This document shows positions 1-64,000 of a DNA stretch of 64,000 nt, one piece after another. Source of the DNA: Myxosarcina sp. GA_180221_E-2-1-MAG-40_15. Its GTDB lineage: Bacteria; Cyanobacteriota; Cyanobacteriia; Cyanobacteriales; Xenococcaceae. The position numbers and the translations under genes are program-made. The stretch's first letter is position 1. Each line of letters begins with the position of its first letter. The notes beneath the pieces were generated by a model. The model was not told where the DNA came from. It did no database searches and saw nothing but the letters and a program-made list of their open reading frames with translations. The stretch lies in assembly GCA_020692205.1 (NCBI GenBank), contig JAIMKV010000009.1:1-64000 (forward strand), given 5' to 3'.

Positions 1-3
1 TAT

Positions 4-485
4 ATGTCCGTCAAACTAACCAAGACTGAACAAAACCTACGTACCCGCCGTGCCATTCTTGTTCGGGCGCGTCATCTGTTTGCGACCAAAGGGTATGCAG
101 CCACGGGAACAGAGGAAATCATCAGCGAGTTGGGAGTTACTCGTGGGGCGTTGTATCACCAATTCAACGATAAGTTGGGAGTTTTTAAGGCTGTGATTGC
201 CGAAGCTTATAGCGAGATAACGGGCTACGTCAGAACTAAAATACAGCCGCTAGATGACAATTGGGAACAGTTGGTAATCGGTTGTCAGGCATTCTTAGAA
301 ATTGCACAACAAGAAGAACTGCGCCGGTTGGTGCTTCTTGAAGCTCCCGCCGTTTTATCAGCAGACATCTTAGCCGAGTTTGACCAGTATGGGTTTGGAT
401 TGCTCCCGCACAATCTAATGATCCTGAACGGTTGAAAACGGCTCAAAGGTTGGTCGAGACGTTACTTACTCGACATCAAAACTGA
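4..485 (+). pseudogene. TetR-family transcriptional regulator, internal deletion and frameshift
   Basis: Residues 1-60 carry a normal TetR/AcrR DNA-binding domain, with the helix-turn-helix ending in GVTRGALYHQFNDK, followed by the first ligand-domain helices. The reading frame stops at 435-437 after an uncharacteristic tail (PHNLMILNG). In the +1 frame the sequence resumes as PAQSNDPERLKTAQRLVETL and stops at 483-485, which looks like a normal TetR C-terminus. About 40 residues of the ligand domain are therefore missing, and the junction near 403 shifts the frame. Family members are usually about 190-200 residues; 143 remain in the open frame. It may still bind DNA, but it probably lacks normal effector sensing and dimerisation. 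The promoter lies outside the window. Confidence 0.8.
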
Positions 486-603
486 TCTTCTCTGACTGAT
501 TTCCATTGACTTGATTTGCGATCGCCGAAAAAGTTAAGCTTTGTCGATGATCAAAAGCTACTTTTTTAAACAATCGATGTTAATAATTTATGATTGAGTT
601 GTT

Positions 604-1034
604 TTATTTTCTCATTTTGCCCTTGGAGATTGCTTCTGCACTGCAACGATCCAAGTCCATCCAGTGAAGATGACTTGCAATGGTGTACGGAACAGATTGA
701 TAATACTGCTTGGCTGCGTGAATAAGCTGAGTCACCAGCAACCGTCCCACTCCACGCTTACGCCAACCTGACTCAACATACAAATGTCGCAACCTTCCAA
801 CTTTAGGATTATTGAAATATGGATCTTGATTCAGCCCACCAATCCCAACGATTACACCTTGCACCGAGGCTGTAAGTAGCATTTCACCAGATCGATCAAA
901 GCAATTTAACCCGCACTGTACTCTCGAATAAGTCTTTCAACAAACCGAAACCCTTGAGATAAACTTTCCTCGGCAAGATGACTAATTGATTCTGACTCAA
1001 ACTCTGAAATACGAGCGATGACGATCCGTTCCAT
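604..1034 (-). pseudogene. GNAT-family N-acetyltransferase, frameshifted and internally deleted
   Basis: On the minus strand an ATG at 1034 opens MERIVIARISEFESESISHL and runs to about 905, where it hits a stop. A one-base frame change continues as CGLNCFDRSGEMLLTASVQG and then an acetyl-CoA-binding core (RHLYVESGWRKRGVGRLLV), the Q/RxxGxG/A signature of GNAT enzymes. After AAKQYYQSV the usual segment with the FY..LGF motif is absent, and the sequence jumps to an end-like ASHLHWMDL. The gene thus has both a frameshift and an internal deletion. The remaining 92-codon open piece lacks strands needed for a complete fold. Substrate unknown. Confidence 0.7.
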
Positions 1035-1149
1035 GAGCCTTGAGAGAAGATTATAAAACCCAATCTTAGCTTTGCATCCCCACTGGTGGGATTGGAAGAC
1101 AGTCCCAGCCAGAAACTCAAGCAGCCCAACTATTTATTGTACTGACGTT

Positions 1150-1264
1150 TTCCAGATAACTACCCTATATGGGGTATTTAAATAGAATATTGACCTACAA
1201 TATCCCAAATCTGAATGATTATACCGACAAATTCCGTATAACTACCTTGTATGGGTGTATTAAC
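1150..1264. repeat. Two copies of a TACC(N)GGGTA-type imperfect palindrome
   Basis: The sequence TACCCTATATGGGGTA (1161-1176) recurs, diverged, as TACCTTGTATGGGTGTA (1243-1259). Both copies are preceded by TTCC-(N2)-ATAAC, so the repeat unit is about 32 bp with an 82-bp period. Each copy is nearly self-complementary. They lie in the spacer 5' of the decayed integrase and could be operator sites or recombination-site remnants; the sequence does not decide between these. Confidence 0.45.
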
Positions 1265-1374
1265 TGGAAACTTTCAGTATAAATATCGGGGCTATCTAAA
1301 ATTTTTCTGGAATAACAAATAACATCCAAATTAGAAGATGATTCAGAAGCTTATTTAGATTTAGATATTATTTG

Positions 1375-1558
1375 ATGGAACAACGCCCAAAAAAACTCAT
1401 AGAGCAAGTACAAGATGTTATTCGACTTAAGCATTATTCATATCAAACAGAAAAAATTTACATTTAAAGGAATGGAAAGCCGTGTGACGATGATACCTGC
1501 AAGCATAGCTGAAGAATTAAAAATGCATTTACAAGATGTTAAGCTTAAGAGAGCATAA
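1375..1558 (+). pseudogene. Integron-type tyrosine recombinase (IntI/XerC-like) remnant
   Basis: ATG at 1375 opens a SAM-like N-terminal recombinase segment (RPKKLIEQVQDVIRLKHYSY, then QTEKIYI) and stops at 1465. In the +1 frame a second piece reads FKGMESRVTMIPASIAEELK and stops at 1556-1558. It corresponds to the region after the first catalytic arginine of integron integrases (KGxxxRVTMLP). Over 100 residues between the two pieces, and everything after them including the HxxR and Tyr motifs, are gone. It is a non-functional relic. It indicates that a mobile integron or recombinase once sat beside the two other decayed genes here. Confidence 0.7.
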
Positions 1559-1568
1559 TCTCAAATAT

Positions 1569-2384
1569 TTAACCCTGCCGACACCATAAAGCTACTGCCA
1601 AAAACCCAAACAACTGAACCAAAACAATACTTGGCCCACTAGGTAAATTAATCGCGCCAGAAATGACCATTCCCATGACTCCACTTAATGCACCTATCCC
1701 CGCAGCAGTGGCTAAAAATGGTACAAACTGCTGACAAATTAATCTGGCAGAAGCAGCAGGAATTACCAGAAAACCATTAACGAGTAAAATACCAACTGCC
1801 CGAATAGTGAGGGCAATAGTTATTGCTAAAAGCACGATAAAAAAATAGCGATGACTGCGGACGGGTACGCCTTTTACTAATGCTAAATCACTGTTGAGGG
1901 TGAGTAATATTTGTTCTGGTAAACTGATAATTAACCAAGCTAAAGTTACACCTAATAATAATAATAATAAAATTAAATCTGTATTGCTGATTGCTAAAAT
2001 ATCCCCAAACAAAATTGATAATAAATTACCTCGATATCCTTTTAAATAACTAAAGCCAATTGTGCCTAAAGCTATTGAACCCGATAAGGAGATACATAAG
2101 ACTGTATCGCTGCCTAAATCAGTTCTGTCGATTAAATAAATAACTCCCAAACCAAAAGCGACGGTAAAGCCGATCAATGTCCAAGTAGAAGGAAGTTCTA
2201 ATAACGCAGCTAATACCACTCCCAACATCGCCGAATGTCCTACGGTATCGCCAAACAAGGATAGACGACGCAGAATTAAAAAACTGCCTAAAATTCCCCC
2301 TAATATCCCCAACAGTACACCACCTAGTGCCGCCCGTTGCATAAAGGGTAAACTAAAAAGACTCAGGAAGTCTGCTAGGTTCAT
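1569..2384 (-). CDS. znuB: Zinc/manganese ABC transporter permease, ABC-3 family
   Basis: This 271-residue, very hydrophobic protein has about eight membrane segments and an ABC-3 (ZnuB/MntB) layout. It includes the conserved GDTVGHSAMLGVVLA stretch near residues 45-60 and a late VNGFLVIPAASARL segment. It would form the inner-membrane channel that passes zinc delivered by ZnuA, powered by the ATPase next to it. Its ATG at 2384 lies inside the end of the ATPase gene (32-bp overlap), so the two are translationally coupled. It is last in a znuA-znuC-znuB minus-strand operon. The zinc assignment rests on the Zur-type operator and the His-rich ZnuA. Manganese transport is the main alternative. 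Confidence 0.85.
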   Translation of the reverse strand: MNLADFLSLFSLPFMQRAALGGVLLGILGGILGSFLILRRLSLFGDTVGHSAMLGVVLAALLELPSTWTLIGFTVAFGLGVIYLIDRTDLGSDTVLCISLSGSIALGTIGFSYLKGYRGNLLSILFGDILAISNTDLILLLLLLGVTLAWLIISLPEQILLTLNSDLALVKGVPVRSHRYFFIVLLAITIALTIRAVGILLVNGFLVIPAASARLICQQFVPFLATAAGIGALSGVMGMVISGAINLPSGPSIVLVQLFGFLAVALWCRQG

Positions 2385-3138
2385 GATGATGACAAGTAGG
2401 ACTAACTAAAGAACCGTATATGTGCAATAGGTTTTCTGAGGTGAGAGTAGTTGAGGGCGAACCTTGGTAGAGTAAGCGACGGTTTAAACAGATTACCGAG
2501 TCGCAATACTTACTAACTAAATCTAAATCGTGGGAAACTTCCAAAATTGTCCAGTTATGTTCTTGTTTAAGGTTATTTAGTAAAGCAGCAAATTCCATTT
2601 CTCCCGTCGCATCCACTCCTGCTAAAGCTTCATCCAAGACTAAGAGACGACGGGGAACAACTAAACAATAAGCTAGTAAGATTCGCTTTAATTCTCCGCC
2701 GCTAAGAGTGCCGATTTTTTGTTTGGCTTGTTTAGTCAGATGAACCTGTTCTAATGCTCGATCAATTATCTCTTTTTTCCGTTTACTGGAGTACCACCAT
2801 TGTTGATGGTTTAATCCTAAACCCACTAATTCCGATACGGTTAAAGGAAAAGTACGTTCAAAAGAAAATTTTTGGGGAATATAGCCAATTTCCTGTTTTA
2901 ATTTTTTGAATGGTTTACTAGCATTAAATAACTTAATCTCACCTGAGTGTGCCTGAACTAAGCCTAAAATAGTTTTAATTAAAGTACTTTTCCCCGCACC
3001 ATTAGGGCCGATAATTGCTGTGTGAGTACCTGGCAATAATTTAAACGAGACATTATCTACCGCCAGATATTCCCCACGCATCACCGATAAATTATTAACT
3101 GTAACTACAAATTGGGGTATGGATAGTTTTTGGGGCAT
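2353..3138 (-). CDS. znuC: Zinc ABC transporter ATP-binding protein
   Basis: An ABC ATPase with all motifs in order, numbered from the TTG at 3180: Walker A GPNGAGKST (58-66), Q-loop IPQK (101-104), signature LSGGE (159-163), Walker B RLLVLDE (178-184) and switch His in VSHD (217). The ATG at 3138 gives 261 residues starting MPQKLSIPQF. An upstream in-frame TTG at 3180 would add 14 residues, and neither start has a clear ribosome-binding site. The tail carries a CHHHEP cluster that could touch zinc. It couples ATP hydrolysis to the ABC-3 permease encoded immediately downstream. Confidence 0.88.
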   Translation of the reverse strand: MPQKLSIPQFVVTVNNLSVMRGEYLAVDNVSFKLLPGTHTAIIGPNGAGKSTLIKTILGLVQAHSGEIKLFNASKPFKKLKQEIGYIPQKFSFERTFPLTVSELVGLGLNHQQWWYSSKRKKEIIDRALEQVHLTKQAKQKIGTLSGGELKRILLAYCLVVPRRLLVLDEALAGVDATGEMEFAALLNNLKQEHNWTILEVSHDLDLVSKYCDSVICLNRRLLYQGSPSTTLTSENLLHIYGSLVSPTCHHHEPSRLPESF

Positions 3139-3194
3139 TGAATTTACTGTTTTTTTATAGGCAGAAGCAACAATCAACAAGATTACTTTTGACT

Positions 3195-4145
3195 TTATTT
3201 ACACGCTCTTTCTAAAGCCTCCAAATTCCCCCGCATGGCTTGAAAATAATACTGAGGATCGGTTTCTCCTGACTCTAAAGGATCGATCGCTTCTAATGGT
3301 AAATTTAAATCACTGGATATTTGTTGGATGCGTTGATCTTCAATTCCAGGTTCGGTGAATAAGGCTTTGACTTGATATTGATCAGCTGCTTGTTGTACTC
3401 GTTGAAGATCTTGGGGAGTAATACTATCTTCGGGAATTTCTACTATTGCTTCTTGTCGAAGTTCGTAGCGTTGTGCTAAATAAGGGAAGGCATCGTGAAA
3501 GGTAATAAACTTGCAACCTTTAACTGGTGCTAGTCTTTGACTAAATTCATTATCTAATTGTTGTAGTTGTTGAATATAAGCTTCAGCATTGTTACTATAG
3601 CTATCTGCGTTACTGGGGTCAATCTCGATTAAGCGATCGCGAATAGTTGCTACTTGTTGTTGTGCTAATACTGGATCTAACCAAACGTGAGGATTTCCCC
3701 CTTCATGATGGTGTTCGTGTTCGCTATATTCTTCCTCAATAACTGTTATCCCTTGACTAGAATCAATTCTCTCTAACTGAGAATTACCTGTATTGGCGAC
3801 CAAACTTGCTAAAAACTCTTCCATACCCAAGCCATTTTCTACCAACACATCTGCTGTCGCTAGAAGTTTGGCATCGCCTGGAGTTGCTTGATAATCGTGA
3901 ACTTCCGTACCTGGTGAAATTAAAATATTTACTTGTCCTGTATCTCCCACTACAGCTTTAGTAAACAGATGAATAGGAAGAAAAGTCGTAACAATTTTAA
4001 GACTTGAGTTGTTTTGCGCCCTAGCAACGGAATTGAGCGAAATAGTTGTTACGCAAGTTAAACCAGTTACTAAAGAGTATTTGAAAAAATTTCTCCTGGA
4101 GGTTAAAAAAAAGTTTAAGAGCATTTTAGAACTGTTGATTAGCAT
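3195..4145 (-). CDS. znuA: Zinc-binding periplasmic protein with Tat-type signal
   Basis: A 316-residue cluster A-I metal-binding protein. The N-terminus contains SRRNFFK (17-23) before a hydrophobic stretch ending ARA-QN near 43, which resembles a twin-arginine signal. Likely zinc ligands are H59 (FLPIH), H153 (NPHVWLD), H217 (FHDAF) and an acidic residue in the EPGIEDQ segment. A short His/acid loop (EHEHHHEGG, 142-150) typical of ZnuA precedes H153. It would capture zinc in the periplasm and hand it to the permease. It is first in the operon, with the Zur-like operator 29 bp before its ATG. MntC-type manganese binding is less likely because of the His-rich loop. Confidence 0.88.
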   Translation of the reverse strand: MLINSSKMLLNFFLTSRRNFFKYSLVTGLTCVTTISLNSVARAQNNSSLKIVTTFLPIHLFTKAVVGDTGQVNILISPGTEVHDYQATPGDAKLLATADVLVENGLGMEEFLASLVANTGNSQLERIDSSQGITVIEEEYSEHEHHHEGGNPHVWLDPVLAQQQVATIRDRLIEIDPSNADSYSNNAEAYIQQLQQLDNEFSQRLAPVKGCKFITFHDAFPYLAQRYELRQEAIVEIPEDSITPQDLQRVQQAADQYQVKALFTEPGIEDQRIQQISSDLNLPLEAIDPLESGETDPQYYFQAMRGNLEALERACK

Positions 4146-4173
4146 TGATTTATTTTGTTACCACCATAAATAA

Positions 4174-4188
4174 TGATAATCATTATCA
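4174..4188. promoter_or_regulatory. Zur/Fur-type operator upstream of znuA
   Basis: TGATAATCATTATCA is a perfect 7-1-7 palindrome and is also the core of the classical Fur box. It lies 29 bp before the znuA ATG. Since it precedes a zinc ABC transporter, zinc-responsive Zur is the most likely ligand, with repression when zinc is sufficient. Fur binding is possible because the sequence also fits the iron box. Confidence 0.85.
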
Positions 4189-4241
4189 TACCCTAAAAGA
4201 TCAATCAGTTTTGCTTGAATTTATTAATTGCACAGATTTTT

Positions 4242-4284
4242 CAAAAAAATATGGAGATGTATTATCACAACACACCTCCATATT
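4242..4284 (-). terminator. Rho-independent terminator after sufB
   Basis: On the minus strand a 13-bp stem (arms 4272-4284 and 4248-4260, one mismatch, 11-nt loop) is followed at once by a run of seven T (4243-4249 read as the complement). It sits between the sufB stop and the Zur operator. It would insulate znuA from sufB transcription. Confidence 0.75.
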
Positions 4285-4310
4285 GAGTAAGCCCATCTCA
4301 ACACAAGCAA

Positions 4311-5750
4311 TTAACCAACTGTTCCTTCTAATTTTAAGCTCAATAATTTATCAGCTTCGGCAGCAAACTCCATTGGTAATTCGTTGAGGACATCTTGGCA
4401 AAAACCACTAACTAGCATCGATACCGCATCTTCTTCAGAAATACCTCGTTGGGCAAAGTAAAAGAGCTGTTCTTCGCCAATTTTAGCGGTAGAAGCTTCA
4501 TGTTCGAGTTTGGCAGTATTGTTGCTGACTTGGATATACGGAAAAGTATTCGCTTCAGCATTATCACCAATTAACATCGAGTCGCACTGAGAGTAGTTAC
4601 GCGCCCCAATAGCCTTATTGCCAATTTTAACCAAGCCGCGATAGCTACCCTTGGAATCTCCCGCCGAGATACCTTTAGAAATGATTGTACTACGGGTATT
4701 TTTGCCCACATGAATCATTTTTGTGCCTGTATCAGCCTGTTGCTTATTATTAGTTAGAGCGATGGAATAAAATTCACCGATTGAATTATCACCGACTAAA
4801 ACACAACTAGGATACTTCCAGGTAATTGCCGAACCAGTTTCTACCTGCGTCCAAGAGATTTTGGAATTAACTCCTTTACACAAGCCACGCTTGGTTACAA
4901 AATTATAAATTCCACCTTTCCCGTTTTCATCACCAGCAAACCAATTTTGGACGGTAGAGTATTTAATCTCGGCATTATCTAAGGCAACTAATTCTACTAC
5001 GGCAGCATGAAGCTGGTTAGTATCAAACATCGGCGCAGTACAGCCTTCAAGATAGCTAACCGATGCTCCTTCTTCAGCCACAATTAAAGTACGCTCAAAC
5101 TGCCCTGTATCACCATCATTAATGCGAAAATAAGTTGATAATTCCATAGGGCAGGTTACGCCTTTAGGAATAAAAACAAATGAACCATCGCTAAATACTG
5201 CTGAATTTAAGGCTGCAAAGTAATTATCACCGACGGGAACAACGCTGCCTAAATACTTTTGCACTAGTTCGGGGTACTCTTCTACCGCCTCGGAGATTGA
5301 GCAGAAGATCACGCCATCTTCAGCTAACTTCTCTTTAAAAGTAGTTCCGATCGAAACGCTATCAAAAATAGCATCTACGGCTACGTTACTTAATCTTTTT
5401 TGTTCGGATAGAGAAATACCAAGCTTATCAAAAGTCTCGAGTAATGCTGGATCGACTTCATCTAAGCTAGCTTTCTTGTCTCGTTTTTTCTTCGGCGCAG
5501 AATAATAAACGATGTTCTGATAATCGATCGCTGGATACTCGACATGAGGCCAATCAGGTTCGCTCATCTTAAGCCACTGACGATAAGCTTTGAGGCGAAA
5601 CTCTAGCATAAATTCTGGCTCGTTTTTTTTAGCTGAAATCAAGCGAACAACATCTTCGCTTAAGCCACGAGGAATTTGTTCAGTCTCAATGTCGGTAACA
5701 AAACCATATTTGTAGGGCTGATTGACTAAAGTTTTGACGTTGGCACTCAT
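4311..5750 (-). CDS. sufB: Fe-S cluster assembly scaffold SufB
   Basis: A full-length 479-residue SufB, the usual size for cyanobacteria. Recognisable segments include the N-terminal [20 protein letters not shown], the beta-helix core with [20 protein letters not shown], and the C-terminal [20 protein letters not shown]. SufB forms the SufBCD scaffold that builds [4Fe-4S] clusters with sulfur from SufS. It is divergent from sufR with two candidate SufR sites between. Unusually for a cyanobacterium, the next gene is znuA rather than sufC, and a terminator separates them, so the partners must be elsewhere. Expression is expected to rise under iron limitation or oxidative stress when SufR loses its cluster. 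Confidence 0.95.
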
Positions 5751-5880
5751 GATAAGTAATTAAATAGACTATGTTTTCTAAGATGTCTTAAATTTTGTTG
5801 AGCAGTAACCAGAGAATCTAGTCAATGCTTCGCTAAAATTAACTTAAGAGTATTTTGAGGAAATGTTGTGCTGAATTTAA

Positions 5881-5894
5881 CAACAAATTTGTTG
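5881..5894. promoter_or_regulatory. SufR operator, high-affinity-type site
   Basis: CAACAAATTTGTTG matches the known cyanobacterial SufR site CAAC-N6-GTTG exactly and is a perfect palindrome. It lies 131 bp before sufB and 98 bp before sufR, within their shared promoter region. Confidence 0.85.
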
Positions 5895-5920
5895 TTTAAG
5901 TATATTATAGGTTACATTAG

Positions 5921-5934
5921 CAACAAAGACATTG
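5921..5934. promoter_or_regulatory. Second, weaker SufR-like site
   Basis: CAACAAAGACATTG keeps the left CAAC and matches three of four bases of the right GTTG half-site. It lies 40 bp (centre to centre) from the perfect site. Published SufR work describes paired high- and low-affinity sites between sufR and sufB, and this arrangement fits. It is nearer sufR, so autoregulation is plausible. Confidence 0.55.
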
Positions 5935-5991
5935 TTTAAGTCCAAAAATTATTTTCGCTCTTGATTATTTCAAAATATAGCTTTTAAGACG

Positions 5992-6636
5992 ATGACGACC
6001 ACTGGTTTACCGTCTACTAAACAGAATATTCTGCAATCTCTATTAAGGCATGGTGAGGCAGCTGCACAACAGTTAGCTCAAGACCTAAAGCTTAGTACTC
6101 AAGCAATTCGCCGCCATCTGAATGAATTAGAAGCCTCAGGATTAATTGAATATCAATTGGTACAGCAGGGAATGGGAAGACCACAGCATTTGTATCAATT
6201 GAGCAGTAAAGGACGCGATCGCCTTAGCCCGCAAAAATATGGTGAATTTGCCGTTGCTTTTTTAGATACTTTAGCCGAAACCGTAGGTGAAGAACAGGTA
6301 AGCAAAGTCTTAGAAAAGCAGTGGCAACGTAAGGCAGCCGAATATCGCGATCGCTTAGGAACAGGAACTTTAAAACAACGTATTACCAAACTAGTCCAGT
6401 TAAGAAAAGAAGAAGGCTACATGGCAGAGTTGCATCAACCATCCCCAGCGCACCAGGGGCAATTTATCTTGGTAGAACATAATTGCGCTATTTCTGAAGT
6501 CGCAGAGTCTTATCCCAGTATTTGCGGTCATGAATTGGAAATGTTCGCTGCGGTATTGCCAGACTGCGATGTGAAACGAACTCACTGGATTAATGATGGT
6601 GAACATCGCTGTGGATATTCGATTGAGGCAAAATAA
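5992..6636 (+). CDS. sufR: Fe-S-sensing repressor of the suf genes
   Basis: 214 residues. The N-terminal winged helix-turn-helix (about 10-60: AAAQQLAQDLKLSTQAIRRH) is of the DeoR/ArsR-like SufR type. The C-terminal half has four cysteines (C165, C178, C192, C207) with spacing C-X12-C-X13-C-X14-C. The first three are the conserved SufR cluster-ligand spacing. Cluster-bound SufR represses sufB and its own gene. The divergent position next to sufB and the CAAC-N6-GTTG site between them support the assignment. Confidence 0.93.
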   Translation: MTTTGLPSTKQNILQSLLRHGEAAAQQLAQDLKLSTQAIRRHLNELEASGLIEYQLVQQGMGRPQHLYQLSSKGRDRLSPQKYGEFAVAFLDTLAETVGEEQVSKVLEKQWQRKAAEYRDRLGTGTLKQRITKLVQLRKEEGYMAELHQPSPAHQGQFILVEHNCAISEVAESYPSICGHELEMFAAVLPDCDVKRTHWINDGEHRCGYSIEAK

Positions 6637-6800
6637 TTGCTCATTGGCGATCGCTTAAACCTGACGATTTAGATATTTATTAAGAAACTTTGCAGGTTCG
6701 TAAAGATATTATTGGTAGTTCTGTCTAGTGGTGGTGCAATCGTACCTAATCAAGATAGTCTGAGTGAAGCAGTTGTTAAATTTAACTTTTATTTCTTTAT

Positions 6801-7847
6801 ATGACCGCGATCAATACTAATCCAACTAATGCTCAACCTTCGAGTTCGGCACCTTCAAAACCTCCAGCTGACTCGAAAGAAAAAGTTAGCCAGTTTATGA
6901 AACAGCTACAGGATGAAATTTGTGCTGGTTTAGAAGCAGTTGATGGTGGAGGCAAGTTTAAAGAAGACAGCTGGGAGAGAGAAGAAGGCGGTGGCGGGCG
7001 ATCGCGCGTACTTTCAGAAGGAAGTATCTTAGAACAGGGTGGCGTAAATTTTTCGGAAGTTTGGGGCAGTCATTTACCTCCGTCTATTCTTAAGCAACGT
7101 CCCGAAGCAGAAGGACATGGCTTTTACGCTACAGGGACATCAATGGTACTGCATCCCCGCAGTCCTTATCTTCCCACGGTTCACCTCAATTATCGTTACT
7201 TTGAAGCAGGCCCGGTTTGGTGGTTCGGTGGTGGTGCAGATCTGACTCCCTACTATCCTTTTGCCGAAGATGCTGCCCATTTCCATCGGACATATAAAGC
7301 AAGTTGCGATCGCCATCATCCCGAATACCATCCCGTATTTAAGTACTGGTGTGATGAGTATTTTTATCTCAAACACCGTCAGGAAAATAGAGGAGTCGGG
7401 GGAATATTTTTTGATTATCAAGATGGTACGGGGGAACTATACAAAGGACCTCATCCCGACAAAGCAGCCGCAGAATATAGTCACAAGCTAGGAGAGATTG
7501 AACACCGCAGTTGGTCAGATCTGTTTAGCTTTGTTCAAGACTGTGGCAAAAGCTTCTTACCTGCTTATCTGCCAATTATTGAAAGACGTAAGGATATGGA
7601 ATATGGCGAAAGAGAGCGTAACTTTCAGCTATACCGTCGCGGACGTTACGTAGAATTCAACTTAGTATACGATCGCGGTACTATTTTCGGTTTGCAGACC
7701 AACGGACGTACTGAATCTATTCTCATGTCTTTACCGCCTCTGGTTCGTTGGCAATATAACTATCAACCAGAACCTAACAGCCCCGAAGCAGAACTGTATG
7801 AGACTTTTCTCAAGCCTCAAGATTGGGTTAACTGGCAATCTTCTTAA
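6801..7847 (+). CDS. hemF: Oxygen-dependent coproporphyrinogen III oxidase
   Basis: 348 residues with all hallmark motifs: [13 protein letters not shown] (58-70), [23 protein letters not shown] and [19 protein letters not shown]. It catalyses the oxygen-dependent decarboxylation of coproporphyrinogen III to protoporphyrinogen IX, on the shared route to heme and chlorophyll, in the cytoplasm. The first 25 residues (rich in N, P and S) form a low-complexity extension common in cyanobacterial HemF. The 164-bp leader after sufR shows no clear operator. It is monocistronic by spacing, as the next gene is convergent. Confidence 0.95.
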
Positions 7848-7942
7848 CAAGATGAGAAAAATAAAGCGCTCAAGAATTGACTAGTCAGTAGTCAGTAGAA
7901 CTTATTGCTTACAAGAAATTTGATTAATTACAAATCTCCCAG

Positions 7943-8929
7943 CTAAGCTTTATAAAACTCTACTGTAGTTCCAGCTAAGTCAGCAACTTTCTCAATCAAG
8001 GCTTGACGCTGCTGCTCATTCATGACGGTAAAAGAATTAGCCAGATCGACTTTCTCCTGCATCTGTTGAGGATTATCAGTCCCTGTAATTAGAACGCTTA
8101 CAGGTAAAGACCAGGCAAAATTGATTGCTTCAGCAATGCTAACTCGATTTGGCACAATTTTGGGATTATCTCCATGTTGTCCATGAGCAGAACCACCGAA
8201 AAAGCCCCCGTTGGCTAAAGATTTCATTGCCAACACGCCGATATTGCGCTCAATTAGTTTTGGCATTACCTGTTTAATAAAGCTGGAATAGTTAGGATCG
8301 GCAAGATTAACTGGCATCTGACAGGTATCAAAAAGATCAGACTCCATGACTCGCAAGAGTGCATCTGGCTGATAATGACCCGTAAAGCCAAGATGTCGCA
8401 CTTTACCAGCTTCTTTTGCCTCTGCCATCACTTCAAACACTCCATTAGCAACGCGCTCGTCAACATCTTGAGGATTATTTACCGAATGTACCTGCCATAA
8501 GTCTAGATAATCAGTATTTAACCGACGTAGCGAACCCTCTAAGTGAAGACGAGCCTCATCCGCGTTTCTAGCGGTGCTTTTAGTCATTAAGTAAATAACA
8601 TCTCGATACTGAGGCGTGAGCAACTTACCGTAACGAGTTTCACTACCACCAGACTGATAGGATTCAGCAGTATCGAAAAACCTGACTCCACCTTGAAGCG
8701 CAACTTCAATAGTTTCCTGAGCATCTCTTTCGCTGCTCATACCGCCGATATGCGCTCCTCCAACCCCTAGCATAGTTACTGCTTCACCTGTTCGCCCCAA
8801 AGTTCTAAGAGGCAATAATTTACCTAAGCGATCGCTTGGAGGACTCTTATCTTGAGCATTGGCTTGAGTTGAAAGCAAGATTCCCGCCGTAAAACCCCCT
8901 AGCCATTTGAGTACAGAACGTCGTTCCAT
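7943..8929 (-). CDS. Aldo/keto reductase with Tat-type N-terminus
   Basis: 328 residues. The N-terminus MERRSVLKWLGGFTAGILLS followed by TQANAQ resembles a twin-arginine signal with AxA cleavage near 25, so the enzyme may be exported. The (beta/alpha)8 aldo/keto reductase domain follows, with the catalytic tetrad visible as D86, Y91 (FFDTAESY), K117 (LMTKS) and H148 (LWQVHSV). The substrate cannot be told. The reaction would be NAD(P)H-dependent reduction of an aldehyde or ketone, and export would raise the question of cofactor loading before Tat transport. Convergent with hemF, divergent from the MAPEG gene. Confidence 0.82.
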   Translation of the reverse strand: MERRSVLKWLGGFTAGILLSTQANAQDKSPPSDRLGKLLPLRTLGRTGEAVTMLGVGGAHIGGMSSERDAQETIEVALQGGVRFFDTAESYQSGGSETRYGKLLTPQYRDVIYLMTKSTARNADEARLHLEGSLRRLNTDYLDLWQVHSVNNPQDVDERVANGVFEVMAEAKEAGKVRHLGFTGHYQPDALLRVMESDLFDTCQMPVNLADPNYSSFIKQVMPKLIERNIGVLAMKSLANGGFFGGSAHGQHGDNPKIVPNRVSIAEAINFAWSLPVSVLITGTDNPQQMQEKVDLANSFTVMNEQQRQALIEKVADLAGTTVEFYKA

Positions 8930-9035
8930 ATTTATAAAACCTCAATCTATTGTTAAGCCAATTCTACATAGAAAAAATGCTAAAAGCTAAGAGCAAGTTA
9001 ATATAAACAAAGCCAATTTACACCATCAAACATAT

Positions 9036-9446
9036 ATGAACTTATCCGTTAGCTTAATTTTGCTTGGCTCGATACTTGGGGCAGTTATTTTAACTTACGC
9101 ACCTTTTTTAGTGGTAGCTTGGTCACGATTACAGGCTGGCTACAACCAATCAGCACCCCGTGCCATGTTTGACAAACTTCCTGCTTATGCTCAAAGAGCT
9201 ACTTGGGCGCATCAGAATAGCTTTGAGGCTTTGACTATTTATGGTCTGGCGGCGCTGATGGCTTATGCTACGGGAGTAGAATCACACTGGGCAAAAATTG
9301 CCGCGATCGCCTTTATTGTAGCTCGATTGTTTTATTCGGTATTTTATATTGCTAATCTTCCTTTAGGGCGATCGCTAATGTTTGCGATCGGTTCTGTGTC
9401 TGGTTGGACTCTATTTGCTCTGAGTATTTTACGAGTGATGAATTAG
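9036..9446 (+). CDS. MAPEG-family membrane protein
   Basis: 136 residues with four hydrophobic segments and the MAPEG layout: an N-terminal membrane helix ending in YAPFLVVAWSRLQAGY, then RATWAHQNSFEALTIYGLAA, where WAHQNSFEA is the typical MAPEG core. Bacterial members are trimeric membrane enzymes or uncharacterised proteins related to microsomal glutathione transferases. No specific substrate can be given. It has its own promoter region of about 106 bp, divergent from the aldo/keto reductase. Confidence 0.8.
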   Translation: MNLSVSLILLGSILGAVILTYAPFLVVAWSRLQAGYNQSAPRAMFDKLPAYAQRATWAHQNSFEALTIYGLAALMAYATGVESHWAKIAAIAFIVARLFYSVFYIANLPLGRSLMFAIGSVSGWTLFALSILRVMN

Positions 9447-9476
9447 CAAGTAGTAAGTACTAAGTGAAAATAATTT

Positions 9477-9502
9477 ACTTCTGACTTCTGACTTCTGACT
9501 TT
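9477..9502. repeat. Heptamer tandem repeat ACTTCTG (array 1)
   Basis: Just over three units of CTGACTT after the MAPEG gene. The same unit recurs at 11051-11082, 15524-15558 and 36611-36634. This is a short tandemly repeated repetitive (STRR) family of the kind described in cyanobacterial spacers. Confidence 0.8.
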
Positions 9503-9533
9503 ATGCGAAGCGGTACCCTTTAGGGCTGACTTC

Positions 9534-10469
9534 TTACCTCATCGCCTCGGTACTGCCAAAACTAATACTATCTTCCTCGTATTCTGGTGGTTCAACGTGA
9601 ATTAGTACTCGCACAGCACCAAAACGCTTTTCTAAACGCTCTTCGATTTGTTCAGTAATTTGATGGGCTACGACAAGATCGTCTGTATCTACAATTAAGT
9701 GCATTTCAATAAATACCTGTCTGCCCAACATTCCTCGTGAGGCAATATCATGGCAGTTGATTACTCCGGGAATTTGAATCACAACATCATAGATTGCTTC
9801 TGGGGCGATCGCCATTTCATCAACCAGCCAGGGTAAATTCTCGTTAATCACTTCCCAACCACTGTAAAACACCAATAACGCTACAGGAAAAGCCAAAGCT
9901 ATATCCAGCCATTGTAGTTGAGGAATATTGAGGTTTTCTGCTTGCCAAACTCCGATTAAGCCAGAAATCACAATAATGGTTACCCAAATATCGCTCATGG
10001 TGTGCCTGGCATCAGCGATTAAGATTGGACTGCCAATTTTTCTGCCGATGTTACGCTCATAAAAAGCAACAAAAATATTAACCCCTAAAACCAGCAGCAA
10101 GAGCCACAACTCAGTCGAAGATACGGCAATTGCCACGTTTTCCGTGTTCAAAAAAAGCTTTTCTACTGCGCCGCGTAAAATCTCAAAGCAAGCAATACCT
10201 AAAAATGCAGCAATACCTAGAGCGCCCACTGCCTCAAACTTTTGATGACCATAGGGATGTTCTCGATCAGGTTGAGGCGAAGAAAAACGATTAGCAACTA
10301 AACCCAAAACATTGTTAACACTATCTGTGACGCTATGTAGTGCATCAGCCTGTAGGCTTAAAGAACCAGTAGCTATCCCCAAGGTAAATTTAAGTGCCAT
10401 CACAAACAAATTTAATAATAGAGTTAGCCAAAGAACTCGACGCACTTGCGAGCGGTTATCTTGCACCAT
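9534..10469 (-). CDS. Cation diffusion facilitator (CDF) family transporter
   Basis: 311 residues with six predicted membrane segments and a cytosolic C-terminal domain. The two CDF metal sites are visible: D42/H45/D49 in DALHSVTDS (second membrane helix) and D153/H156/D160 in DARHTMSDI (fifth). An H/D pair in each helix fits Zn2+/Cd2+/Fe2+ selectivity rather than the manganese subgroup's DxxxD. It would export divalent metal in exchange for protons. It could oppose the znu uptake system encoded earlier, but no Zur-like site is seen before it. The C-terminal domain has HLIVDTDDLVVAHQ, typical of the family. Confidence 0.88.
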   Translation of the reverse strand: MVQDNRSQVRRVLWLTLLLNLFVMALKFTLGIATGSLSLQADALHSVTDSVNNVLGLVANRFSSPQPDREHPYGHQKFEAVGALGIAAFLGIACFEILRGAVEKLFLNTENVAIAVSSTELWLLLLVLGVNIFVAFYERNIGRKIGSPILIADARHTMSDIWVTIIVISGLIGVWQAENLNIPQLQWLDIALAFPVALLVFYSGWEVINENLPWLVDEMAIAPEAIYDVVIQIPGVINCHDIASRGMLGRQVFIEMHLIVDTDDLVVAHQITEQIEERLEKRFGAVRVLIHVEPPEYEEDSISFGSTEAMR

Positions 10470-10701
10470 ATAACAATTAAAATTTTAGATGCTTGCTTTA
10501 TAATCATAGTTCTAAAAACAATCATAGTCTCTATTTTCTAATGCTTATAACAATATTTAGCACTTGAAAAAAACGTCACTTGTTGAGATAATTTCTGATA
10601 GATAAACGATTAGATTTCGCAAGTCTGATCAATTAAAATTGCAACTTTATCAAAAGATATTTGCATTAAATCTAAATATTAAATTAAATTAAATTTTTAG
10701 T

Positions 10702-11043
10702 ATGCCTCAATTAACTCTCAATTTAGTTCAAGGAGCAGTTAGCTTCAACTTCTCCACTGATGCAGCACAACAACTACAGGCAGAAATATCTACCCTGATG
10801 CAAAGCCTCAAAGCGATTGCCAAGGCTACTCCTGGTGCAGGCAATCGTCCAGTTAAACAAGAATCAATGGAATATCGCTATACAGGTGATGTGTTTTTAG
10901 AAATTTTTTGTAATCCTAATATTTATCCTAGTCCTTTTGCCGCAAAAATTTTGCTTACTCTGCGAGATGATCGCATTCGGTTAACTAGTGAAGCCGAACT
11001 GACTCAGTTAATTGAAGATTTGAATGTTTTTCTCGAAAGCTAA
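10702..11043 (+). CDS. Conserved cyanobacterial hypothetical protein, 113 aa
   Basis: A small acidic, soluble protein without membrane segments. It begins MPQLTLNLVQGAVSFNFSTD and ends in ELTQLIEDLNVFLES. The middle has YRYTGDVFLEIFCNPNIYPS and a strand-like KILLTLRDDRIRL. No known domain is recognised. The leader is AT-rich (10560-10700) and has no obvious ribosome-binding site. It is followed by the second ACTTCTG array and the 26-nt hairpin repeat, so it is probably not in an operon with rsmB. Confidence 0.6.
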   Translation: MPQLTLNLVQGAVSFNFSTDAAQQLQAEISTLMQSLKAIAKATPGAGNRPVKQESMEYRYTGDVFLEIFCNPNIYPSPFAAKILLTLRDDRIRLTSEAELTQLIEDLNVFLES

Positions 11044-11050
11044 TCAACTG

Positions 11051-11122
11051 ACTCCTGACTTCTGACTTCTGACTTCTGACTTACCTAACCTTAAAGTGTT
11101 CTATCCGAACAGGATTTAGTAT
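11051..11122. repeat. ACTTCTG array 2 plus 26-nt hairpin repeat (copy 1)
   Basis: The tandem ACTTCTG array (11051-11082) is followed by the palindrome TGTTCTATCCGAACA (11097-11111) and then GGATTTAGTAT (11112-11122). The 26-nt unit recurs with one substitution at 15562-15587, again after an ACTTCTG array and just before a gene. The palindrome has 5-bp arms around a 5-nt centre. Confidence 0.75.
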
Positions 11123-11189
11123 GACTGGTTGTTTTTTGCTGGACAAATCCGATTACAATAAATAGGGCAATTTTTGATTTCTCTTCAGC

Positions 11190-12542
11190 ATGGCTTCTAC
11201 TCCCGACTCGCGATCCCTAGCTTTTCTTGCCCTAAAAAATATATATCAACAGAAAGCCTATACTGATGTTGCACTCAATCGCGTGATTAAGTCTACCAGT
11301 AAATCTACTGGCATCAGCCAAGCAGATCGCAGTTTTGCTTGTGAGTTGGTTTATGGAATTGTGCGTCGTCAGCGTACTTTAGATGCCTTGATCGATTTAT
11401 TAGGCAAGAAAAAAGCTGCGCAGCAACCTCCAGATTTAAGAATTATTTTGCATCTAGGTTTATATCAGCTACGGTATTTAGATCGCATTCCTGCTTCGGC
11501 TGCGGTTAACACTAGTGTGGAATTGGCAAAAAATAATGGGCTTGCTAAACTTGGTGGGGTAGTTAATGGCTTGTTACGGGGATATATTCGTCAAGCTGAT
11601 AGCGATCCGCTGCAACTACCAGAAGCTATGATTGCAAAATTAGGCGTGAAGCATAGCTTTCCTGACTGGATTGTCGAGACTTGGTTAGAACAATTATCGA
11701 TTGAAGAAGTAGATCGCTTATTGGCTTGGTTTAATCAATCACCCAAAATTGATTTACGGGTAAATAGCTTGAAAACTAGTATGACCGAAGTAGAAACTGC
11801 TTTTAAAGCCGTTGGTGTTGAAGCAGAACGAATACCTAATTTACCTCAAGGTTTGCGACTAGAGAGTGCAGGTGCAGTTACCGATTTACCTGGATATAAA
11901 CAGGGATGGTGGGTAATTCAAGATGCTAGTGCGCAGTTAGTAACGCATTTGCTCGATCCGCAGCCTGGAGAGACGATTATTGATGCCTGCGCTGCACCAG
12001 GAGGAAAAACCACTCATATAGCTGAATTGATGGGAGATCGAGGCAAAATCATCGCCTGTGATCGCGCTGCGAAACGCTTAAATAAAGTCAGGGAAAATGC
12101 GGCGCGGTTACAGTTAAACTCAATTCAATTTGAAGTAGGAGATAGTCGGGACTTGGCTCAATTTGCTAATATTGCTGATAGGGTATTGTTAGATGCACCT
12201 TGTTCAGGCTTGGGTACACTTCATAAACGTCCCGATATTCGTTGGCGACAAACATCCCAAGGAATTGAGGAACTTTTTACCCTTCAAAAGGAACTATTAG
12301 AACAAGCAGCTACTTGGGTAAAGCCGAAAGGGATTTTAGTTTACGCAACTTGTACTCTTAATATTTTAGAAAATGAAAAGGTAATACAATCATTTTTGGC
12401 AAATAATTCTAATTGGAGTATTCAATTTCCTGCCGATGGGATCGCCGAAAGTTGGTTGGCAACTGAAGGCTGGATTAAAGTTTATCCCCACCAACATAAT
12501 ATGGACGGATTTTTTATGGTGGGATTAGTACGAGATTGGTGA
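11190..12542 (+). CDS. rsmB: 16S rRNA (cytosine-967-C5)-methyltransferase
   Basis: 450 residues. The N-terminal NusB-like RNA-binding domain (about 1-150) contains DRSFACELVYGIVRRQRTLD. The C-terminal SAM-dependent domain has motif I DACAAPGGKTTHIAELM, motif IV DAPCSGLGT and motif VI YATCTLN, with the two cysteines expected of RsmB-type m5C methyltransferases. It modifies 16S rRNA during ribosome assembly. It overlaps or abuts the next gene (TGA at 12540-12542, ATG at 12544), so the pair is co-transcribed. The start at 11190 fits the usual ASTPDSRSLAFLALKNI beginning. Confidence 0.92.
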   Translation: MASTPDSRSLAFLALKNIYQQKAYTDVALNRVIKSTSKSTGISQADRSFACELVYGIVRRQRTLDALIDLLGKKKAAQQPPDLRIILHLGLYQLRYLDRIPASAAVNTSVELAKNNGLAKLGGVVNGLLRGYIRQADSDPLQLPEAMIAKLGVKHSFPDWIVETWLEQLSIEEVDRLLAWFNQSPKIDLRVNSLKTSMTEVETAFKAVGVEAERIPNLPQGLRLESAGAVTDLPGYKQGWWVIQDASAQLVTHLLDPQPGETIIDACAAPGGKTTHIAELMGDRGKIIACDRAAKRLNKVRENAARLQLNSIQFEVGDSRDLAQFANIADRVLLDAPCSGLGTLHKRPDIRWRQTSQGIEELFTLQKELLEQAATWVKPKGILVYATCTLNILENEKVIQSFLANNSNWSIQFPADGIAESWLATEGWIKVYPHQHNMDGFFMVGLVRDW

Positions 12543-12543
12543 G

Positions 12544-12975
12544 ATGTGGAGTAACAAACTTAACAAGATGAAACAAATTCTCAAGATTGTCATTGCTGCT
12601 GCTTGGATCGATGGTATTATTCAACCAGAAGAGCGAGCTTATTTACGCCGAGTAGCGCAAGATTTTCAGCTAGCTGACGATCCTGAAATTAAACCTTTAC
12701 TATCAGAATTAAAACCAATTCAAGCTGTTGAATGTTATCAATGGTTGGAAGAATATTTTGGTCAAAATCCCACCGTAGCTGATTACCAAGAATTACTAGA
12801 AAAAATTAGTGGCTTAATTTATAGCGACGGTTATGTGGATGTCAGGGAGGCAAAGTTAATTGAGACTATTCAAAGTTGCGATCCTAATAACCCTGATTGC
12901 CGTAATTCTATCTTAGATAGAATGCTACGCAAAATTCAAAAACTATATAAAGCAGCAATTGAACAACAAGTTTGA
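12544..12975 (+). CDS. TerB-like protein
   Basis: 143 residues from ATG 12544, or 135 from the second ATG at 12568, which better matches a compact helical start (MKQILKIVIAAAWIDGIIQP). The pattern AAWIDGxIQPEERAYLRRVAQ followed later by GLIYSDGYVDVREAKLIETI is the repeated D-G-x-x-x-x-E-E arrangement of TerB-like helical domains, where acidic residues may bind metal. The exact role is unknown. It begins 2 nt after the rsmB stop and is therefore translationally coupled to it. Confidence 0.65.
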   Translation: MWSNKLNKMKQILKIVIAAAWIDGIIQPEERAYLRRVAQDFQLADDPEIKPLLSELKPIQAVECYQWLEEYFGQNPTVADYQELLEKISGLIYSDGYVDVREAKLIETIQSCDPNNPDCRNSILDRMLRKIQKLYKAAIEQQV

Positions 12976-13016
12976 TTAATGCTAATTAGAATATTTAAAA
13001 TAGGATTACTTTTTTG

Positions 13017-13041
13017 AGCTATTAGCTCTTAGCTTTTAGTA
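13017..13041. repeat. TTAGCT heptamer-type tandem repeat (array 1)
   Basis: Three units of the form (T/C)TTAGCT in the spacer between the terB-like gene and the MFS/spermidine-synthase gene. Related arrays are at 26425-26440, 33137-33161, 39217-39238 and 40471-40508. It is a second STRR family, distinct from ACTTCTG. Confidence 0.7.
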
Positions 13042-13224
13042 ATATGATTTATTAGCTAAATAATAGATTACAAGAAGTATTAAACAGAGTTTAATATTAT
13101 TTACTCATGCTTCATTCCTGAAAATTTAGCTGTAAAATTTGAATTTAAGTTAATATTTTAATGTCAACAGGCACAATGGGGTTGGATTTTCGAGATAAAT
13201 TTTGGATTTTGTTATAGCTAAGTT

Positions 13225-15483
13225 ATGTTGACCGCTAAAACTGCTAATACTCTTTCCCCTCAAAGTTTTCGGGCAACACCATTTTTATTTGCTCTATATT
13301 TCATTTCTGGCTTTACCGCCCTGCTATATCAGGTAGCCTGGCAAAGAATGTTAGGCTTGTTTTCTGGTTCTGATGTTCGTTCCGTGACGATTATTGTCGC
13401 TTCCTATCTGCTGGGATTGGGCTTAGGAAATCTATTAGGAGGCTCGTTTAGCGATCGCCTAACTAACCGTAAGTGTGTCATTGTCTATGGCTGCTGTAAT
13501 CTGGGAATTGCTAGCTTTGCCTTAACCAGCCGCTTTATTTTCTACGATCTACTGTTTCTCAGGCTGCAATATCTAGCCCAGTCTTTAGTCGTAACTCTGG
13601 CAATTGTGTTGATCAGTCTTTTGATTCCTACAGTCTTGATGGGTATCTCCTTACCAATGCTATCTAGGGCAATTAACCGCAGTGCCAATGGTGCTGCATC
13701 GTTAATTGGCTGGTTATATGGCTTTAATACCCTTGGTGCTGGTTTGGGAACTTTAATCTCAGGATGGTATATTGTCGGCACTCTAGGCTACGACAGAACA
13801 GTTTACTTGGGCGCAATGTTTAGCCTTGCAGTTGGTGTATCAGCGTTAGTTTTAGCCTCCCGTTTTCCCAACCATAGTCTGCACCAGGACAAATCAGCGA
13901 TCAACTTTCAACCCAACCAAGCTCAGACTCAATCTATCAAATATTGGTATATACTAATATTTTTAGCAGGCTTTACGGCAATTTCCTGGGAAATTATCTG
14001 GTTTAGAGTTTTAGACATTGCTCTACAGTCTAATGCTTATACCTATGCTCATTTACTAGCTTTTGTCTTAATTAGTAGTGCAGTGGGCAGCATGATCGGG
14101 GCAAAAGCCATTGCTTATATACATCGTCCCCAAAAAGTATTTTTAATTATTCAAGGCATTATTGCTCTTTATTCAGCGATCGCTATCTGGGGTATTGGGC
14201 TTTATTGGCAAGCTAATCCTGGGTTGCGTTCGGACGAGGGATTTGTCAGTCTCAACAACATCAACGCGGAGGTAGTGTTTAAGTATCTAATCATCCCTGG
14301 AGTAATCACGATCCTACCTAGCTGGTTAATGGGGTTTTATTTTCCCTTAGTACAAAAGGCAGTACAGCAAGATAATGGGCAAATCGGTAAACGAGTTGGC
14401 TTGATCTATCTGGCGAATATTTTAGGTAATACTCTGGGTAGTTTATTAACTGGCTTGCTCTTAATCAACTTGCTTGGTACGGCTGGTTCGATTCGGCTGC
14501 TAGTAACTATAGGATTAGTCTTTTTACTAGCCCTGCGCCCCAATCTAAGCAAAAATTTCTTGATTACTGCTTTAATCATGATTACAGTAGTAGCAATCAT
14601 CATCTTTCCTAATAATAATCGGCTTTGGGCTGCCCTCCATGCCGTCGATCCTCAAGCTTATTTTCAGGTTACCGAAGATTCTACCAGCGTAGCAGCGATC
14701 GCCGAAACTAATGGTCAAGGTAAATTACTTGCCAGTGGTCAAGTACAGGCTAACTTTCCCTACATGCATATTCACGGATTGTTAGGTAGCGTTCCGGCTT
14801 TATTACATCCTCATCCCGAAAAGGTAATGATTATTGGCTTAGGTTCTGGAGGTACTCCCCATACCATTGGCGTGAACCCTGCTACCAAAAAAATTAAGAT
14901 TATTGAACTATTGGGGGCAGAACTACCCGTATTGCAGCAATATGCAGCAAGACCCGCAGGAAAGGCACTTCAGCATCTATTTTCCGATCCTCGTTACGAA
15001 ATTATCGTCGGAGATGGACGCAGAGAATTAACAGTCAGTGACGAGAAATTTGACATTATCGAAGCGGATGCCATTCAACCCTGGCGATCACGGGCAGGAA
15101 TGCTTTACTCTCAGGAATTCTTTCAACAGGTGCAGTCTTGCCTTAAGCCAGGAGGTTTTGTTGTACAGTGGGACGTGGGTGCAGGGGCGCAACAAACTAT
15201 GCAGAGCGTGTTTCCCTATGTTACCAAAGTTGGTATGGCAGGAAACCTCTGGATCTTAATTGGTAGCGATGATCCCGTACTTTTTGATCGAACGCTGCTG
15301 CTGCAAAGATTAAGACAATCTCAGGTAATCGATTTTCTAGAACAGGCAGGAATCGATCCTATCAGAGTACGTCAAGATGTCAGTAATGCTTATGTACAAA
15401 GGTTTGAACGTAAATCAGGCAATAAACCTGAGCCTTTCAATACGGATTTATTTCCTCGTGGAGAATATTATTTAAATCGTTAA
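13225..15483 (+). CDS. Membrane MFS-like / spermidine-synthase-like fusion protein
   Basis: 752 residues. Residues about 15-460 contain some 12 or more hydrophobic segments with repeated patterns (FISGFTALLYQVAWQRMLGL early, FLAGFTAISWEIIWFRVLD at mid-protein), typical of the membrane part of fused MFS/spermidine synthases. The C-terminal part (about 500-720) is a class I methyltransferase-like aminopropyltransferase fold: VMIIGLGSGGTPHTIG, KIKIIELLGAELPVLQ, YEIIVGDGRRELTV, FDIIEADAIQPWRSRAGMLY. The canonical spermidine-synthase active-site aspartates are not evident, so true polyamine synthesis is doubtful. Monocistronic. Confidence 0.8.
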   Translation: MLTAKTANTLSPQSFRATPFLFALYFISGFTALLYQVAWQRMLGLFSGSDVRSVTIIVASYLLGLGLGNLLGGSFSDRLTNRKCVIVYGCCNLGIASFALTSRFIFYDLLFLRLQYLAQSLVVTLAIVLISLLIPTVLMGISLPMLSRAINRSANGAASLIGWLYGFNTLGAGLGTLISGWYIVGTLGYDRTVYLGAMFSLAVGVSALVLASRFPNHSLHQDKSAINFQPNQAQTQSIKYWYILIFLAGFTAISWEIIWFRVLDIALQSNAYTYAHLLAFVLISSAVGSMIGAKAIAYIHRPQKVFLIIQGIIALYSAIAIWGIGLYWQANPGLRSDEGFVSLNNINAEVVFKYLIIPGVITILPSWLMGFYFPLVQKAVQQDNGQIGKRVGLIYLANILGNTLGSLLTGLLLINLLGTAGSIRLLVTIGLVFLLALRPNLSKNFLITALIMITVVAIIIFPNNNRLWAALHAVDPQAYFQVTEDSTSVAAIAETNGQGKLLASGQVQANFPYMHIHGLLGSVPALLHPHPEKVMIIGLGSGGTPHTIGVNPATKKIKIIELLGAELPVLQQYAARPAGKALQHLFSDPRYEIIVGDGRRELTVSDEKFDIIEADAIQPWRSRAGMLYSQEFFQQVQSCLKPGGFVVQWDVGAGAQQTMQSVFPYVTKVGMAGNLWILIGSDDPVLFDRTLLLQRLRQSQVIDFLEQAGIDPIRVRQDVSNAYVQRFERKSGNKPEPFNTDLFPRGEYYLNR

Positions 15484-15523
15484 TCGACCTGTCTTGATTA
15501 AAGATAATTAATTAATTATTAAT

Positions 15524-15587
15524 ACTTCTGACTTCTGACTTCTAACTCCTGACTTCTGTACTGTTCTATCTGAACAGGATTTAGTAT
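15524..15587. repeat. ACTTCTG array 3 plus 26-nt hairpin repeat (copy 2)
   Basis: The array at 15524-15558 is degenerate. TGTTCTATCTGAACA (15562-15576) plus GGATTTAGTAT (15577-15587) is the second copy of the unit at 11097-11122, differing at one central base. It ends 12 nt before the start of the next gene. Confidence 0.75.
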
Positions 15588-15599
15588 AAGTATATATGT

Positions 15600-16697
15600 A
15601 TGCAATTTGAACATTATTCTCTTAGTTATAGTTCTGCTTCCAAATATTCAAAAGCTCGTCATAATTTCCTGGCTGCTTGTTCGCTAACAGCTACTTTTAC
15701 TAAGTCTTGGCAACACCCGTTGCGGGGGATAGCAGGGGAAAAGCTGTATCTAGATTTAGCTTGGTTTGGTGATGTTGCTGCTAGCAAAATATTAATCTTG
15801 TTATCGGGAACTCACGGAGTTGAAGGGTTTTGTGGTTCTGGTATTCAAGTAGGCTCAATCAAAACAGGCTGGCATCATCAGGCAGATCGTGATGTAGCGA
15901 TCATGATGATTCATGGTCTAAATCCCTATGGCATGAGTCACCTGAGGAGAGTCAATGAAGATGGAGTAGACATCAACCGTAACTTTGTTGATTTTCAACA
16001 ACCACTGCCCAAGAATGCTTTTTATGATCAGCTAGCCAATGTCATTATTCCCCCACAATGGACAGAAGAAACTCAGGCTCAAACCCTAGAGCAAATTATG
16101 GAATATCTATACCGTGAACCATCAGGAATTGCCGCCTTAGCCACAGGACAGTATCAATACTGCTATGCGCCCTTTTATGGTGGCGAAGTTCCTACTTGGT
16201 CAAATCGGGTATTTAATCACATAATTAATCAATATTTGTTGGATAAATCAGCAGTTGGCTTACTAGATTACCACACAGGATTGGGGCAATACGCTACAGG
16301 ACAACTGATTGCTCTGGCTGATCCAGCTACAGATCGGCAAAATTTAGCCCGAGAAATTTGGGGGGATAAATTGGTCATCGCTGGTTCGGCTCAATCTGTT
16401 GCCGCCTATTCTCCTCAAGGAAGTTTAATTTCTGCCCTACGGCATAAATTAAACCGATCCACCTGTATTGCTGCTGCTTATGAATTTGGCACTATACCCG
16501 AAACAGAAGTTTTTCAGGCTCTACGTGCCGATCATTGGCTACACGCTTATGGAGATCTCAATAGTATACAGGCTCAAACTATTAAACAGAATATGCTGAA
16601 TGCCTTTTATAGCGATCGCTCTGATTGGCAAAAATCAATCTGCAACCTCGCCTTTGAGGCTCAGGAAGAATTATTAACTGCTTTAAAATCGCTATAA
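15600..16697 (+). CDS. DUF2817 (M14-like) family carboxypeptidase-like protein
   Basis: 365 residues. The N-terminal half has LLSGTHGVEGFCGSGIQVG and MIHGLNPYGMSHLRRVNEDG followed by VDINRNFVDF. These resemble the zinc-carboxypeptidase layout, with the first H/E ligand pair in GTHGVEG, the RVNEDGVDINRNF substrate-binding region, and a later His in LLDYHTGLG. YEFGT near residue 298 may hold the catalytic glutamate. No signal peptide is apparent, so it is probably cytoplasmic. The substrate is unknown. It directly follows the hairpin repeat, which may form part of its leader. Confidence 0.75.
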   Translation: MQFEHYSLSYSSASKYSKARHNFLAACSLTATFTKSWQHPLRGIAGEKLYLDLAWFGDVAASKILILLSGTHGVEGFCGSGIQVGSIKTGWHHQADRDVAIMMIHGLNPYGMSHLRRVNEDGVDINRNFVDFQQPLPKNAFYDQLANVIIPPQWTEETQAQTLEQIMEYLYREPSGIAALATGQYQYCYAPFYGGEVPTWSNRVFNHIINQYLLDKSAVGLLDYHTGLGQYATGQLIALADPATDRQNLAREIWGDKLVIAGSAQSVAAYSPQGSLISALRHKLNRSTCIAAAYEFGTIPETEVFQALRADHWLHAYGDLNSIQAQTIKQNMLNAFYSDRSDWQKSICNLAFEAQEELLTALKSL

Positions 16698-16795
16698 ATA
16701 GACCGAAGTTATTTTTATTCGTGCGATATCTCGACTACTAATCACAAAAGTTTCTATATCCTAAAATATTTGTGTGATATTTAATCTTGTAGTAT

Positions 16796-17707
16796 TCAAC
16801 AATCAACTGTATAAATCCAATCCCGATATTTTGGATCTTGATTGTTAGTAATTGCCGTCAGTTTGTGCTTAATTTTTTCAGTGATTGGTCGATTAGCAGA
16901 TAAATGATAGCTTTCGATTCTTTTAACGGGGGTTACTTTAGCTGCTGTGCCGCTTAAAAATACTTCATCAGCAATAAACAGTTCAGTTTTATCGATCGCT
17001 CTTTCTACAGTTTCGATCCCCAAGTCTTGAGCAATAGTTAAGATGCTGTCTCTAGTAATTCCTTCGAGAATATCTTGATTAAACCCAGGCGTAATTAATT
17101 GATTATTTCTGACTAGAAAAATATTCATGCCCGAAGCTTCACAAACTTTACCTTGAGAATTCATCAGAATTGCCTCATCAAAACCAGATTCAACTGCTTC
17201 GGTTTTAGCTAGGGAGGAGGTAATATATGCACCGCTAATCTTACCGCGCAGGGGTAAACTACGATCTTCTTGGCGATACCAAGAACTGATGCGACAGCTA
17301 ATACCGTCGGGGGGTAAATAATCGCCTAATTCCAAGCCATAAATCAAAAAGTCTTTTTCGATTTTATGCAGTCGGGGAGCGATCCCTAAATCTGAAGTGT
17401 AGACAAAAGGACGAATATAGAAAGGTTTGTCAGGCTGATTTTTTTTGACGAAATCAATAATAATGTGCCGTATTTTATCCGCAGGCAAATCATAGTTCAG
17501 CAGCTTGGCACTGTCGCTTAAGCGATGACAATGGCGATCTAATCTAAATAACAATACTCGCTTAGGGGCTGCTGGATCTGGAATACCTCTCATTCCGCCA
17601 AAAGCACCAGTTCCATAATGTAGCGCGTGGGTGGCAATAGATATATTTGCTTCTTTAAAAGGGACAAATTTATTTTGCAAGTAAGCTGTTTCTAAAAAAT
17701 TGTGCAT
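16796..17707 (-). CDS. ilvE: Branched-chain amino acid aminotransferase (class IV)
   Basis: 303 residues, the standard length. HALHYGTGAFGGMRG (27-41) begins the fold-type IV signature. The PLP lysine is most likely K156 in RGKISGAYITSSLAKTEA, and the phosphate-binding EASGMNIFLVR (190-200) and later FLSGTAAKVTPV complete the site. It transfers the amino group between glutamate and the 2-keto acids of Leu, Ile and Val in the cytoplasm. It is convergent with the DUF2817 gene and stands alone, as is common for ilvE in cyanobacteria. D-amino-acid aminotransferase is a less likely reading because of the GGMRG motif. Confidence 0.9.
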   Translation of the reverse strand: MHNFLETAYLQNKFVPFKEANISIATHALHYGTGAFGGMRGIPDPAAPKRVLLFRLDRHCHRLSDSAKLLNYDLPADKIRHIIIDFVKKNQPDKPFYIRPFVYTSDLGIAPRLHKIEKDFLIYGLELGDYLPPDGISCRISSWYRQEDRSLPLRGKISGAYITSSLAKTEAVESGFDEAILMNSQGKVCEASGMNIFLVRNNQLITPGFNQDILEGITRDSILTIAQDLGIETVERAIDKTELFIADEVFLSGTAAKVTPVKRIESYHLSANRPITEKIKHKLTAITNNQDPKYRDWIYTVDC

Positions 17708-17798
17708 AACTACTGACTAATGATTACTGATTATCTCAAACCCGCTGGACGAGCTTTCTACATTGAGTTTCGCGAATCGTCCCCAGCCTCCTACTTAC

Positions 17799-19568
17799 CT
17801 ATTTCCCCAGCCATCCTGTCAGATTTTGTTGCTGCATCTGGGATAAATTAGCTTGAATCGCCAATTCATAACGGTTAGATTGAGGTTGAGCTAGAACAAC
17901 AGGGAGAGTTTTTAATTCATCTTGATGAAACACTGTAACCTCAATAGTATCTTGTACCTGATAGTCCTTTAGTCTTTCGCTTAAAGACTTAGCATCAACC
18001 CTAATACCATCAATAGCTAGTAACTCATCCAAGACATCAATTCCCCCTAATGCCGCAGGAGATTCGGCGGCGACAAATTGGATCACTTCCCGATTATCTT
18101 CTGACTGTACTTTAATCCCCAAAAAAGGAGCATCTGATTCAGCAACAGTTTTCAAGTATAGACCAAAGGGGTCGAGATAGTCATTAAAAGGCAATTCCTC
18201 AGTAGTTTCAATGTAGCGATTAAAAAAATCATCTAGGTTAGCTTCAGCCACCTCAGCCATAGTATTTCTTAACTGTGTCTCGGTAAAACCAGTTTCATTT
18301 TGTCCAAAACGTGACCACATCAATCGCATTACATCGTCAAGCGATCGCTTATTATGATGTTTAGCCCTAATTAATAGATCTAGCAGCAGGGAAACTAACT
18401 GTCCTTTGAGATAATAAGACATCTGGTTATTATCACTGTTAGCATCACGACGGTAAAGTTTAATCCAGGCATCATAGCTAGATTCACCCAAAGGCTGTAC
18501 AGTACGCCCAATAGTATTGAGATATTTAGTGATGTCTTTGCTTAAGTTGTTCAGACAGGTTTTGCGGCTATAAATTCCCGCCCGCAGGGGAATCATCAAA
18601 TCGTAATAGCTGGTTGTCCCTTCGCAAAACCACAGCGATGTGGTGTAGTTTTCTGCTTCGTAGTCAAAGGTTTCTAAAGCCTTAGGTCTAATTCGCTTTA
18701 CGTTCCACAGATGAAAGAATTCGTGAGCCACTAACTGGATAAAGCGTTCATATTTATCGCGATCGCCAAAACCAAATCGGGGATAATTTAAAGTACAGCA
18801 GTTTTTATGTTCCAATCCACCATAACCACTACCCGACAGGTGCAACAGAAATAGATACTGTTCGTAGGGCAAACCACCAAACATCTCGGCTTCTACTTTA
18901 ATTACCTTGCTCGTATCGGCAATTATTTGTTCGGGATTAGCATTACCTTTACTCCAAACCGCTAGAGCATGAGGCTTACCTAATACCTCAAATTCGTATA
19001 CCTGCTGTGTACCAACTTCTACAGGAGTATCAACTAATGTATCAAAATCTGCTGCTAGAAAAGTATTAGCTTCTCCCTCTACCTTGGGTAGGGCGGTAGT
19101 AATCTGCCAGTCTGACTGGGGTGGAATAACTTCTAGCTTAATTGGTTGCTGTTCTAATCCGGGAATAAAGAAAAATAGTGCTGCACCATTGAAATAGCCA
19201 TGAGTAGCATCTAAATGATTGGTGCGTACGGTTAAGTCATTGGCATAAATTCGATAGCTGACTTTGATTTGAGAAGCTCCTGCTGTCGCTACTTGCCAGT
19301 AATTTTTTCCCAGTTTTTGACTCGACAAACCCTGACCATAATTATCCTGCGCCGCAAAATCTTGCAAATGTCTGGCATATTCTCTAATTAAATAAGAACC
19401 AGGAGTCCACACGGGCATTTTTAGATCTAGAGTTGCTGACTGCCAATTATTAACCTGTAGCGTAACTTCAAACAGGTGAGAAGCAGGTTGAGGCATAGCA
19501 ACTTGGTAGAATATAGTTGCTGTCTTACTGGTGGGTTGGGGCTGACGAATAGCAGTGGCTTCAGTCAT
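17799..19568 (-). CDS. M61-family metallopeptidase with PDZ domain
   Basis: 589 residues. The N-terminal beta domain (about 18-200) has WTPGSYLIREYARH, typical of glycyl aminopeptidase-like M61 enzymes. The catalytic motif is AHEFFHLWNVKRIRP with H282, E283 and H286. GGLEHKN (250-256) just before it is the family's substrate-binding GG(M/L)EH. A PDZ domain occupies about 470-570 (LGIKVQSEDNREVIQFVAAE). It lacks a signal peptide, so it is likely cytoplasmic. It has no operon partners, and the substrate is not known. The ATG at 19568 starts a Q/P/T-rich lead-in before the beta domain. Confidence 0.88.
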   Translation of the reverse strand: MTEATAIRQPQPTSKTATIFYQVAMPQPASHLFEVTLQVNNWQSATLDLKMPVWTPGSYLIREYARHLQDFAAQDNYGQGLSSQKLGKNYWQVATAGASQIKVSYRIYANDLTVRTNHLDATHGYFNGAALFFFIPGLEQQPIKLEVIPPQSDWQITTALPKVEGEANTFLAADFDTLVDTPVEVGTQQVYEFEVLGKPHALAVWSKGNANPEQIIADTSKVIKVEAEMFGGLPYEQYLFLLHLSGSGYGGLEHKNCCTLNYPRFGFGDRDKYERFIQLVAHEFFHLWNVKRIRPKALETFDYEAENYTTSLWFCEGTTSYYDLMIPLRAGIYSRKTCLNNLSKDITKYLNTIGRTVQPLGESSYDAWIKLYRRDANSDNNQMSYYLKGQLVSLLLDLLIRAKHHNKRSLDDVMRLMWSRFGQNETGFTETQLRNTMAEVAEANLDDFFNRYIETTEELPFNDYLDPFGLYLKTVAESDAPFLGIKVQSEDNREVIQFVAAESPAALGGIDVLDELLAIDGIRVDAKSLSERLKDYQVQDTIEVTVFHQDELKTLPVVLAQPQSNRYELAIQANLSQMQQQNLTGWLGK

Positions 19569-19773
19569 TAAGCTTTTAATAGGTAAACAAAATTAAATTA
19601 GTATTCAGATGCGAACCTATATTTTATCTATATCTAGCAGATTGCCTCCAATATAAATCAGGTAAACCTTACTTTGCCTTCGTAAAATTTTGGCTGATAA
19701 TTATCAAAAATCATCGTAATCGATCTTCATAGATTAAAATACTAATAGTGAGCATTATTCAGGTAATGAGGTA

Positions 19774-20463
19774 TTGAAATCTCTCAATTTTTTGACTAAA
19801 TCCCGAGGCAATAATCGTCAGTTTGCCGTAATTGGTTTAGGTCGTTTTGGTAGAGCGGTCTGCACGTCCTTACATAAAATGGGGTATGAAGTTTTAGGGA
19901 CAGATATTGACGAAAAATTAGTCACTCAGGTTTTAGCTCAAAAAGTAGCCTCTCATGCGATTCAACTAGATTCAACTGAGCCTGAATCTCTCAAAGAAGC
20001 AGGTATTTTTGAGATGGATACGGTAATTGTGGCTATTGGTAACTATCTCCAAGAAAGTATTATCACTACTCTCAATGTCAAAGAGGCGGGAGTCGAACAG
20101 GTAATAGCCAAAGCTTCTTCAGAGATTCACGGTAAAGTCTTACGCCGAGTAGGTGCAGACCGAGTGGTCTTCCCTGAACATGAGGCTGGTTGCGCTTTAG
20201 CTAGTACTCTAACTCAGCCTGGATTTCTTGAGCGGTTTGAACTAGATACCGAGAACAGCATTGTGGAAATTTTAGTACCAGAGGCTTTTCATGGTCAAAC
20301 CCTGTCCCAGCTAGATCTACGTAAGCGTTTTGGCTTGAATGTTTTGGCGATTGGTAATGGCGATAAGTTTATTACTAACCCTAGTCCTGGACAAGTACTC
20401 AAAAAAGGATTAATTATGGTGGTGATTGGCAGTAATAAAAATCTTCAGCGGTTACCCATATAG
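19774..20463 (+). CDS. KtrA/TrkA-type potassium transport regulatory subunit
   Basis: 229 residues. A Rossmann RCK-N domain (17-140) has VIGLGRFGRAVCTSL with the GxGxxG nucleotide site and D41 in GTDIDEKLV for the ribose. A C-terminal RCK-C domain follows (about 150-225, VEILVPEAFHGQTLSQLDL). It would gate a KtrB-type K+ or Na+/K+ channel by binding ATP/ADP or NAD(H). The start is a TTG at 19774 preceded by AGGTAATGAGG. The ATG at 19766 gives only a 3-codon frame and may be a decoy. No ktrB lies in the window, so the partner is encoded elsewhere. Confidence 0.82.
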   Translation: MKSLNFLTKSRGNNRQFAVIGLGRFGRAVCTSLHKMGYEVLGTDIDEKLVTQVLAQKVASHAIQLDSTEPESLKEAGIFEMDTVIVAIGNYLQESIITTLNVKEAGVEQVIAKASSEIHGKVLRRVGADRVVFPEHEAGCALASTLTQPGFLERFELDTENSIVEILVPEAFHGQTLSQLDLRKRFGLNVLAIGNGDKFITNPSPGQVLKKGLIMVVIGSNKNLQRLPI

Positions 20464-20506
20464 AAGGAATAAGGCGGTGCTTTGCCCGTATCTGCCGTCA
20501 AGGGCT

Positions 20507-21289
20507 TTAGCTAGAGGCGCTGGTATAGAAGCGCAAGGCAAACCGCCAAAACAAGATGGAAAAAATAAATAAGACACCAGCCAGAATAGCAGCACCAATA
20601 CTCCAGGTTAGTTCACTGCGATCAAGCATTGCTTGGGCAGGAACAGTAGTTAAGAAAGCTACAGGCACAACAAAAGTGAAGAAAAATCGATAAATGGCAG
20701 GATACGCCACCATAGGATAACGCCCCGCTTCTAAAAATCCGCGTAAAACTTCGGTAACGTTATAAACCTTAACAAACCAAATGCTGGTTGCGCCCAAAAT
20801 AAACCAGAGGCTGTAAAGGATGATAATACCAAAACTCAACGGAATTAAACTAGCTAAGTAGTTATACCAAGTTAAATTTAAACCAGTGCCGGCATAAATA
20901 ATTAAAATTACGCCAAAGAGCAGATCAGGTAAACCCCAAGGAGAGATAGTTTTAGTCGAAAGCCAAAACTGACTGCTAATTGGCTTGAGCAAGACAAAGT
21001 CTAATGTTCCTTGTTCGACTTGCTTGACAATACTGTTAAGGTTAGGGACAAGAAAAGTAGCGGAGAATCCTTGTAGGAGGGTAAATAACCCCAAAACAAT
21101 TGTGGCTTCTTGCCAACTCCAACCCTGAAAAGTATAGCCAGTGCGGTAAAATAAAAACAGCCCAAATAGACTACCGACTAAATTCGCTATGCTGGTAACG
21201 GTGGCGATGAAAAAATTGAGCCGATACTCTAACTCTGTAGCGATCGCCGTAGACCAAAATAAGCGTAAGATTTTAAGATAACGTTGCAT
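20507..21289 (-). CDS. ABC-2 type transporter permease
   Basis: 260 residues with six membrane segments. It fits the ABC-2 permease subfamily formerly DUF990: an N-terminal amphipathic LKILRLFWSTAIATELEYRLNFF, then the conserved VKQVEQGTLDFVLLKPISSQ loop. The LKP motif is characteristic. Members pair with another permease and an ATPase to export unknown substrates. Neither is encoded here. The gene starts 4 bp after the hydrolase gene that precedes it on the minus strand, so the two are co-transcribed. Substrate unknown. Confidence 0.8.
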   Translation of the reverse strand: MQRYLKILRLFWSTAIATELEYRLNFFIATVTSIANLVGSLFGLFLFYRTGYTFQGWSWQEATIVLGLFTLLQGFSATFLVPNLNSIVKQVEQGTLDFVLLKPISSQFWLSTKTISPWGLPDLLFGVILIIYAGTGLNLTWYNYLASLIPLSFGIIILYSLWFILGATSIWFVKVYNVTEVLRGFLEAGRYPMVAYPAIYRFFFTFVVPVAFLTTVPAQAMLDRSELTWSIGAAILAGVLFIFSILFWRFALRFYTSASS

Positions 21290-21293
21290 AATT

Positions 21294-22115
21294 TTATAAG
21301 CTCTGATTCAGAAAATCGGCGATCGCGTTACTGACAACTTCAGGGTATTCGGCAATTAATAAATGCCCCGCTTGTGGTAAATGAAAGTGTTGCCCCAGGG
21401 GAAAACTATTAGCCAGTTCGTCTCCCATTGCTTGAGTAAAGCTAGAATCTTTACCACCAGTAATAACCAATACAGGTATTTTCTGATTTAAACCAGCTGG
21501 ATGATGCTGCCAAAAATTATAGCCCCAAAAGATTTCTAATGCTTCATAGGGGTGAGGTTCAATCGGTAGAGAACTTTCAGCGAAAAACTGCTCGATTTTT
21601 TGATGAGTGCGATCGCTTGAGATACGATTAGTCAATAACTGTACTCCAGGTAGATGATATAAATATCGACCACCCCAGGCAAGAAACTTAATTAGCGGAA
21701 TTTCCCACCAAGGAGCAAGATCGTGAGTGCCGCCAGCAACCAAAATTAAAGCACTAGCTCGATTACGCCTCGCCCACTCCAAACCCAAGGGGACACCATA
21801 ACTATGGCAGCAAATAACTGGCGATTTGATTTGATACTTTTGGAGTAATCTGGTGAGATCGCGGCGGTGTCTGCCCAAAGAATAGCCATTGTAAGGGCTA
21901 GACTGTCCGTGTCCCGCCAAATCGTAAGTCAAAACTTCTCTTCCCTGGTGCAGAAAAAATTCATATTGCGATCGCCAATTAAACCGATTGCCTAGTCCAC
22001 CGTGTAAAAATACTAACCCAGGAGTTACTCCTGCATGATAGCTTGCCTGTAGGTTAACTCGACGACGCAAGCTGACTGATTCACCCTGCAAAAAATCGTT
22101 ATTTGTCTGGTTCAT
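21294..22115 (-). CDS. Alpha/beta-hydrolase
   Basis: 273 residues with a complete alpha/beta-hydrolase layout: oxyanion-hole region FLHGGLGNRFNW, the DLAGHGQSS turn, nucleophile elbow CHSYG with S105 (first Gly replaced by Cys), an acid in ITGGKDSSF and the catalytic His in AGHLLIAEYP. It probably hydrolyses an ester or similar bond in the cytoplasm; the substrate cannot be inferred. It precedes the ABC-2 permease gene by 4 bp and likely shares its transcript. Confidence 0.82.
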   Translation of the reverse strand: MNQTNNDFLQGESVSLRRRVNLQASYHAGVTPGLVFLHGGLGNRFNWRSQYEFFLHQGREVLTYDLAGHGQSSPYNGYSLGRHRRDLTRLLQKYQIKSPVICCHSYGVPLGLEWARRNRASALILVAGGTHDLAPWWEIPLIKFLAWGGRYLYHLPGVQLLTNRISSDRTHQKIEQFFAESSLPIEPHPYEALEIFWGYNFWQHHPAGLNQKIPVLVITGGKDSSFTQAMGDELANSFPLGQHFHLPQAGHLLIAEYPEVVSNAIADFLNQSL

Positions 22116-22267
22116 TAATAGTTAATCATTACTACCATTAGATTATTTAATCAAGCTAATATTTAAACGATTGACGCAATATAAGTCGAACCAAAGCCAA
22201 TAGTTTAAAAAAATCTTAGATCAATAGCAATTTTATACTATTTGAGCTGCACAATTCTCAAAAAATG

Positions 22268-22531
22268 TCAATAACTTCTATCTCTTTCTAAATCTCTAAT
22301 CACCTTTTCGTGATACCAAAGATAACTTTTGCCAAGATAATTTTTACGAGCATTTCTTAATAATCTTAAAACAGCTTGTTTAGCTCCACCCATCATGGTT
22401 AAAAGCTGCTTGTCTAAAGTTTCATCTAATTTATGCTGATGATGAGAGCCTTTTTGCTGTTTAATTTGCTGCCATAAAATATAGATTAAAGATAGCAACA
22501 CTGCCAAAAAAAACAAGATAAAAAAGTTCAT
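22268..22531 (-). CDS. Small membrane-anchored hypothetical protein
   Basis: About 87 residues from ATG 22531 (a TTG four codons upstream is possible). One N-terminal membrane helix (NFFILFFLAVLLSLIYILW) is followed by a basic, His/Gln-rich linker (QQIKQQKGSHHQHK) and a helical tail (TMMGGAKQAVLRLLRNARKN). The C-terminus is strongly charged (VIRDLERDRSY). No known domain is recognised. It has its own leader and is preceded by no close gene on the strand. Confidence 0.65.
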   Translation of the reverse strand: MNFFILFFLAVLLSLIYILWQQIKQQKGSHHQHKLDETLDKQLLTMMGGAKQAVLRLLRNARKNYLGKSYLWYHEKVIRDLERDRSY

Positions 22532-22709
22532 TATCCTAAACAATAAAACTAAAAATTATTAATTTTATTGTTCCCAAAATTAAATAATAATTTTAATTGA
22601 TCAAAGTCTTGACTCGATTTTGAAGCGATCGCTTTGGATATACTTGATCTTTTTGATAAGCTCTAGCTGTAGCTATAACATTATTTAGCAAAACTAAAAT
22701 TTAACCGCA

Positions 22710-24374
22710 ATGAAGACATCTAAAACTGACTTGGGCTTGTGGTTAGTTGCCATACTTACAGGTTTGGTCGGTATTTTAAATTTAATCTCTGCCGTCACTC
22801 CAGGTTTGCCCGAAAGAATTGCCGTTCTGCAAGAGATATATCCGTTTGAAGTTCGTGCTGGAAGTCATGTTTTTGCTGCGGTTAGTGGCTTTATTTTGCT
22901 GACTCTAGCTTCTCGTATCCTAAGGCGCAAAAAAGTTGCCTGGATCTTGAGCATAGTGTTACTAATAATTTCCATCGCGTCTCACTTACTTAAAGGATTG
23001 GATATTGAAGAAACAATCCCCGCTGGTTTGTTATTGATTTTATTATTGGTCTTACGTAATAGTTTTACCGCACAATCAGATCGCCCTTCTATTGCTCAAG
23101 GAGTAAGAGTTTTGATTGGTGCGCTGCTGTTTACCCTAGCTTATGGTACGGCGGGTTTCTGGTTGATGGAGAGACAGTATCAAATTCAGTTCGATCTGCT
23201 TCAAGCTTTCCAGCGGACTTTAGCCATATTTTTCATGGGCAATCGCGGTGGATTACAGGCAAATACTCGTTTTGGCAGCTTTTTCATTACTTCTATTTAT
23301 ATTGTGGGCGCAAGTACGATCACCTATGCAGTCTGGATGCTATTGCGCCCTGTGTTGCTACAGGTAGGCGGTACAGACGCAGAACGCGAACAGGCTAGTA
23401 AAATTATTCAGCAACATGGACGTTCATCCCTGGCTCATTTTTGCTTATTGCCTGATAAAAGTTATTATTTTTCTCCCACTGGTCAAACGGTCATTGCTTA
23501 TGTACCAAAGGGTAGAGCTGCGATCGCTTTAGGCGATCCCATTGGCGCACCCGAAGATCTCAAAGATGCCATTATTGGCTACCAGGCATATTGCGATCGC
23601 CATGACTGGTATCCTGCTTTTTATCAGACTCTTCCCGATCATTTGAATTTATACAAGACTTTGGGTTTTAAAGCCGTCAAAATTGGTGAAGAAGGCATTG
23701 TCGATCTGCACACTTTTACCACTCAAGGAAAATCAAAACGTCATCTGAGAAATGCTGTGAATCGTTTCCATAAACTAGGCTATCAGGTCAAATATTACCA
23801 ACCCCCGATCGCAGATGAAGTTTTACAACGGCTCAAAGTTATTAGCGATCAATGGTTAAATGAAATGCAGGGTTCAGAAAAACAGTTTTCTTTGGGCTGG
23901 TTTGATCATAATTATTTACGCAACTGTGAAATAGCTACGGTAGAAAGCGCCAGCGAAATAATCGCTTTTGCTAATATCGTGACCGAATATCAGCTCAACG
24001 AGATTACCATCGATTTAATGCGTAAACTTAACGATGCCGAACCTGGAGTAATGGAATTTTTGTTTGTCTCTTTGTTCCAACACTATGAAGAACTCAACTA
24101 TGATAGCTTTAATCTGGGTTTGTCGGCTCTTTCAGGACTAAAAGGCGATCGGTCTTCTCCACGCCTAGAAGGCGGCTTAGATTATCTCTATGAACATCTC
24201 AATCGGTTTTATAATTTTCAAGGACTGCATGGTTTTAAAGATAAATTTGATCCTCGATGGGAGTCGCGTTATTTAATCTATCCCAGTTTAAGAGCTTTAC
24301 CCGATGTTGTTGTTGCCTTAATTCGGGCTGATTCAGGCGATCGCCTTTTAGATTATTTTAAACCAGGAGCTTAG
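22710..24374 (+). CDS. Phosphatidylglycerol lysyltransferase-like protein (MprF/DUF2156)
   Basis: 554 residues. The N-terminal about 215 residues hold six or seven membrane helices; the rest is the DUF2156/LPG-synthase C-terminal fold (AIALGDPIGAPEDLKDAIIG, SLFQHYEELNYDSFNLGLSA). Enzymes of this kind transfer an amino acid from charged tRNA to phosphatidylglycerol. The N-terminal part is shorter than in full MprF flippases, so it may be synthase-only. Substrate specificity cannot be told. Monocistronic. Confidence 0.82.
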   Translation: MKTSKTDLGLWLVAILTGLVGILNLISAVTPGLPERIAVLQEIYPFEVRAGSHVFAAVSGFILLTLASRILRRKKVAWILSIVLLIISIASHLLKGLDIEETIPAGLLLILLLVLRNSFTAQSDRPSIAQGVRVLIGALLFTLAYGTAGFWLMERQYQIQFDLLQAFQRTLAIFFMGNRGGLQANTRFGSFFITSIYIVGASTITYAVWMLLRPVLLQVGGTDAEREQASKIIQQHGRSSLAHFCLLPDKSYYFSPTGQTVIAYVPKGRAAIALGDPIGAPEDLKDAIIGYQAYCDRHDWYPAFYQTLPDHLNLYKTLGFKAVKIGEEGIVDLHTFTTQGKSKRHLRNAVNRFHKLGYQVKYYQPPIADEVLQRLKVISDQWLNEMQGSEKQFSLGWFDHNYLRNCEIATVESASEIIAFANIVTEYQLNEITIDLMRKLNDAEPGVMEFLFVSLFQHYEELNYDSFNLGLSALSGLKGDRSSPRLEGGLDYLYEHLNRFYNFQGLHGFKDKFDPRWESRYLIYPSLRALPDVVVALIRADSGDRLLDYFKPGA

Positions 24375-24390
24375 AAAGGTAACAAGTTTA

Positions 24391-24420
24391 ATTAATTAGT
24401 AATTAGTAATTAGTAATCAG
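24391..24420. repeat. AGTAATT tandem repeat
   Basis: Three to four copies of AATTAGT/AGTAATT after the MprF-like gene; another STRR type. A similar AGTAATC run occurs at 29981-29997. Confidence 0.6.
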
Positions 24421-24499
24421 TGAAATGTCATAACTTTGCCATTTCACTGACATATTTGCTTGCTAATCTAAAGCATATCGAGATTTTTACTATTGAACC

Positions 24500-24907
24500 A
24501 TGATGAAAACATTTTTAGATTCACATACATCTTTGTCTAGCATTCTCGGGTCTAGAAAAATAGAGAGAAGTGATACTAATGCAACACATGTAGTCGGAGT
24601 GTTCTCTCATCATCGAGATGTCAAGGTAGCATTAGAAGATTTAAGAGATGAAGGTTTTCCTAGTAACTTCATCACCCTAATTGCTCAAAATTGCCAACGT
24701 TATTCTTGGCTGCCTGAAGTAAATACTACTAGCTACTTTAATGAAGAAGTGTTTAGTTTTAATCAAGTTGCTCAAAACTTTTTTCAGCGACTATTTAGCA
24801 GAGGAAAATACTTGGTACTGGTTAAAGTAAACGAACAAGATGTTACTTCTGCTGGTTCAATTATGGGTCGTCGTCGGGGTCATGCAGAAGTTTGGCATTG
24901 TGAATAA
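24500..24907 (+). CDS. Hypothetical protein with general-stress (YflT-like) domain
   Basis: 135 residues. After a polar start, residues 30-60 read VVGVFSHHRDVKVALEDLRD then EGFPSNFITLIAQN, the beta-alpha-beta pattern of heat- and stress-induced YflT/GSP17M-like domains. The rest (VFSFNQVAQNFFQRLFSRGKYL) is helical and ends in a basic MGRRRGHAEVWHCE tail. Function is unknown. Starts at tandem ATGs (24500, 24503). Confidence 0.55.
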   Translation: MMKTFLDSHTSLSSILGSRKIERSDTNATHVVGVFSHHRDVKVALEDLRDEGFPSNFITLIAQNCQRYSWLPEVNTTSYFNEEVFSFNQVAQNFFQRLFSRGKYLVLVKVNEQDVTSAGSIMGRRRGHAEVWHCE

Positions 24908-24912
24908 CTATT

Positions 24913-24944
24913 AAAGTCAAAAGTCAAAAGTTAAAAGTCAAAAA
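24913..24944. repeat. AAAGTCA tandem repeat
   Basis: Four degenerate copies of AAAAGTC in the spacer between two convergent genes. Purely spacer sequence; a fourth STRR unit type in this window. Confidence 0.6.
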
Positions 24945-25069
24945 TTGTTTAATCAACCTCTAATATCAGGTTCGGTTGAACTCGTTTAAATATTGTGGGT
25001 TGGGGAATCGAACTCATAACTTAATTTCAAGTCATTATCCGTAATTGATCTAAAAGGTTAGGTGATTTT

Positions 25070-26209
25070 TCATTTAGAAGTGGTTTTAAACCAGCCTAAT
25101 CGCCAAAAGTAAGTAACCAAACTAAGCGCGATCGCCAACATAACCAACAAACACAGAGGATACCCCCAATACCAGCCTAACTCTGGCATATTCCAGCGAG
25201 AAACTTCGGTATTAAAGTTCATGCCATAAACTCCTGCCATGAAGGTCAGAGGGATAAATATGGTGGAAATTACCGCTAGCAGTTTCATCACCTCGTTCAT
25301 TTTGTTGCTAACCGCCGACAGGTAGACATCCATTAATCCCGATGACAGTTCTCGATAGATTTCAATCGTATCGATGATTTGTACGGTGTGATCGTAGCAG
25401 TCTTTAAAATAACGGAGTACGTGTTCTTCGATCAGAGGATGACCATCTCTAATTAAAACATTTAGCACGTCTCGTTGTGGCCAAATAGCCCGCCGTAAAG
25501 CCAGAAGTTCTCGCTTAATCTGATGAATTTGGGCTAAGGTTTTTCTTGTAGGTCTTCCTAAGACTAGTTCTTCTAATTCCTCAATTCTTTCACCATAGAC
25601 TTCCAATACAGGAAAATAACCATCAATAATCGTGTCCCAAAGAGAGTAAGTTAAATAGTCAGCTTTTTGATGACGAATGATTCCTTGACTTTTGCTCAAG
25701 CGATCGCGTACAGGCGCAAAGCAGTCTTGTTGCGGTTCTTCCTGCACTGTAAGTAAATAATTTTTTCCCAAAACAAAACTAACTTGTTCTAACCAAATTC
25801 TTTTCTTCTTGGCTTCAAAATTAACCATCTGGGTAATTAATACCAACTGATCTTGATAGTCTTCTAGTTTGGGGCGTTGGGGAACATTAACGATATTTTC
25901 CAGTACTAAAGGGTGTAGCTTAAATACTTTTGCTAGGCGTTCTAAAATTAGCTTATCGCCCAATCCACCTACATCAACCCAGGAAGTGAATTCAGTATCG
26001 AGATAAGCCGCACATTCTTCAGGAGTCAAATTGGTCGCATATTGATGCTGATGTTGATCGTATTCGATTAGCTCAATCTCGGGGGGTTTAGCTCGATCTG
26101 CAATGGAGATCGTTCCTGGTACGCTACCTGGTTGATTGTGAAAATAATTTAAGGAAATCTGCTGATAAGAATCATCACCTTGATCAATTAAATCAGTATT
26201 GGCAATCAT
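25070..26209 (-). CDS. corA: CorA-type magnesium/cobalt transporter
   Basis: 379 residues. A long acidic/helical cytosolic N-terminal part (up to about 310) precedes two C-terminal membrane helices. The signature GMNF occurs in GVYGMNFNTE at the end of the first helix, the CorA selectivity-filter position. Between them, WNMPELGWYWGYP forms the periplasmic loop, with an acidic residue as expected. CorA is a homopentameric Mg2+ channel gated by cytosolic Mg2+. No riboswitch-like leader is evident in the spacer upstream. Confidence 0.9.
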   Translation of the reverse strand: MIANTDLIDQGDDSYQQISLNYFHNQPGSVPGTISIADRAKPPEIELIEYDQHQHQYATNLTPEECAAYLDTEFTSWVDVGGLGDKLILERLAKVFKLHPLVLENIVNVPQRPKLEDYQDQLVLITQMVNFEAKKKRIWLEQVSFVLGKNYLLTVQEEPQQDCFAPVRDRLSKSQGIIRHQKADYLTYSLWDTIIDGYFPVLEVYGERIEELEELVLGRPTRKTLAQIHQIKRELLALRRAIWPQRDVLNVLIRDGHPLIEEHVLRYFKDCYDHTVQIIDTIEIYRELSSGLMDVYLSAVSNKMNEVMKLLAVISTIFIPLTFMAGVYGMNFNTEVSRWNMPELGWYWGYPLCLLVMLAIALSLVTYFWRLGWFKTTSK

Positions 26210-26599
26210 AAAAATTCGCGGTGCATTGTATGGTATTTAATTTTCGCTTTACTTTATCTGTGATAGTTAGCAAATATTTATCAAAAAAGCTTTTAGCCTT
26301 GGTTTAACGCGCTATAGCACGTGAGGGACGGCGAGGAAACCTCGCCATGTCCAATCGCAGTTTAAGACCCCACCGTCTTCACGGTGTCTACAAGCAGTCA
26401 TAGTTCAAGACTATGTTTGATCGAGCTAAGAGCTATTAGCTAGGGCGAAGCCCTTTATTTTGGCGCAGTTAACCCCAGCTTTAATCGCCAGGGCGATCGC
26501 TCTTTCAACGATCAGAGTTTGGTATTGAGTTTAAGCAATTAGAAGATCATGAAATTGCTCGATTGCCTTGATTCTGACCGCGGAAGACGGAGCCTGGGT
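26210..26599. other. 390-bp spacer with a cluster of hairpins
   Basis: The spacer holds three closely spaced inverted repeats: GGCGAGGAAACCTCGCC (26330-26346, 7-bp stem), CACCGTCTTCACGGTG (26371-26386, 6-bp stem) and CATAGTTCAAGACTATG (26399-26415, 6-bp stem). A further AGGGCGAAGCCCT hairpin lies near 26441-26453, and a TTAGCT-type repeat at 26425-26440. The stem sequences resemble the end structures of IS200/IS605-group elements, but no transposase remnant is visible. It may be a degraded element or a structured RNA. No open frame worth calling is present. Confidence 0.5.
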
Positions 26600-28315
26600 T
26601 CACTCAAGTTGCCAATTCATAATATCCCAGGTTCGCATATCCCAAGCGGTTGGTTCATAGCCCGTGATCTTGTTGCTAAAAGCCGACACGTCAGCCCGAT
26701 GTACCAGAGGAATAACCGCAGCATCCTCAATGAGGATATCGTTCATCAAGATAAACATCTTTTGACGTTTTTGGGGGTCTAGTTCTTTGCTAGCTTCACG
26801 CCACAGGCGATCGTATTCAGGATTACAGTAACGCGCATTATTATCTCCAGACCAGTTGTTTGCTTGTTGAGGAATCTGACCACAGGTCATAAAGTTCATG
26901 TAGGCAGAAGGATCAGGGCTTGTGTTGCCACTAGTGTACATTTGTAAATCGGCATAAAAATGTTCTAGCGTATCGTTATTACTAGAGTCACTAGAAAAGT
27001 AGACGCTGGGGTCAATACTTTTGAGTTCTACCCCGACTCCAAGGGACTGCAAGCCCTGTTTTACTACCGCCTGAGTTTTCTGTCGCAAAGGATTAACCGA
27101 AGTTTGAAATACCAGCTGCATCTCTATGCCATCGCGATCGCGAGTTCCATTGCCGTTAGTATCTTGCCATCCTGCTTGGTCTAAGAGTTGCTTGGCTGTT
27201 TCGAGATTATATTCATAGCTGGTATTAGGTGAAGCATATTCTGGTGGCGCGACCAAAAAGTTCGGGGTGGCTCTTCCTGATACGCCGTATAGCTGCTTGG
27301 CAATAGTGTCTCGGTCTACTGCTAAGCTCAAAGCTTCACGAACAGTGCGATCGCTCAAAAAGGGATGAGGAAACTTGACGCTAGACCGTTCCCCCGACGG
27401 GGCAACCTGGTTGGGGTCGCTATGGTTGATAATTATTCGTTCCATCTGCGCACCGTAGTTAGAAATAACCTCTCCTTGTCCCGCTGCTGCCAGTTCGTCT
27501 AATACTGGAGCTTCTACCTGGAGGTTATAGGCAAAATCGGCATCACCCGTCTGTAATACTGCTCTGGCTGCTGAGGTTGCATCACCGCCACCTTTTAGCT
27601 CAATTCGCTCAAAACCCAAGCGATCTGCTTGACGAAATTCAGGATTTGATTCATAAATAACCGTATCCCCTGGCCGAAAGTCTACTACCCGATAAGCTCC
27701 TGTACCGATAGGCTTAAGATTAGCTGGTGCTTCCCTAGCATTTGCCCCGCTATAGGTTTGATAAATGTGTTGGGGTAAAATCATCCCTTCTCCACCAACG
27801 AACACTAATGACCAAGCAGGATTAACCTCTTTGAAGTTAACTTTAACCGTATAGTCATTGATCGCCTCGACACTTTCTACCATCTCGTAAGTACCCGCAG
27901 AAACTGCCCCGACATCGGGATTGCTCAGAAATTCATAGGTAAAAACTACGTCCTTGGCGGTGAAAGGTATACCATCAGACCATTTGACATTCTGTTTGAG
28001 TTTCCAGGTAACAGATTTTCCATCGGCAGCCACACCACCATTTTCCTGAGTCGGTATTGACTCAGCCAAAAAAGGAACTAAGTTACCCTGATTGTTGTAG
28101 CTAGCTAAAGGTTCAAGTGTAATGCGACTAGCTTCAGCGTCCTTAAATCCTGTAGAGAGATGAGGATTAAGAATCGTTGGTGCTTGCCAATAAAGTAATT
28201 TTAGCGTGCTGCTGTTTTGTTGAACACCAGTTCCTGTAGGTCGACCACAGGCGGAAATGGCAATTATTAAACCAAACGGTACACACAATCTTGAGATGAA
28301 TTTGTTGGCAATCAC
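26600..28315 (-). CDS. Oligopeptide-type ABC transporter substrate-binding lipoprotein
   Basis: 571 residues, a family 5 extracellular solute-binding protein. The signal peptide ends in a lipobox (AISAC) with C23, so it should be lipid-anchored. Family traits: VTWKLKQNVKWSDGIPFTAK near 110, FRPGDTVIYESNPEF, and LSLAVDRDTIAKQLYG about residue 330. Homologues bind peptides, nickel or other solutes; the ligand cannot be told. No permease or ATPase genes lie next to it. Start at 28315 is divergent from secD across a 256-bp spacer with no clear regulatory site. Confidence 0.88.
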   Translation of the reverse strand: MIANKFISRLCVPFGLIIAISACGRPTGTGVQQNSSTLKLLYWQAPTILNPHLSTGFKDAEASRITLEPLASYNNQGNLVPFLAESIPTQENGGVAADGKSVTWKLKQNVKWSDGIPFTAKDVVFTYEFLSNPDVGAVSAGTYEMVESVEAINDYTVKVNFKEVNPAWSLVFVGGEGMILPQHIYQTYSGANAREAPANLKPIGTGAYRVVDFRPGDTVIYESNPEFRQADRLGFERIELKGGGDATSAARAVLQTGDADFAYNLQVEAPVLDELAAAGQGEVISNYGAQMERIIINHSDPNQVAPSGERSSVKFPHPFLSDRTVREALSLAVDRDTIAKQLYGVSGRATPNFLVAPPEYASPNTSYEYNLETAKQLLDQAGWQDTNGNGTRDRDGIEMQLVFQTSVNPLRQKTQAVVKQGLQSLGVGVELKSIDPSVYFSSDSSNNDTLEHFYADLQMYTSGNTSPDPSAYMNFMTCGQIPQQANNWSGDNNARYCNPEYDRLWREASKELDPQKRQKMFILMNDILIEDAAVIPLVHRADVSAFSNKITGYEPTAWDMRTWDIMNWQLE

Positions 28316-28571
28316 TGATACTTAGTTAACCCATTGATAAGTCTAGATGACATTCTAGTTTTTATCAGCTTATTTTAGATCTATATTGATTGCAAAATAA
28401 TTATAGATAAATAGATCAATATCTTAATGCTGGGAGCAAATCTTTGAGGCAAACTGAATAGTGTAGATATATTGGTTTTTTGGGAATCTACAAATCGCTA
28501 AGATCGATTAATTGCTCCCGCAATATTGCAAAAAAGTTTATCATAGCACTTACTACGGCAGGTGATAGTAA

Positions 28572-29984
28572 ATGCAGAAACAAAGAGCGTATATTATTTT
28601 AATTTTGGCACTGGTGGCAGCAGCGATCGCCATTTTGACAACGATTCCCCCACAGTTAGGGCTAGATCTTCGAGGCGGAGCGCAATTGACGATTCAGGTC
28701 AATCCCACCCAAGAACAGCCTGATGTTAAACCAACTATCGAGGACGTTGAGGCAGTGCAGCGGGTTTTAGAAAATCGCATTAATGAATTTGGGGTTTCTG
28801 AAACTACAGTACAAACGATAGGGGAAGATAAGATCCTGATTCAACTACCAGGGGAAAGCCAACCAGAAGAAGCCGAAAGACGCTTAAAAGGAACAGCTAA
28901 ATTAGAATTTAAGCAGCAAAAGCAAGGTACAGAAGGCGAGTTTCGAGCCGAATCTCAGGTGAGACAACAAAGAGAATTGGAACTAGCTATCCTCAATCAG
29001 GGTGAGTTAAAGTCAGAAAATCAAGCAAAAATAGCAGCAGCTCAAGCATCTCTGCAACAATCCATTCAAGCGATCGCCAATTTGTTTGAATCTGCTGGTT
29101 TAACTGGGACAAATCTGACCGATGCTCGTCCTCAACCAGATGCCACAGGCAACCGTTGGGAAGTAGCAATTAATTTTGATGATGCTGGCGGCAAAAGATT
29201 TGCTGAGTTGACCAAAAATCTGGCAGGCACTGGTCGTAGTATTGGGATTTTCCTCGATGATGAGCTGATTAGCTCCCCCGTAGTTGGTCCAGAATTTGCT
29301 GGTACAGGCATCACAGGAGGTCGAGCCGTCATTACAGGCAACTTCGATTTAGAAGGAGCAAACGACCTGGCAATTCAGATCAAAGGCGGTTCTTTACCTT
29401 TTCCTGTTGCTGTAGTTGAAAACCGTACTGTCGGGGCAACTTTAGGTCAAGATAGTATTCGACGCAGTATCATTGCTGGCAGTGTCGGGTTGGTCTTGGT
29501 ATTAATCTTCATGGTGCTTTACTATCGCTTACCAGGAGTTATTGCCGATGTCGCTTTAGTGGTTTATGGTTTGCTCACTATGGCTTGCTATGCTTTAGTC
29601 GGAGTTACCTTAACCCTGCCTGGAATTGCGGGCTTTATCCTCAGTATCGGCATGGCGGTGGATGCCAACGTGCTAATTTTTGAGCGCACCAGAGAAGAAT
29701 TGCGGGCAGGTAAAACCCTCTATCGCTCGGTAGAATCAGGTTTCTTTCGCGCCTTTTCCAGTATTTTAGATAGTAACGTAACCACGGCGATCGCCTGTTT
29801 AGCTCTTTTATGGCTTGGTTCAGGTCTGGTTAAAGGTTTTGCGATCACTCTTTTAATCGGTGTAGGGGTTAGCATGTTTACTGCCATTACCTGTAGCCGT
29901 ACGCTAATGCTATTAGTAGTACTTAGCAATCCTAAAGTCAGACAAAAACCAGAATTATTCTGTCCTAATCTAAATATTCAGTAA
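28572..29984 (+). CDS. secD: Protein translocase subunit SecD
   Basis: 470 residues. One N-terminal membrane helix is followed by [15 protein letters not shown], the periplasmic domain with [17 protein letters not shown], and a C-terminal block of five helices including [20 protein letters not shown], the conserved SecD motif. With SecF it uses the proton-motive force to help release proteins after SecYEG. The cyanobacterial form is shorter than E. coli SecD (615). secF follows 14 bp later, so they form an operon. Confidence 0.95.
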
Positions 29985-29998
29985 TCAGTAATCAATCC

Positions 29999-30952
29999 AT
30001 GAAATTTAGTGTTACTAAAAAGCAAGGCTTATGGTGGGTCATTTCGGGAACGGCAATGGTCGCCAGTATTGCCACCATGATTTTCTCCTGGACCAGCTTA
30101 AATGCACCAATCCGCCCAGGTCTTGACTTTGTTGGCGGTACTCGTATTCAAATCGCCAGAGATTGTTCCGTTGCAGGTAACTGTGATCAGCCGATAGATC
30201 CAGCTGAGGTACGAGAAGTTTTGGAAGCCCAAGGATTAGGCAGCGGTACGATTCAGCTCTTAGGAGATGATCAACAAATTCTTTCGGTACGGACAGAAAA
30301 CTTAAACGGCGATCGCCGTAGCGAATTACTTAGTTCAATCAGTGAGGTGATCGGCACATTTGATCGCCAAACCGCACAAATTGATTCTGTAGGGCCAACC
30401 ATTGGGGAAGAACTCTTTGTCTCAGGTATCTTAGCCTTATTAGTAGCGTTTTTTGGCATCATTGTCTATCTGAGTATTCGCTTTCAGTTTGATTATGCTC
30501 TATTTGCGATCGCTGCTTTATTTCATGATGTGCTGGTTACTGCTGGGGTATTTTCGCTGCTTGGTCTAACTATTGGTGTCGAAGCAGACAGTTTGTTCTT
30601 AGTGGCACTGCTGACTATTGTTGGTTTCTCAGTTAACGACACCGTAGTAATTTATGATCGCATCCGGGAAAATTTAGCTGCCAATCCAGAAAAATCAATT
30701 AATGAGGTAGTTGATAGTGCCGTCAATCAAACTTTAGGGCGTTCAATTAACACCACTTTGACTACTTTGCTACCGCTATTAGGTATATTTTTCTTTGGTG
30801 GACAAACCTTAAAATTCTTTGCTTTGGCTTTGATTGTGGGCTTTACTCTGGGAGCATACTCAAGTATCTTTGTTGCCAGTACTCTGTTAGCTTGGTGGAG
30901 AAATAGAACAGGCAGAAAGTCAATCATCTCTGACCTACCAGCATCAGAATAA
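29999..30952 (+). CDS. secF: Protein translocase subunit SecF
   Basis: 317 residues. N-terminal helix, then [17 protein letters not shown], and a five-helix C-terminal part with [17 protein letters not shown], the SecF counterpart of the SecD motif. It begins 14 bp after secD. Near 30979 a GTG starts a further small gene 26 bp after secF, possibly in the same transcript. Confidence 0.95.
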
Positions 30953-30978
30953 GAATTACAAGTCAAAAGTAAAGCAAG

Positions 30979-31353
30979 GTGACTAAATTTAACTCTGATT
31001 TGGAACATAAGGTAGCCAGATTACATCGACTAACGGTTTATGGTCGCTGGTTGTTTGTTTTGGTTAGCTGGCTAACTTTGGGGTCTTATGCGTTTTGGAG
31101 TTTAAAAGAAGAAATTGCCCTGGTGTTTGATTACTTTACTTGGGCAGCAGTTTACTATGGATTTCACTTCAATTTTTTGCCGACTCTTTGTCTAGCTTTT
31201 TGTGTCGGCGTTACTATTTCGGTTTTAGTTTGGCAAAGCCGCAATATTATTTGGGGTTTGCCGGCTGACGAACAGCGTCAATTGAAAAAACAAGTCAAAA
31301 AAATTCAGGCAAGAGGCAAAAAACATCCTCTTTGGCGATGGATCAATGATTAA
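30979..31353 (+). CDS. Small two-helix membrane protein
   Basis: 124 residues from GTG 30979, preceded by AGCAAGG as a plausible ribosome-binding site. Two membrane segments (GRWLFVLVSWLTLGSYAFW and LPTLCLAFCVGVTISVLVW) flank an aromatic loop, and a basic C-terminus (KKQVKKIQARGKKH) would be cytosolic by the positive-inside rule. No family recognised. Its position 26 bp after secF suggests co-transcription, so a link to membrane protein insertion is possible but unproven. Confidence 0.65.
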   Translation: MTKFNSDLEHKVARLHRLTVYGRWLFVLVSWLTLGSYAFWSLKEEIALVFDYFTWAAVYYGFHFNFLPTLCLAFCVGVTISVLVWQSRNIIWGLPADEQRQLKKQVKKIQARGKKHPLWRWIND

Positions 31354-31470
31354 ATGCTGCTTACGCTTAGAAAATAAGTCTTTGGTCAGATGGAAACAGC
31401 CTTGGATTAATCGTACTTTTGGATAGAAACTAATTTATTCAAAGTATCAACATAGGTAGGAAATTACTAA

Positions 31471-31686
31471 ATGCTATTAAAAAGCAAAGAAGATGATGCC
31501 TTGGTAGAAATTGCTGAAGTCACTGATTTGATCGATCCGTTTAAAGAAGAAGTAATGGTACAAGTTCAAGAAGGACAAAACGAACAGCCTCCCGAACCAG
31601 TTAAAAAATCTGATTTGGTTTTTCCTTCGGGCGAAGATCTTCCTCAGTGCTGGATAGATAGTAACTATAAAGCTAAATCAAAATAA
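31471..31686 (+). CDS. Small acidic conserved protein, 71 aa
   Basis: Begins MLLKSKEDDALVEIAEVTDL and ends with the distinctive KSDLVFPSGEDLPQCWIDSN segment, a pattern seen in short cyanobacterial proteins often called hypothetical. Strong acidic character, no membrane helix. TAGGAAATTACTAA before the ATG contains a plausible ribosome-binding site. Its 3' end abuts the IsrB element, and the guide-like flank of that element may lie in its tail or just after it. Confidence 0.65.
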   Translation: MLLKSKEDDALVEIAEVTDLIDPFKEEVMVQVQEGQNEQPPEPVKKSDLVFPSGEDLPQCWIDSNYKAKSK

Positions 31687-31689
31687 ATT

Positions 31690-31882
31690 TGGCGTTGCTG
31701 ATTTAAGGGTTCAATAACCCCAACCTGCCCTTCGGGACGAGGTAGGGGAGTGTGGGATTCAGTCCACCATAACCTTTGAATAGCGCAATTGAGTCTTAAC
31801 CTGATACGTACTCTCAAGTATTTCGCTAGCTTGAGTTATCTACAACCCTTCTGATTCAAGGGGCTTCTAAAGGGAGGACATT
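31690..31882 (+). ncRNA. Candidate omega-RNA region of the IsrB element
   Basis: A 193-bp spacer directly upstream of isrB, where IscB/IsrB systems encode their omega-RNA. It holds a strong hairpin: arms CCCCAACCT (31718-31726) and AGGTAGGGG (31740-31748) with an inner CCC-TTC-GGG. Two further pairing-prone stretches follow (31798-31835 and 31847-31870). The GC-rich patches stand out from the surrounding AT-rich spacer. Known omega-RNAs carry the guide at their 5' end, taken from DNA flanking the element, so a guide would lie around or before 31690. The exact ends cannot be seen. Confidence 0.6.
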
Positions 31883-33040
31883 TTGATTGAGATGCGCAAA
31901 GCGACTAAATACTATATAGGATTATCTCTTATGCAACGAGTACCAGTAGTAAATCCAGATAACAGCCCCGCTATGCCCTGTAAAGCTTCTAGAGCCAGAC
32001 GTATGGTTCGAGATGGTAAAGCAGTAAGCAAACGAAACAAGCTAGGTATCTACTATATTCAGTTAGTAGACGAACCTAGCGGTAGAGAAACTCAATCTAT
32101 TTCGGCTGGTGTCGATCCAGGCAAATATTATTCTGGGATAGGTCTACAGTCAAAGATATTTACTTTGTTTACCGCTCATTTGTTTCTACCTTTTGAAACT
32201 GTTAAAAAGCGCATGGAACAGCGTAGAATGATGCGCCGAACTAGGAGAGGGAGAAGAATCAACCGCGATCTGGCTTTTTCTCTTCGCGCTCATAGACAAA
32301 AACGGTTCTCTAACCGTCGTAGCAATAAACTTGCCCCTAGTATTAAAGCGTCGAGATTGCTAGAGATTAGAGTCATTACCGAACTAGCTAAAATCTATCC
32401 GATTAGCTCTATTTTCTACGAATACGTCAAAGCTAAAACAGTAAAAGGTTGTTCATTTTCTCCCGTCCAAGTTGGACAAAAATGGGCAATTGAGCAGTTA
32501 TCTGAGATTGCGCCTGTCATAACCAAGTTTGGTTGGCAGACTAGTAATCTAAGAAAGCACTTGGGTTTACCAAAACAGAAGTTAAACAAGAAAGAAGCTA
32601 TTCCAGCAACTCATGCAGTAGACGGAATTACTCTTGCTGCCAGTCAGTTTATTGATTATTTGCCTTTTGAAAATTCCGAAGGTAGAGGTCATTGCTGGTT
32701 GGGGAAAATAAAGATAACTAATGCACCATTTTTTGTGATTAGAAGACCTCCTGTTTCTCGTAGACAGTTGCACCTAATGATTCCAGCCAAAGGTGGAGTC
32801 AGGCGCAAATATGGCGGAACTACTACTAGACATGGTGTCCGAAAAGGAGATTATGTAGAAGGAGTTAAAGCTGGTATCCAATACCAAGGCTGGTGTTCTG
32901 GCGACACAGCTAAACAAATAAGCATCTCAAATGCAGTTTGGAAGCGTGTTGGTCAGTTCACCGCATCTAAAGTAAGGTTGTTGCAACGTTCAACAGGATT
33001 AATTTGTACACAGGAAATGGATTTCAACGTCGCAGTATAA
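31883..33040 (+). CDS. IsrB-like RNA-guided nuclease (HNH-less IscB relative)
   Basis: 385 residues from TTG 31883, with GGAGG 5 nt before it. ATGs at 31892 and 31931 are alternatives; the last best fits a typical IscB N-terminus. Order: PLMP-type domain (PAMPCKASRARRMVRDGKA, 29-47), RuvC-I GVDPGK (D78), arginine-rich bridge helix (about 110-130), RuvC-II FYEYVKAK (E180), RuvC-III THAVDG (D247), and a basic C-terminal domain with RRKYGGTTTRHGVRKGDYVE. No HNH Cys pairs or HNH motif lie between RuvC-II and RuvC-III, which are only about 65 residues apart, as in IsrB. The acidic triad is intact, so nicking of the non-target strand guided by an omega-RNA is plausible. No TnpA is near, so it must be moved in trans. 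Confidence 0.82.
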   Translation: MIEMRKATKYYIGLSLMQRVPVVNPDNSPAMPCKASRARRMVRDGKAVSKRNKLGIYYIQLVDEPSGRETQSISAGVDPGKYYSGIGLQSKIFTLFTAHLFLPFETVKKRMEQRRMMRRTRRGRRINRDLAFSLRAHRQKRFSNRRSNKLAPSIKASRLLEIRVITELAKIYPISSIFYEYVKAKTVKGCSFSPVQVGQKWAIEQLSEIAPVITKFGWQTSNLRKHLGLPKQKLNKKEAIPATHAVDGITLAASQFIDYLPFENSEGRGHCWLGKIKITNAPFFVIRRPPVSRRQLHLMIPAKGGVRRKYGGTTTRHGVRKGDYVEGVKAGIQYQGWCSGDTAKQISISNAVWKRVGQFTASKVRLLQRSTGLICTQEMDFNVAV

Positions 33041-33054
33041 AATACTGGTTTTCG

Positions 33055-33096
33055 TTTCCTCCCACACTTGGCAAAGCCGAAGTATGGGTATCCACA
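33055..33096. mobile_element. Right-end hairpin of the IsrB element
   Basis: After the isrB stop an imperfect inverted repeat (CCCACACTTGGC ... GCCGAAGTATGGG, about 33060-33088, 3-nt loop AAA) resembles the subterminal hairpins that IS200/IS605-group TnpA recognises. The exact cleavage point is not determinable. Confidence 0.55.
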
Positions 33097-33398
33097 AAAA
33101 CATTTTATGATGAAACCAACAGCAATACTGTTCATAGTTATTAGCTATTAGCTTTTAGCTTATGGGCGGTAAAGCTTCGCAAGGATTTGTTACTTTGTCC
33201 GAAGCATTACTTAGCTATTGTCGGCAACTTAAAGGTACAGTTTGTGAATTAACTTGGTCAGTTGATCGAAGTTGGTTTTGAAATTTTTAAAAATCTTTGA
33301 TCGCACCTATTAACTTAGATTAGGTTCGGTTGAATTGACTACGCTTATGGTTTACTGGTTTTCAGCTTTTAGCAAGTCAAATCTAAAAGCGCTGCATT
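33097..33398. other. Spacer after the IsrB element
   Basis: Contains a TTAGCT-type tandem repeat (33137-33161) and one short open frame from ATG 33162 to TGA 33279-33281 (39 codons, MGGKASQGFVTLSEALLSYC). It has no recognisable domain and no ribosome-binding site. The short frame may be a remnant of a gene interrupted by insertions. The stretch AGGTTCGGTTGAA near 33322 recurs near 24970. Confidence 0.4.
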
Positions 33399-34489
33399 TT
33401 ATAAATCAAGCAGATATTCAGCATATTTTTGATAAACGCTAATTCCTGGTATATTTGCTGTAAATTCTGCTGGGAGATTATACTTGTCTGTGGTGTATTC
33501 TTCTCGGACTAAAGCGATCGCCTTATAAATATTTTCCCATTTTTTGAGTAGTTTAATTAACTGCCCAAATTCAAGATAAGCTTTGCTATGTCGATTGGTT
33601 AATCCGATTACCTGTAAAATTTTGGCATAAGCTTGAGGAGTGCTTTCGGCTTGAGAAATGCCTAGAATTGGACCTAGCTTTTCAAAACTTTCATAATTTT
33701 CCAATACTGGAGAAATCAAATTATCATTCGTGATTAAATCTTTTCCTTGAAGACTCTCTACTACATCTGAAATGCTCTTCAGGATTGAAAAATCTTGCAG
33801 TTCATACTGCTTAAATAATGCTAGAAGTTTTAATCCCAGTTTATATTGGCTCAGAACCTTAATTTCTGTAGCGTAGGTATCAATTGCCGCTCTTCCTTCC
33901 TCGGTGGTAATTAGGGGCAAAACTTCTACCTGTTTTTGGTGAATTTTTCTGCTAAAAGCCTCTTTGTCGAGATCGTCTGCTAAATTATCGGCAACATATT
34001 GATAAAATTCCTGCTGTTTACGGCTACGATAGCGTAACTCAGTTTGTTCTAGTCGTAAAAAGCTTTTTTGAGCAATGATAGCTGCTTGCAACAACTCAAC
34101 ACAATTGCCGAGTCCTCGATATCCTTCTGCTTCCCTAGAGATATTTATCTTGATTCTTAACAGCAGGAGAAATTCTTCATTGGCGAATTTGTGATTATTG
34201 ATATTTTCTGCATTTTGACCAACTAAGGTAATCTCTTTAAAAGAGCGATTATGTAGGCTGATTGCACCTTGCGGAACTTGTGGCTTGCCATATTGTTCTT
34301 GATAGTTACTTTTGTAGAATTAAAAATGCCCTGGTCAACAGAGGTTGATAATTTATGCTGACTTTGAGCTAAAGAAATTAGTTGCTGCTGACTATGAATA
34401 TTTGCGGCAGCGACATGAGCCATACCAATGCTGTTTAAACCTAAAATTAGGATGGAAGTCCCCAAAGAAAAATATTGCCGCTTTGCCAT
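33399..34489 (-). pseudogene. Exported hypothetical protein split by one frameshift
   Basis: An ATG at 34489 opens a signal peptide (MAKRQYFSLGTSILILGLNS then IGMAHVAAANIHS) and runs to 34223. In the second frame, open from about 34321 to 33399, the sequence continues as YKSNYQEQYGKPQVPQGAIS and on through a long helical region to SVYQKYAEYLLDL. The two frames overlap by about 100 bp around an A4/T5 homopolymer near 34310-34325. A single-base change would join them into one protein of roughly 360 residues. No known domain is recognised. It may be a real mutation, a phase-variable tract or a sequencing error. An internal TTG at 34092-34094 could otherwise start the 231-residue downstream part. 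Confidence 0.65.
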
Positions 34490-34585
34490 GATGTGATCCA
34501 AAACTCAATCAATAAATATTCTTCCCATTTAACGGTCAATAATCACCAATTCCCATCTGCCATAAATTGTGTAAAAATGTAAAGC

Positions 34586-35515
34586 GTGTTAATTGTATCT
34601 TCCGTAGAACAAATTAGAACGCCTACAGCGATCGCTCTTGGTAATTTTGATGGTATTCATCAAGGGCATCAGATAGTGCTGCAACCAATCGTTGATGCTT
34701 TGGCAACATCTAGTCAGCCTCACGTCTATCCTTCTGTAGTTAGTTTTACCCCTCATCCCCGGGAATTTTTTACTGGAGGAAAACTGCAATTTTTGACTCC
34801 GCTGACTCAAAAAGCCGAGCTTTTGTCAAATCTAGGCATCGAACAGTTGATTCTTTTACCGTTTAACCGCGATTTAGCTTCTCTTAGTCCGCAGCAGTTT
34901 GTAGAACAAATTTTGGCTAAGCAATTACAGGCTACTTTAATTAGTGTCGGCTCAGATTTCCGTTTTGGTTATCAAAGAAAAGGCACAGGAGAAGACCTGA
35001 AAAGGATTGCTGCTAGTTTTGGCATTAAGGTACAGCTCAATTCTTTACGCCAATACCAAAATCGTAATCATCAACAAGTGCGCGTCAGTAGCTCTTTAAT
35101 TCGTCAGGCTTTATCAGAGGGAGAAATCAAGACTGCCAACGCTATGTTGGGTAGAGCATATAGCCTAATCGGCACAGTAGTTAAGGGTCAGCAATTGGGT
35201 CGAACTATTGGCTTTCCCACCGCAAATTTGCAGCTTCCTGCCGAAAAGTTTTTACCTCGATATGGTGTCTATTCAGTCGATGTGGTTCTGAAGCAAACAG
35301 TAATCAAGGGGGTGATGAATATTGGCTGTCGTCCTACAGTTGCAGGAGAAGCTCCGACGATTGAAGTACATCTACTTAATTGGTCTGGAGATTTGTATGG
35401 TCAAACTCTTCAAGTTAATTTGAACCAGTTTTTGCGTCCAGAACAAAAGTTTGCTTCCATCGAAGCATTGAAGCAACAAATTACTCAAGATTGTCAATCT
35501 GTCCTAAATAATTGA
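34586..35515 (+). CDS. ribF: Bifunctional riboflavin kinase / FAD synthetase
   Basis: 309 residues. The N-terminal FAD synthetase domain has LGNFDGIHQGHQ (HxGH-type nucleotidyltransferase motif) and FSPHPRE-like FTPHPREFF. The C-terminal flavokinase domain (about 185-305) has RTIGFPTANL and GVMNIGCRPT. It makes FMN from riboflavin and then FAD. Start is GTG 34586; the preceding ATG at 34578 is out of frame. It is followed 42 bp later by the Ap4A phosphorylase gene. Confidence 0.94.
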   Translation: MLIVSSVEQIRTPTAIALGNFDGIHQGHQIVLQPIVDALATSSQPHVYPSVVSFTPHPREFFTGGKLQFLTPLTQKAELLSNLGIEQLILLPFNRDLASLSPQQFVEQILAKQLQATLISVGSDFRFGYQRKGTGEDLKRIAASFGIKVQLNSLRQYQNRNHQQVRVSSSLIRQALSEGEIKTANAMLGRAYSLIGTVVKGQQLGRTIGFPTANLQLPAEKFLPRYGVYSVDVVLKQTVIKGVMNIGCRPTVAGEAPTIEVHLLNWSGDLYGQTLQVNLNQFLRPEQKFASIEALKQQITQDCQSVLNN

Positions 35516-35557
35516 TAGTTGAAGATAGAAAATTGATAGCGATCAATAAGGCAAAAC

Positions 35558-36487
35558 ATGGAAGAATCAGCAACTAACCCCAGCCACCATTCCTTATTGC
35601 AGCCTGGTACTTTGTGGACAGAAACTACTCAGCGGACTAAAACCGCCCGTAAATCTGGTGCGCTCAAGTCGATTGAAACCGAGTATCATTTAATTCAGCA
35701 GCATGATATTCCTTTTGTCGTCCGGACTCTATCTAATTTAACTCGTAAAGAACAAGCCCGAAAAAAGCAGCGTCAACAGGAAACCAAAACAGAAACCAGA
35801 ATTAATCCTTTTTTACCTTACGAACCTGATTTATTTGTCGGCAATATTTCTCCGACTCATCTTTGTTTGCTCAACAAATTTAATGTGGTGGACAATCATC
35901 TTTTAATTGTGACTCGCGCTTTTGAAGAGCAAACCGATTTACTCAATCTACAGGATTTTGCTGCTTTGTGGTCTTGTATGCAGGAAATAGACGGACTGGC
36001 TTTTTTTAACGGAGGAAAAATTGCTGGTGCTTCTCAACCACATAAACATCTCCAGCTAATTCCTTTGCCTTTTTTACCTAGTGTAGTGCATCTTCCTGTA
36101 GACGAAGCGATCGCCAATATAACTTTCCACAACTCTTTGGGTAGAATTGACAGCTTTCCTTTCCGCCACGGCATTGCCTCCTTAGATTTAGCTCCCGATC
36201 ATTCTCCTGAAGCAGCAGCTCAAATTATGCTACAAAGATACTACGCTTTGTTGAACCAGGTAGGCTTTAAGCTTGATGACCAAGAGCGAAAACAGCCTGG
36301 TGCCTATAATTTTCTAGCTACTAGAAAATGGATGTTAATCGTACCGCGATCGCAAGAATCTTTCCAGAATATCTCCATTAATTCGCTGGGTTTTGCTGGC
36401 TCGCTATTCGTGCGCGATCCCACTTCTCTAGAATTATTAAAAAAACTCACTCCTCTTAAGCTTCTGACTGAGGTTGCTCTTACTTAG
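35558..36487 (+). CDS. ATP adenylyltransferase (Ap4A phosphorylase) family
   Basis: 309 residues. The HIT-like signature PHKHLQ (161-166: H162, H164, Q166) lies in GASQPHKHLQLIPLP. It also has FLPYEPDLFVGNISPTHLCL, typical of the APA1/2 group. The reaction is phosphorolysis of diadenosine tetraphosphate to ADP plus ATP, controlling stress dinucleotides. The 42-bp gap from ribF suggests possible co-transcription. Confidence 0.88.
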   Translation: MEESATNPSHHSLLQPGTLWTETTQRTKTARKSGALKSIETEYHLIQQHDIPFVVRTLSNLTRKEQARKKQRQQETKTETRINPFLPYEPDLFVGNISPTHLCLLNKFNVVDNHLLIVTRAFEEQTDLLNLQDFAALWSCMQEIDGLAFFNGGKIAGASQPHKHLQLIPLPFLPSVVHLPVDEAIANITFHNSLGRIDSFPFRHGIASLDLAPDHSPEAAAQIMLQRYYALLNQVGFKLDDQERKQPGAYNFLATRKWMLIVPRSQESFQNISINSLGFAGSLFVRDPTSLELLKKLTPLKLLTEVALT

Positions 36488-36610
36488 AATATTCAGCGGG
36501 TTACGTTGGGTTAAAAATAAAAATTAAAAAAACTAAATTTCAACTAGCTGATCCTAAATCTAATTCTCATACCCACTTGATAATTAAGAGTACAAAAAAA
36601 CTTAAAATTC

Positions 36611-36634
36611 TTCTGACTCCTGACTTCTGACTTC
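36611..36634. repeat. ACTTCTG array 4
   Basis: Three units (one with ACTCCTG) in the spacer between the Ap4A phosphorylase gene and the small basic protein gene. No hairpin repeat follows it here. Confidence 0.7.
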
Positions 36635-36721
36635 AAAAAACGCCCCACTGAGAAGCTATTTTACTTCATCAGCAGAGCGGAACACAGATTGTCTGTAGAC
36701 AGATGATTGCTTCGAGCCTGC

Positions 36722-36913
36722 TTAGTTATTGTTGGCCGAAGAATGAGAAGAATTAGTGGAGTCATCCATTTCTGTTGACTCTTCTTTTTTCTCACTGTTG
36801 TTATAGTTTTTTCTGCCACGATTTCCATAACGGCTAGTTTGTTTACGGAATTTACGAGCGTTGATTTTATTACGAGCTGCTTTTTCTTTTTTCGCGTTAC
36901 GACGTTTAGCCAT
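36722..36913 (-). CDS. Small basic protein, 63 aa
   Basis: MAKRRNAKKEKAARNKINAR plus KFRKQTSRYGNRGR form a very basic N-terminal half, while the tail is acidic and rich in S and N. Such a charge split fits a nucleic-acid- or ribosome-associated protein. It is 100 bp after the RNA-binding protein gene on the same strand; in cyanobacteria RRM genes are often followed by small basic ribosomal genes such as rpsU, but this is not S21. Function unknown. Confidence 0.6.
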   Translation of the reverse strand: MAKRRNAKKEKAARNKINARKFRKQTSRYGNRGRKNYNNSEKKEESTEMDDSTNSSHSSANNN

Positions 36914-37014
36914 TTAGGTATGATTCCTCATTACACAGTAAAACGCTCCTGGGAGTTTCTAGTATCATAATCTAGTTGCTATCCAGAAGCGCAATTTCGA
37001 TTTAACTTGAGAGT

Positions 37015-37311
37015 TTAGAAACGCTCTCGACGACCTCCGCCATCGCCAAAGGAATTTGAATTTCTAGTTTCGCGGGGTCTTGCTTTATTTACTTTGATCT
37101 CGCGGCCCATCCATTCTGCTCCATCTAGAGTTTCAATGGCTTTATCTTCTTCGGCTTCAGTTTCCATCTCTACGAAACCAAAACCACGTTTACGACCCGT
37201 TTCGCGGTCTGTAGGAAGGTGAACTCGCTTTACTTTGCCGTATTCTGAAAATACTTCGCTTAGATCTTCTTGGCTAACCTCATAGTTGAGATTACCTACA
37301 TAAATTGACAT
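37015..37311 (-). CDS. RRM-type RNA-binding protein
   Basis: 98 residues from ATG 37311 (an upstream in-frame ATG at 37365 would add an unrelated 18-residue lead). One RNA-recognition motif with RNP2 IYVGNL (3-8) and RNP1 RGFGFVEM, followed by a glycine/arginine tail (SFGDGGGRRERF). This is the cyanobacterial Rbp class, some of which are cold-inducible. AGGAG lies 11 nt before the start. The 220-bp leader is AT-rich and could form a long 5' untranslated region as described for rbp genes. Confidence 0.9.
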   Translation of the reverse strand: MSIYVGNLNYEVSQEDLSEVFSEYGKVKRVHLPTDRETGRKRGFGFVEMETEAEEDKAIETLDGAEWMGREIKVNKARPRETRNSNSFGDGGGRRERF

Positions 37312-37531
37312 GAACTGAATGTCTCCTGAATGCAAATTAGATGTAGAGAGTTTAAATTTCGTCAAAGAACCAAATCAATACTTACGGAAAAACGTATCAA
37401 TACTGAATACAAACTGGATTGCCGATCTTTACCTCAATATGAATCCTAACACTTTATGCTATAAAAAAGAATGTCTTAGCAAATGCAATAATTTTTCACA
37501 TAAGAGCATCGAGGAATGCTTGACAAAATGG

Positions 37532-38062
37532 TCAATTTTTGGGCTTCCAGTTCTGATTCGCAATTATCTGCCGAAGACAAGAATCAAGAATACTTGAAGG
37601 TGCAGAGGTAACTATCGTAGATGGATAAACCTGATTGCCCCAAACTGGATGGATCAGCAATGAACATTGTCGATGGCTGCTCACGGGATAGTTTAATATA
37701 GCTTTGACCACCGCATTATCATCGAAAGTTATTCCTGGAGGAGCAAAGAGAGGATAGCCAGTCCGAGGATCAAAAAGATCGCTTTGATATCCTTGCTTCT
37801 GTAGTGCCAAAACTAAACTACTGCCAAAACGGATAAATTTTATTCTGAGGCGATCTTTTTCTTGGGCCACTTTTTGACTAGATTCTTGGAGCGAAATTGA
37901 TGAGTGTTGCAAAATCAGAATTAGATAACTAATTGCAACATTCCAGTCTGGTAAGAGTTGCTGCCGTTGGTTCAAAACGAATTGGTGTGGTGGAGCAATG
38001 CAAATTTGCACTTCTTGTGCTGATTGTTTCGTGTAAGTTTTAAGCGTTGGTAGCGATCGCAT
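37532..38062 (-). CDS. MMADHC-like (cobalamin trafficking D-type) family protein
   Basis: 176 residues. VQICIAPPHQFVLNQRQQLLPDW near the start and YQSDLFDPRTGYPLFAPPG at mid-protein match a cyanobacterial family annotated as methylmalonic aciduria and homocystinuria type D. The role in bacteria is not established; the human homologue directs cobalamin delivery. It lies 35 bp after the trpD2-like gene on the same strand, so the two are likely co-transcribed. Confidence 0.65.
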   Translation of the reverse strand: MRSLPTLKTYTKQSAQEVQICIAPPHQFVLNQRQQLLPDWNVAISYLILILQHSSISLQESSQKVAQEKDRLRIKFIRFGSSLVLALQKQGYQSDLFDPRTGYPLFAPPGITFDDNAVVKAILNYPVSSHRQCSLLIHPVWGNQVYPSTIVTSAPSSILDSCLRQIIANQNWKPKN

Positions 38063-38097
38063 AGCTTATTTCCAAGTTGACCATAGACGGCTCAAGT

Positions 38098-39171
38098 TTA
38101 TGTGACTTCTAGCTCTTGAACTAAAGTTTGTAATTGAGTTAGTTTAGCGGCGACTTGTCCTCTAGTCAAAATTGCTTCGGCTAAAGTAAAGCCCGATTCT
38201 AGAGTTGTTGCCAAACCAAAACGCCAAAGATAGAAACCACCGTTTAAAATAGCAGCGGGAAACAGTTGGCTGTTGTCGCCTCGAATAACTTCTTGCATTA
38301 GTGCGATCGCTCTTGCATTTGATTGCCAAGGAAGATCAACGCCATTTAAACCATAGTCGGCAGGGTTGAGCAAAAGACGCTCAAAATTTGCTGGTGATCG
38401 CGGAACGCTTGACTTACTTAAAGCGATAATTCCTGTGCGGCTGCGGGAAAGATCACAACTACCTTCCAAGCCTTTAACTAAAGTAAAGTTTTTTAAGGCA
38501 CGAATTTGCAAAGTTGAGCGAAAACGCTCCTCTGTTGGCGGATGAACAAACCCCGCTACTAAATGAGCCTCTCCTCTTATAGGACACCAAATTAACTCGG
38601 CGGTAGCAAAAGGAGGACGTTTGCCAATTTGTTCGCGGAAGGTAACAAAATTATTCGCAGCAGGAAAATGCTGAGGTAAATAAATAAAGCCAATATGGCT
38701 CTGGTTATAGATGCTTTGAGCTTGAGTCAAATTAAACTTAGCAAAGTTCACCCCCAACTGCTGCCAAATTTCTATTAAGGGAATACCATATTTGGTAGGC
38801 ATACAGTCGCCACCATGCAGTACTACAGGTATCTCTGCACTAGCTAAAATTAGAGCGGTAATAATTGTGACTGGTACAGTGCGCGATCGCCCGTCATAGG
38901 GATTTCCTAACACTACTGGCTGATGGTTGTGGTGCGAACAAGCTTCAAGTTTACTACCTAATAAATCGAATGCATCCAAGATTCCCGCTAACTCTTCTGG
39001 AGTAGGGCGTTTGATGCGATGCGCGATGGCAAATGCGCCAATTTGAGCAGGAGTAGCTTCCTGTAGCAACATCATCGTCGTCGCAGTTGCCGCTTCGGAT
39101 CGGGTTAAACTTTTGCTGGTGTGAGTCCCGCTACCAACTTTTTTGAGTAATTCTCGAAACTCTTCGCTCAT
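38098..39171 (-). CDS. Anthranilate phosphoribosyltransferase-like protein (TrpD2 type)
   Basis: 357 residues. The fold matches nucleoside-phosphorylase-like transferases: an N-terminal helical part (LTRSEAATATTMMLLQEATP), ALILASAEIPVVLHGGDCMP and KYGIPLIEIW. The glycine-rich PRPP loop of true TrpD (GTGGD) is replaced by GNPYDGR. That fits the TrpD2/YbiB type, which binds nucleic acid rather than anthranilate. It is flanked by a LysR regulator upstream and the MMADHC-like gene downstream. Confidence 0.72.
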   Translation of the reverse strand: MSEEFRELLKKVGSGTHTSKSLTRSEAATATTMMLLQEATPAQIGAFAIAHRIKRPTPEELAGILDAFDLLGSKLEACSHHNHQPVVLGNPYDGRSRTVPVTIITALILASAEIPVVLHGGDCMPTKYGIPLIEIWQQLGVNFAKFNLTQAQSIYNQSHIGFIYLPQHFPAANNFVTFREQIGKRPPFATAELIWCPIRGEAHLVAGFVHPPTEERFRSTLQIRALKNFTLVKGLEGSCDLSRSRTGIIALSKSSVPRSPANFERLLLNPADYGLNGVDLPWQSNARAIALMQEVIRGDNSQLFPAAILNGGFYLWRFGLATTLESGFTLAEAILTRGQVAAKLTQLQTLVQELEVT

Positions 39172-39216
39172 GATCTATAAATTAGTTTTCAGGTTTGAAA
39201 GAGGTCAACCTTGGTT

Positions 39217-39238
39217 TTTAGCTTTTAGCTTTTAGCTG
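39217..39238. repeat. TTTTAGC tandem repeat
   Basis: Three units TTTTAGC in the spacer before the trpD2-like gene; same family as the TTAGCT arrays elsewhere in the window. Confidence 0.65.
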
Positions 39239-39298
39239 TTTGATTATAGTGACTCTTATACGGGAAAGGTTTTTAATTTGTACCAGTAGACTAATCTA

Positions 39299-40267
39299 CT
39301 ATTGGCTGACTAACTGTGAAGTTAATCTTTCTGAAGTTTTGCCCATATCTTTGACCAACTGGTAAAAATGAGCGATGGGAGGAATCATTAAGCGATCGCG
39401 AGTTGTGACCATAACTACTTGGCGGGTGAGAACACTGTTCAGTTCTTCCTGCTGATTAATTCCTAAGGTTCGATTTACTTGAGAAATCGGACGGATGGCT
39501 AAAGTAGGATCATTGTACGAATCAATCAGGGCTTTGTGGGGTAAAAGAGCCACCATTTCTCCTTGTCGAATTACGCCGCGAAAAGCATCCAGCGTGTTTA
39601 ATTCCATTGCCGTCTTAATTTGCACATTTTGATTGTCGAACCAATCTTGTACTAGCCTTTGCATCCCATAGCCATCTTTAAACACCACTTGAGGATACTT
39701 GACCAACTCTAGAGGCGGGACTTGGTCGAGTTTACTTAAAGGATGATTAGCCGCCATTAAAACATCAACCTGTTCTTCATATAAAACGGCTAATTCTATT
39801 TCTGCTGACGCGGTTAAAAAGCGATTGTTCATGACGATCGCCACATCAATTAGACCATCTCGTAAAACTTTGAGAGCGCGATCGCTACCTAATGCCGTCA
39901 CTCTTAACTGGACTTGAGGATAATCTAAACAAAACTGTTGCAAAATTGGCGGTAAATAGTGGGCGCAAACTGAATGTATCGCCGCGATGCAAAGCTCTGG
40001 TTGTTTGCCGGCAATTAAATCGCTACATTCTTGACTAGCTTTAGACCATTCTTGGCAAATTTTTTGAGCGCGGGGCAAAAGCTTTTCTCCACCTAGAGTT
40101 AGCTTGGCTTGGGCGCTACGGTGAAACAGCGGTAATCCTAGGTCTTGCTCTAAAGACTGAATCTGACGGCTGATTGTTGACTGAGTTACGCCACATTTTT
40201 TTGCTGCTTGTCCAAAATTCCCCGTTTCTGTAATTGCTATAAAGGCCTGCAATTGCTCAATTCGCAT
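39299..40267 (-). CDS. LysR-family regulator, NtcB-like
   Basis: 322 residues. N-terminal HTH (AAKKCGVTQSTISRQIQSLE) and a periplasmic-binding-like effector domain. Segments such as AAIHSVCAHYLPPILQQF, VTALGSDRALKVLRDGLID and VVFKDGYGMQRLVQDWF resemble the cyanobacterial NtcB group, activators of nitrate-assimilation genes. That assignment is from memory of the family, so it is moderate. No nitrate genes lie in the window. GTAA-N4-TTAC (40281-40292) lies 14 bp upstream of the ATG and could be an autoregulatory half-palindrome; it does not fit the NtcA consensus GTA-N8-TAC. Confidence 0.72.
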   Translation of the reverse strand: MRIEQLQAFIAITETGNFGQAAKKCGVTQSTISRQIQSLEQDLGLPLFHRSAQAKLTLGGEKLLPRAQKICQEWSKASQECSDLIAGKQPELCIAAIHSVCAHYLPPILQQFCLDYPQVQLRVTALGSDRALKVLRDGLIDVAIVMNNRFLTASAEIELAVLYEEQVDVLMAANHPLSKLDQVPPLELVKYPQVVFKDGYGMQRLVQDWFDNQNVQIKTAMELNTLDAFRGVIRQGEMVALLPHKALIDSYNDPTLAIRPISQVNRTLGINQQEELNSVLTRQVVMVTTRDRLMIPPIAHFYQLVKDMGKTSERLTSQLVSQ

Positions 40268-40572
40268 ACTTTCTCTAAGCGTAAGCAGTTACACATTGTC
40301 TCCAACTTACTATTTGTTGAACATAGCTGATTATATGAGGCAAAATTGGTATAAAACGCGACATTAATTTAGACCAAACTGTATATAAAACTTTCCAGCC
40401 GATGATCTTGACTAGAATCTTTAGTTACGTAGTGTTTTGTTAATTCATTAGAGACAGGTTAGTTCTTGGTCAAAAGCTCTTAGCCATTAGCTCTTAGCTC
40501 TTAGCTTTGATTAGTGGACTGACCTAGACCCATCAATTAAAAATTGACAGACCAGTAGGTATAGTGAAGAAA
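40268..40572. other. 305-bp spacer with TTAGCT array
   Basis: Contains the GTAAGCAGTTAC palindrome near the LysR start and, at 40471-40508, five degenerate units of (T/C)TTAGC. No open frame and no terminator with a T-run were found. Confidence 0.55.
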
Positions 40573-41568
40573 TTATTGGGGACGCGGAAATGTTGGTAAA
40601 TCCACGGCTGCTAAAGATTGTGGCTTTTTATGTTGAGTAGAGTTAGGCGCTTTTGGTTGCTCGGCTTTTACTTGAGCAGTTGATGCTGACCAAGTAGCTA
40701 TTTCTGCTGCTGTTTGGATAGTTTCGGCTGTTTTGGCTTGGGTTTGTTTAGCTGGTATGGTTTGAGATTTGGTTTTGGGCAAGGCAATTTTTGGCTCTGG
40801 CATCATCGAAGTCGACCAAGGTTGGATATATCGATTGTGAGGATAATTTTGGTGACGACTAATAGCTTTTCCTTGGCGAGATGCTTGAGCTTTTTCTTGG
40901 TAACGTTTTAATTCAGCGTCACGCTGTATGGCATAACGCTGTTGTTGACTTAGTTGAATTTGTAATTCTTGACTTTCTTGTTCTTTGGCAACTAATTCAA
41001 AAGCCTTATGATTGTATTTTTCCTGTAGTAAGGTACATTCTCGTTCTAGCTGAGCTGTTTGTTTTTGAGCTAATTCATGTTGCTCAGATAGTTGCTTAAT
41101 TATTGTTTCTTGACCGTCAATTTGCTGTTGAGAACTGTTTAATTGTTGAGAAAGCAGCGCAATTTGTTCTTGATAATTTTCAATTTCTTCTGCTTGGTGG
41201 GCTAGCAGCAGGTCGCTGCTTTGGGACTTTTCAATATACTTATTAAACTTATTGTCGATCTCAGCCAGTTCTTGTTCAAGACGAAATACTTTTTTGAGCA
41301 GCTTGCGATTATATTCGCGCAGTTTATGAGCAACTCTTTGCCAGTTCATTTTTTGAGCTGAATCTTCGGTATTGACTGTACTAAGATTGTTTTCTGTTTG
41401 AGCTGCCGCTGAATCGGAAATTTGCTCGGATAATAACTGGTTGTCTTTTGCCTCAGATTCGCTAACGTTTTTGACTAATTCTTGCTGCTGTTTGATGCGA
41501 TCACTCTGATTAGCCGAAATAGATTCGGAATCAAAAGAATTATTAGCATTGTTGTTGGCTTCGCTCAT
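40573..41568 (-). CDS. Coiled-coil hypothetical protein
   Basis: 331 residues. The first 70 are disordered and acidic. Residues about 75-230 form a long coiled coil (KLREYNRKLLKKVFRLEQEL and following heptads rich in Q, E and L). The C-terminal 100 are low complexity (A, K, Q, T) and end in a conserved-looking VDLPTFPRPQ. A structural or scaffold role is possible. No membrane segment. Preceded on the strand by csaB, 221 bp away. Confidence 0.65.
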   Translation of the reverse strand: MSEANNNANNSFDSESISANQSDRIKQQQELVKNVSESEAKDNQLLSEQISDSAAAQTENNLSTVNTEDSAQKMNWQRVAHKLREYNRKLLKKVFRLEQELAEIDNKFNKYIEKSQSSDLLLAHQAEEIENYQEQIALLSQQLNSSQQQIDGQETIIKQLSEQHELAQKQTAQLERECTLLQEKYNHKAFELVAKEQESQELQIQLSQQQRYAIQRDAELKRYQEKAQASRQGKAISRHQNYPHNRYIQPWSTSMMPEPKIALPKTKSQTIPAKQTQAKTAETIQTAAEIATWSASTAQVKAEQPKAPNSTQHKKPQSLAAVDLPTFPRPQ

Positions 41569-41789
41569 AATATTTGTATTTTTAGTTATTCAGAATACAG
41601 CGATGACAAAATCCAAAGCAATCCGTAATTACCCTTAATGGGTATGTAATAATTGATCTTGTTGTCAATGATTACGATGCTGCTTTTGCATTTAGTATAA
41701 ATATAAATTGAGGTAATAATTTTATCTTTTTACTTGGCTTTAGATTTGGCTAGATATAGCTTATACGTTGCCTCAAAAAATGCCAAGGT

Positions 41790-42845
41790 TTATTGAGTAT
41801 CAATCATTACTTTTTTTAATAGTTGTTGATGAATTAAAGCTCGATCTATCAATGACTGAATTGAAATTTGCTGGCTTGCTTGCCCCTGGGAATAGTGTTC
41901 TAGCCAAGCACTGCTAATGATTTGCGGAGCTTGGGGGAGATTGGCTAATTCATATCCAGGTAGGTTAAGTTCAGACATTAGCTGAGTAACTTTGGGATCG
42001 TAACTTAAAGCAAAACAGCTACATTCTGCTGCTGCTGCCATAATTAAGCTATGCAAACGCATGCCGATCGCCATTTTGACATTCTTAAATAATCCTTTTA
42101 ATTGTTTGGGATTAGTAATTGACATGATCTTAAAGTCTTGTTCTAGCTGAAGCGCGATTTGTGCAGCGATCGCATTATCTTGAGCAGGTTGAAACGGGAT
42201 CAGTAAGATAAAGCTATTGCTTTGTGCTTGAAAGTCTTGAACAGCTTGAACTAGAGTCTTTAAACGAGCTGCGGTAAGTAAAGGATGCGATCGCAAAATT
42301 ACTGCTACGATTGGCTTGTCGGTATCTGGCAATTCTGGCGGGGTTTCACTCTCTAATGCCCAGACAGGATCAGGAGCGATTACCGATTCTATTTGCCAAC
42401 TAGTCAATAGTTCAGCAGAGGCGGTATCTCTAACGCTCACCGCATCGCAGCCTAGCAATACCTGTTTAGTCAACCAACGAGTAATGGACTTGTTTAACGG
42501 GCCAATTCCTTGAGCCCAGGCGATCGTTTTTAAGCCTCTTTGTTGTGCCAAAGCCATCAAGCCAGCGTAGTAAAGGGGACTAGCCAAACTGGTAGAATCC
42601 TGCATTAAACTACCACCCCCCCAAATGAAAAAGTCAGACTGTTGCAACGCCCTCAGAATAGCAAAGCTGGATTTACGATGACAACTAGCAACTCCATATT
42701 GTTTTTTCGTCGTTTGCGGATCGCCAGATAAAACGATTGGGACAACAGATTCGGGCAGCATTTGCAGTAGGGAGAGTAGTAACGCTTCGTCTCCTGCATT
42801 ACCCATGCCGTAATATCCACACAATAATGCTTTAGTAGGACTCAT
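41790..42845 (-). CDS. csaB: Polysaccharide pyruvyl transferase, CsaB type
   Basis: 351 residues. The start ALLCGYYGMGNAGDEALLLS is the family's glycine-rich signature, with FFIWGGGSLMQDSTSLASPL, DAVSVRDTASAELL and IGMRLHSLIMAAAAE later. CsaB adds ketal-linked pyruvate to cell-wall polysaccharide, allowing S-layer-homology proteins to bind. Many cyanobacteria have both. The S-layer partner is not in this window. Confidence 0.88.
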   Translation of the reverse strand: MSPTKALLCGYYGMGNAGDEALLLSLLQMLPESVVPIVLSGDPQTTKKQYGVASCHRKSSFAILRALQQSDFFIWGGGSLMQDSTSLASPLYYAGLMALAQQRGLKTIAWAQGIGPLNKSITRWLTKQVLLGCDAVSVRDTASAELLTSWQIESVIAPDPVWALESETPPELPDTDKPIVAVILRSHPLLTAARLKTLVQAVQDFQAQSNSFILLIPFQPAQDNAIAAQIALQLEQDFKIMSITNPKQLKGLFKNVKMAIGMRLHSLIMAAAAECSCFALSYDPKVTQLMSELNLPGYELANLPQAPQIISSAWLEHYSQGQASQQISIQSLIDRALIHQQLLKKVMIDTQ

Positions 42846-43056
42846 TATTATTAGCTAATGTTACTTTTAGGTATAGATAATTTTGGCATAGCTAATTTTA
42901 TTATGTTGAGCTGAAAATCTTATTTTTTTGTCTATTAGCTCTTAACCTTTTGAGCAAAACAATTTTAGATTTTTACTAATTATTTCGATTCGGCTACTGT
43001 AAAACTTTTTATTGCTTACTTATTATCTCGATTCCACTCAACAGAACTTTTATCCG

Positions 43057-44772
43057 ATGAATAAACTTATTGTCGATCAGGCATTGGTTCAATATCAGTC
43101 GAGCTTAGACAACTTATTAAGCCAGCTACAAGCATTTGCTACAGAAATTAATAATCGGCAGCTTCAGGTAACTATACGTAATTTACGGACAAATATTAAT
43201 GAGCCATTTCTGTTTGTCGTAGTAGGAGAAGTTAAAGCAGGTAAAAGTAGCTTTGTTAATGCTTTGTTGCAGGCGGATATTTGTAAAACCGCAGCCGATC
43301 CCTGCACTGATGTTATCCAACAAATTATTTATAGCCCAGAAATATTTGAACAACCCGTTAGTCAATATTTGCGTAAGATTGGTTTGCCCAACGAGATCTT
43401 GAAAACTCTCTCTGTAGTCGATACTCCTGGAACAAATACCATAGTCGAAAATCATCAGGAGATTACTAAAGAGTTTATTCCCAATAGCGATTTGATCTTT
43501 TTTGTTTTCTTTGCCAAAAATCCGTATACCCGTAGTGCTTGGGAATTATTGGATTACGTTAATAGTGAGTGGCGCAAGAAAGTCGTATTTGTGCTGCAAC
43601 AGGCGGATCTAGCTAAACCAGAAGAACTAGCTAAAAACCAGGAAAAGCTAGCAGAATTGGCGGCGCAAAAGGGTATTGAAACTCCCGTAGTGTTTGCTAC
43701 CTCCGTGGAGTGGGAGGTAAATGGCGAACAGAATCTAAGTGGCTTTAGAGAAGTAAGAAACTATATTCAGCAAACTCTCAAGGATGGCGGTACTAAAAAA
43801 TTAAAGCTTCAGGGTGTCGCCAAAACTAGTGAACAAATTATTGATTTACTCAGAAAAGATTTATTTTCTGTCCAACAGCAGTTAATCAAAGATCGCACAA
43901 TAGTGAGTAAAATTAAGACTAAGCTGCTACAAAATAAGCGACAGTCAGGCTTTGAACTAGAATCTCTGATCAATCGATTGCTAGCTAAATACGACACAAT
44001 TACCGCCAGGGTAAAATCAGACTTTCGCGAAGAATTGTCTCTATTTACCTTAGTTAAAGGTTCGTTTGCGGTACTGTTTCGCACTAAAAAATCTGCCCCC
44101 ACCTGGATGGATGAATTAAAACAAAGCTGTGAGAATGAGTTAAAAGCTTCTTTGGGTGAGATATCTCAGGATGGTATTAAGCATTTTGTCGGTGGCATTA
44201 GGGGCTTATTACAAAGCTTGGTAGAGGATCTGCATGAGATTAAAGTCAATCAAATTAAGACTAATGCGATCGCCATCAACACCATTGAAAGTCGTCAGGA
44301 AATAGTCGAAGAAGTACAGCAAAAAGTGGCAACTTTGCTAGACGATAAAACTTTCCTTCATTCCATTGAGTCAGTAAATGCCAGCGTTGCCCCTCGGTTT
44401 CTTGGTGGTGGTGCAGCTACAGTTGCTGGTACTGCGATCGCTGCCCTGACTGAAATTGTCTTGTTAGATATTATCGGCACTGCCTTTGCCGGAGTTGGCT
44501 TGTTGTTTGCTGGGGGAACATTAGTGCTAAAAAAACGCAAAATTATTAATCAGTTTGAGGCGAAACTAGACCAAGAAAAAGCCCGTTTTGAACGAGAACT
44601 ATCGGCTAAGTTGAATTCTAAATTAGATATTATCTATGAAGAAATTGAGCGTAATTTTGTCAATATTTACGATTACGTTGAAGCCGAAGAACAAAAGGTT
44701 TTACCTTTAGTAAATCGGTTTGAACAAATAGAACAAGAAGCGAAACAATTGACAATGGGTAGCCAAGACTAG
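43057..44772 (+). CDS. Dynamin-like GTPase
   Basis: 571 residues from ATG 43057 (a TTG at 43012 would add 15). G1 GEVKAGKSSFVNALL (57-71), switch/G3 VVDTPGTN, and a possible G4 LQQADLAKP make the GTPase domain. A helical stalk follows, and near the end a glycine/alanine-rich hydrophobic hairpin (TVAGTAIAALTEIVLLDIIG and AFAGVGLLFAGGTLVL) is the membrane paddle of bacterial dynamin-like proteins. It would remodel or repair membranes. BDLP of Nostoc is longer (693). Single gene with no partner dynamin next to it. Confidence 0.85.
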   Translation: MNKLIVDQALVQYQSSLDNLLSQLQAFATEINNRQLQVTIRNLRTNINEPFLFVVVGEVKAGKSSFVNALLQADICKTAADPCTDVIQQIIYSPEIFEQPVSQYLRKIGLPNEILKTLSVVDTPGTNTIVENHQEITKEFIPNSDLIFFVFFAKNPYTRSAWELLDYVNSEWRKKVVFVLQQADLAKPEELAKNQEKLAELAAQKGIETPVVFATSVEWEVNGEQNLSGFREVRNYIQQTLKDGGTKKLKLQGVAKTSEQIIDLLRKDLFSVQQQLIKDRTIVSKIKTKLLQNKRQSGFELESLINRLLAKYDTITARVKSDFREELSLFTLVKGSFAVLFRTKKSAPTWMDELKQSCENELKASLGEISQDGIKHFVGGIRGLLQSLVEDLHEIKVNQIKTNAIAINTIESRQEIVEEVQQKVATLLDDKTFLHSIESVNASVAPRFLGGGAATVAGTAIAALTEIVLLDIIGTAFAGVGLLFAGGTLVLKKRKIINQFEAKLDQEKARFERELSAKLNSKLDIIYEEIERNFVNIYDYVEAEEQKVLPLVNRFEQIEQEAKQLTMGSQD

Positions 44773-44984
44773 TAGAAAGGATTAAATTCAGAACATTTTG
44801 AAGCGCAGCGTCGGCATAACAATATTAGAAATTGTTGACCCAAAGTTTTTGTTCTGTCGCTGATGAAGGCTGGATGCTTCGATTCCACTAAAACATCAAA
44901 TAATAATAATGAAGTCAAAGTAAACGTATTACATTTACTTTGCAAGCAAGATATAATAAGGAAAGTTAAAGCTGATAAACTGCC

Positions 44985-45404
44985 ATGCAACAAATAGAAC
45001 TGGAGTATGATCGCTGGCTAGAGGAACAGATCGAAATACTACGTCAGAGAAGGTTCGAGCATCTAGACGTAGAAAACTTGATTGAGGAATTAGAAGCGTT
45101 GGGGAGAGCAGAAAAGTCATCGGTTAAAAGTCTGGTCTATCAAATCATTCTGCACCTGTTGTTGATTGACTATTGGAAGGAAGAATCTGAGTATAGTAGA
45201 AATCATTGGTTAGCCGAAGTAAATGCTTTTCAACTACAGCTTGAAGATAAATTAACCACCAATCTAACTAAACTTGCAGAAGATAATTTGCCCAGGCTGT
45301 ACGCTCAAGCCAAAAAAAATGCTGTTCGTAAAAGCCGATTGTCGTGCTGTCGTTTCCCCGATTGCTGTCCTTACACTTTGGAGGATATTAAAAGCCGTGG
45401 GTAG
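44985..45404 (+). CDS. DUF29 family protein
   Basis: 139 residues, typical DUF29: ELEYDRWLEEQIEILRQRRF, HLDVENLIEELEALGRAEKS, a hydrophobic ILHLLLIDYW, and the C-terminal RFPDCCPYTLEDI. The family is common in cyanobacteria, often near transposons, and its role is unknown. The stop (45402-45404) overlaps the start of the next small gene by 8 bp. Confidence 0.85.
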   Translation: MQQIELEYDRWLEEQIEILRQRRFEHLDVENLIEELEALGRAEKSSVKSLVYQIILHLLLIDYWKEESEYSRNHWLAEVNAFQLQLEDKLTTNLTKLAEDNLPRLYAQAKKNAVRKSRLSCCRFPDCCPYTLEDIKSRG

Positions 45405-45606
45405 ACCGAAACTAGAGCGTACTGTGCTACAAGCCAGGGTTAACCCCGATACTCCTGAAAAGCTCAAGCAAATGGCTTTACACCTGGGTTATCAATGGGG
45501 GGCAGATGGCAATACAGGAGCGTTACTAGATGCGATCGCTTTGATGCCGATCGAGAGATTAAAGGAGTTACTAACAGATATTAGGTTACCAAAAGATGCT
45601 TACTGA
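45397..45606 (+). CDS. Small conserved protein overlapping the DUF29 gene
   Basis: 69 residues starting at GTG 45397 (VGRPKLERTVLQARVNPDTP), inside the last codons of the DUF29 gene. The pattern PDTPEKLKQMALHLGYQWGA resembles the short ribbon-helix-like or regulatory proteins that accompany small cyanobacterial operons. It ends ERLKELLTDIRLPKDAY. An in-frame upstream start at 45274 exists but lies within DUF29 coding sequence in another frame. Translational coupling suggests a two-gene unit; a toxin-antitoxin role is only a guess. Confidence 0.6.
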   Translation: MGRPKLERTVLQARVNPDTPEKLKQMALHLGYQWGADGNTGALLDAIALMPIERLKELLTDIRLPKDAY

Positions 45607-45958
45607 GCGAGCTTGTCACTAACATAACGATTGAGACTTATATTTTGCATTGACCAAATTACTCTATAACTATAATGTTCATGGTCAATCATTGCTTATT
45701 TCCTCCATTTTTATAATTGCAGCAAAAACCTGCCTTACTTGGTAGGGTTTTGCTTCTCCTTTTTTGTCTTGAATATTGCTTTCAACACTTTTACCATAGA
45801 GGAATGGATAGCTTTTTTCCTAATTTATAAAAATTGTCCGAACCATTGGGCTATTAACCTACAATCAAAATAATTTAATAGCTTTCAATTTATGGTATTG
45901 TTCTTTTTGTCAATACAAATTGGCTTTAATAGTAAGATATATCTTGTTAGTTATCTAA
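45607..45958. other. 352-bp spacer between DUF29 unit and egtD
   Basis: Contains a terminator-like hairpin (next entry) serving the plus-strand pair, and otherwise AT-rich sequence without any supported open frame. The remainder lies before the convergent end of egtD. Confidence 0.5.
45724..45765 (+). terminator. Rho-independent-like terminator after the DUF29 pair
   Basis: Stem AAAACCTGCC ... GGTAGGGTTTT (45725-45751, one bulge, loop about 6 nt), then a pyrimidine-rich stretch ending in T6 (45760-45765). The T-run is 8 nt from the stem, so efficiency is uncertain. Confidence 0.5.
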
Positions 45959-46978
45959 TCAGAATTGACACAATAATAAGCCAAACCACTGTTGAGAATC
46001 AGTATAGGTTTGAATTAAGTTTAAATTGCGATCGCTTAAATAATTCTCCATTTTAGCTAAATTAAACTTGCGCGAGATTTCGGTGAGTATTCTTTCTCCT
46101 GGCTGTAATTCAATAGTTAAATCGAGACTTGCTAACGTCACTGTTTGAGCTTGCTGACTAATTAAATACATCTCAATTTGATGTTCAGTTTGGTTATAGA
46201 TTGCCTGATGCTTAAATAAATCTAAATTAAAGTTTCCCGCAAAGCGATGATTGAGGTGCTGCAACATATTGAGGTTAAATGCTGCGGTAACTCCTTGGGA
46301 ATCATTATAGGCTGCTGTTAGTATTTCCACAGGCTTTTGTAAATCGATGCCGAGTAAGAAATAGTCTCCAGGATTTAAGGCGGAGGTTACGCGATCAATA
46401 AAGCGATCGCATTCTCGGGGATTAAAGTTACCAATACTGCTGCCTAAAAAGACAATTATTCTTCTACCTAAAAATCTGCCTGATAATTGTCGTAATGCTT
46501 GACTATAAGTGGCAACTTTTCCCTGTATTTTTAGCTGGGGATAATCTGCTAATAAATTATTAGCACTCTCTTGCAAAATACCGCCGCTGACATCAACTGG
46601 CACATAATACAGTGGAGCATTTAAACCTTGATCAGCATCTAATAAATAACGGGTTTTTAGCGAGCTACCGCTACCCAATTCAACTAGTTCATTTACCTGA
46701 GTCTGCTGGACAATTTTAGGGGCATACTGTTCGAGAATACTCGCTTCGGTACGTGTCGGATAATATTCTGGTAACTGGCAAATATCCTCAAATAGCTGTG
46801 AACCTTTGCTGTCATAAAAATAGCGAGCAGGAAGAGATTTATTAGCTTTATTTAAACCGTTAATTACATCCTGTTGATCATCTTTTTCTATTGCCTGAGC
46901 ATCTAATAAATAATCAATTTCTAATCTGGCTTGAAGCGAATCTTGATGGTAATTTGCTGACTGAGAAAAAGTTGACAT
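45959..46978 (-). CDS. egtD: L-histidine N-alpha-methyltransferase
   Basis: 339 residues. FYDSKGSQLFEDICQLPEYY, ELGSGSSLKTRYLL and VFLGSSIGNFNPREC are the EgtD hallmarks (SAM-binding and histidine-binding loops). It trimethylates histidine to hercynine, the first step to ergothioneine. EgtB, the sulfoxide synthase expected to follow, is not in the window. Single gene; divergent from the formaldehyde dehydrogenase. Confidence 0.88.
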   Translation of the reverse strand: MSTFSQSANYHQDSLQARLEIDYLLDAQAIEKDDQQDVINGLNKANKSLPARYFYDSKGSQLFEDICQLPEYYPTRTEASILEQYAPKIVQQTQVNELVELGSGSSLKTRYLLDADQGLNAPLYYVPVDVSGGILQESANNLLADYPQLKIQGKVATYSQALRQLSGRFLGRRIIVFLGSSIGNFNPRECDRFIDRVTSALNPGDYFLLGIDLQKPVEILTAAYNDSQGVTAAFNLNMLQHLNHRFAGNFNLDLFKHQAIYNQTEHQIEMYLISQQAQTVTLASLDLTIELQPGERILTEISRKFNLAKMENYLSDRNLNLIQTYTDSQQWFGLLLCQF

Positions 46979-48340
<1,362 letters not shown>

Positions 48341-48427
48341 CTAAATTAGTCTCAGCTAGAGATTTGCCGACAATTAAGTAAGAGATCACAGTTGCGATCA
48401 ATTCACTAACGCCGAACTAGTTAATCA

Positions 48428-48559
48428 TCATTGGGAGCTAGTTACTGAAGTTGGCTCTGGCTGATTTTTAGCCTCAAGAAAATCAAAGTATTTCATGCCT
48501 AAAATACCAAATAAAATAAAGAATACAAGTGCAGAGAATACGGTAGCGCGTTCAAACAT
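48428..48559 (-). CDS. Very small single-pass membrane protein, 43 aa
   Basis: ATG 48559 to TGA 48428-48430. The sequence MFERATVFSALVFFILFGIL then GMKYFDFLEAKNQ has one strong N-terminal membrane helix (about 6-24) and a short polar tail (PEPTSVTSSQ). GGAAAC lies just before the ATG. It resembles the small membrane subunits of photosynthetic or respiratory complexes in size and shape, but matches none I can name. It fills an otherwise empty 430-bp spacer between two plus-strand genes. Confidence 0.55.
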   Translation of the reverse strand: MFERATVFSALVFFILFGILGMKYFDFLEAKNQPEPTSVTSSQ

Positions 48560-48770
48560 TGTTTCCAAAAGTAAATTAATTTAGCTTAATTGTTCACTAA
48601 ATTAATTAATTTGCCATTGGTTTTTTTACAGAATTTAATTGCTCTAAACTTAAAATGCTATCGGTATTTGTATGGATTTATGGTTATTTACGCGTAATTA
48701 AATTTAAGGTTACCAAGTATAGTTTGCTGTTGTAACTGACTATTTCAAATGAAATAAATACAGCTAAAAA

Positions 48771-50183
48771 ATGAGATATGAGTTATTAAAATATTTAAAA
48801 TCATCTATTGATCGCGACTGGTTGCAATATGATGAAGCTGAAAATAATCTACAAAGCGATCGCCAAAATAACAGTCAAGAACTCTACCAGCTAACTCAAG
48901 TCAGATTGCAGCAAATATCAGCTTCTGTGGCTGAACGTTCTCCCAAGCTGGCGGTTGTTATTGTTGAAGCTAATCCAGTCAAATTTTTAGCTGCTTTTTT
49001 AGCTGGGGTAATTGCGGAGGTAGATTTATTTATCGGCGATCTTGCTTGGCAACAGCGAGAGTGGGAACAAATATTAAGTTTAGTCGATCCCGATCTAGTA
49101 TTCACTTCACAAAGCACGACGCAAGATTTAATTAATCGTATTAGAACCAAGGTTCAAAATTTGACCCAATGCCAATCTAATTCGTTCGAGCAGCCTTTAA
49201 TCATGATTCCCACGGGAGGAACTTCGGGTAAAATTCGCTTTGCTATGCATACTTGGGATACTTTAATCGCTTCGGTAACTGGCTGGCAAAATTATTTCAA
49301 TTGTCAAAAAATTAATTCATTTTGCACCTTGCCTCTGCATCATGTGAGTGGTTTAATGCAGTTTATGCGCTCGTTTATAACTCAAGGAAATTTAGTTATT
49401 TGTCCCTACAAAGCAGTTCCAACTAAACAGATTACTTTAAATCAACAGGACTACTTTATTTCTTTAGTTCCCACTCAACTACAGTTTTTAATTGAAACTG
49501 TTCCTAACTGGCTGACCAAGTTTGGGACAGTATTACTCGGTGGTGCGCCGCCGAGGCGATCGCTTTTAGATACTGCCAGAGCCTATAATATTTCCTTAGC
49601 ACTTACCTATGGCATGACAGAAACTGCCTCTGGGGTAGTAATTCTTCAATCCCGAGATTTTTTAGCTGGTAATAACAGTAGTGGTCGAGTTTTACCTCAT
49701 GCGCAAATTAAACTTAAACCTGTAGATAAGCAAACGGGTTTAATTCAAATTAATTGTACTTCTCTGTGTCTAGGTTACTATCCCCAGCCTTTTAACTCAT
49801 CACAACCCTTTGTTACTGACGATCTTGGCTATTTTGATCAAGATAGTTATTTATATCTGGTAGGTAGAAATAGTCACAAAATTATTACCGGAGGTGAAAA
49901 TGTCTTTCCTGCTGAAGTTGAGTCGGCAATCTGGGCAACTAATTTAGTTAAAGACGTGTGCGTCGTTGGCATACCCGATCAAAAATGGGGACAGGCGGTG
50001 ACGGCTGTATATGTACCCGCTCAATCAAAGCCTAATTTAGCTTTGATCAAAGAAAATATTCAGTCGCAATTAGCTGCATATAAACAGCCGAAGCACTGGA
50101 TTGAAATTGATAGTTTACCCCGTAATGATCGGGGTAAAATTAATTATCAGAAATTGAAGGCATTGCTCCAGTTTCAAAATTAA
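48771..50183 (+). CDS. menE: 2-succinylbenzoate-CoA ligase
   Basis: 470 residues, AMP-binding superfamily. PTGGTSGKIRFAMHTWDTLI is the P-loop-like ATP motif, followed by LPLHHVSGLMQFMRSF, LTYGMTETASG and YLVGRNSHKIITGGENVFPA (adenylate-site and hinge). The SGKIRFAMHTW segment is typical of cyanobacterial MenE. It activates O-succinylbenzoate with CoA in phylloquinone synthesis for photosystem I. Other men genes are not in the window. The start ATG 48771 has no clear ribosome-binding site. Confidence 0.9.
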   Translation: MRYELLKYLKSSIDRDWLQYDEAENNLQSDRQNNSQELYQLTQVRLQQISASVAERSPKLAVVIVEANPVKFLAAFLAGVIAEVDLFIGDLAWQQREWEQILSLVDPDLVFTSQSTTQDLINRIRTKVQNLTQCQSNSFEQPLIMIPTGGTSGKIRFAMHTWDTLIASVTGWQNYFNCQKINSFCTLPLHHVSGLMQFMRSFITQGNLVICPYKAVPTKQITLNQQDYFISLVPTQLQFLIETVPNWLTKFGTVLLGGAPPRRSLLDTARAYNISLALTYGMTETASGVVILQSRDFLAGNNSSGRVLPHAQIKLKPVDKQTGLIQINCTSLCLGYYPQPFNSSQPFVTDDLGYFDQDSYLYLVGRNSHKIITGGENVFPAEVESAIWATNLVKDVCVVGIPDQKWGQAVTAVYVPAQSKPNLALIKENIQSQLAAYKQPKHWIEIDSLPRNDRGKINYQKLKALLQFQN

Positions 50184-50302
50184 TCATTTTATAATCATTT
50201 TAATTTAGGTAGTCTCGATAAAATATATAAAATTCACAAGTAATAGATAATAAGTTTAATCTGAATACTCATTACTTCTTGCTTAAACCTTTTGGGTTTT
50301 GG

Positions 50303-51733
50303 TCAATTCTTTTGTTGCTGATAAAGTAGTTTAAACTTGCGTTGCTGTACCTTGTGATCCACAATAGGCTGTGGATAATCGTAGCTAGCCCTCTCTAAGT
50401 CAGGTATTTTACCTGTCACCAAATATTCTGTGTCCATTGAGCTGATTTCCGACACCCACTGACGAATATATTCTCCATCTGGGTCAAATTTGGCAGCTTG
50501 GGAGGCAGGATTAAAGATCCGTAGCGGTTTAGGATCCATGCCGCTAGAAGCACTCCACTGCCAACCACCATTATTAGCCGACAAGTCGCCATCATATAAC
50601 TTTTGCATAAAATATTTTTCGCCCCAGCGCCAGTCAATAATTAGATCTTTAGTTAAAAAGCTGGCAACAATCATCCGACAACGATTATGCATCCAGCCGA
50701 TCTCATTTAGCTGTCGCATTGATGCATCTACGATCGGATAGCCTGTTTTGCCCTCACACCATGCCTGAAACTTAGCTTCGTCGTTTTCCCAAGGAAAATC
50801 TTGGAATTCTGCACGATAAGCACCTTCTGATAGTTCAGGGAAGAAAAACATACAGTGTTGATAAAATTCCCGCCAGGCTAATTCTTTTTGCCATGTTACG
50901 ACCCCACTTTTGGCTTCATCACTACGACAATTCTCTAAAACAGCTAAAGTTGCTTGCCATACTGTCCGAATACCAATCGCCCCAAACTTGAGGGCAGCAC
51001 TTAACTGAGATGTACCATCAACATAAGGAAAATTACGTTCTTCATCGTAGCAGTAGATAGCGCGATCGCAAAATTCTTCTAGCCTTTCTTGGGCAGCGGT
51101 TTCCCCTGGAGGGACTAACAAAGGGGTATCCCATTCGTAACCTAGATCCTTGGCAGAGGGTAAAGCGATCGCACCTGCTGTTTCTGCTAACTTGATTTCA
51201 GCCTGTGATAAACCTTCTAGCTGCTTAATTTCTTTAGCTACACCTGCTTTATCTTGTTTACTCCAGCTACGCCAAAATGGCGTGTAAACTTTGTAGGGTG
51301 AATCAGATGATTGGGTCAGAATTTGTCCTGGGGCGTGTAATAGCTGATCCCAAAAATTCTTAGTTTCAATACCTTTTTCGGCTAAAGCATCCTTAACCGA
51401 GCGATCGCGGTTTTTAGCATAAGGTTCAACATCCAAATTCCAGAAAACTGCTTTGGCTTTGAGTACTTCTGCTAGTTGCGGAATTGCTTTGTGGGGTTCG
51501 CCTTGAATAATTAGTAACTGACTACCCAACTGTTGATAACTTTGCTGCAACTCTGCTAAACAGCCAATCATGTAGGTAACCCTGGCTGGTGCAACATCAT
51601 CCCTGTCTAGAATACCTGGATCCAAACAAAATAAACCGACTACCTTAGAAGTACGTTCTGTCGCTGCTGCTAATCCGAGGTGATCGCTAATCCGTAAATC
51701 GCGACGATGCCAAAAGAGTATTAAATCAGACAT
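50303..51733 (-). CDS. phrA: Deoxyribodipyrimidine photolyase
   Basis: 476 residues, class I CPD photolyase. N-terminal antenna-binding domain (LILFWHRRDLRISDHLGLAA) and C-terminal FAD domain with WQKELAWREFYQHCMFF, GYPIVDASMRQLNEIGWMHN and DLSANNGGWQWSASSGMDPK. The last includes the conserved W-rich substrate and electron-transfer region. It repairs UV-made cyclobutane pyrimidine dimers using blue light. 8-HDF antenna use is typical of cyanobacterial members. Monocistronic. Confidence 0.92.
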   Translation of the reverse strand: MSDLILFWHRRDLRISDHLGLAAATERTSKVVGLFCLDPGILDRDDVAPARVTYMIGCLAELQQSYQQLGSQLLIIQGEPHKAIPQLAEVLKAKAVFWNLDVEPYAKNRDRSVKDALAEKGIETKNFWDQLLHAPGQILTQSSDSPYKVYTPFWRSWSKQDKAGVAKEIKQLEGLSQAEIKLAETAGAIALPSAKDLGYEWDTPLLVPPGETAAQERLEEFCDRAIYCYDEERNFPYVDGTSQLSAALKFGAIGIRTVWQATLAVLENCRSDEAKSGVVTWQKELAWREFYQHCMFFFPELSEGAYRAEFQDFPWENDEAKFQAWCEGKTGYPIVDASMRQLNEIGWMHNRCRMIVASFLTKDLIIDWRWGEKYFMQKLYDGDLSANNGGWQWSASSGMDPKPLRIFNPASQAAKFDPDGEYIRQWVSEISSMDTEYLVTGKIPDLERASYDYPQPIVDHKVQQRKFKLLYQQQKN

Positions 51734-51759
51734 GAATTGTTTAATGCTTTTCCGTTTTT

Positions 51760-52077
51760 TTATCTAACCAGTTCTTTTAATAGTTCGTAGTATAGGAATC
51801 TAGTTGATTTAAATAATATCCTAATCAAAGCATCTTGACCTTTGACAGTTTTTCGTAATTCGCTATAGCGATCGCTTAATTGCTTGCCAATGTCTGAGGG
51901 GATTTTTACGTTAGATGGTGCAACAGTACAGACAGCCCAAGCATACAGATGAGAACGCACTAAACTAGAACCATGAAAGCTTCTCATTGATTTTTTACCA
52001 GAATTTTTATAGCTGTAGCTCATACCTAAAAATGCCTGAAACTTACGTAAAGAGCGATCGCGCTTTTGTATTTGACC
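51760..52077 (-). pseudogene. IS110-type transposase C-terminal remnant
   Basis: Within a longer open frame, the part from about 52077 to 51760 reads SLRKFQAFLGMSYSYKNSGK then KSMRSFHGSSLVRSHLYAWA and ends with SELRKTVKGQDALIRILFKS. This follows the IS110/IS1111 C-terminal (transposase_20) layout: F.G..P....SG......I.K.G....R..LY.AA, then Y..L...GK...A.I...R.LL..LY. The N-terminal DEDD domain is missing. Upstream, the frame reads antisense to the DUF559 fragment and is not meaningful. Confidence 0.5.
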
Positions 52078-52100
52078 ACTATCAGTTGACTCTCTCTCTA

Positions 52101-52367
52101 TTTGGATTTGGTAAGTTTGTAGTTGATTTTTACTGTGATGCAGAAGGTTTGATTGTAGAGGTTGATGGTAGTATTCACGAGTTGCCAGAACAACAAGAAT
52201 TAGATCGGCAACGTTAGGCTTTACTAGAATCATTGGGTTTACGCTTTGTACGTTTAAAAGCTAAACAGGTAGAAAACGATCTTCCATCAGCATTAAATAC
52301 TATATGTAGTGCTTTAGATCCATTTTTTATACCCAAGATAAAGTCATTATTTTCGATTTCTATCTAA
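52101..52367 (+). pseudogene. DUF559 (restriction-endonuclease-like) fragment with internal stop
   Basis: FGFGKFVVDFYCDAEGLIVE then VDGSIHELPEQQELDRQR are the core of DUF559 proteins, with the VDFYC and EVDGSxH active-site-like motifs. A TAG at 52215-52217 interrupts the frame, after which it continues ALLESLGLRFVRLKAKQVEN to TAA 52365-52367. The N-terminal third (RELRKN...KFRRQ) is gone, cut next to the transposase remnant. It is probably a decayed nuclease gene truncated by insertion. Confidence 0.75.
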
Positions 52368-52395
52368 TGATATAGATTGTAATTTTTCTTGGTAA

Positions 52396-52425
52396 TTTAA
52401 ACTGCGATTAATCTTTTATTAACGA
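52396..52425 (+). promoter_or_regulatory. Candidate Pho box (three TTAA-core 8-mers)
   Basis: Three 8-mers, TTTAAACT, ATTAATCT and ATTAACGA, are separated by exactly 3 nt, giving TTAA cores with an 11-bp period (52397, 52408, 52419). This is the layout of the cyanobacterial PhoB/SphR box (yTTAAyyw repeats). It ends 62 bp before a Na/Pi-cotransporter gene. The match to the consensus is partial in each repeat. Confidence 0.6.
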
Positions 52426-52487
52426 AAAAAATAGGCGGAGACAATACTATTAAAAAGTAATTTGATGAATTATCAATACTCCTAAAA

Positions 52488-53684
52488 ATGAACCAGATCA
52501 AGCAAAACTTGCCCCAAGGAAACATTTGGAAAATACTTGGTTTAATTCTTTCATTAATAATATTTTTTGTTAGTCTCGAACTTCTCGGTGATGGTTTTGA
52601 GTTATTAGGAGAAGGTGCAGCAGAAAACTTAATTGCAGCAACACAAAATCCACTTACTGGAGTATTTGTAGGTGTTTTAGCGACAACTCTCGTTCAAAGT
52701 TCATCTACCTCAACCTCTCTTACAGTTGCTCTCGTTGCAGCGGGTACACTCACTACTACTGCGGCAATTCCGATTATTATGGGGGCAAACATCGGCACTA
52801 GTATTACCAACACTATTGTTGCTCTAGGTCATATTGATAATCAAGATGAATTTAAGCGTGCCTTTACTGGTGCATTAGTATTGGACTTTTTCAATATTAT
52901 TGCGGTTACTATCTTTTTGATTCTGGAGGTAATGTTTAATATTTTATCTTGGCCCGCTACACAATTAACTAATTTCGTAGTAGGAGCTGGAGCGATTGAG
53001 TTGTTTGATCCTTTGAGTATAGTTGTCGATCCAATTGCTGAGTTTATTGTTGGCTTAACTCAAGAAACGGGTTGGCTTGTTTTGATTATTGCTTTTGCCA
53101 TGCTCTATTTTGCGCTCAAAAACCTTGTTGGTCTTCTGAGATCTTTACTTGATGAAGATTTAAAAGGGAAAGTTAAAAAATATCTATTTGGTTCGGCATG
53201 GCAAGCAATGCTATTTGGCTTTTTGATCACCACTGCCGTTCAAAGTTCTAGTATTACTACCTCAGTTGTTATACCAATTATTGCCCTTGGTGTTGTCATA
53301 ACAATACAGGCTTTACCTTACTTCTTGGGGGCAAATATCGGCACTTCTACAACCGCCTTAATTGCAGCACTGGCTTTGGCAAGTGATGGAAGTCCAGACG
53401 GTATTGCCTCGTTAAATGTAGCATTTGTACATATGGTTCTTGAATTTTTTGCTATTGGTTTGCTTTTTCCTATTCGGAAAATTCGAGAAATTCCTATTTG
53501 GTTGGCAGAAAAGTCAGCGAATTTTCTTACTAAAAATAGAATTATTGCCTTTGCCTATGTTGCGATTATTTTCTATCTATTACCTTTTGGTGTAGTTACG
53601 CTAACTCAAGATTGGCAAGTGGGAACAGATTACGATCCTGTTGTCCCTCAAGAAGTAGAAGAATTAGAAGCAGAAGAAGCATAG
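52488..53684 (+). CDS. Na/Pi cotransporter family protein (PNaS)
   Basis: 398 residues, about eight membrane segments. The inverted-repeat QSSS motifs of the family are present twice: LVQSSSTSTSLTVALVAAGT with GANIGTSITNT, and AVQSSSITTSVVIPIIALG with GANIGTSTTA. It would take up phosphate with sodium, or at least transport an anion. It lacks the PhoU-like C-terminal domain of some bacterial members and ends in an acidic tail (VEELEAEEA). The upstream Pho-box-like element supports phosphate regulation. It is intact, between two decayed neighbours. Confidence 0.85.
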   Translation: MNQIKQNLPQGNIWKILGLILSLIIFFVSLELLGDGFELLGEGAAENLIAATQNPLTGVFVGVLATTLVQSSSTSTSLTVALVAAGTLTTTAAIPIIMGANIGTSITNTIVALGHIDNQDEFKRAFTGALVLDFFNIIAVTIFLILEVMFNILSWPATQLTNFVVGAGAIELFDPLSIVVDPIAEFIVGLTQETGWLVLIIAFAMLYFALKNLVGLLRSLLDEDLKGKVKKYLFGSAWQAMLFGFLITTAVQSSSITTSVVIPIIALGVVITIQALPYFLGANIGTSTTALIAALALASDGSPDGIASLNVAFVHMVLEFFAIGLLFPIRKIREIPIWLAEKSANFLTKNRIIAFAYVAIIFYLLPFGVVTLTQDWQVGTDYDPVVPQEVEELEAEEA

Positions 53685-53746
53685 GCAGCAGAGGTTAATG
53701 GTGATGCAGTGACGTCTCCAGACACTCATCGCGATAAATTGTTAAC

Positions 53747-53983
53747 TTATTGATATTCAGGGATTTCTTTTTGACGCGATCGCGCCACAACCAAAGCATT
53801 ATCGTTAACATCTTGAGTAACCACAGAACCAGCTGCTACAGTAACATTTTCACCCAAGGTAACAGGAGCAACCAAGACGCTATTAGAGCCTGTTTTAGTA
53901 CCCTGCTTGATGGTTGTAGGGTGTTTCTGCTTACCATCATAGTTAGCGGTAATTGTTCCTGCCTCGATATTAACGCGATCGCC
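53747..53983 (-). pseudogene. glmU: Orphan 3' fragment of glmU
   Basis: On the minus strand the frame from 53983 reads [20 protein letters not shown] then [20 protein letters not shown] and ends [12 protein letters not shown]. This is the C-terminal acetyltransferase (left-handed beta-helix) end of GlmU, where the canonical text is [13 protein letters not shown]. Only about 79 of roughly 450 codons remain. A TGA (53984-53986) directly precedes the homology, marking a breakpoint. The essential complete glmU must be elsewhere, so this is a duplicated or translocated remnant. Confidence 0.85.
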
Positions 53984-54031
53984 TCAAGCTTATAATCAAT
54001 AATAATAAGGTTGACTAATTAATAAAACTTG

Positions 54032-54301
54032 ATGCCGAAATATATTATGTGGGGTAGCTATTGCGAAAACGCTCTGGAAAAACGCACTCCTTACAGACAA
54101 TCACATTTAGCTGGTCTTATGGTTCAAAAAGAACAAGGAATATTAGTTACTTTAGGCCCAACCAAAGATAACACCAAGGTCTTTGGGATTTATCAAGCAG
54201 ATCGAAAAGATACTGTACGCCAGCTAATAGAGTCCGATCCTTACTGGCAACATGGTATTTGGACTGAGTATGAAATAAAAGAATGGATTCAAGCTTTCTA
54301 G
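54032..54301 (+). CDS. YCII-related domain protein
   Basis: 89 residues from ATG 54032 (a TTG 3 bp earlier gives one more). PKYIMWGSYCENALEKRTPY then RQSHLAGLMVQKEQGILVTL has the ferredoxin-like YCII pattern with the conserved His of R.xHL. The later DRKDTVRQLIESDPYWQHGI motif (DPY) is typical. Probably a small cytosolic dimer; function unknown. It begins 45 bp after the glmU remnant. Confidence 0.8.
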   Translation: MPKYIMWGSYCENALEKRTPYRQSHLAGLMVQKEQGILVTLGPTKDNTKVFGIYQADRKDTVRQLIESDPYWQHGIWTEYEIKEWIQAF

Positions 54302-54346
54302 ATTGATGGACTAGATAAGTTATTGCCGTGATAACTTAAGTTAATT

Positions 54347-55222
54347 ATGCAATATCAAGGTCTGTTTGTCGGTTTAACTACCTTAGATTTTATCTATCTG
54401 AGCGATCGCCCATTACCAGAAAATCAGAAATTAGTCGCACAAGATTATTTAACTGTAGCCGGGGGGCCAGCAACTAATGCTGCCGTTGCTTTTAACTATT
54501 TTGAGAATCACGGCAAATTATTGACTGTTTTGGGACAGCATCCTTTGACAGAGTTGATCGAACAGGATTTAGAGGAACATTCAGTAGAAATAATCGACTT
54601 AATGCCAGAGAAAAGAGATCCTCCTCCTATTTCATCGATTATCGTGACGGCAGATACGGGAAAACGTTCGATTATTTCAATTAATGCGGTTAAATCACCA
54701 GCTAATTGCTCGATCTCTGAAGATTTGCTGAGTGAAATAGATATTGTTTTAATTGATGGACATCAGATAGAAGTAAGTTTGGCGATCGCCAAACTTGCTA
54801 AAGCCAAACAAATTCCTGTAGTGATCGATGGTGGTAGCTGGAAGCCAGGATTAGAAAAGGTGCTTCCTTTCGTTGACTATGCTGTATGTTCGGCTAATTT
54901 TTATCCCCCTCAGTGCCAAAATGCCGCTGATGTCGGCAAATTTCTTCAGAATCAGGGAATTTCTCACATTGCTATTACCAATGGAGAGCAGCCAATTCAA
55001 TGTTTTGCAGCAGGAGAAAGCTTGACTGTTCCCGTATTCTCAGTTAAAGCTGTAGACACTTTAGGTGCAGGGGATATATTTCACGGTGCTTTTTGCCATT
55101 ATATTCTTGAGCAAGACTTTACCACCGCTTTGAGTTTAGCGGCAAAGATAGCTAGTAAGTGTTGTCAGTTTTTTGGTACTAGAAGCTGGCTGGAAGATTC
55201 AATCGGGATTGATACTGTTTAG
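54347..55222 (+). CDS. PfkB-family carbohydrate kinase
   Basis: 291 residues. AGGPATNAAVAFNYF near the start is the PfkB substrate motif 1, and DTLGAGDIFHGAFCHYI is motif 2 with the catalytic Asp and anion hole. The phosphate acceptor (ribose, fructose, adenosine or other) cannot be told. Its stop overlaps the convergent FAD oxidoreductase stop by 4 bp. It starts 45 bp after the YCII gene, so co-transcription is possible. Confidence 0.87.
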   Translation: MQYQGLFVGLTTLDFIYLSDRPLPENQKLVAQDYLTVAGGPATNAAVAFNYFENHGKLLTVLGQHPLTELIEQDLEEHSVEIIDLMPEKRDPPPISSIIVTADTGKRSIISINAVKSPANCSISEDLLSEIDIVLIDGHQIEVSLAIAKLAKAKQIPVVIDGGSWKPGLEKVLPFVDYAVCSANFYPPQCQNAADVGKFLQNQGISHIAITNGEQPIQCFAAGESLTVPVFSVKAVDTLGAGDIFHGAFCHYILEQDFTTALSLAAKIASKCCQFFGTRSWLEDSIGIDTV

Positions 55223-56391
55223 TGAATAGCTTGATTTAAAGTTAACTGTAGCTGCTCAATAATTTTGTCTTCTTTGCTCTTAGTCCAATGAGCAAACCGT
55301 CTAGCTAATACGGGAGCAAATACAAGAGTACTAGTAAAGCCTGAAAATAAATAAAGTCCTGGAATATTTGCCAAATTACCGACTAAAGCAATTCCTCGAT
55401 CATTAAATGCAACTAAACAACTATGACATTTACCAGGAAGATCTTCTAATAAAGGCAATACTTTACCTACCTGTTCACGAATTTGGGCTTCAGCAACAGT
55501 TAGATTAAATTTAGCTTGAGGATTCTCAGCGATCGCGCTAATTTGCCCCATACATAAACTACCATTGATAAACTGTACTGCCCCAGGATCTAAGATTAAC
55601 TTAGTGGAATCCGCGTCGGGATAATTGTCAGAAAATTCCGCTTTTCTAGCTTCAGCTTCCAAGATAAACCTTTGCTGTACTGCTGGCATTACCACTGTAC
55701 CCAACTCCAAATCTACAGGAGGAGTCATGATTAATTGAGCATGGGTGAAATAGTTGCTAACCTCAATCCCTACCTGCTGCAATAGCGATCGCGATAGTCC
55801 CCCCGCACAGACAACGGTATTGTCTGCATAGTATGAATTAGACTCGGTTTTCACCCCGATTACAGTTTCTCCCTGGCGTAACAAAGCTGCTTGTTCATAA
55901 ATAATTTTGCCTCCGTTAAGCTGAAAAGCCTGAAGATAAGCATCAGTTGTCTTTTGAGCCTGAATATGGCCATGAGGTAATTTCAGTACTCCTGAAATGG
56001 CATTAGGATTGAGCAACGGCTCTAATATGCAGGCATCTTGAACGCTAAGTAACTCTGGAGTAAGCGCAAAGCGATCGTATTTTTGAGCGATAATTTCAGG
56101 GTCATCTTGGCGATCTATAGTTAAGACTAGATCAAGTTCTCTAAACTCCGTATCTGCTGCTAGTTCCTCACTCAGATGACGATGCAGTTCAATACCTTCT
56201 TGACCTAAAAAGCGAGTTAATTCATCTGTTCCCGACCAATAAGCCAAGCCGCCATAGCTATAAACAGTCGCATTGTCTGGATCAAGATCTTTTTCCAATA
56301 GAAGAACTTTAAAGTCTTGTTGACTCAGTTCATAAGCAAGACTAGCACCAGTTATCCCTGCACCAATTACTATCCAGTCATATATGGTCAT
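55219..56391 (-). CDS. FAD-dependent oxidoreductase (ThiO/DAO-like)
   Basis: 390 residues. The N-terminal Rossmann VIGAGITGASLAYELSQQDF (8-27) binds FAD. The middle has TVVCAGGLSRSLLQQVG, and the end LYLFSGFTSTLVFAPVLARR matches the D-amino-acid/glycine oxidase family. It may oxidise a glycine-like or D-amino acid. It is downstream of mazG with a 14-bp overlap, so both are translated from one message. Confidence 0.85.
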   Translation of the reverse strand: MTIYDWIVIGAGITGASLAYELSQQDFKVLLLEKDLDPDNATVYSYGGLAYWSGTDELTRFLGQEGIELHRHLSEELAADTEFRELDLVLTIDRQDDPEIIAQKYDRFALTPELLSVQDACILEPLLNPNAISGVLKLPHGHIQAQKTTDAYLQAFQLNGGKIIYEQAALLRQGETVIGVKTESNSYYADNTVVCAGGLSRSLLQQVGIEVSNYFTHAQLIMTPPVDLELGTVVMPAVQQRFILEAEARKAEFSDNYPDADSTKLILDPGAVQFINGSLCMGQISAIAENPQAKFNLTVAEAQIREQVGKVLPLLEDLPGKCHSCLVAFNDRGIALVGNLANIPGLYLFSGFTSTLVFAPVLARRFAHWTKSKEDKIIEQLQLTLNQAIH

Positions 56392-57238
56392 TTATTTTGT
56401 TTGATTGAACTTCCTGCTCGCTTTTTAACTGTGCTTTAGCCTGTTGCCAAAGAGATTCTAACTCATCAAGATTGTAATCTGTCAGAGGACGAGGGGCGAA
56501 TTTTTCCATCATTGATAAACGTTGAATAAAACGACTGTTTGTTCCCTGTAAGCCATCAAACGGACTTAGATCATACCAACGAGCAAGATTAATTATCGTA
56601 AATAGCAAATCTCCTAATTCTTCTTGTTGGTGTGATTTATCCTCAGTAGCTAATGCTGCTTTAAATTCGGCTAACTCTTCTGCAAACTTTGACCAGACTC
56701 CTTCTATATTTGTCCATTCAAAACCTGCCGCTGCTGCCTTGGTCGATATTTTCATTCCTGCAATTAGGGGTGGTAAGCTGCGAGCATAGCGTTTTAACTT
56801 ACGGCTAAGCAACTGTGCTTGTTCGGGAGTTTCTCCTTTCTCCGCTGCCTTAATTTGTTCCCAGTTTTGAGCGACTTGCGCTGCATTATCGACTTCTACC
56901 TCAGCAAAGACATGAGGATGACGACGAATCAGCTTTTCGGTAATTCCCCTGGCAACATCTTCCAGGGTAAAATCTTGGCGTTCACTAGCGATTTGAGTCT
57001 GCAAGACTACTTGTAACAATAAATCACCTAGCTCTTCGGCGATCGCTTCAGGATCTTCTCGTTGCAGTGCATCGACAACTTCGTAAGCTTCTTCAATGAC
57101 GTAGGGGATCAAAGTCTGTGGTGTTTGCGCTAAATCCCAAGGACATCCCTCATCGGGGGATCTTAGCTGAGCAACTACTTCAATCAAACGCTGTAGGGCC
57201 TCTAAAATAGACTGATGGGTCGTTGAATGAGAATCCAT
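56378..57238 (-). CDS. mazG: Nucleoside triphosphate pyrophosphohydrolase MazG
   Basis: 286 residues with two MazG repeats: DEGCPWDLAQTPQTLIPYVI followed by EEAYEVVDAL and EELGDLLLQVV (E-rich metal-binding helices), and a second EFKAALATED..EELGDLLFTII. It hydrolyses NTPs to NMP plus pyrophosphate, cleaning aberrant nucleotides. The gene overlaps the next by 14 bp on the minus strand. Confidence 0.93.
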   Translation of the reverse strand: MDSHSTTHQSILEALQRLIEVVAQLRSPDEGCPWDLAQTPQTLIPYVIEEAYEVVDALQREDPEAIAEELGDLLLQVVLQTQIASERQDFTLEDVARGITEKLIRRHPHVFAEVEVDNAAQVAQNWEQIKAAEKGETPEQAQLLSRKLKRYARSLPPLIAGMKISTKAAAAGFEWTNIEGVWSKFAEELAEFKAALATEDKSHQQEELGDLLFTIINLARWYDLSPFDGLQGTNSRFIQRLSMMEKFAPRPLTDYNLDELESLWQQAKAQLKSEQEVQSNKINDHI

Positions 57239-57279
57239 GCTCTTTTATTACTATAACTTTATTTTTAGCTCAATTTTTT

Positions 57280-57558
57280 TTAGGCGGTTCGAGCCTGCTT
57301 AATCATGGCTATCAGAGTATGGTGAGCGTCCTCTGCATCTTTGAGAAGATGATCAAACTCGACTCGAACAGGGACTACTTCTCCAGCAATTCGAGCTGAG
57401 ATATTCATTCCTTGGGGATCGATTGAGTTCATAGTTGCGGTTTCTGCTTGAGGCGCATTGCCATAAACTCTGGCATAAAGAGCGATCGCCTCAGCGTGAT
57501 CTTGGTTCATGTGTTGACAAATGCGATCGCTAATAGCAGGAGTAATCGGTTCAGACAT
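57280..57558 (-). CDS. DUF2470 domain protein
   Basis: 92 residues. ICQHMNQDHAEAIALYARVY and ATMNSIDPQGMNISARIAGE are the DUF2470 core, found next to or fused with pyridoxamine-phosphate-oxidase-like heme proteins and in chlorophyll-synthesis regulators. Here it stands alone. The HMNQDH stretch contains the conserved His/Asp. Function likely in tetrapyrrole handling but not shown. Confidence 0.82.
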   Translation of the reverse strand: MSEPITPAISDRICQHMNQDHAEAIALYARVYGNAPQAETATMNSIDPQGMNISARIAGEVVPVRVEFDHLLKDAEDAHHTLIAMIKQARTA

Positions 57559-57706
57559 AATTAGTTTTTGATGTGAGTTTAAACGCTAGTTTTTCCAGAT
57601 TATCTATGTCAGTCAAGATTATTATGCCAGTAAATCAGCCCGAGCTTGAGTAATTATCAAGGCGATCGTCAATGATTTGACCGAATATTAACCAAAAGTC
57701 TCATAA

Positions 57707-58162
57707 TTATAGAAGTTCAGTATTTCTTACTTTGCGAATTGTTTGAGGCAAAACACCTACTAGCAAAGCAAAAGCTTCATCAGGAAGATCAGCCACCGTT
57801 TCCATATCAAACCAATGTTCAAACTGATTTAAAATAACCTGCGCTCTTTCTGTTGGTTCGGGGTTGTCGATAATTTGCTTAGTTAGTCGAACCCATTGTC
57901 GTCTCATCTTGTAGGCTTGCTTTCTTTCTTGAGAATTTTGAGGGGCAACTAAAGACACATTACCTACCGCTAGCAGATTAATTATACCTAGATCGAATTG
58001 TCCACCAACAATTGCTCCTGGCCCGGCAAATTCAGCATGGTACTTTTTATAAATAATGAGTCCATTTTTGCGACGCGGATTAACTATCAATAACTCTTTG
58101 GCTTTTAATCTTGATAGAAGCCGCTCGATTTTAAACTTACTGTCTATATTTTGTTCGTTCAC
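57707..58162 (-). CDS. Conserved hypothetical protein, 151 aa
   Basis: Starts at GTG 58162. Basic, with KFKIERLLSRLKAKELLIVN, GPGAIVGGQFDLGIINLLAV and a C-terminal ADLPDEAFALLVGVLPQTIR. No domain recognised and no membrane helix. It has a 149-bp spacer before the DUF2470 gene, so it may be separately transcribed. Confidence 0.6.
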   Translation of the reverse strand: MNEQNIDSKFKIERLLSRLKAKELLIVNPRRKNGLIIYKKYHAEFAGPGAIVGGQFDLGIINLLAVGNVSLVAPQNSQERKQAYKMRRQWVRLTKQIIDNPEPTERAQVILNQFEHWFDMETVADLPDEAFALLVGVLPQTIRKVRNTELL

Positions 58163-58256
58163 TCTTTAAGTACTATCGCTCAAGCTCAAAATCTCAGCAG
58201 ATTACCATCAACTTAGCACCATAATTTTAAAATGAACTATAAAGAACTATAAATTT

Positions 58257-58868
58257 TTAATCTGTTTTAATCTGTTTTTTTAATAGTAGGCGCGGTGAAT
58301 AATCAAACCACAAGTTGCCCCAATTTGCTTCTATATTTGAAATTTGGTAGCCGTGATGACAATATAACTGTTTAGCAGAGTCATTATTATCTAAAACATG
58401 AAGCCGAGTTTCTTGATAACCCCAATCGAGAGCAATCTGCTCACATTTAGTTAAAAGCTGACTACCAATACCCCGACGGCGGAAATCTGGATTAACGGCT
58501 AGGTTAGAAATATAGGGATACTGAACGTTAGTAGACCATAGAGAAGGAGAACGCAGTGCTATTTCCACAGTACCAACAATTGATAAGTCTGAATTGTCCT
58601 TCGCTCTAACTTGAGAATCTTGATGATCTGACGGGGGTAATTTAGCTACAAAGCAACGATAAAGGGGCGAATGAGAACGTAGACGGTAGCGCAAATCTTC
58701 ATTAATGGTAAATTGCAGAAATGGATAAATCCAGCTAGCAAAATGAGGAAAGTTATAAAAACTCTGGGCCAAAATTGTGCTAATTGCTTTAGTATTTTCT
58801 ATTGCAGCGGGGTGAATAGTTAATTTTAAATTGTTATCGATGTTGTGATCAACGGATTTTAAAATCAT
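58257..58868 (-). CDS. GNAT-family N-acetyltransferase
   Basis: 203 residues. The core SNLAVNPDFRRRGIGSQLLT (acetyl-CoA pyrophosphate loop R-R-x-G-I-G) is intact, followed by LHVLDNNDSAKQLYCHHGYQ, the C-terminal GNAT segment. The N-terminal half has an odd insert with polar residues (PPSDHQDSQVRAKDNSDLS). The substrate is unknown. In contrast to the broken GNAT at 604-1034, this copy is complete. Confidence 0.85.
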   Translation of the reverse strand: MILKSVDHNIDNNLKLTIHPAAIENTKAISTILAQSFYNFPHFASWIYPFLQFTINEDLRYRLRSHSPLYRCFVAKLPPSDHQDSQVRAKDNSDLSIVGTVEIALRSPSLWSTNVQYPYISNLAVNPDFRRRGIGSQLLTKCEQIALDWGYQETRLHVLDNNDSAKQLYCHHGYQISNIEANWGNLWFDYSPRLLLKKQIKTD

Positions 58869-58974
58869 TAACTAAAAAGTAAACTCAAATTGTTTAATAA
58901 TTGTAGTTGCAGATGAAGGCGGATGGGTTTTTTCTTAACTGTTTGGGAATAATAAGATTATGCCTTTGGCTTTT

Positions 58975-59097
58975 AGACAATTGCACCAAGCCCCGTCGTT
59001 TCACGGCGGGGTCTCTCTGACTTCGTTAATCAAGAGCTTTAACTGCTTTTAATTTAAGTTAATCGCTTTTGGCTTAGTTGGTGTCGCTCAATTGTCT
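58975..59097. repeat. 123-bp inverted-repeat element with inner hairpin, upstream of the cyclase
   Basis: Left arm AGACAATTGCACCAAGCC (58975-58992) pairs with the right arm 59071-59097, which reads in reverse complement AGACAATTG-(5)-CACCA-(3)-AAGCC. Between them is a stem-loop (58991-59011): CCCCGTCG/CGGCGGGG with loop TTTCA. It is like the ends of non-autonomous IS200/IS605-group elements and lies 26 bp before the cyclase start. It may be a mini-element or a structured leader. Confidence 0.65.
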
Positions 59098-59122
59098 TTG
59101 ATCGCAAACCAAAATTGAATCA

Positions 59123-61447
59123 ATGCTTCAATCTGAATATAGTGAGCTACTGAGTGATTTGTCTTGGGAAAAGACGGGTCAAGTCATCGTTGATGGAGTT
59201 GGTCAGTTGCTTAACATTGACATCGCCATATTACATATTAATCAATTGCCGTCTCAAGCTGAACAGTATTTCTTCTATCAAAAATTTAACGCAGAAAGCT
59301 CCCAAATAGATGCGGATTTACTCAAATTAACAGTCACACCTTGTACTGAATTTAGTTTGAATAACTTAATTATTAATCAGTATGAGACTCAAAAATCTGA
59401 GCTACAGGTTACTACTAGCTATCAAGCTTGTATGCAGGCTAAAATACGTTCTACTTTATCTATTGCTCTATTTTCCCAAAGTAATTTATCTGCTTCTTTG
59501 ACGATACATCGCCTTCAAAAATTTGATTGTTGGCAAGAACAAGAGGTAAAAGCGGTGAGGATGATGGCAAATCAGGCGAGTCTACTGATTTCTCAAATGC
59601 TAGCTAAAGAGAAGCTACAAGAATTAGCTCATCGAGAAACGACGATCAATCGCATTACGGCAACAATCCGTTCTAGCTTAGAGCCACCAGTGATGTTTGC
59701 GACTATAGCCAAAGAGTTAGGGGAAGCGTTAAAAGTGGACGGCTGTACTCTATCGCTGTGGACTAAAAGCGATCGCTTTGTTAAATGTGTCGGCTTATAC
59801 AATCCTTATGAACCGCAAAAAATTATCAAAGATTCTCCTGACTGGCAACAGGCGACTACCTCCAGCGTGCCGATTCATAAAAATCCAATTCTTCAAGCTC
59901 TTTTATTTACTAAAAAAACGGTTAAGTCTTCAGACTTGGAACAGCAGCAAAATTTGGCTCGTTATGAGCTTCCCTGGCACGCTAAAGCCAGAGCTTTGAT
60001 GATTGTACCGTTAATTGTCGAGGAGGAACTTATTGGTAGTATTACCCTGAGACAGTCTGACACGTCTCGTAATTGGAGCCAGTCAGAAATTGATTTAGCC
60101 GAAGCCGTTGCATCCCAGGCAGCGATCGCGATTGATCAGGTTTTAACTCATCAACAAGTAAAAGAATTAGCTCATCGAGAAACGACGATCAATCGCATTA
60201 CGGCAACAATCCGTTCTAGCTTAGAGCCACCAGTGATGTTTGCGACTATAGCCAAAGAGTTAGGGGAAGCGTTAAAAGTGGACGGCTGTACTCTATCGCT
60301 GTGGACTAAAAGCGATCGCTTTGTTAAATGTGTCGGCTTATACAATCCTTATGAACCGCAAAAAATTATCAAAGATTCTCCTGACTGGCAACAGGCGACT
60401 ACCTCCAGCGTGCCGATTCATAAAAATCCAATTCTTCAAGCTCTTTTATTTACTAAAAAAACGGTTAAGTCTTCAGACTTGGAACAGCAGCAAAATTTGG
60501 CTCGTTATGAGCTTCCCTGGCACGCTAAAGCCAGAGCTTTGATGATTGTACCGTTAATTGTCGAGGAGGAACTTATTGGTAGTATTACCCTGAGACAGTC
60601 TGACACGTCTCGTAATTGGAGCCAGTCAGAAATTGATTTAGCCGAAGCCGTTGCATCTCAGGCAGCGATCGCCGTTTGCCAAGCAAAACTATATCAAACC
60701 ACCAAAAGACAAGCACAGCAGCTACAAATTGAAGAACAAAAAGTCAGAAAGCTAAATTATTATCTTACGGAGTCGGTATTAAAACGATTTCTACCCGAGG
60801 CAATTGTTAACAAAGCTGCTACGGGAGAACTTTCTTTGGATCTAACCCCTGAACCCCGACGAATCACGGTTTTATTCTGCGATTTGGTTGGCTTTACCAA
60901 TTTATCTAGTCAGTTAGGAGTACTTCCCTTGGCAGAAATACTTAACGAGTATCTAGAAGCAATGAGTAAAGCAGTATTTGACCGCGGTGGCACGGTAGAC
61001 AAATTTATTGGCGATGGCGTGATGGCAATGTTTGGCGCACCTGAAGATTTATCTTGTCCCGAACAAGCAACCAGAGCGATCGCCACGGCCGAAACTATGT
61101 ATTTCTATCTGCAAAAGCTAAATGAACGTTGGCAAGCCAAAGCTTTGAAAACCAACCGTCAAGTTCCTCTACTAAAAATGCGCTGTGGAATTCATCAGGG
61201 GAAAGCGGTAGTGGGAATGTTCGGTGGCGGACAAAGAAAAGACTATACTGCTGTAGGTAAAGTAGTCAATATTGCAGCTCGTTTACAGAACGTTGCTTCT
61301 CCTAACAGTATCCTGATCTCAGAAGCTGTAGTGAATTCTTTAGGAAACAAAGTTAATTGGGAACCAGGACAAAATTTTCAGCTTAAAGGTATCGAACCAG
61401 ATTTTCGGGCATTTAAGATTAAAATCAAAGACGATTGGCACTTATAG
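59123..61447 (+). CDS. Class III adenylate/guanylate cyclase with three GAF domains
   Basis: 774 residues. A divergent GAF-like domain fills about 1-165. Two GAF modules follow, almost identical at the DNA level (residues 166-336 and 347-517). A linker with VLKRFLPEAIVNKAATGE precedes the cyclase domain (about 580-765): FCDLVGF (metal Asp D587), GGTVDKFIGDGVMAMFGAP (K and second Asp), YTAVGKVVNIAARLQ (T/N/R residues). The lysine in VDKF and the D-to-T position (DYTAVG) favour adenylate cyclase. GAFs may bind cyclic nucleotides or bilins; no obvious chromophore Cys is seen. It is likely soluble. Confidence 0.88.
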   Translation: MLQSEYSELLSDLSWEKTGQVIVDGVGQLLNIDIAILHINQLPSQAEQYFFYQKFNAESSQIDADLLKLTVTPCTEFSLNNLIINQYETQKSELQVTTSYQACMQAKIRSTLSIALFSQSNLSASLTIHRLQKFDCWQEQEVKAVRMMANQASLLISQMLAKEKLQELAHRETTINRITATIRSSLEPPVMFATIAKELGEALKVDGCTLSLWTKSDRFVKCVGLYNPYEPQKIIKDSPDWQQATTSSVPIHKNPILQALLFTKKTVKSSDLEQQQNLARYELPWHAKARALMIVPLIVEEELIGSITLRQSDTSRNWSQSEIDLAEAVASQAAIAIDQVLTHQQVKELAHRETTINRITATIRSSLEPPVMFATIAKELGEALKVDGCTLSLWTKSDRFVKCVGLYNPYEPQKIIKDSPDWQQATTSSVPIHKNPILQALLFTKKTVKSSDLEQQQNLARYELPWHAKARALMIVPLIVEEELIGSITLRQSDTSRNWSQSEIDLAEAVASQAAIAVCQAKLYQTTKRQAQQLQIEEQKVRKLNYYLTESVLKRFLPEAIVNKAATGELSLDLTPEPRRITVLFCDLVGFTNLSSQLGVLPLAEILNEYLEAMSKAVFDRGGTVDKFIGDGVMAMFGAPEDLSCPEQATRAIATAETMYFYLQKLNERWQAKALKTNRQVPLLKMRCGIHQGKAVVGMFGGGQRKDYTAVGKVVNIAARLQNVASPNSILISEAVVNSLGNKVNWEPGQNFQLKGIEPDFRAFKIKIKDDWHL
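59619..60672. repeat. Tandem 511-bp duplication inside the cyclase gene
   Basis: Copy 1 (59619-60129) and copy 2 (60162-60672), period 543 bp, 32-bp linker. By eye only one base differs (C at 60115, T at 60658). The duplication is an exact multiple of three (181 codons), so the frame is preserved. Confidence 0.95.
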
Positions 61448-61599
61448 GTTAATTATTTCTTCTGCCAAGCGATCGCGAATTATTTTCCATTAATTAACCA
61501 AAATATCAGCAAATCTTGGTTTTTTCTGCAATCTTCGGCAATATTTATTAGGCTAAGTAATAAAGATTAAATTTATACCCCAGCCCTCAAAACGCCACT

Positions 61600-62793
61600 A
61601 TGGTCGAACAGATTAAATTCCAATATTCTCTATCTTGGATTACTCAGATTGCCCAAATTCCTCAGTCAATTTGGGATGAGTTAGCAAAACCGTTAAACAC
61701 ACCATTTTTAGAATGGGAATGGCTTAACAACATTGAAACTTCTGGTAGTGCTACGGCTCGTACTGGATGGCAACCTTGCCATTTAGCAGTATGGCGCAAC
61801 AGTCAGCTAATTGGAGCAGCACCTTTATACATTAAAGGACATAGCTATGGAGAATTTGTCTTTGACCATCAGTGGGCAGATTTATCTCATCGTTTAGGTG
61901 TAGAGTACTACCCTAAATTAGTGGGTATGACTCCTTTTACTCCAGCAGTAGGATATCGTTTCTTGATCGCTCCTGAAGAAGATGAAGCAATGATTACCGA
62001 ACTTATGGTGGCAGCAATTGATAATTTCTGCGATCGCAATCGTCTTTCAAGCTGCAATTTCTTATTTGTCGATCCTGATTGGCAAGCAATCATGACCCAA
62101 AATGGGTTTCATAGTTGGCTGCATCATGGTTATATCTGGTCTAATCTTGATTTTAAAAGTTTTGATGACTATCTCAAAATGTTTAATAGTGACCAGCGCA
62201 AAAATATTAAACGCGAGCGAAAAGCTGTAGCCAAAGCTGGTTTATATACTAAAACCTACGTTGGTTCAGAGATTCCTCGCCATTTATATTCTGATATTTA
62301 TCGATTTTATAGTAGTACTTGCAACAAATTTTATTGGGGTAGTAAATACTTAACTCGCCAGTTTTTTGAACAGCTTGATCCTAACTATAGCGATCGCATT
62401 TTACTGGTAGCAGCATACACAGAACAAGACGACAAAACTCCTGTAGGAATGTCTTTTTGTCTCCATAAAGGCGAGAATTTATATGGTCGCTACTGGGGTT
62501 GCTATGAGGAATATGACTGTTTACATTTCGAGACTTGTTATTACAAGCCAATTGAATGGGCAATAGCCAATGGGATAAAAATGTACGATCCTGGTGCAGG
62601 AGGCAGACACAAGAAACGAAGGGGATTTCCTGCCACTGCCAATTATAGTTTACATCGTTTTTATAACCACCGTATGGCTCAAGTATTAAATAACTATATG
62701 GGTGAAGTCAATCGCATGTCGCAAGCAGAAATTACGGCAATTAACGATAACCTGCCTTTCAATCAACAAGAAATCACCTTCAATTTAGATTGA
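61600..62793 (+). CDS. FemAB-like / DUF482 peptidoglycan-related acyltransferase
   Basis: 397 residues. Two GNAT-like subdomains. The segments FLEWEWLNNIETSGSATART, FDHQWADLSHRLGVEYYPKL and LHFETCYYKPIEWAIANGIK with FDPGAGG-like MYDPGAGGRHKKRRGF are typical of the DUF482 (peptidogalycan biosynthesis) family. It may transfer an amino acid to a wall precursor. Substrate unknown. Single gene. Confidence 0.85.
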   Translation: MVEQIKFQYSLSWITQIAQIPQSIWDELAKPLNTPFLEWEWLNNIETSGSATARTGWQPCHLAVWRNSQLIGAAPLYIKGHSYGEFVFDHQWADLSHRLGVEYYPKLVGMTPFTPAVGYRFLIAPEEDEAMITELMVAAIDNFCDRNRLSSCNFLFVDPDWQAIMTQNGFHSWLHHGYIWSNLDFKSFDDYLKMFNSDQRKNIKRERKAVAKAGLYTKTYVGSEIPRHLYSDIYRFYSSTCNKFYWGSKYLTRQFFEQLDPNYSDRILLVAAYTEQDDKTPVGMSFCLHKGENLYGRYWGCYEEYDCLHFETCYYKPIEWAIANGIKMYDPGAGGRHKKRRGFPATANYSLHRFYNHRMAQVLNNYMGEVNRMSQAEITAINDNLPFNQQEITFNLD

Positions 62794-62954
62794 GCCATAG
62801 ATCATCTGGCACAATCACATTAAGTACGAAATCATGGATCGGGCGATCGCTAATAACTTGAGAACTAGCTGAGCAAGATCTAACTCTAGGGAGATAAAGA
62901 TAGAAGAGAGTTCTAATAAAATGGCGAATGTAGAGAAATTAATCATAAATAAAT

Positions 62955-63362
62955 ATGTTGAGTTCACAACTATCGATTGGTAGACTAAAAGCTTACGCAG
63001 GTAAATTGACCCTTGCGATGAGTGCGATCGCTTTATCTATTTTTGTCTGGTTTGGTTTTGCTTCAGTTACCGGTCTTACAGCTAATGCAGAAACTATCGG
63101 TGACCTACCTTTGATTGTTGCTACATCTGGGGTATCTGATCAAGTGGAAGGTACAGCAGAAAAAGGTATTGGTACAATCAGACGTAACCTGGGTGATATG
63201 ACAGGAGATACATCTGAACAAGCAGAAGGTGCAATGCAGCAGGCTAAAGGTGACGCTAAGCAAAATTTAGGCACTGCTAAAAACAAATTTGATGATGCTA
63301 AAGATACTGTAGAAGATAAATCTGAAAGTATTATCGATTCAGTAAAAAACTTCTTTGAATAA
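62955..63362 (+). CDS. CsbD-like stress protein with N-terminal membrane segment
   Basis: 135 residues. A signal- or membrane-anchor-like N-terminus (LTLAMSAIALSIFVWFGFAS) precedes a CsbD-type tail: DQVEGTAEKGIGTIRRNLGD then TSEQAEGAMQQAKGDAKQNL. CsbD proteins are helical stress proteins. Exported or anchored CsbD forms are less common, so location may be periplasmic or thylakoid lumen. Start ATG 62955. Confidence 0.75.
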   Translation: MLSSQLSIGRLKAYAGKLTLAMSAIALSIFVWFGFASVTGLTANAETIGDLPLIVATSGVSDQVEGTAEKGIGTIRRNLGDMTGDTSEQAEGAMQQAKGDAKQNLGTAKNKFDDAKDTVEDKSESIIDSVKNFFE

Positions 63363-63543
63363 ATCAATACCAGCCAAGAGAAAGTTTCTTGTTGAGTGGT
63401 GATTAATCGACAATTAATCAACAAGCAAATTAAGTAATCAGAATGCCAACTTGCATGTTGTTCCAATCTCGGTCATTAATCGCCTTTCTTATCACTAATT
63501 AATCTAAATTGTTTATTTAGCCATAATTTAAAAACATATAGCA

Positions 63544-63894
63544 ATGAGTCAAGAACCACAAAATGCTTTTAAAGACGATGGAATTCGCCCAATCCAAAGC
63601 ACAGAGCTTGAAATAGCAGCTACTTTTGAGGAGGATGGAGAACGTCCGATCGCCGAAAGTCCAGAGTTTTTGCTGCGCGATCGCCAACTAAATAGTAATA
63701 GCAGTTTAAGCGAAAATAACGACGTTCAAACCCCCCAAGATCTTGATAGTTCTAGTCCTGTAAGTAACAGCGAATCAAAGGTTGTTGATACTTTTGAAGC
63801 TGATGGAAAACGTCCCATTATGGCTAATGAATATGAGGTAGTAGATACTATCAGTATTGATGGCGAACGTCCTATTACTTCTAATAATAGTTAG
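63544..63894 (+). CDS. Acidic protein with four DGxRPI repeats
   Basis: 116 residues, predicted disordered and acidic. The motif xxxxDGxRPI occurs four times: FKDDGIRPI (9-17), FEEDGERPI (28-36), FEADGKRPI (about 82-90) and ISIDGERPI (about 101-109), spaced 19 residues apart within the first and last pairs. The middle is a Ser/Asn-rich linker. No known function or domain is recognised. RBS-like sequence is weak. Confidence 0.65.
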   Translation: MSQEPQNAFKDDGIRPIQSTELEIAATFEEDGERPIAESPEFLLRDRQLNSNSSLSENNDVQTPQDLDSSSPVSNSESKVVDTFEADGKRPIMANEYEVVDTISIDGERPITSNNS

Positions 63895-64000
63895 GCAGTT
63901 TTTTAGTATAGGGGTTATTTATCTTGCTAAAGATAGAAATAACCCTCAGATAAACAACTATATATAAATCATTAGATAGAAGAAAAGCTAGGCTACAATT

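What the first reader, a model, noticed from the sequence alone, without database searches (positions are those of the whole stretch)
31883..33040. Intact IsrB-type nuclease in a cyanobacterium
The protein has a PLMP-type domain, a bridge helix and all three RuvC acidic residues (D78, E180, D247), but no HNH domain. That matches IsrB, the RNA-guided nickase of the OMEGA group. It seems free of frameshifts.
Basis: partly seen in the sequence, partly recalled or inferred. Interest (0 to 1): 0.8.

Follow-up and report, generated by a model that had tools for sequence, protein, structure and literature searches.

The report
IsrB RNA-guided nickase element in cyanobacterium
A cyanobacterium carries one apparently intact copy of a small mobile element made of a guide RNA and an IsrB DNA-nicking protein; this is a known kind of system, but its relatives turn out to sit unusually often exactly in front of the start codons of ordinary genes.

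Summary
The ORF is a full-length IsrB: best solved match DtIsrB (8dmb, E 1.4e-53), RRXRR domain, no HNH match, RuvC residues D78/E180/D247 invariant in an alignment of 36, dN/dS about 0.1. The TTG start is probably wrong: its first 16 codons lie in a guide RNA, and ATG 31931 (369 aa) is likelier. The element splits a short repeat, so its presumed guide resembles 19 other genomic sites. It is the only copy found; the one Y1 transposase match looks unrelated. Two cyanobacterial IsrBs with the same RNA architecture are already active in print: a new member of a known kind. Unexpected: in relatives the TAM's ATG starts an ORF of 60 or more codons in 33 of 56 insertions (background about 20%; blind replication 7 of 12, or 13 of 25 without score cut-off), including metH-, leuD-, secF- and rimM-like genes. 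Our limited paper searches showed no report of this.

The parts
31690..31709 (+). Presumed guide region: 20 nt of host DNA just left of the element; 31691-31709 reads GGCGTTGCTGATTTAAGGG, the end of a dispersed short repeat
   Evidence: Left limit of homology among elements is TTCAATAACC at 31710; position of the guide by analogy with DtIsrB; 20 genomic sites with up to 2 mismatches over 17 nt, self included, against 1 for the reversed pattern
31710..31929 (+). omegaRNA scaffold, from left element end to terminal hairpin
   Evidence: Alignment A2, 32 of the 46 loci with both RNA ends found (46 of 71 considered): 32 of 37 predicted pairs with double changes; with added helices 96.8% of cells paired against 25-48% when slid. 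A covariance model of its core matches in 42 of 47 loci not used to build it, E < 1e-5. No Rfam match. Folded alone, no more stable than shuffles (z 0.01)
31823..31826 (+). Loop TCGC that pairs with GCGA at 31901-31904 (nexus pseudoknot)
   Evidence: 97.7% of cells paired, 3 of 4 pairs with double changes; matched-against-mismatched test 0 of 2000 permutations; coordinates
31753..31765 (+). SL2, whose loop pairs with the SL5 loop within 31845-31862 (adaptor pseudoknot)
   Evidence: Family-level matched-against-mismatched test 0 of 2000 permutations; three control region pairs not significant. In the window itself only 4 bp (TCAG with CTGA, read by eye) form in that register; the script's longest run there was 5 in another register
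31919..31929 (+). Terminal hairpin GGA-TTATC-TCT (SL7 equivalent) just before the start codon
   Evidence: 100% of cells paired in 32 sequences; 1 of 3 pairs with double change, 1 varying on one side, 1 invariant
31931..33040 (+). isrB CDS, 369 aa (ATG start), RNA-guided nickase by homology
33041..33109 (+). Right element end: hairpin-like stretch, then ...CATTTTATG
   Evidence: Right limit of homology among elements
33110..33113 (+). ATGA, target-adjacent motif on the right flank
   Evidence: Same motif at the BLAST limits of other elements. In 56 right ends of relatives: A 55, G 1; T 56; G 56; A 52, G 4; those ends were placed by eye at an NTGA or ATGG, so the T and G are partly by construction
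33110..33160 (+). Right remnant of the dispersed repeat split by the element (end approximate)
   Evidence: Joined flanks match unoccupied copy L116, 85% over 68 nt across the junction

Best explanation
This is a 1400-bp IS200/IS605-superfamily OMEGA element (31710-33109). It encodes an omegaRNA that runs up to the isrB start codon, and a 369-aa IsrB. The RNA would carry as its guide the host DNA just left of the element. IsrB bound to it would find a site matching that guide followed by NTG(A), and its single RuvC would nick the non-target strand. The likely role is retention: after excision the rejoined site is guide target plus ATGA, and nicking it would favour recopying the element from a sister chromosome (by analogy with TnpB and IscB; recalled, not read here). 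Shown by sequence: the protein family, the RNA and its structure, the element ends, the ATGA, and the insertion into a dispersed repeat. Inferred: expression, guide use, nicking and retention. The only Y1 transposase match in the assembly looks unrelated, so this copy is probably stranded or mobilised only in trans.
For: Protein. RNA. Ends and TAM. Insertion into a repeat. One IsrB and one RNA in the genome. Near relative G012, whose neighbouring gene is 96% identical in protein, lacks the element there. Published: DtIsrB nicks the non-target strand, TAM NTGA; CwIsrB and DsIsrB (cyanobacterial) are active with NTG TAMs and have the same predicted pseudoknot arrangement (PMC9581776: first of seven parts of the text, section 8 and passages seen). 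A Microcystis gene with an IsrB-like predicted structure was found inserted into phage Mic1 at ATGA with 207 bp upstream and 59 bp downstream (PMC11237433, two passages).
Against: No expression or activity data. The window RNA alone folds no better than shuffles (z 0.01), and its adaptor pseudoknot is only 4 bp. The only Y1 protein found scores weakly (21.8 bits, 27.5 with its neighbours in the frame, cut-off 23) and looks to me like a REP-associated transposase (MPDHVHLLI, family reading recalled), so present-day mobility is doubtful. No base-exact donor site in an orthologue: G012 lacks the element but also the repeat, so the empty site rests on paralogous repeats.
Confidence: 0.93

Rival explanations
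1. It is a decayed relic: protein and RNA look intact but the system no longer works in this genome.
For: Single copy, no clear IS200/IS605-type transposase; weak adaptor pseudoknot in the window; many partial or stop-bearing matches in relatives.
Against: Open frame, 110 of 112 conserved columns kept, catalytic residues intact, dN/dS 0.09-0.12 (this averages over lineages and cannot exclude recent loss).
Confidence: 0.2
2. It is an IscB that lost its HNH domain, or another RRXRR protein, rather than an IsrB.
For: Shares the RRXRR domain and weak similarity with IscBs.
Against: Best sequence and fold match along the whole length is DtIsrB. The adaptor pseudoknot, described in print as conserved in IsrB RNAs and degenerated in IscB RNAs (PMC9581776, passage), is supported by covariation. 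The aligned homologues are of similar length (their own HNH content was not searched).
Confidence: 0.03
3. It has been taken over by the host as an RNA-guided regulator or anti-repeat factor directed at the dispersed repeats its guide resembles.
For: 19 other genomic sites with up to 2 mismatches over 17 nt; 13 of these 19 are followed by NTG.
Against: Apart from the two ends of one transposon-like stretch (L117, L129), every other site with NTG carries 2 or 3 mismatches within 3 nt of the TAM. The insertion is absent at the same place in the nearest relative. RuvC residues are intact.
Confidence: 0.05

Closest known systems
CwIsrB and DsIsrB (Crocosphaera watsonii, Dolichospermum; PMC9581776 section 8)
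   Same: Cyanobacterial IsrB; omegaRNA with SL2-SL5 and SL4 pseudoknots; NTG TAM, here ATGA
   Different: Different host; no activity test here; their sequences were not compared directly
DtIsrB (PDB 8dmb)
   Same: Full-length homology, PLMP-like part, RuvC, bridge helix, C-terminal part, NTGA TAM, RNA pseudoknots, terminal hairpin before the start codon
   Different: 35% identical in the fold match; shorter scaffold here (220 nt against 262 nt)
Microcystis IsrB-like gene that entered phage Mic1 (PMC11237433, passages)
   Same: 207 bp before and 59 bp after the ORF; inserted at ATGA
   Different: Inserted inside a tnpB gene; the window copy sits in a repeat
IscB / HEARO RNA
   Same: RRXRR domain, RuvC, guide RNA upstream (recalled for IscB)
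   Different: No HNH; no Rfam match to HEARO or any family at gathering level

Membership tests
IsrB | Split RuvC with D, E, D and bridge helix | tested here: met
IsrB | No HNH domain | tested here: met
   No HNH in Pfam at E up to 1; 8dmb aligns over residues 17-373
IsrB | PLMP domain | tested here: met
   Aligned with 8dmb; motif reads PAMP
IsrB | omegaRNA upstream with nexus and adaptor pseudoknots | tested here: met
   at family level (adaptor weak in the window itself)
IsrB | TAM NTG(A) at the insertion site | tested here: met
   (from insertion sites, not from a TAM assay)
IsrB | RNA-guided nicking of the non-target strand | not testable with these tools
   Needs an assay
IscB | HNH inserted in RuvC | tested here: not met
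   IscB equivalog below cut-off
HEARO RNA | Rfam model match | tested here: not met
Autonomous IS200/IS605 element | TnpA (Y1) in the element or genome | tested here: inconclusive
   One weak PF01797 match elsewhere in the genome, RAYT-like by my reading; the element itself has no second gene; the assembly is in 131 contigs

The most novel reading that the evidence does not exclude
Cyanobacterial IsrB elements of the window's kind preferentially occupy the position immediately before a start codon. The ATG(A/G) start serves as TAM and the guide is the last stretch of the host gene's own leader. The element then replaces that leader, and the gene is translated from an element end that in some lineages carries a Shine-Dalgarno sequence. 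This lets it persist in front of indispensable genes.
Probability: 0.5. Interest if true: 0.6.

Novelty: new member of a known kind. Interest (0 to 1): 0.4.

Why it matters
As an IsrB it adds one well-defined element with known ends, presumed guide and TAM, from a phylum where two members are already active in vitro. The wider pattern matters more. If IsrB elements settle at start codons, that explains how a 1.4-kb element can sit in front of metH-, leuD-, secF- or rimM-like genes, and predicts guides aimed at ribosome-binding regions. That is directly testable by transposition assays and RNA sequencing.

Tried and rejected
Rfam for a known RNA: nothing at gathering level in the window; at E up to 5 in 31400-33500 only two matches, both below their gathering scores and of unrelated families. 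Single-sequence folding as evidence: z 0.01, so not used as support. Short linker in the window (EYVKA-KTVKGC) as a deletion: rejected, since the linker varies in the family. Orthologous empty site: five same-genus genomes (L094-L098) have the neighbouring gene without the element, but homology stops at or just after the end of that gene, so there is no base-exact donor site. 'Insertion only at start codons': rejected; 23 of 56 do not start an ORF of 60 codons or more, the window itself does not, and the TTGA class gives 2 of 14. The background is not negligible: 284 of 1441 ATGA sites in flanks, and 142 of 674 to 170 of 841 when coding interiors are left out.

Rows dropped: 7 of 91 loci as duplicates. 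In one search, 46 of 71 loci considered (of 84) gave both RNA ends; 43 of these went into A1 (left out: one repeat of a locus, two with an unusual length) and 32 into A2/A3 (eleven divergent ones left out). Right ends were placed by eye in 72 of 84 loci, always at an NTGA or ATGG, without using the ORF behind it but not formally blinded; 56 are ATG/GTG-type and 16 TTGA-type, of which 14 had enough contig. In the replication, ends were projected by alignment with a score cut-off written before the result: of 46 new loci, 14 had score 25 or more and a TAM, 12 of them ATG, 7 of these with 60 codons or more; without the cut-off it is 13 of 25 ATG calls, counted from the same output. No tree was built; one AlphaFold model, one structure library.

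Full report
What is there. The ORF 31883-33040 is real and open. Pfam gives one domain, RRXRR (E 2e-43, residues 20-184), and nothing else at E up to 1. Among solved structures seven distinct sequences match at E up to 1: DtIsrB, 8dmb, along residues 17-373 (E 1.4e-53), then six IscBs at 1.1e-10 and weaker over part of the length. NCBIfam's IscB equivalog is hit below its cut-off (94 of 175 bits). An AlphaFold model from an alignment of 36 sequences (mean pLDDT 85) again finds 8dmb first (TMq 0.76, 35% identity), then IscBs, then Cas12f and RuvC resolvases. The three RuvC acids are invariant in the 36 sequences, the window departs from 2 of 112 conserved columns, and dN/dS to six homologues is 0.09-0.12, with synonymous changes near saturation in some.

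The host. The window's genome shares its genus with a Pleurocapsa MAG; this rests on the match of contig length and hit position between G001 and L031. The neighbours are secD, secF and ribF by my reading of the ORFs. Matches at E up to 1e-10 occur in 42 of 100 relatives, some of the weaker ones only over the part shared with IscB. In a wider draw of the class, 36 of 388 genomes, own included, match at E up to 1e-60.

The guide RNA. Comparing elements at different places sets the left end at TTCAATAACC, 31710. From there to a hairpin directly before the start codon runs a conserved RNA, found with both ends in 46 of 71 loci considered. On 32 of them RNAalifold predicts 37 pairs, 32 with double changes. 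A structure with two further helices that a covariation scan suggested and one weak helix left out pairs in 96.8% of cells, 35 of 43 pairs with double changes, against 25-48% paired when partners are slid. One added helix is a pseudoknot between a hairpin loop and the strand after the main stem. A second pseudoknot, between two hairpin loops, was tested by matched against mismatched complementarity (mean run 6.25 against 5.46, 0 of 2000 permutations; three control region pairs not significant). These correspond to the nexus and adaptor pseudoknots described for DtIsrB and predicted for CwIsrB and DsIsrB (PMC9581776; first of seven parts of the text, section 8 and passages seen). A covariance model of the core matched in 42 of 47 loci that had not been used to build it, in 6 of 13 genomes of the genus and only once in the window's genome. 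Rfam has no match at gathering level. Against this: the window's RNA folded alone is no more stable than shuffles, and its own adaptor pseudoknot is short. The RNA includes 31883-31929, so the TTG start is most likely wrong and ATG 31931 right.

Ends, TAM and insertion site. Right ends of close relatives finish in a T-rich stretch followed by ATGA. In 56 right ends the four positions are A 55 of 56, T 56, G 56 and A 52; these ends were placed by eye at an NTGA or ATGG, so only the first position is free evidence. In the window the element is 31710-33109 and the TAM 33110-33113. The left flank GGCGTTGCTGATTTAAGGG is the end of a dispersed short repeat with inverted ends: 20 sites with up to two mismatches over 17 nt, self included, against 1 for the reversed pattern (several copies end in a sequence like GATTCAGCAACGCC). 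I call it IS1-type because one related stretch of about 790 bp bounded by inverted copies of this end (L117 and L129) encodes what I take to be an IS1-like transposase; that reading is recalled. Joining the window's flanks gives 85% identity over 68 nt across the junction to the unoccupied copy L116. So the element inserted between GATTTAAGGG and ATGA of such a repeat. Of the 19 other sites 13 are followed by NTG. L117 differs from the presumed 20-nt guide at positions -20 and -8 only and L129 at -8 and -3; the other NTG sites carry 2 or 3 mismatches within 3 nt of the TAM. The nearest relative with the neighbouring gene (G012, 96% identical in protein) has no element there.

Mobility. One IsrB and one RNA were found in the genome. 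The single Y1 match is on another contig and looks like a REP-associated transposase (reading of the motif recalled). The element is therefore probably stranded. A relative has been reported moved: a Microcystis gene with an IsrB-like predicted structure, with 207 bp upstream and 59 bp downstream, lies in phage Mic1 at ATGA (PMC11237433, two passages).

An unexpected pattern. Among the 56 ATG/GTG-type right ends (of 84 distinct loci; 16 more are TTGA-type and 12 were not called), the TAM's ATG begins an ORF of at least 60 codons in 33 of 56 and of at least 100 in 28 of 56. The background is 284 of 1441 ATGA sites in the same flanks (Fisher 3.7e-10), or 142 of 674 when coding interiors are excluded (5e-9). 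Requiring also an in-frame stop within 30 codons upstream after joining flanks: 17 of 33 against 97 of 1441 (1.6e-11). TTGA-type ends give 2 of 14. Of the 33 ORFs, 21 have a Pfam match at E up to 0.001 and 12 have none; 17 show a domain from its first five positions within the first 44 residues, among them Mac (maltose acetyltransferase), HAD, aconitase C-terminal (LeuD-like), ATP-sulfurylase, S-methyl_trans with Pterin_bind (MetH-like), nitrogenase component 1 (NifE-like), Sec_GG (SecF-like), Sua5, CpeS and RimM; the gene names are my reading. A replication with right ends projected by alignment, without reference to the ORFs (66 of 72 exact in leave-one-out), gave 7 of 12 in new loci (binomial 0.0036), or 13 of 25 without the score cut-off. 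In annotated records the next CDS starts exactly at the right end in phages Ma-LMM01 and MaMV-DC (one shared insertion) and in a Dolichospermum plasmid, and not in the four other plasmids read (in one of these four it starts 7 nt further on). Nine of 56 right ends carry a Shine-Dalgarno-like sequence within 16 nt before the ATG (related ends, so not nine events). Whether elements target starts, or are merely retained there, cannot be told.

Literature. Searches were: IsrB alone (91 papers, 40 listed); IscB with cyanobacteria and transposon; ISC transposon, IscB, target site; start codon with TnpB, target-adjacent motif and transposon end; IS605 with start codon, insertion site, cyanobacteria; IsrB with start codon; IscB with start codon, transposon insertion, guide RNA. 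Their capped listings showed no report of the start-codon pattern. The founding ISC and OMEGA papers are not held and might contain it.

Verdict. The finding is correct: a new member of a known kind with published active cyanobacterial relatives. The start-codon pattern, found on the way, lifts its interest.

Noticed in passing
L002, L004, L010, L013, L016, L020, L040, L060, L062, L085, L090 and others: Right end of IsrB elements abuts the apparent start codon of ordinary genes more often than background.
   Followed up: yes
L139, L140 (phages Ma-LMM01 and MaMV-DC): Microcystis phages carry an IsrB element with its RNA, directly before a small annotated gene.
   Followed up: partly
L195 (G011:C7:3085606-3085732): An omegaRNA core match without an IsrB match nearby in the list, possibly a stand-alone RNA.
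   Followed up: no
L012, L021, L026, L042, L051, L064, L065, L087, L089: Right element ends with a Shine-Dalgarno-like sequence shortly before the TAM ATG.
   Followed up: partly
L117/L129 (G000:C81 about 10478-11267): Transposon-like stretch (IS1-like by my reading) whose two inverted ends resemble the presumed guide of the window's IsrB.
   Followed up: partly
L022-L025, L030, L066-L071, L073, L075-L078: A second group of cyanobacterial IsrB elements with TTGA instead of ATGA at the right flank, not associated with long ORFs there (2 of 14).
   Followed up: partly
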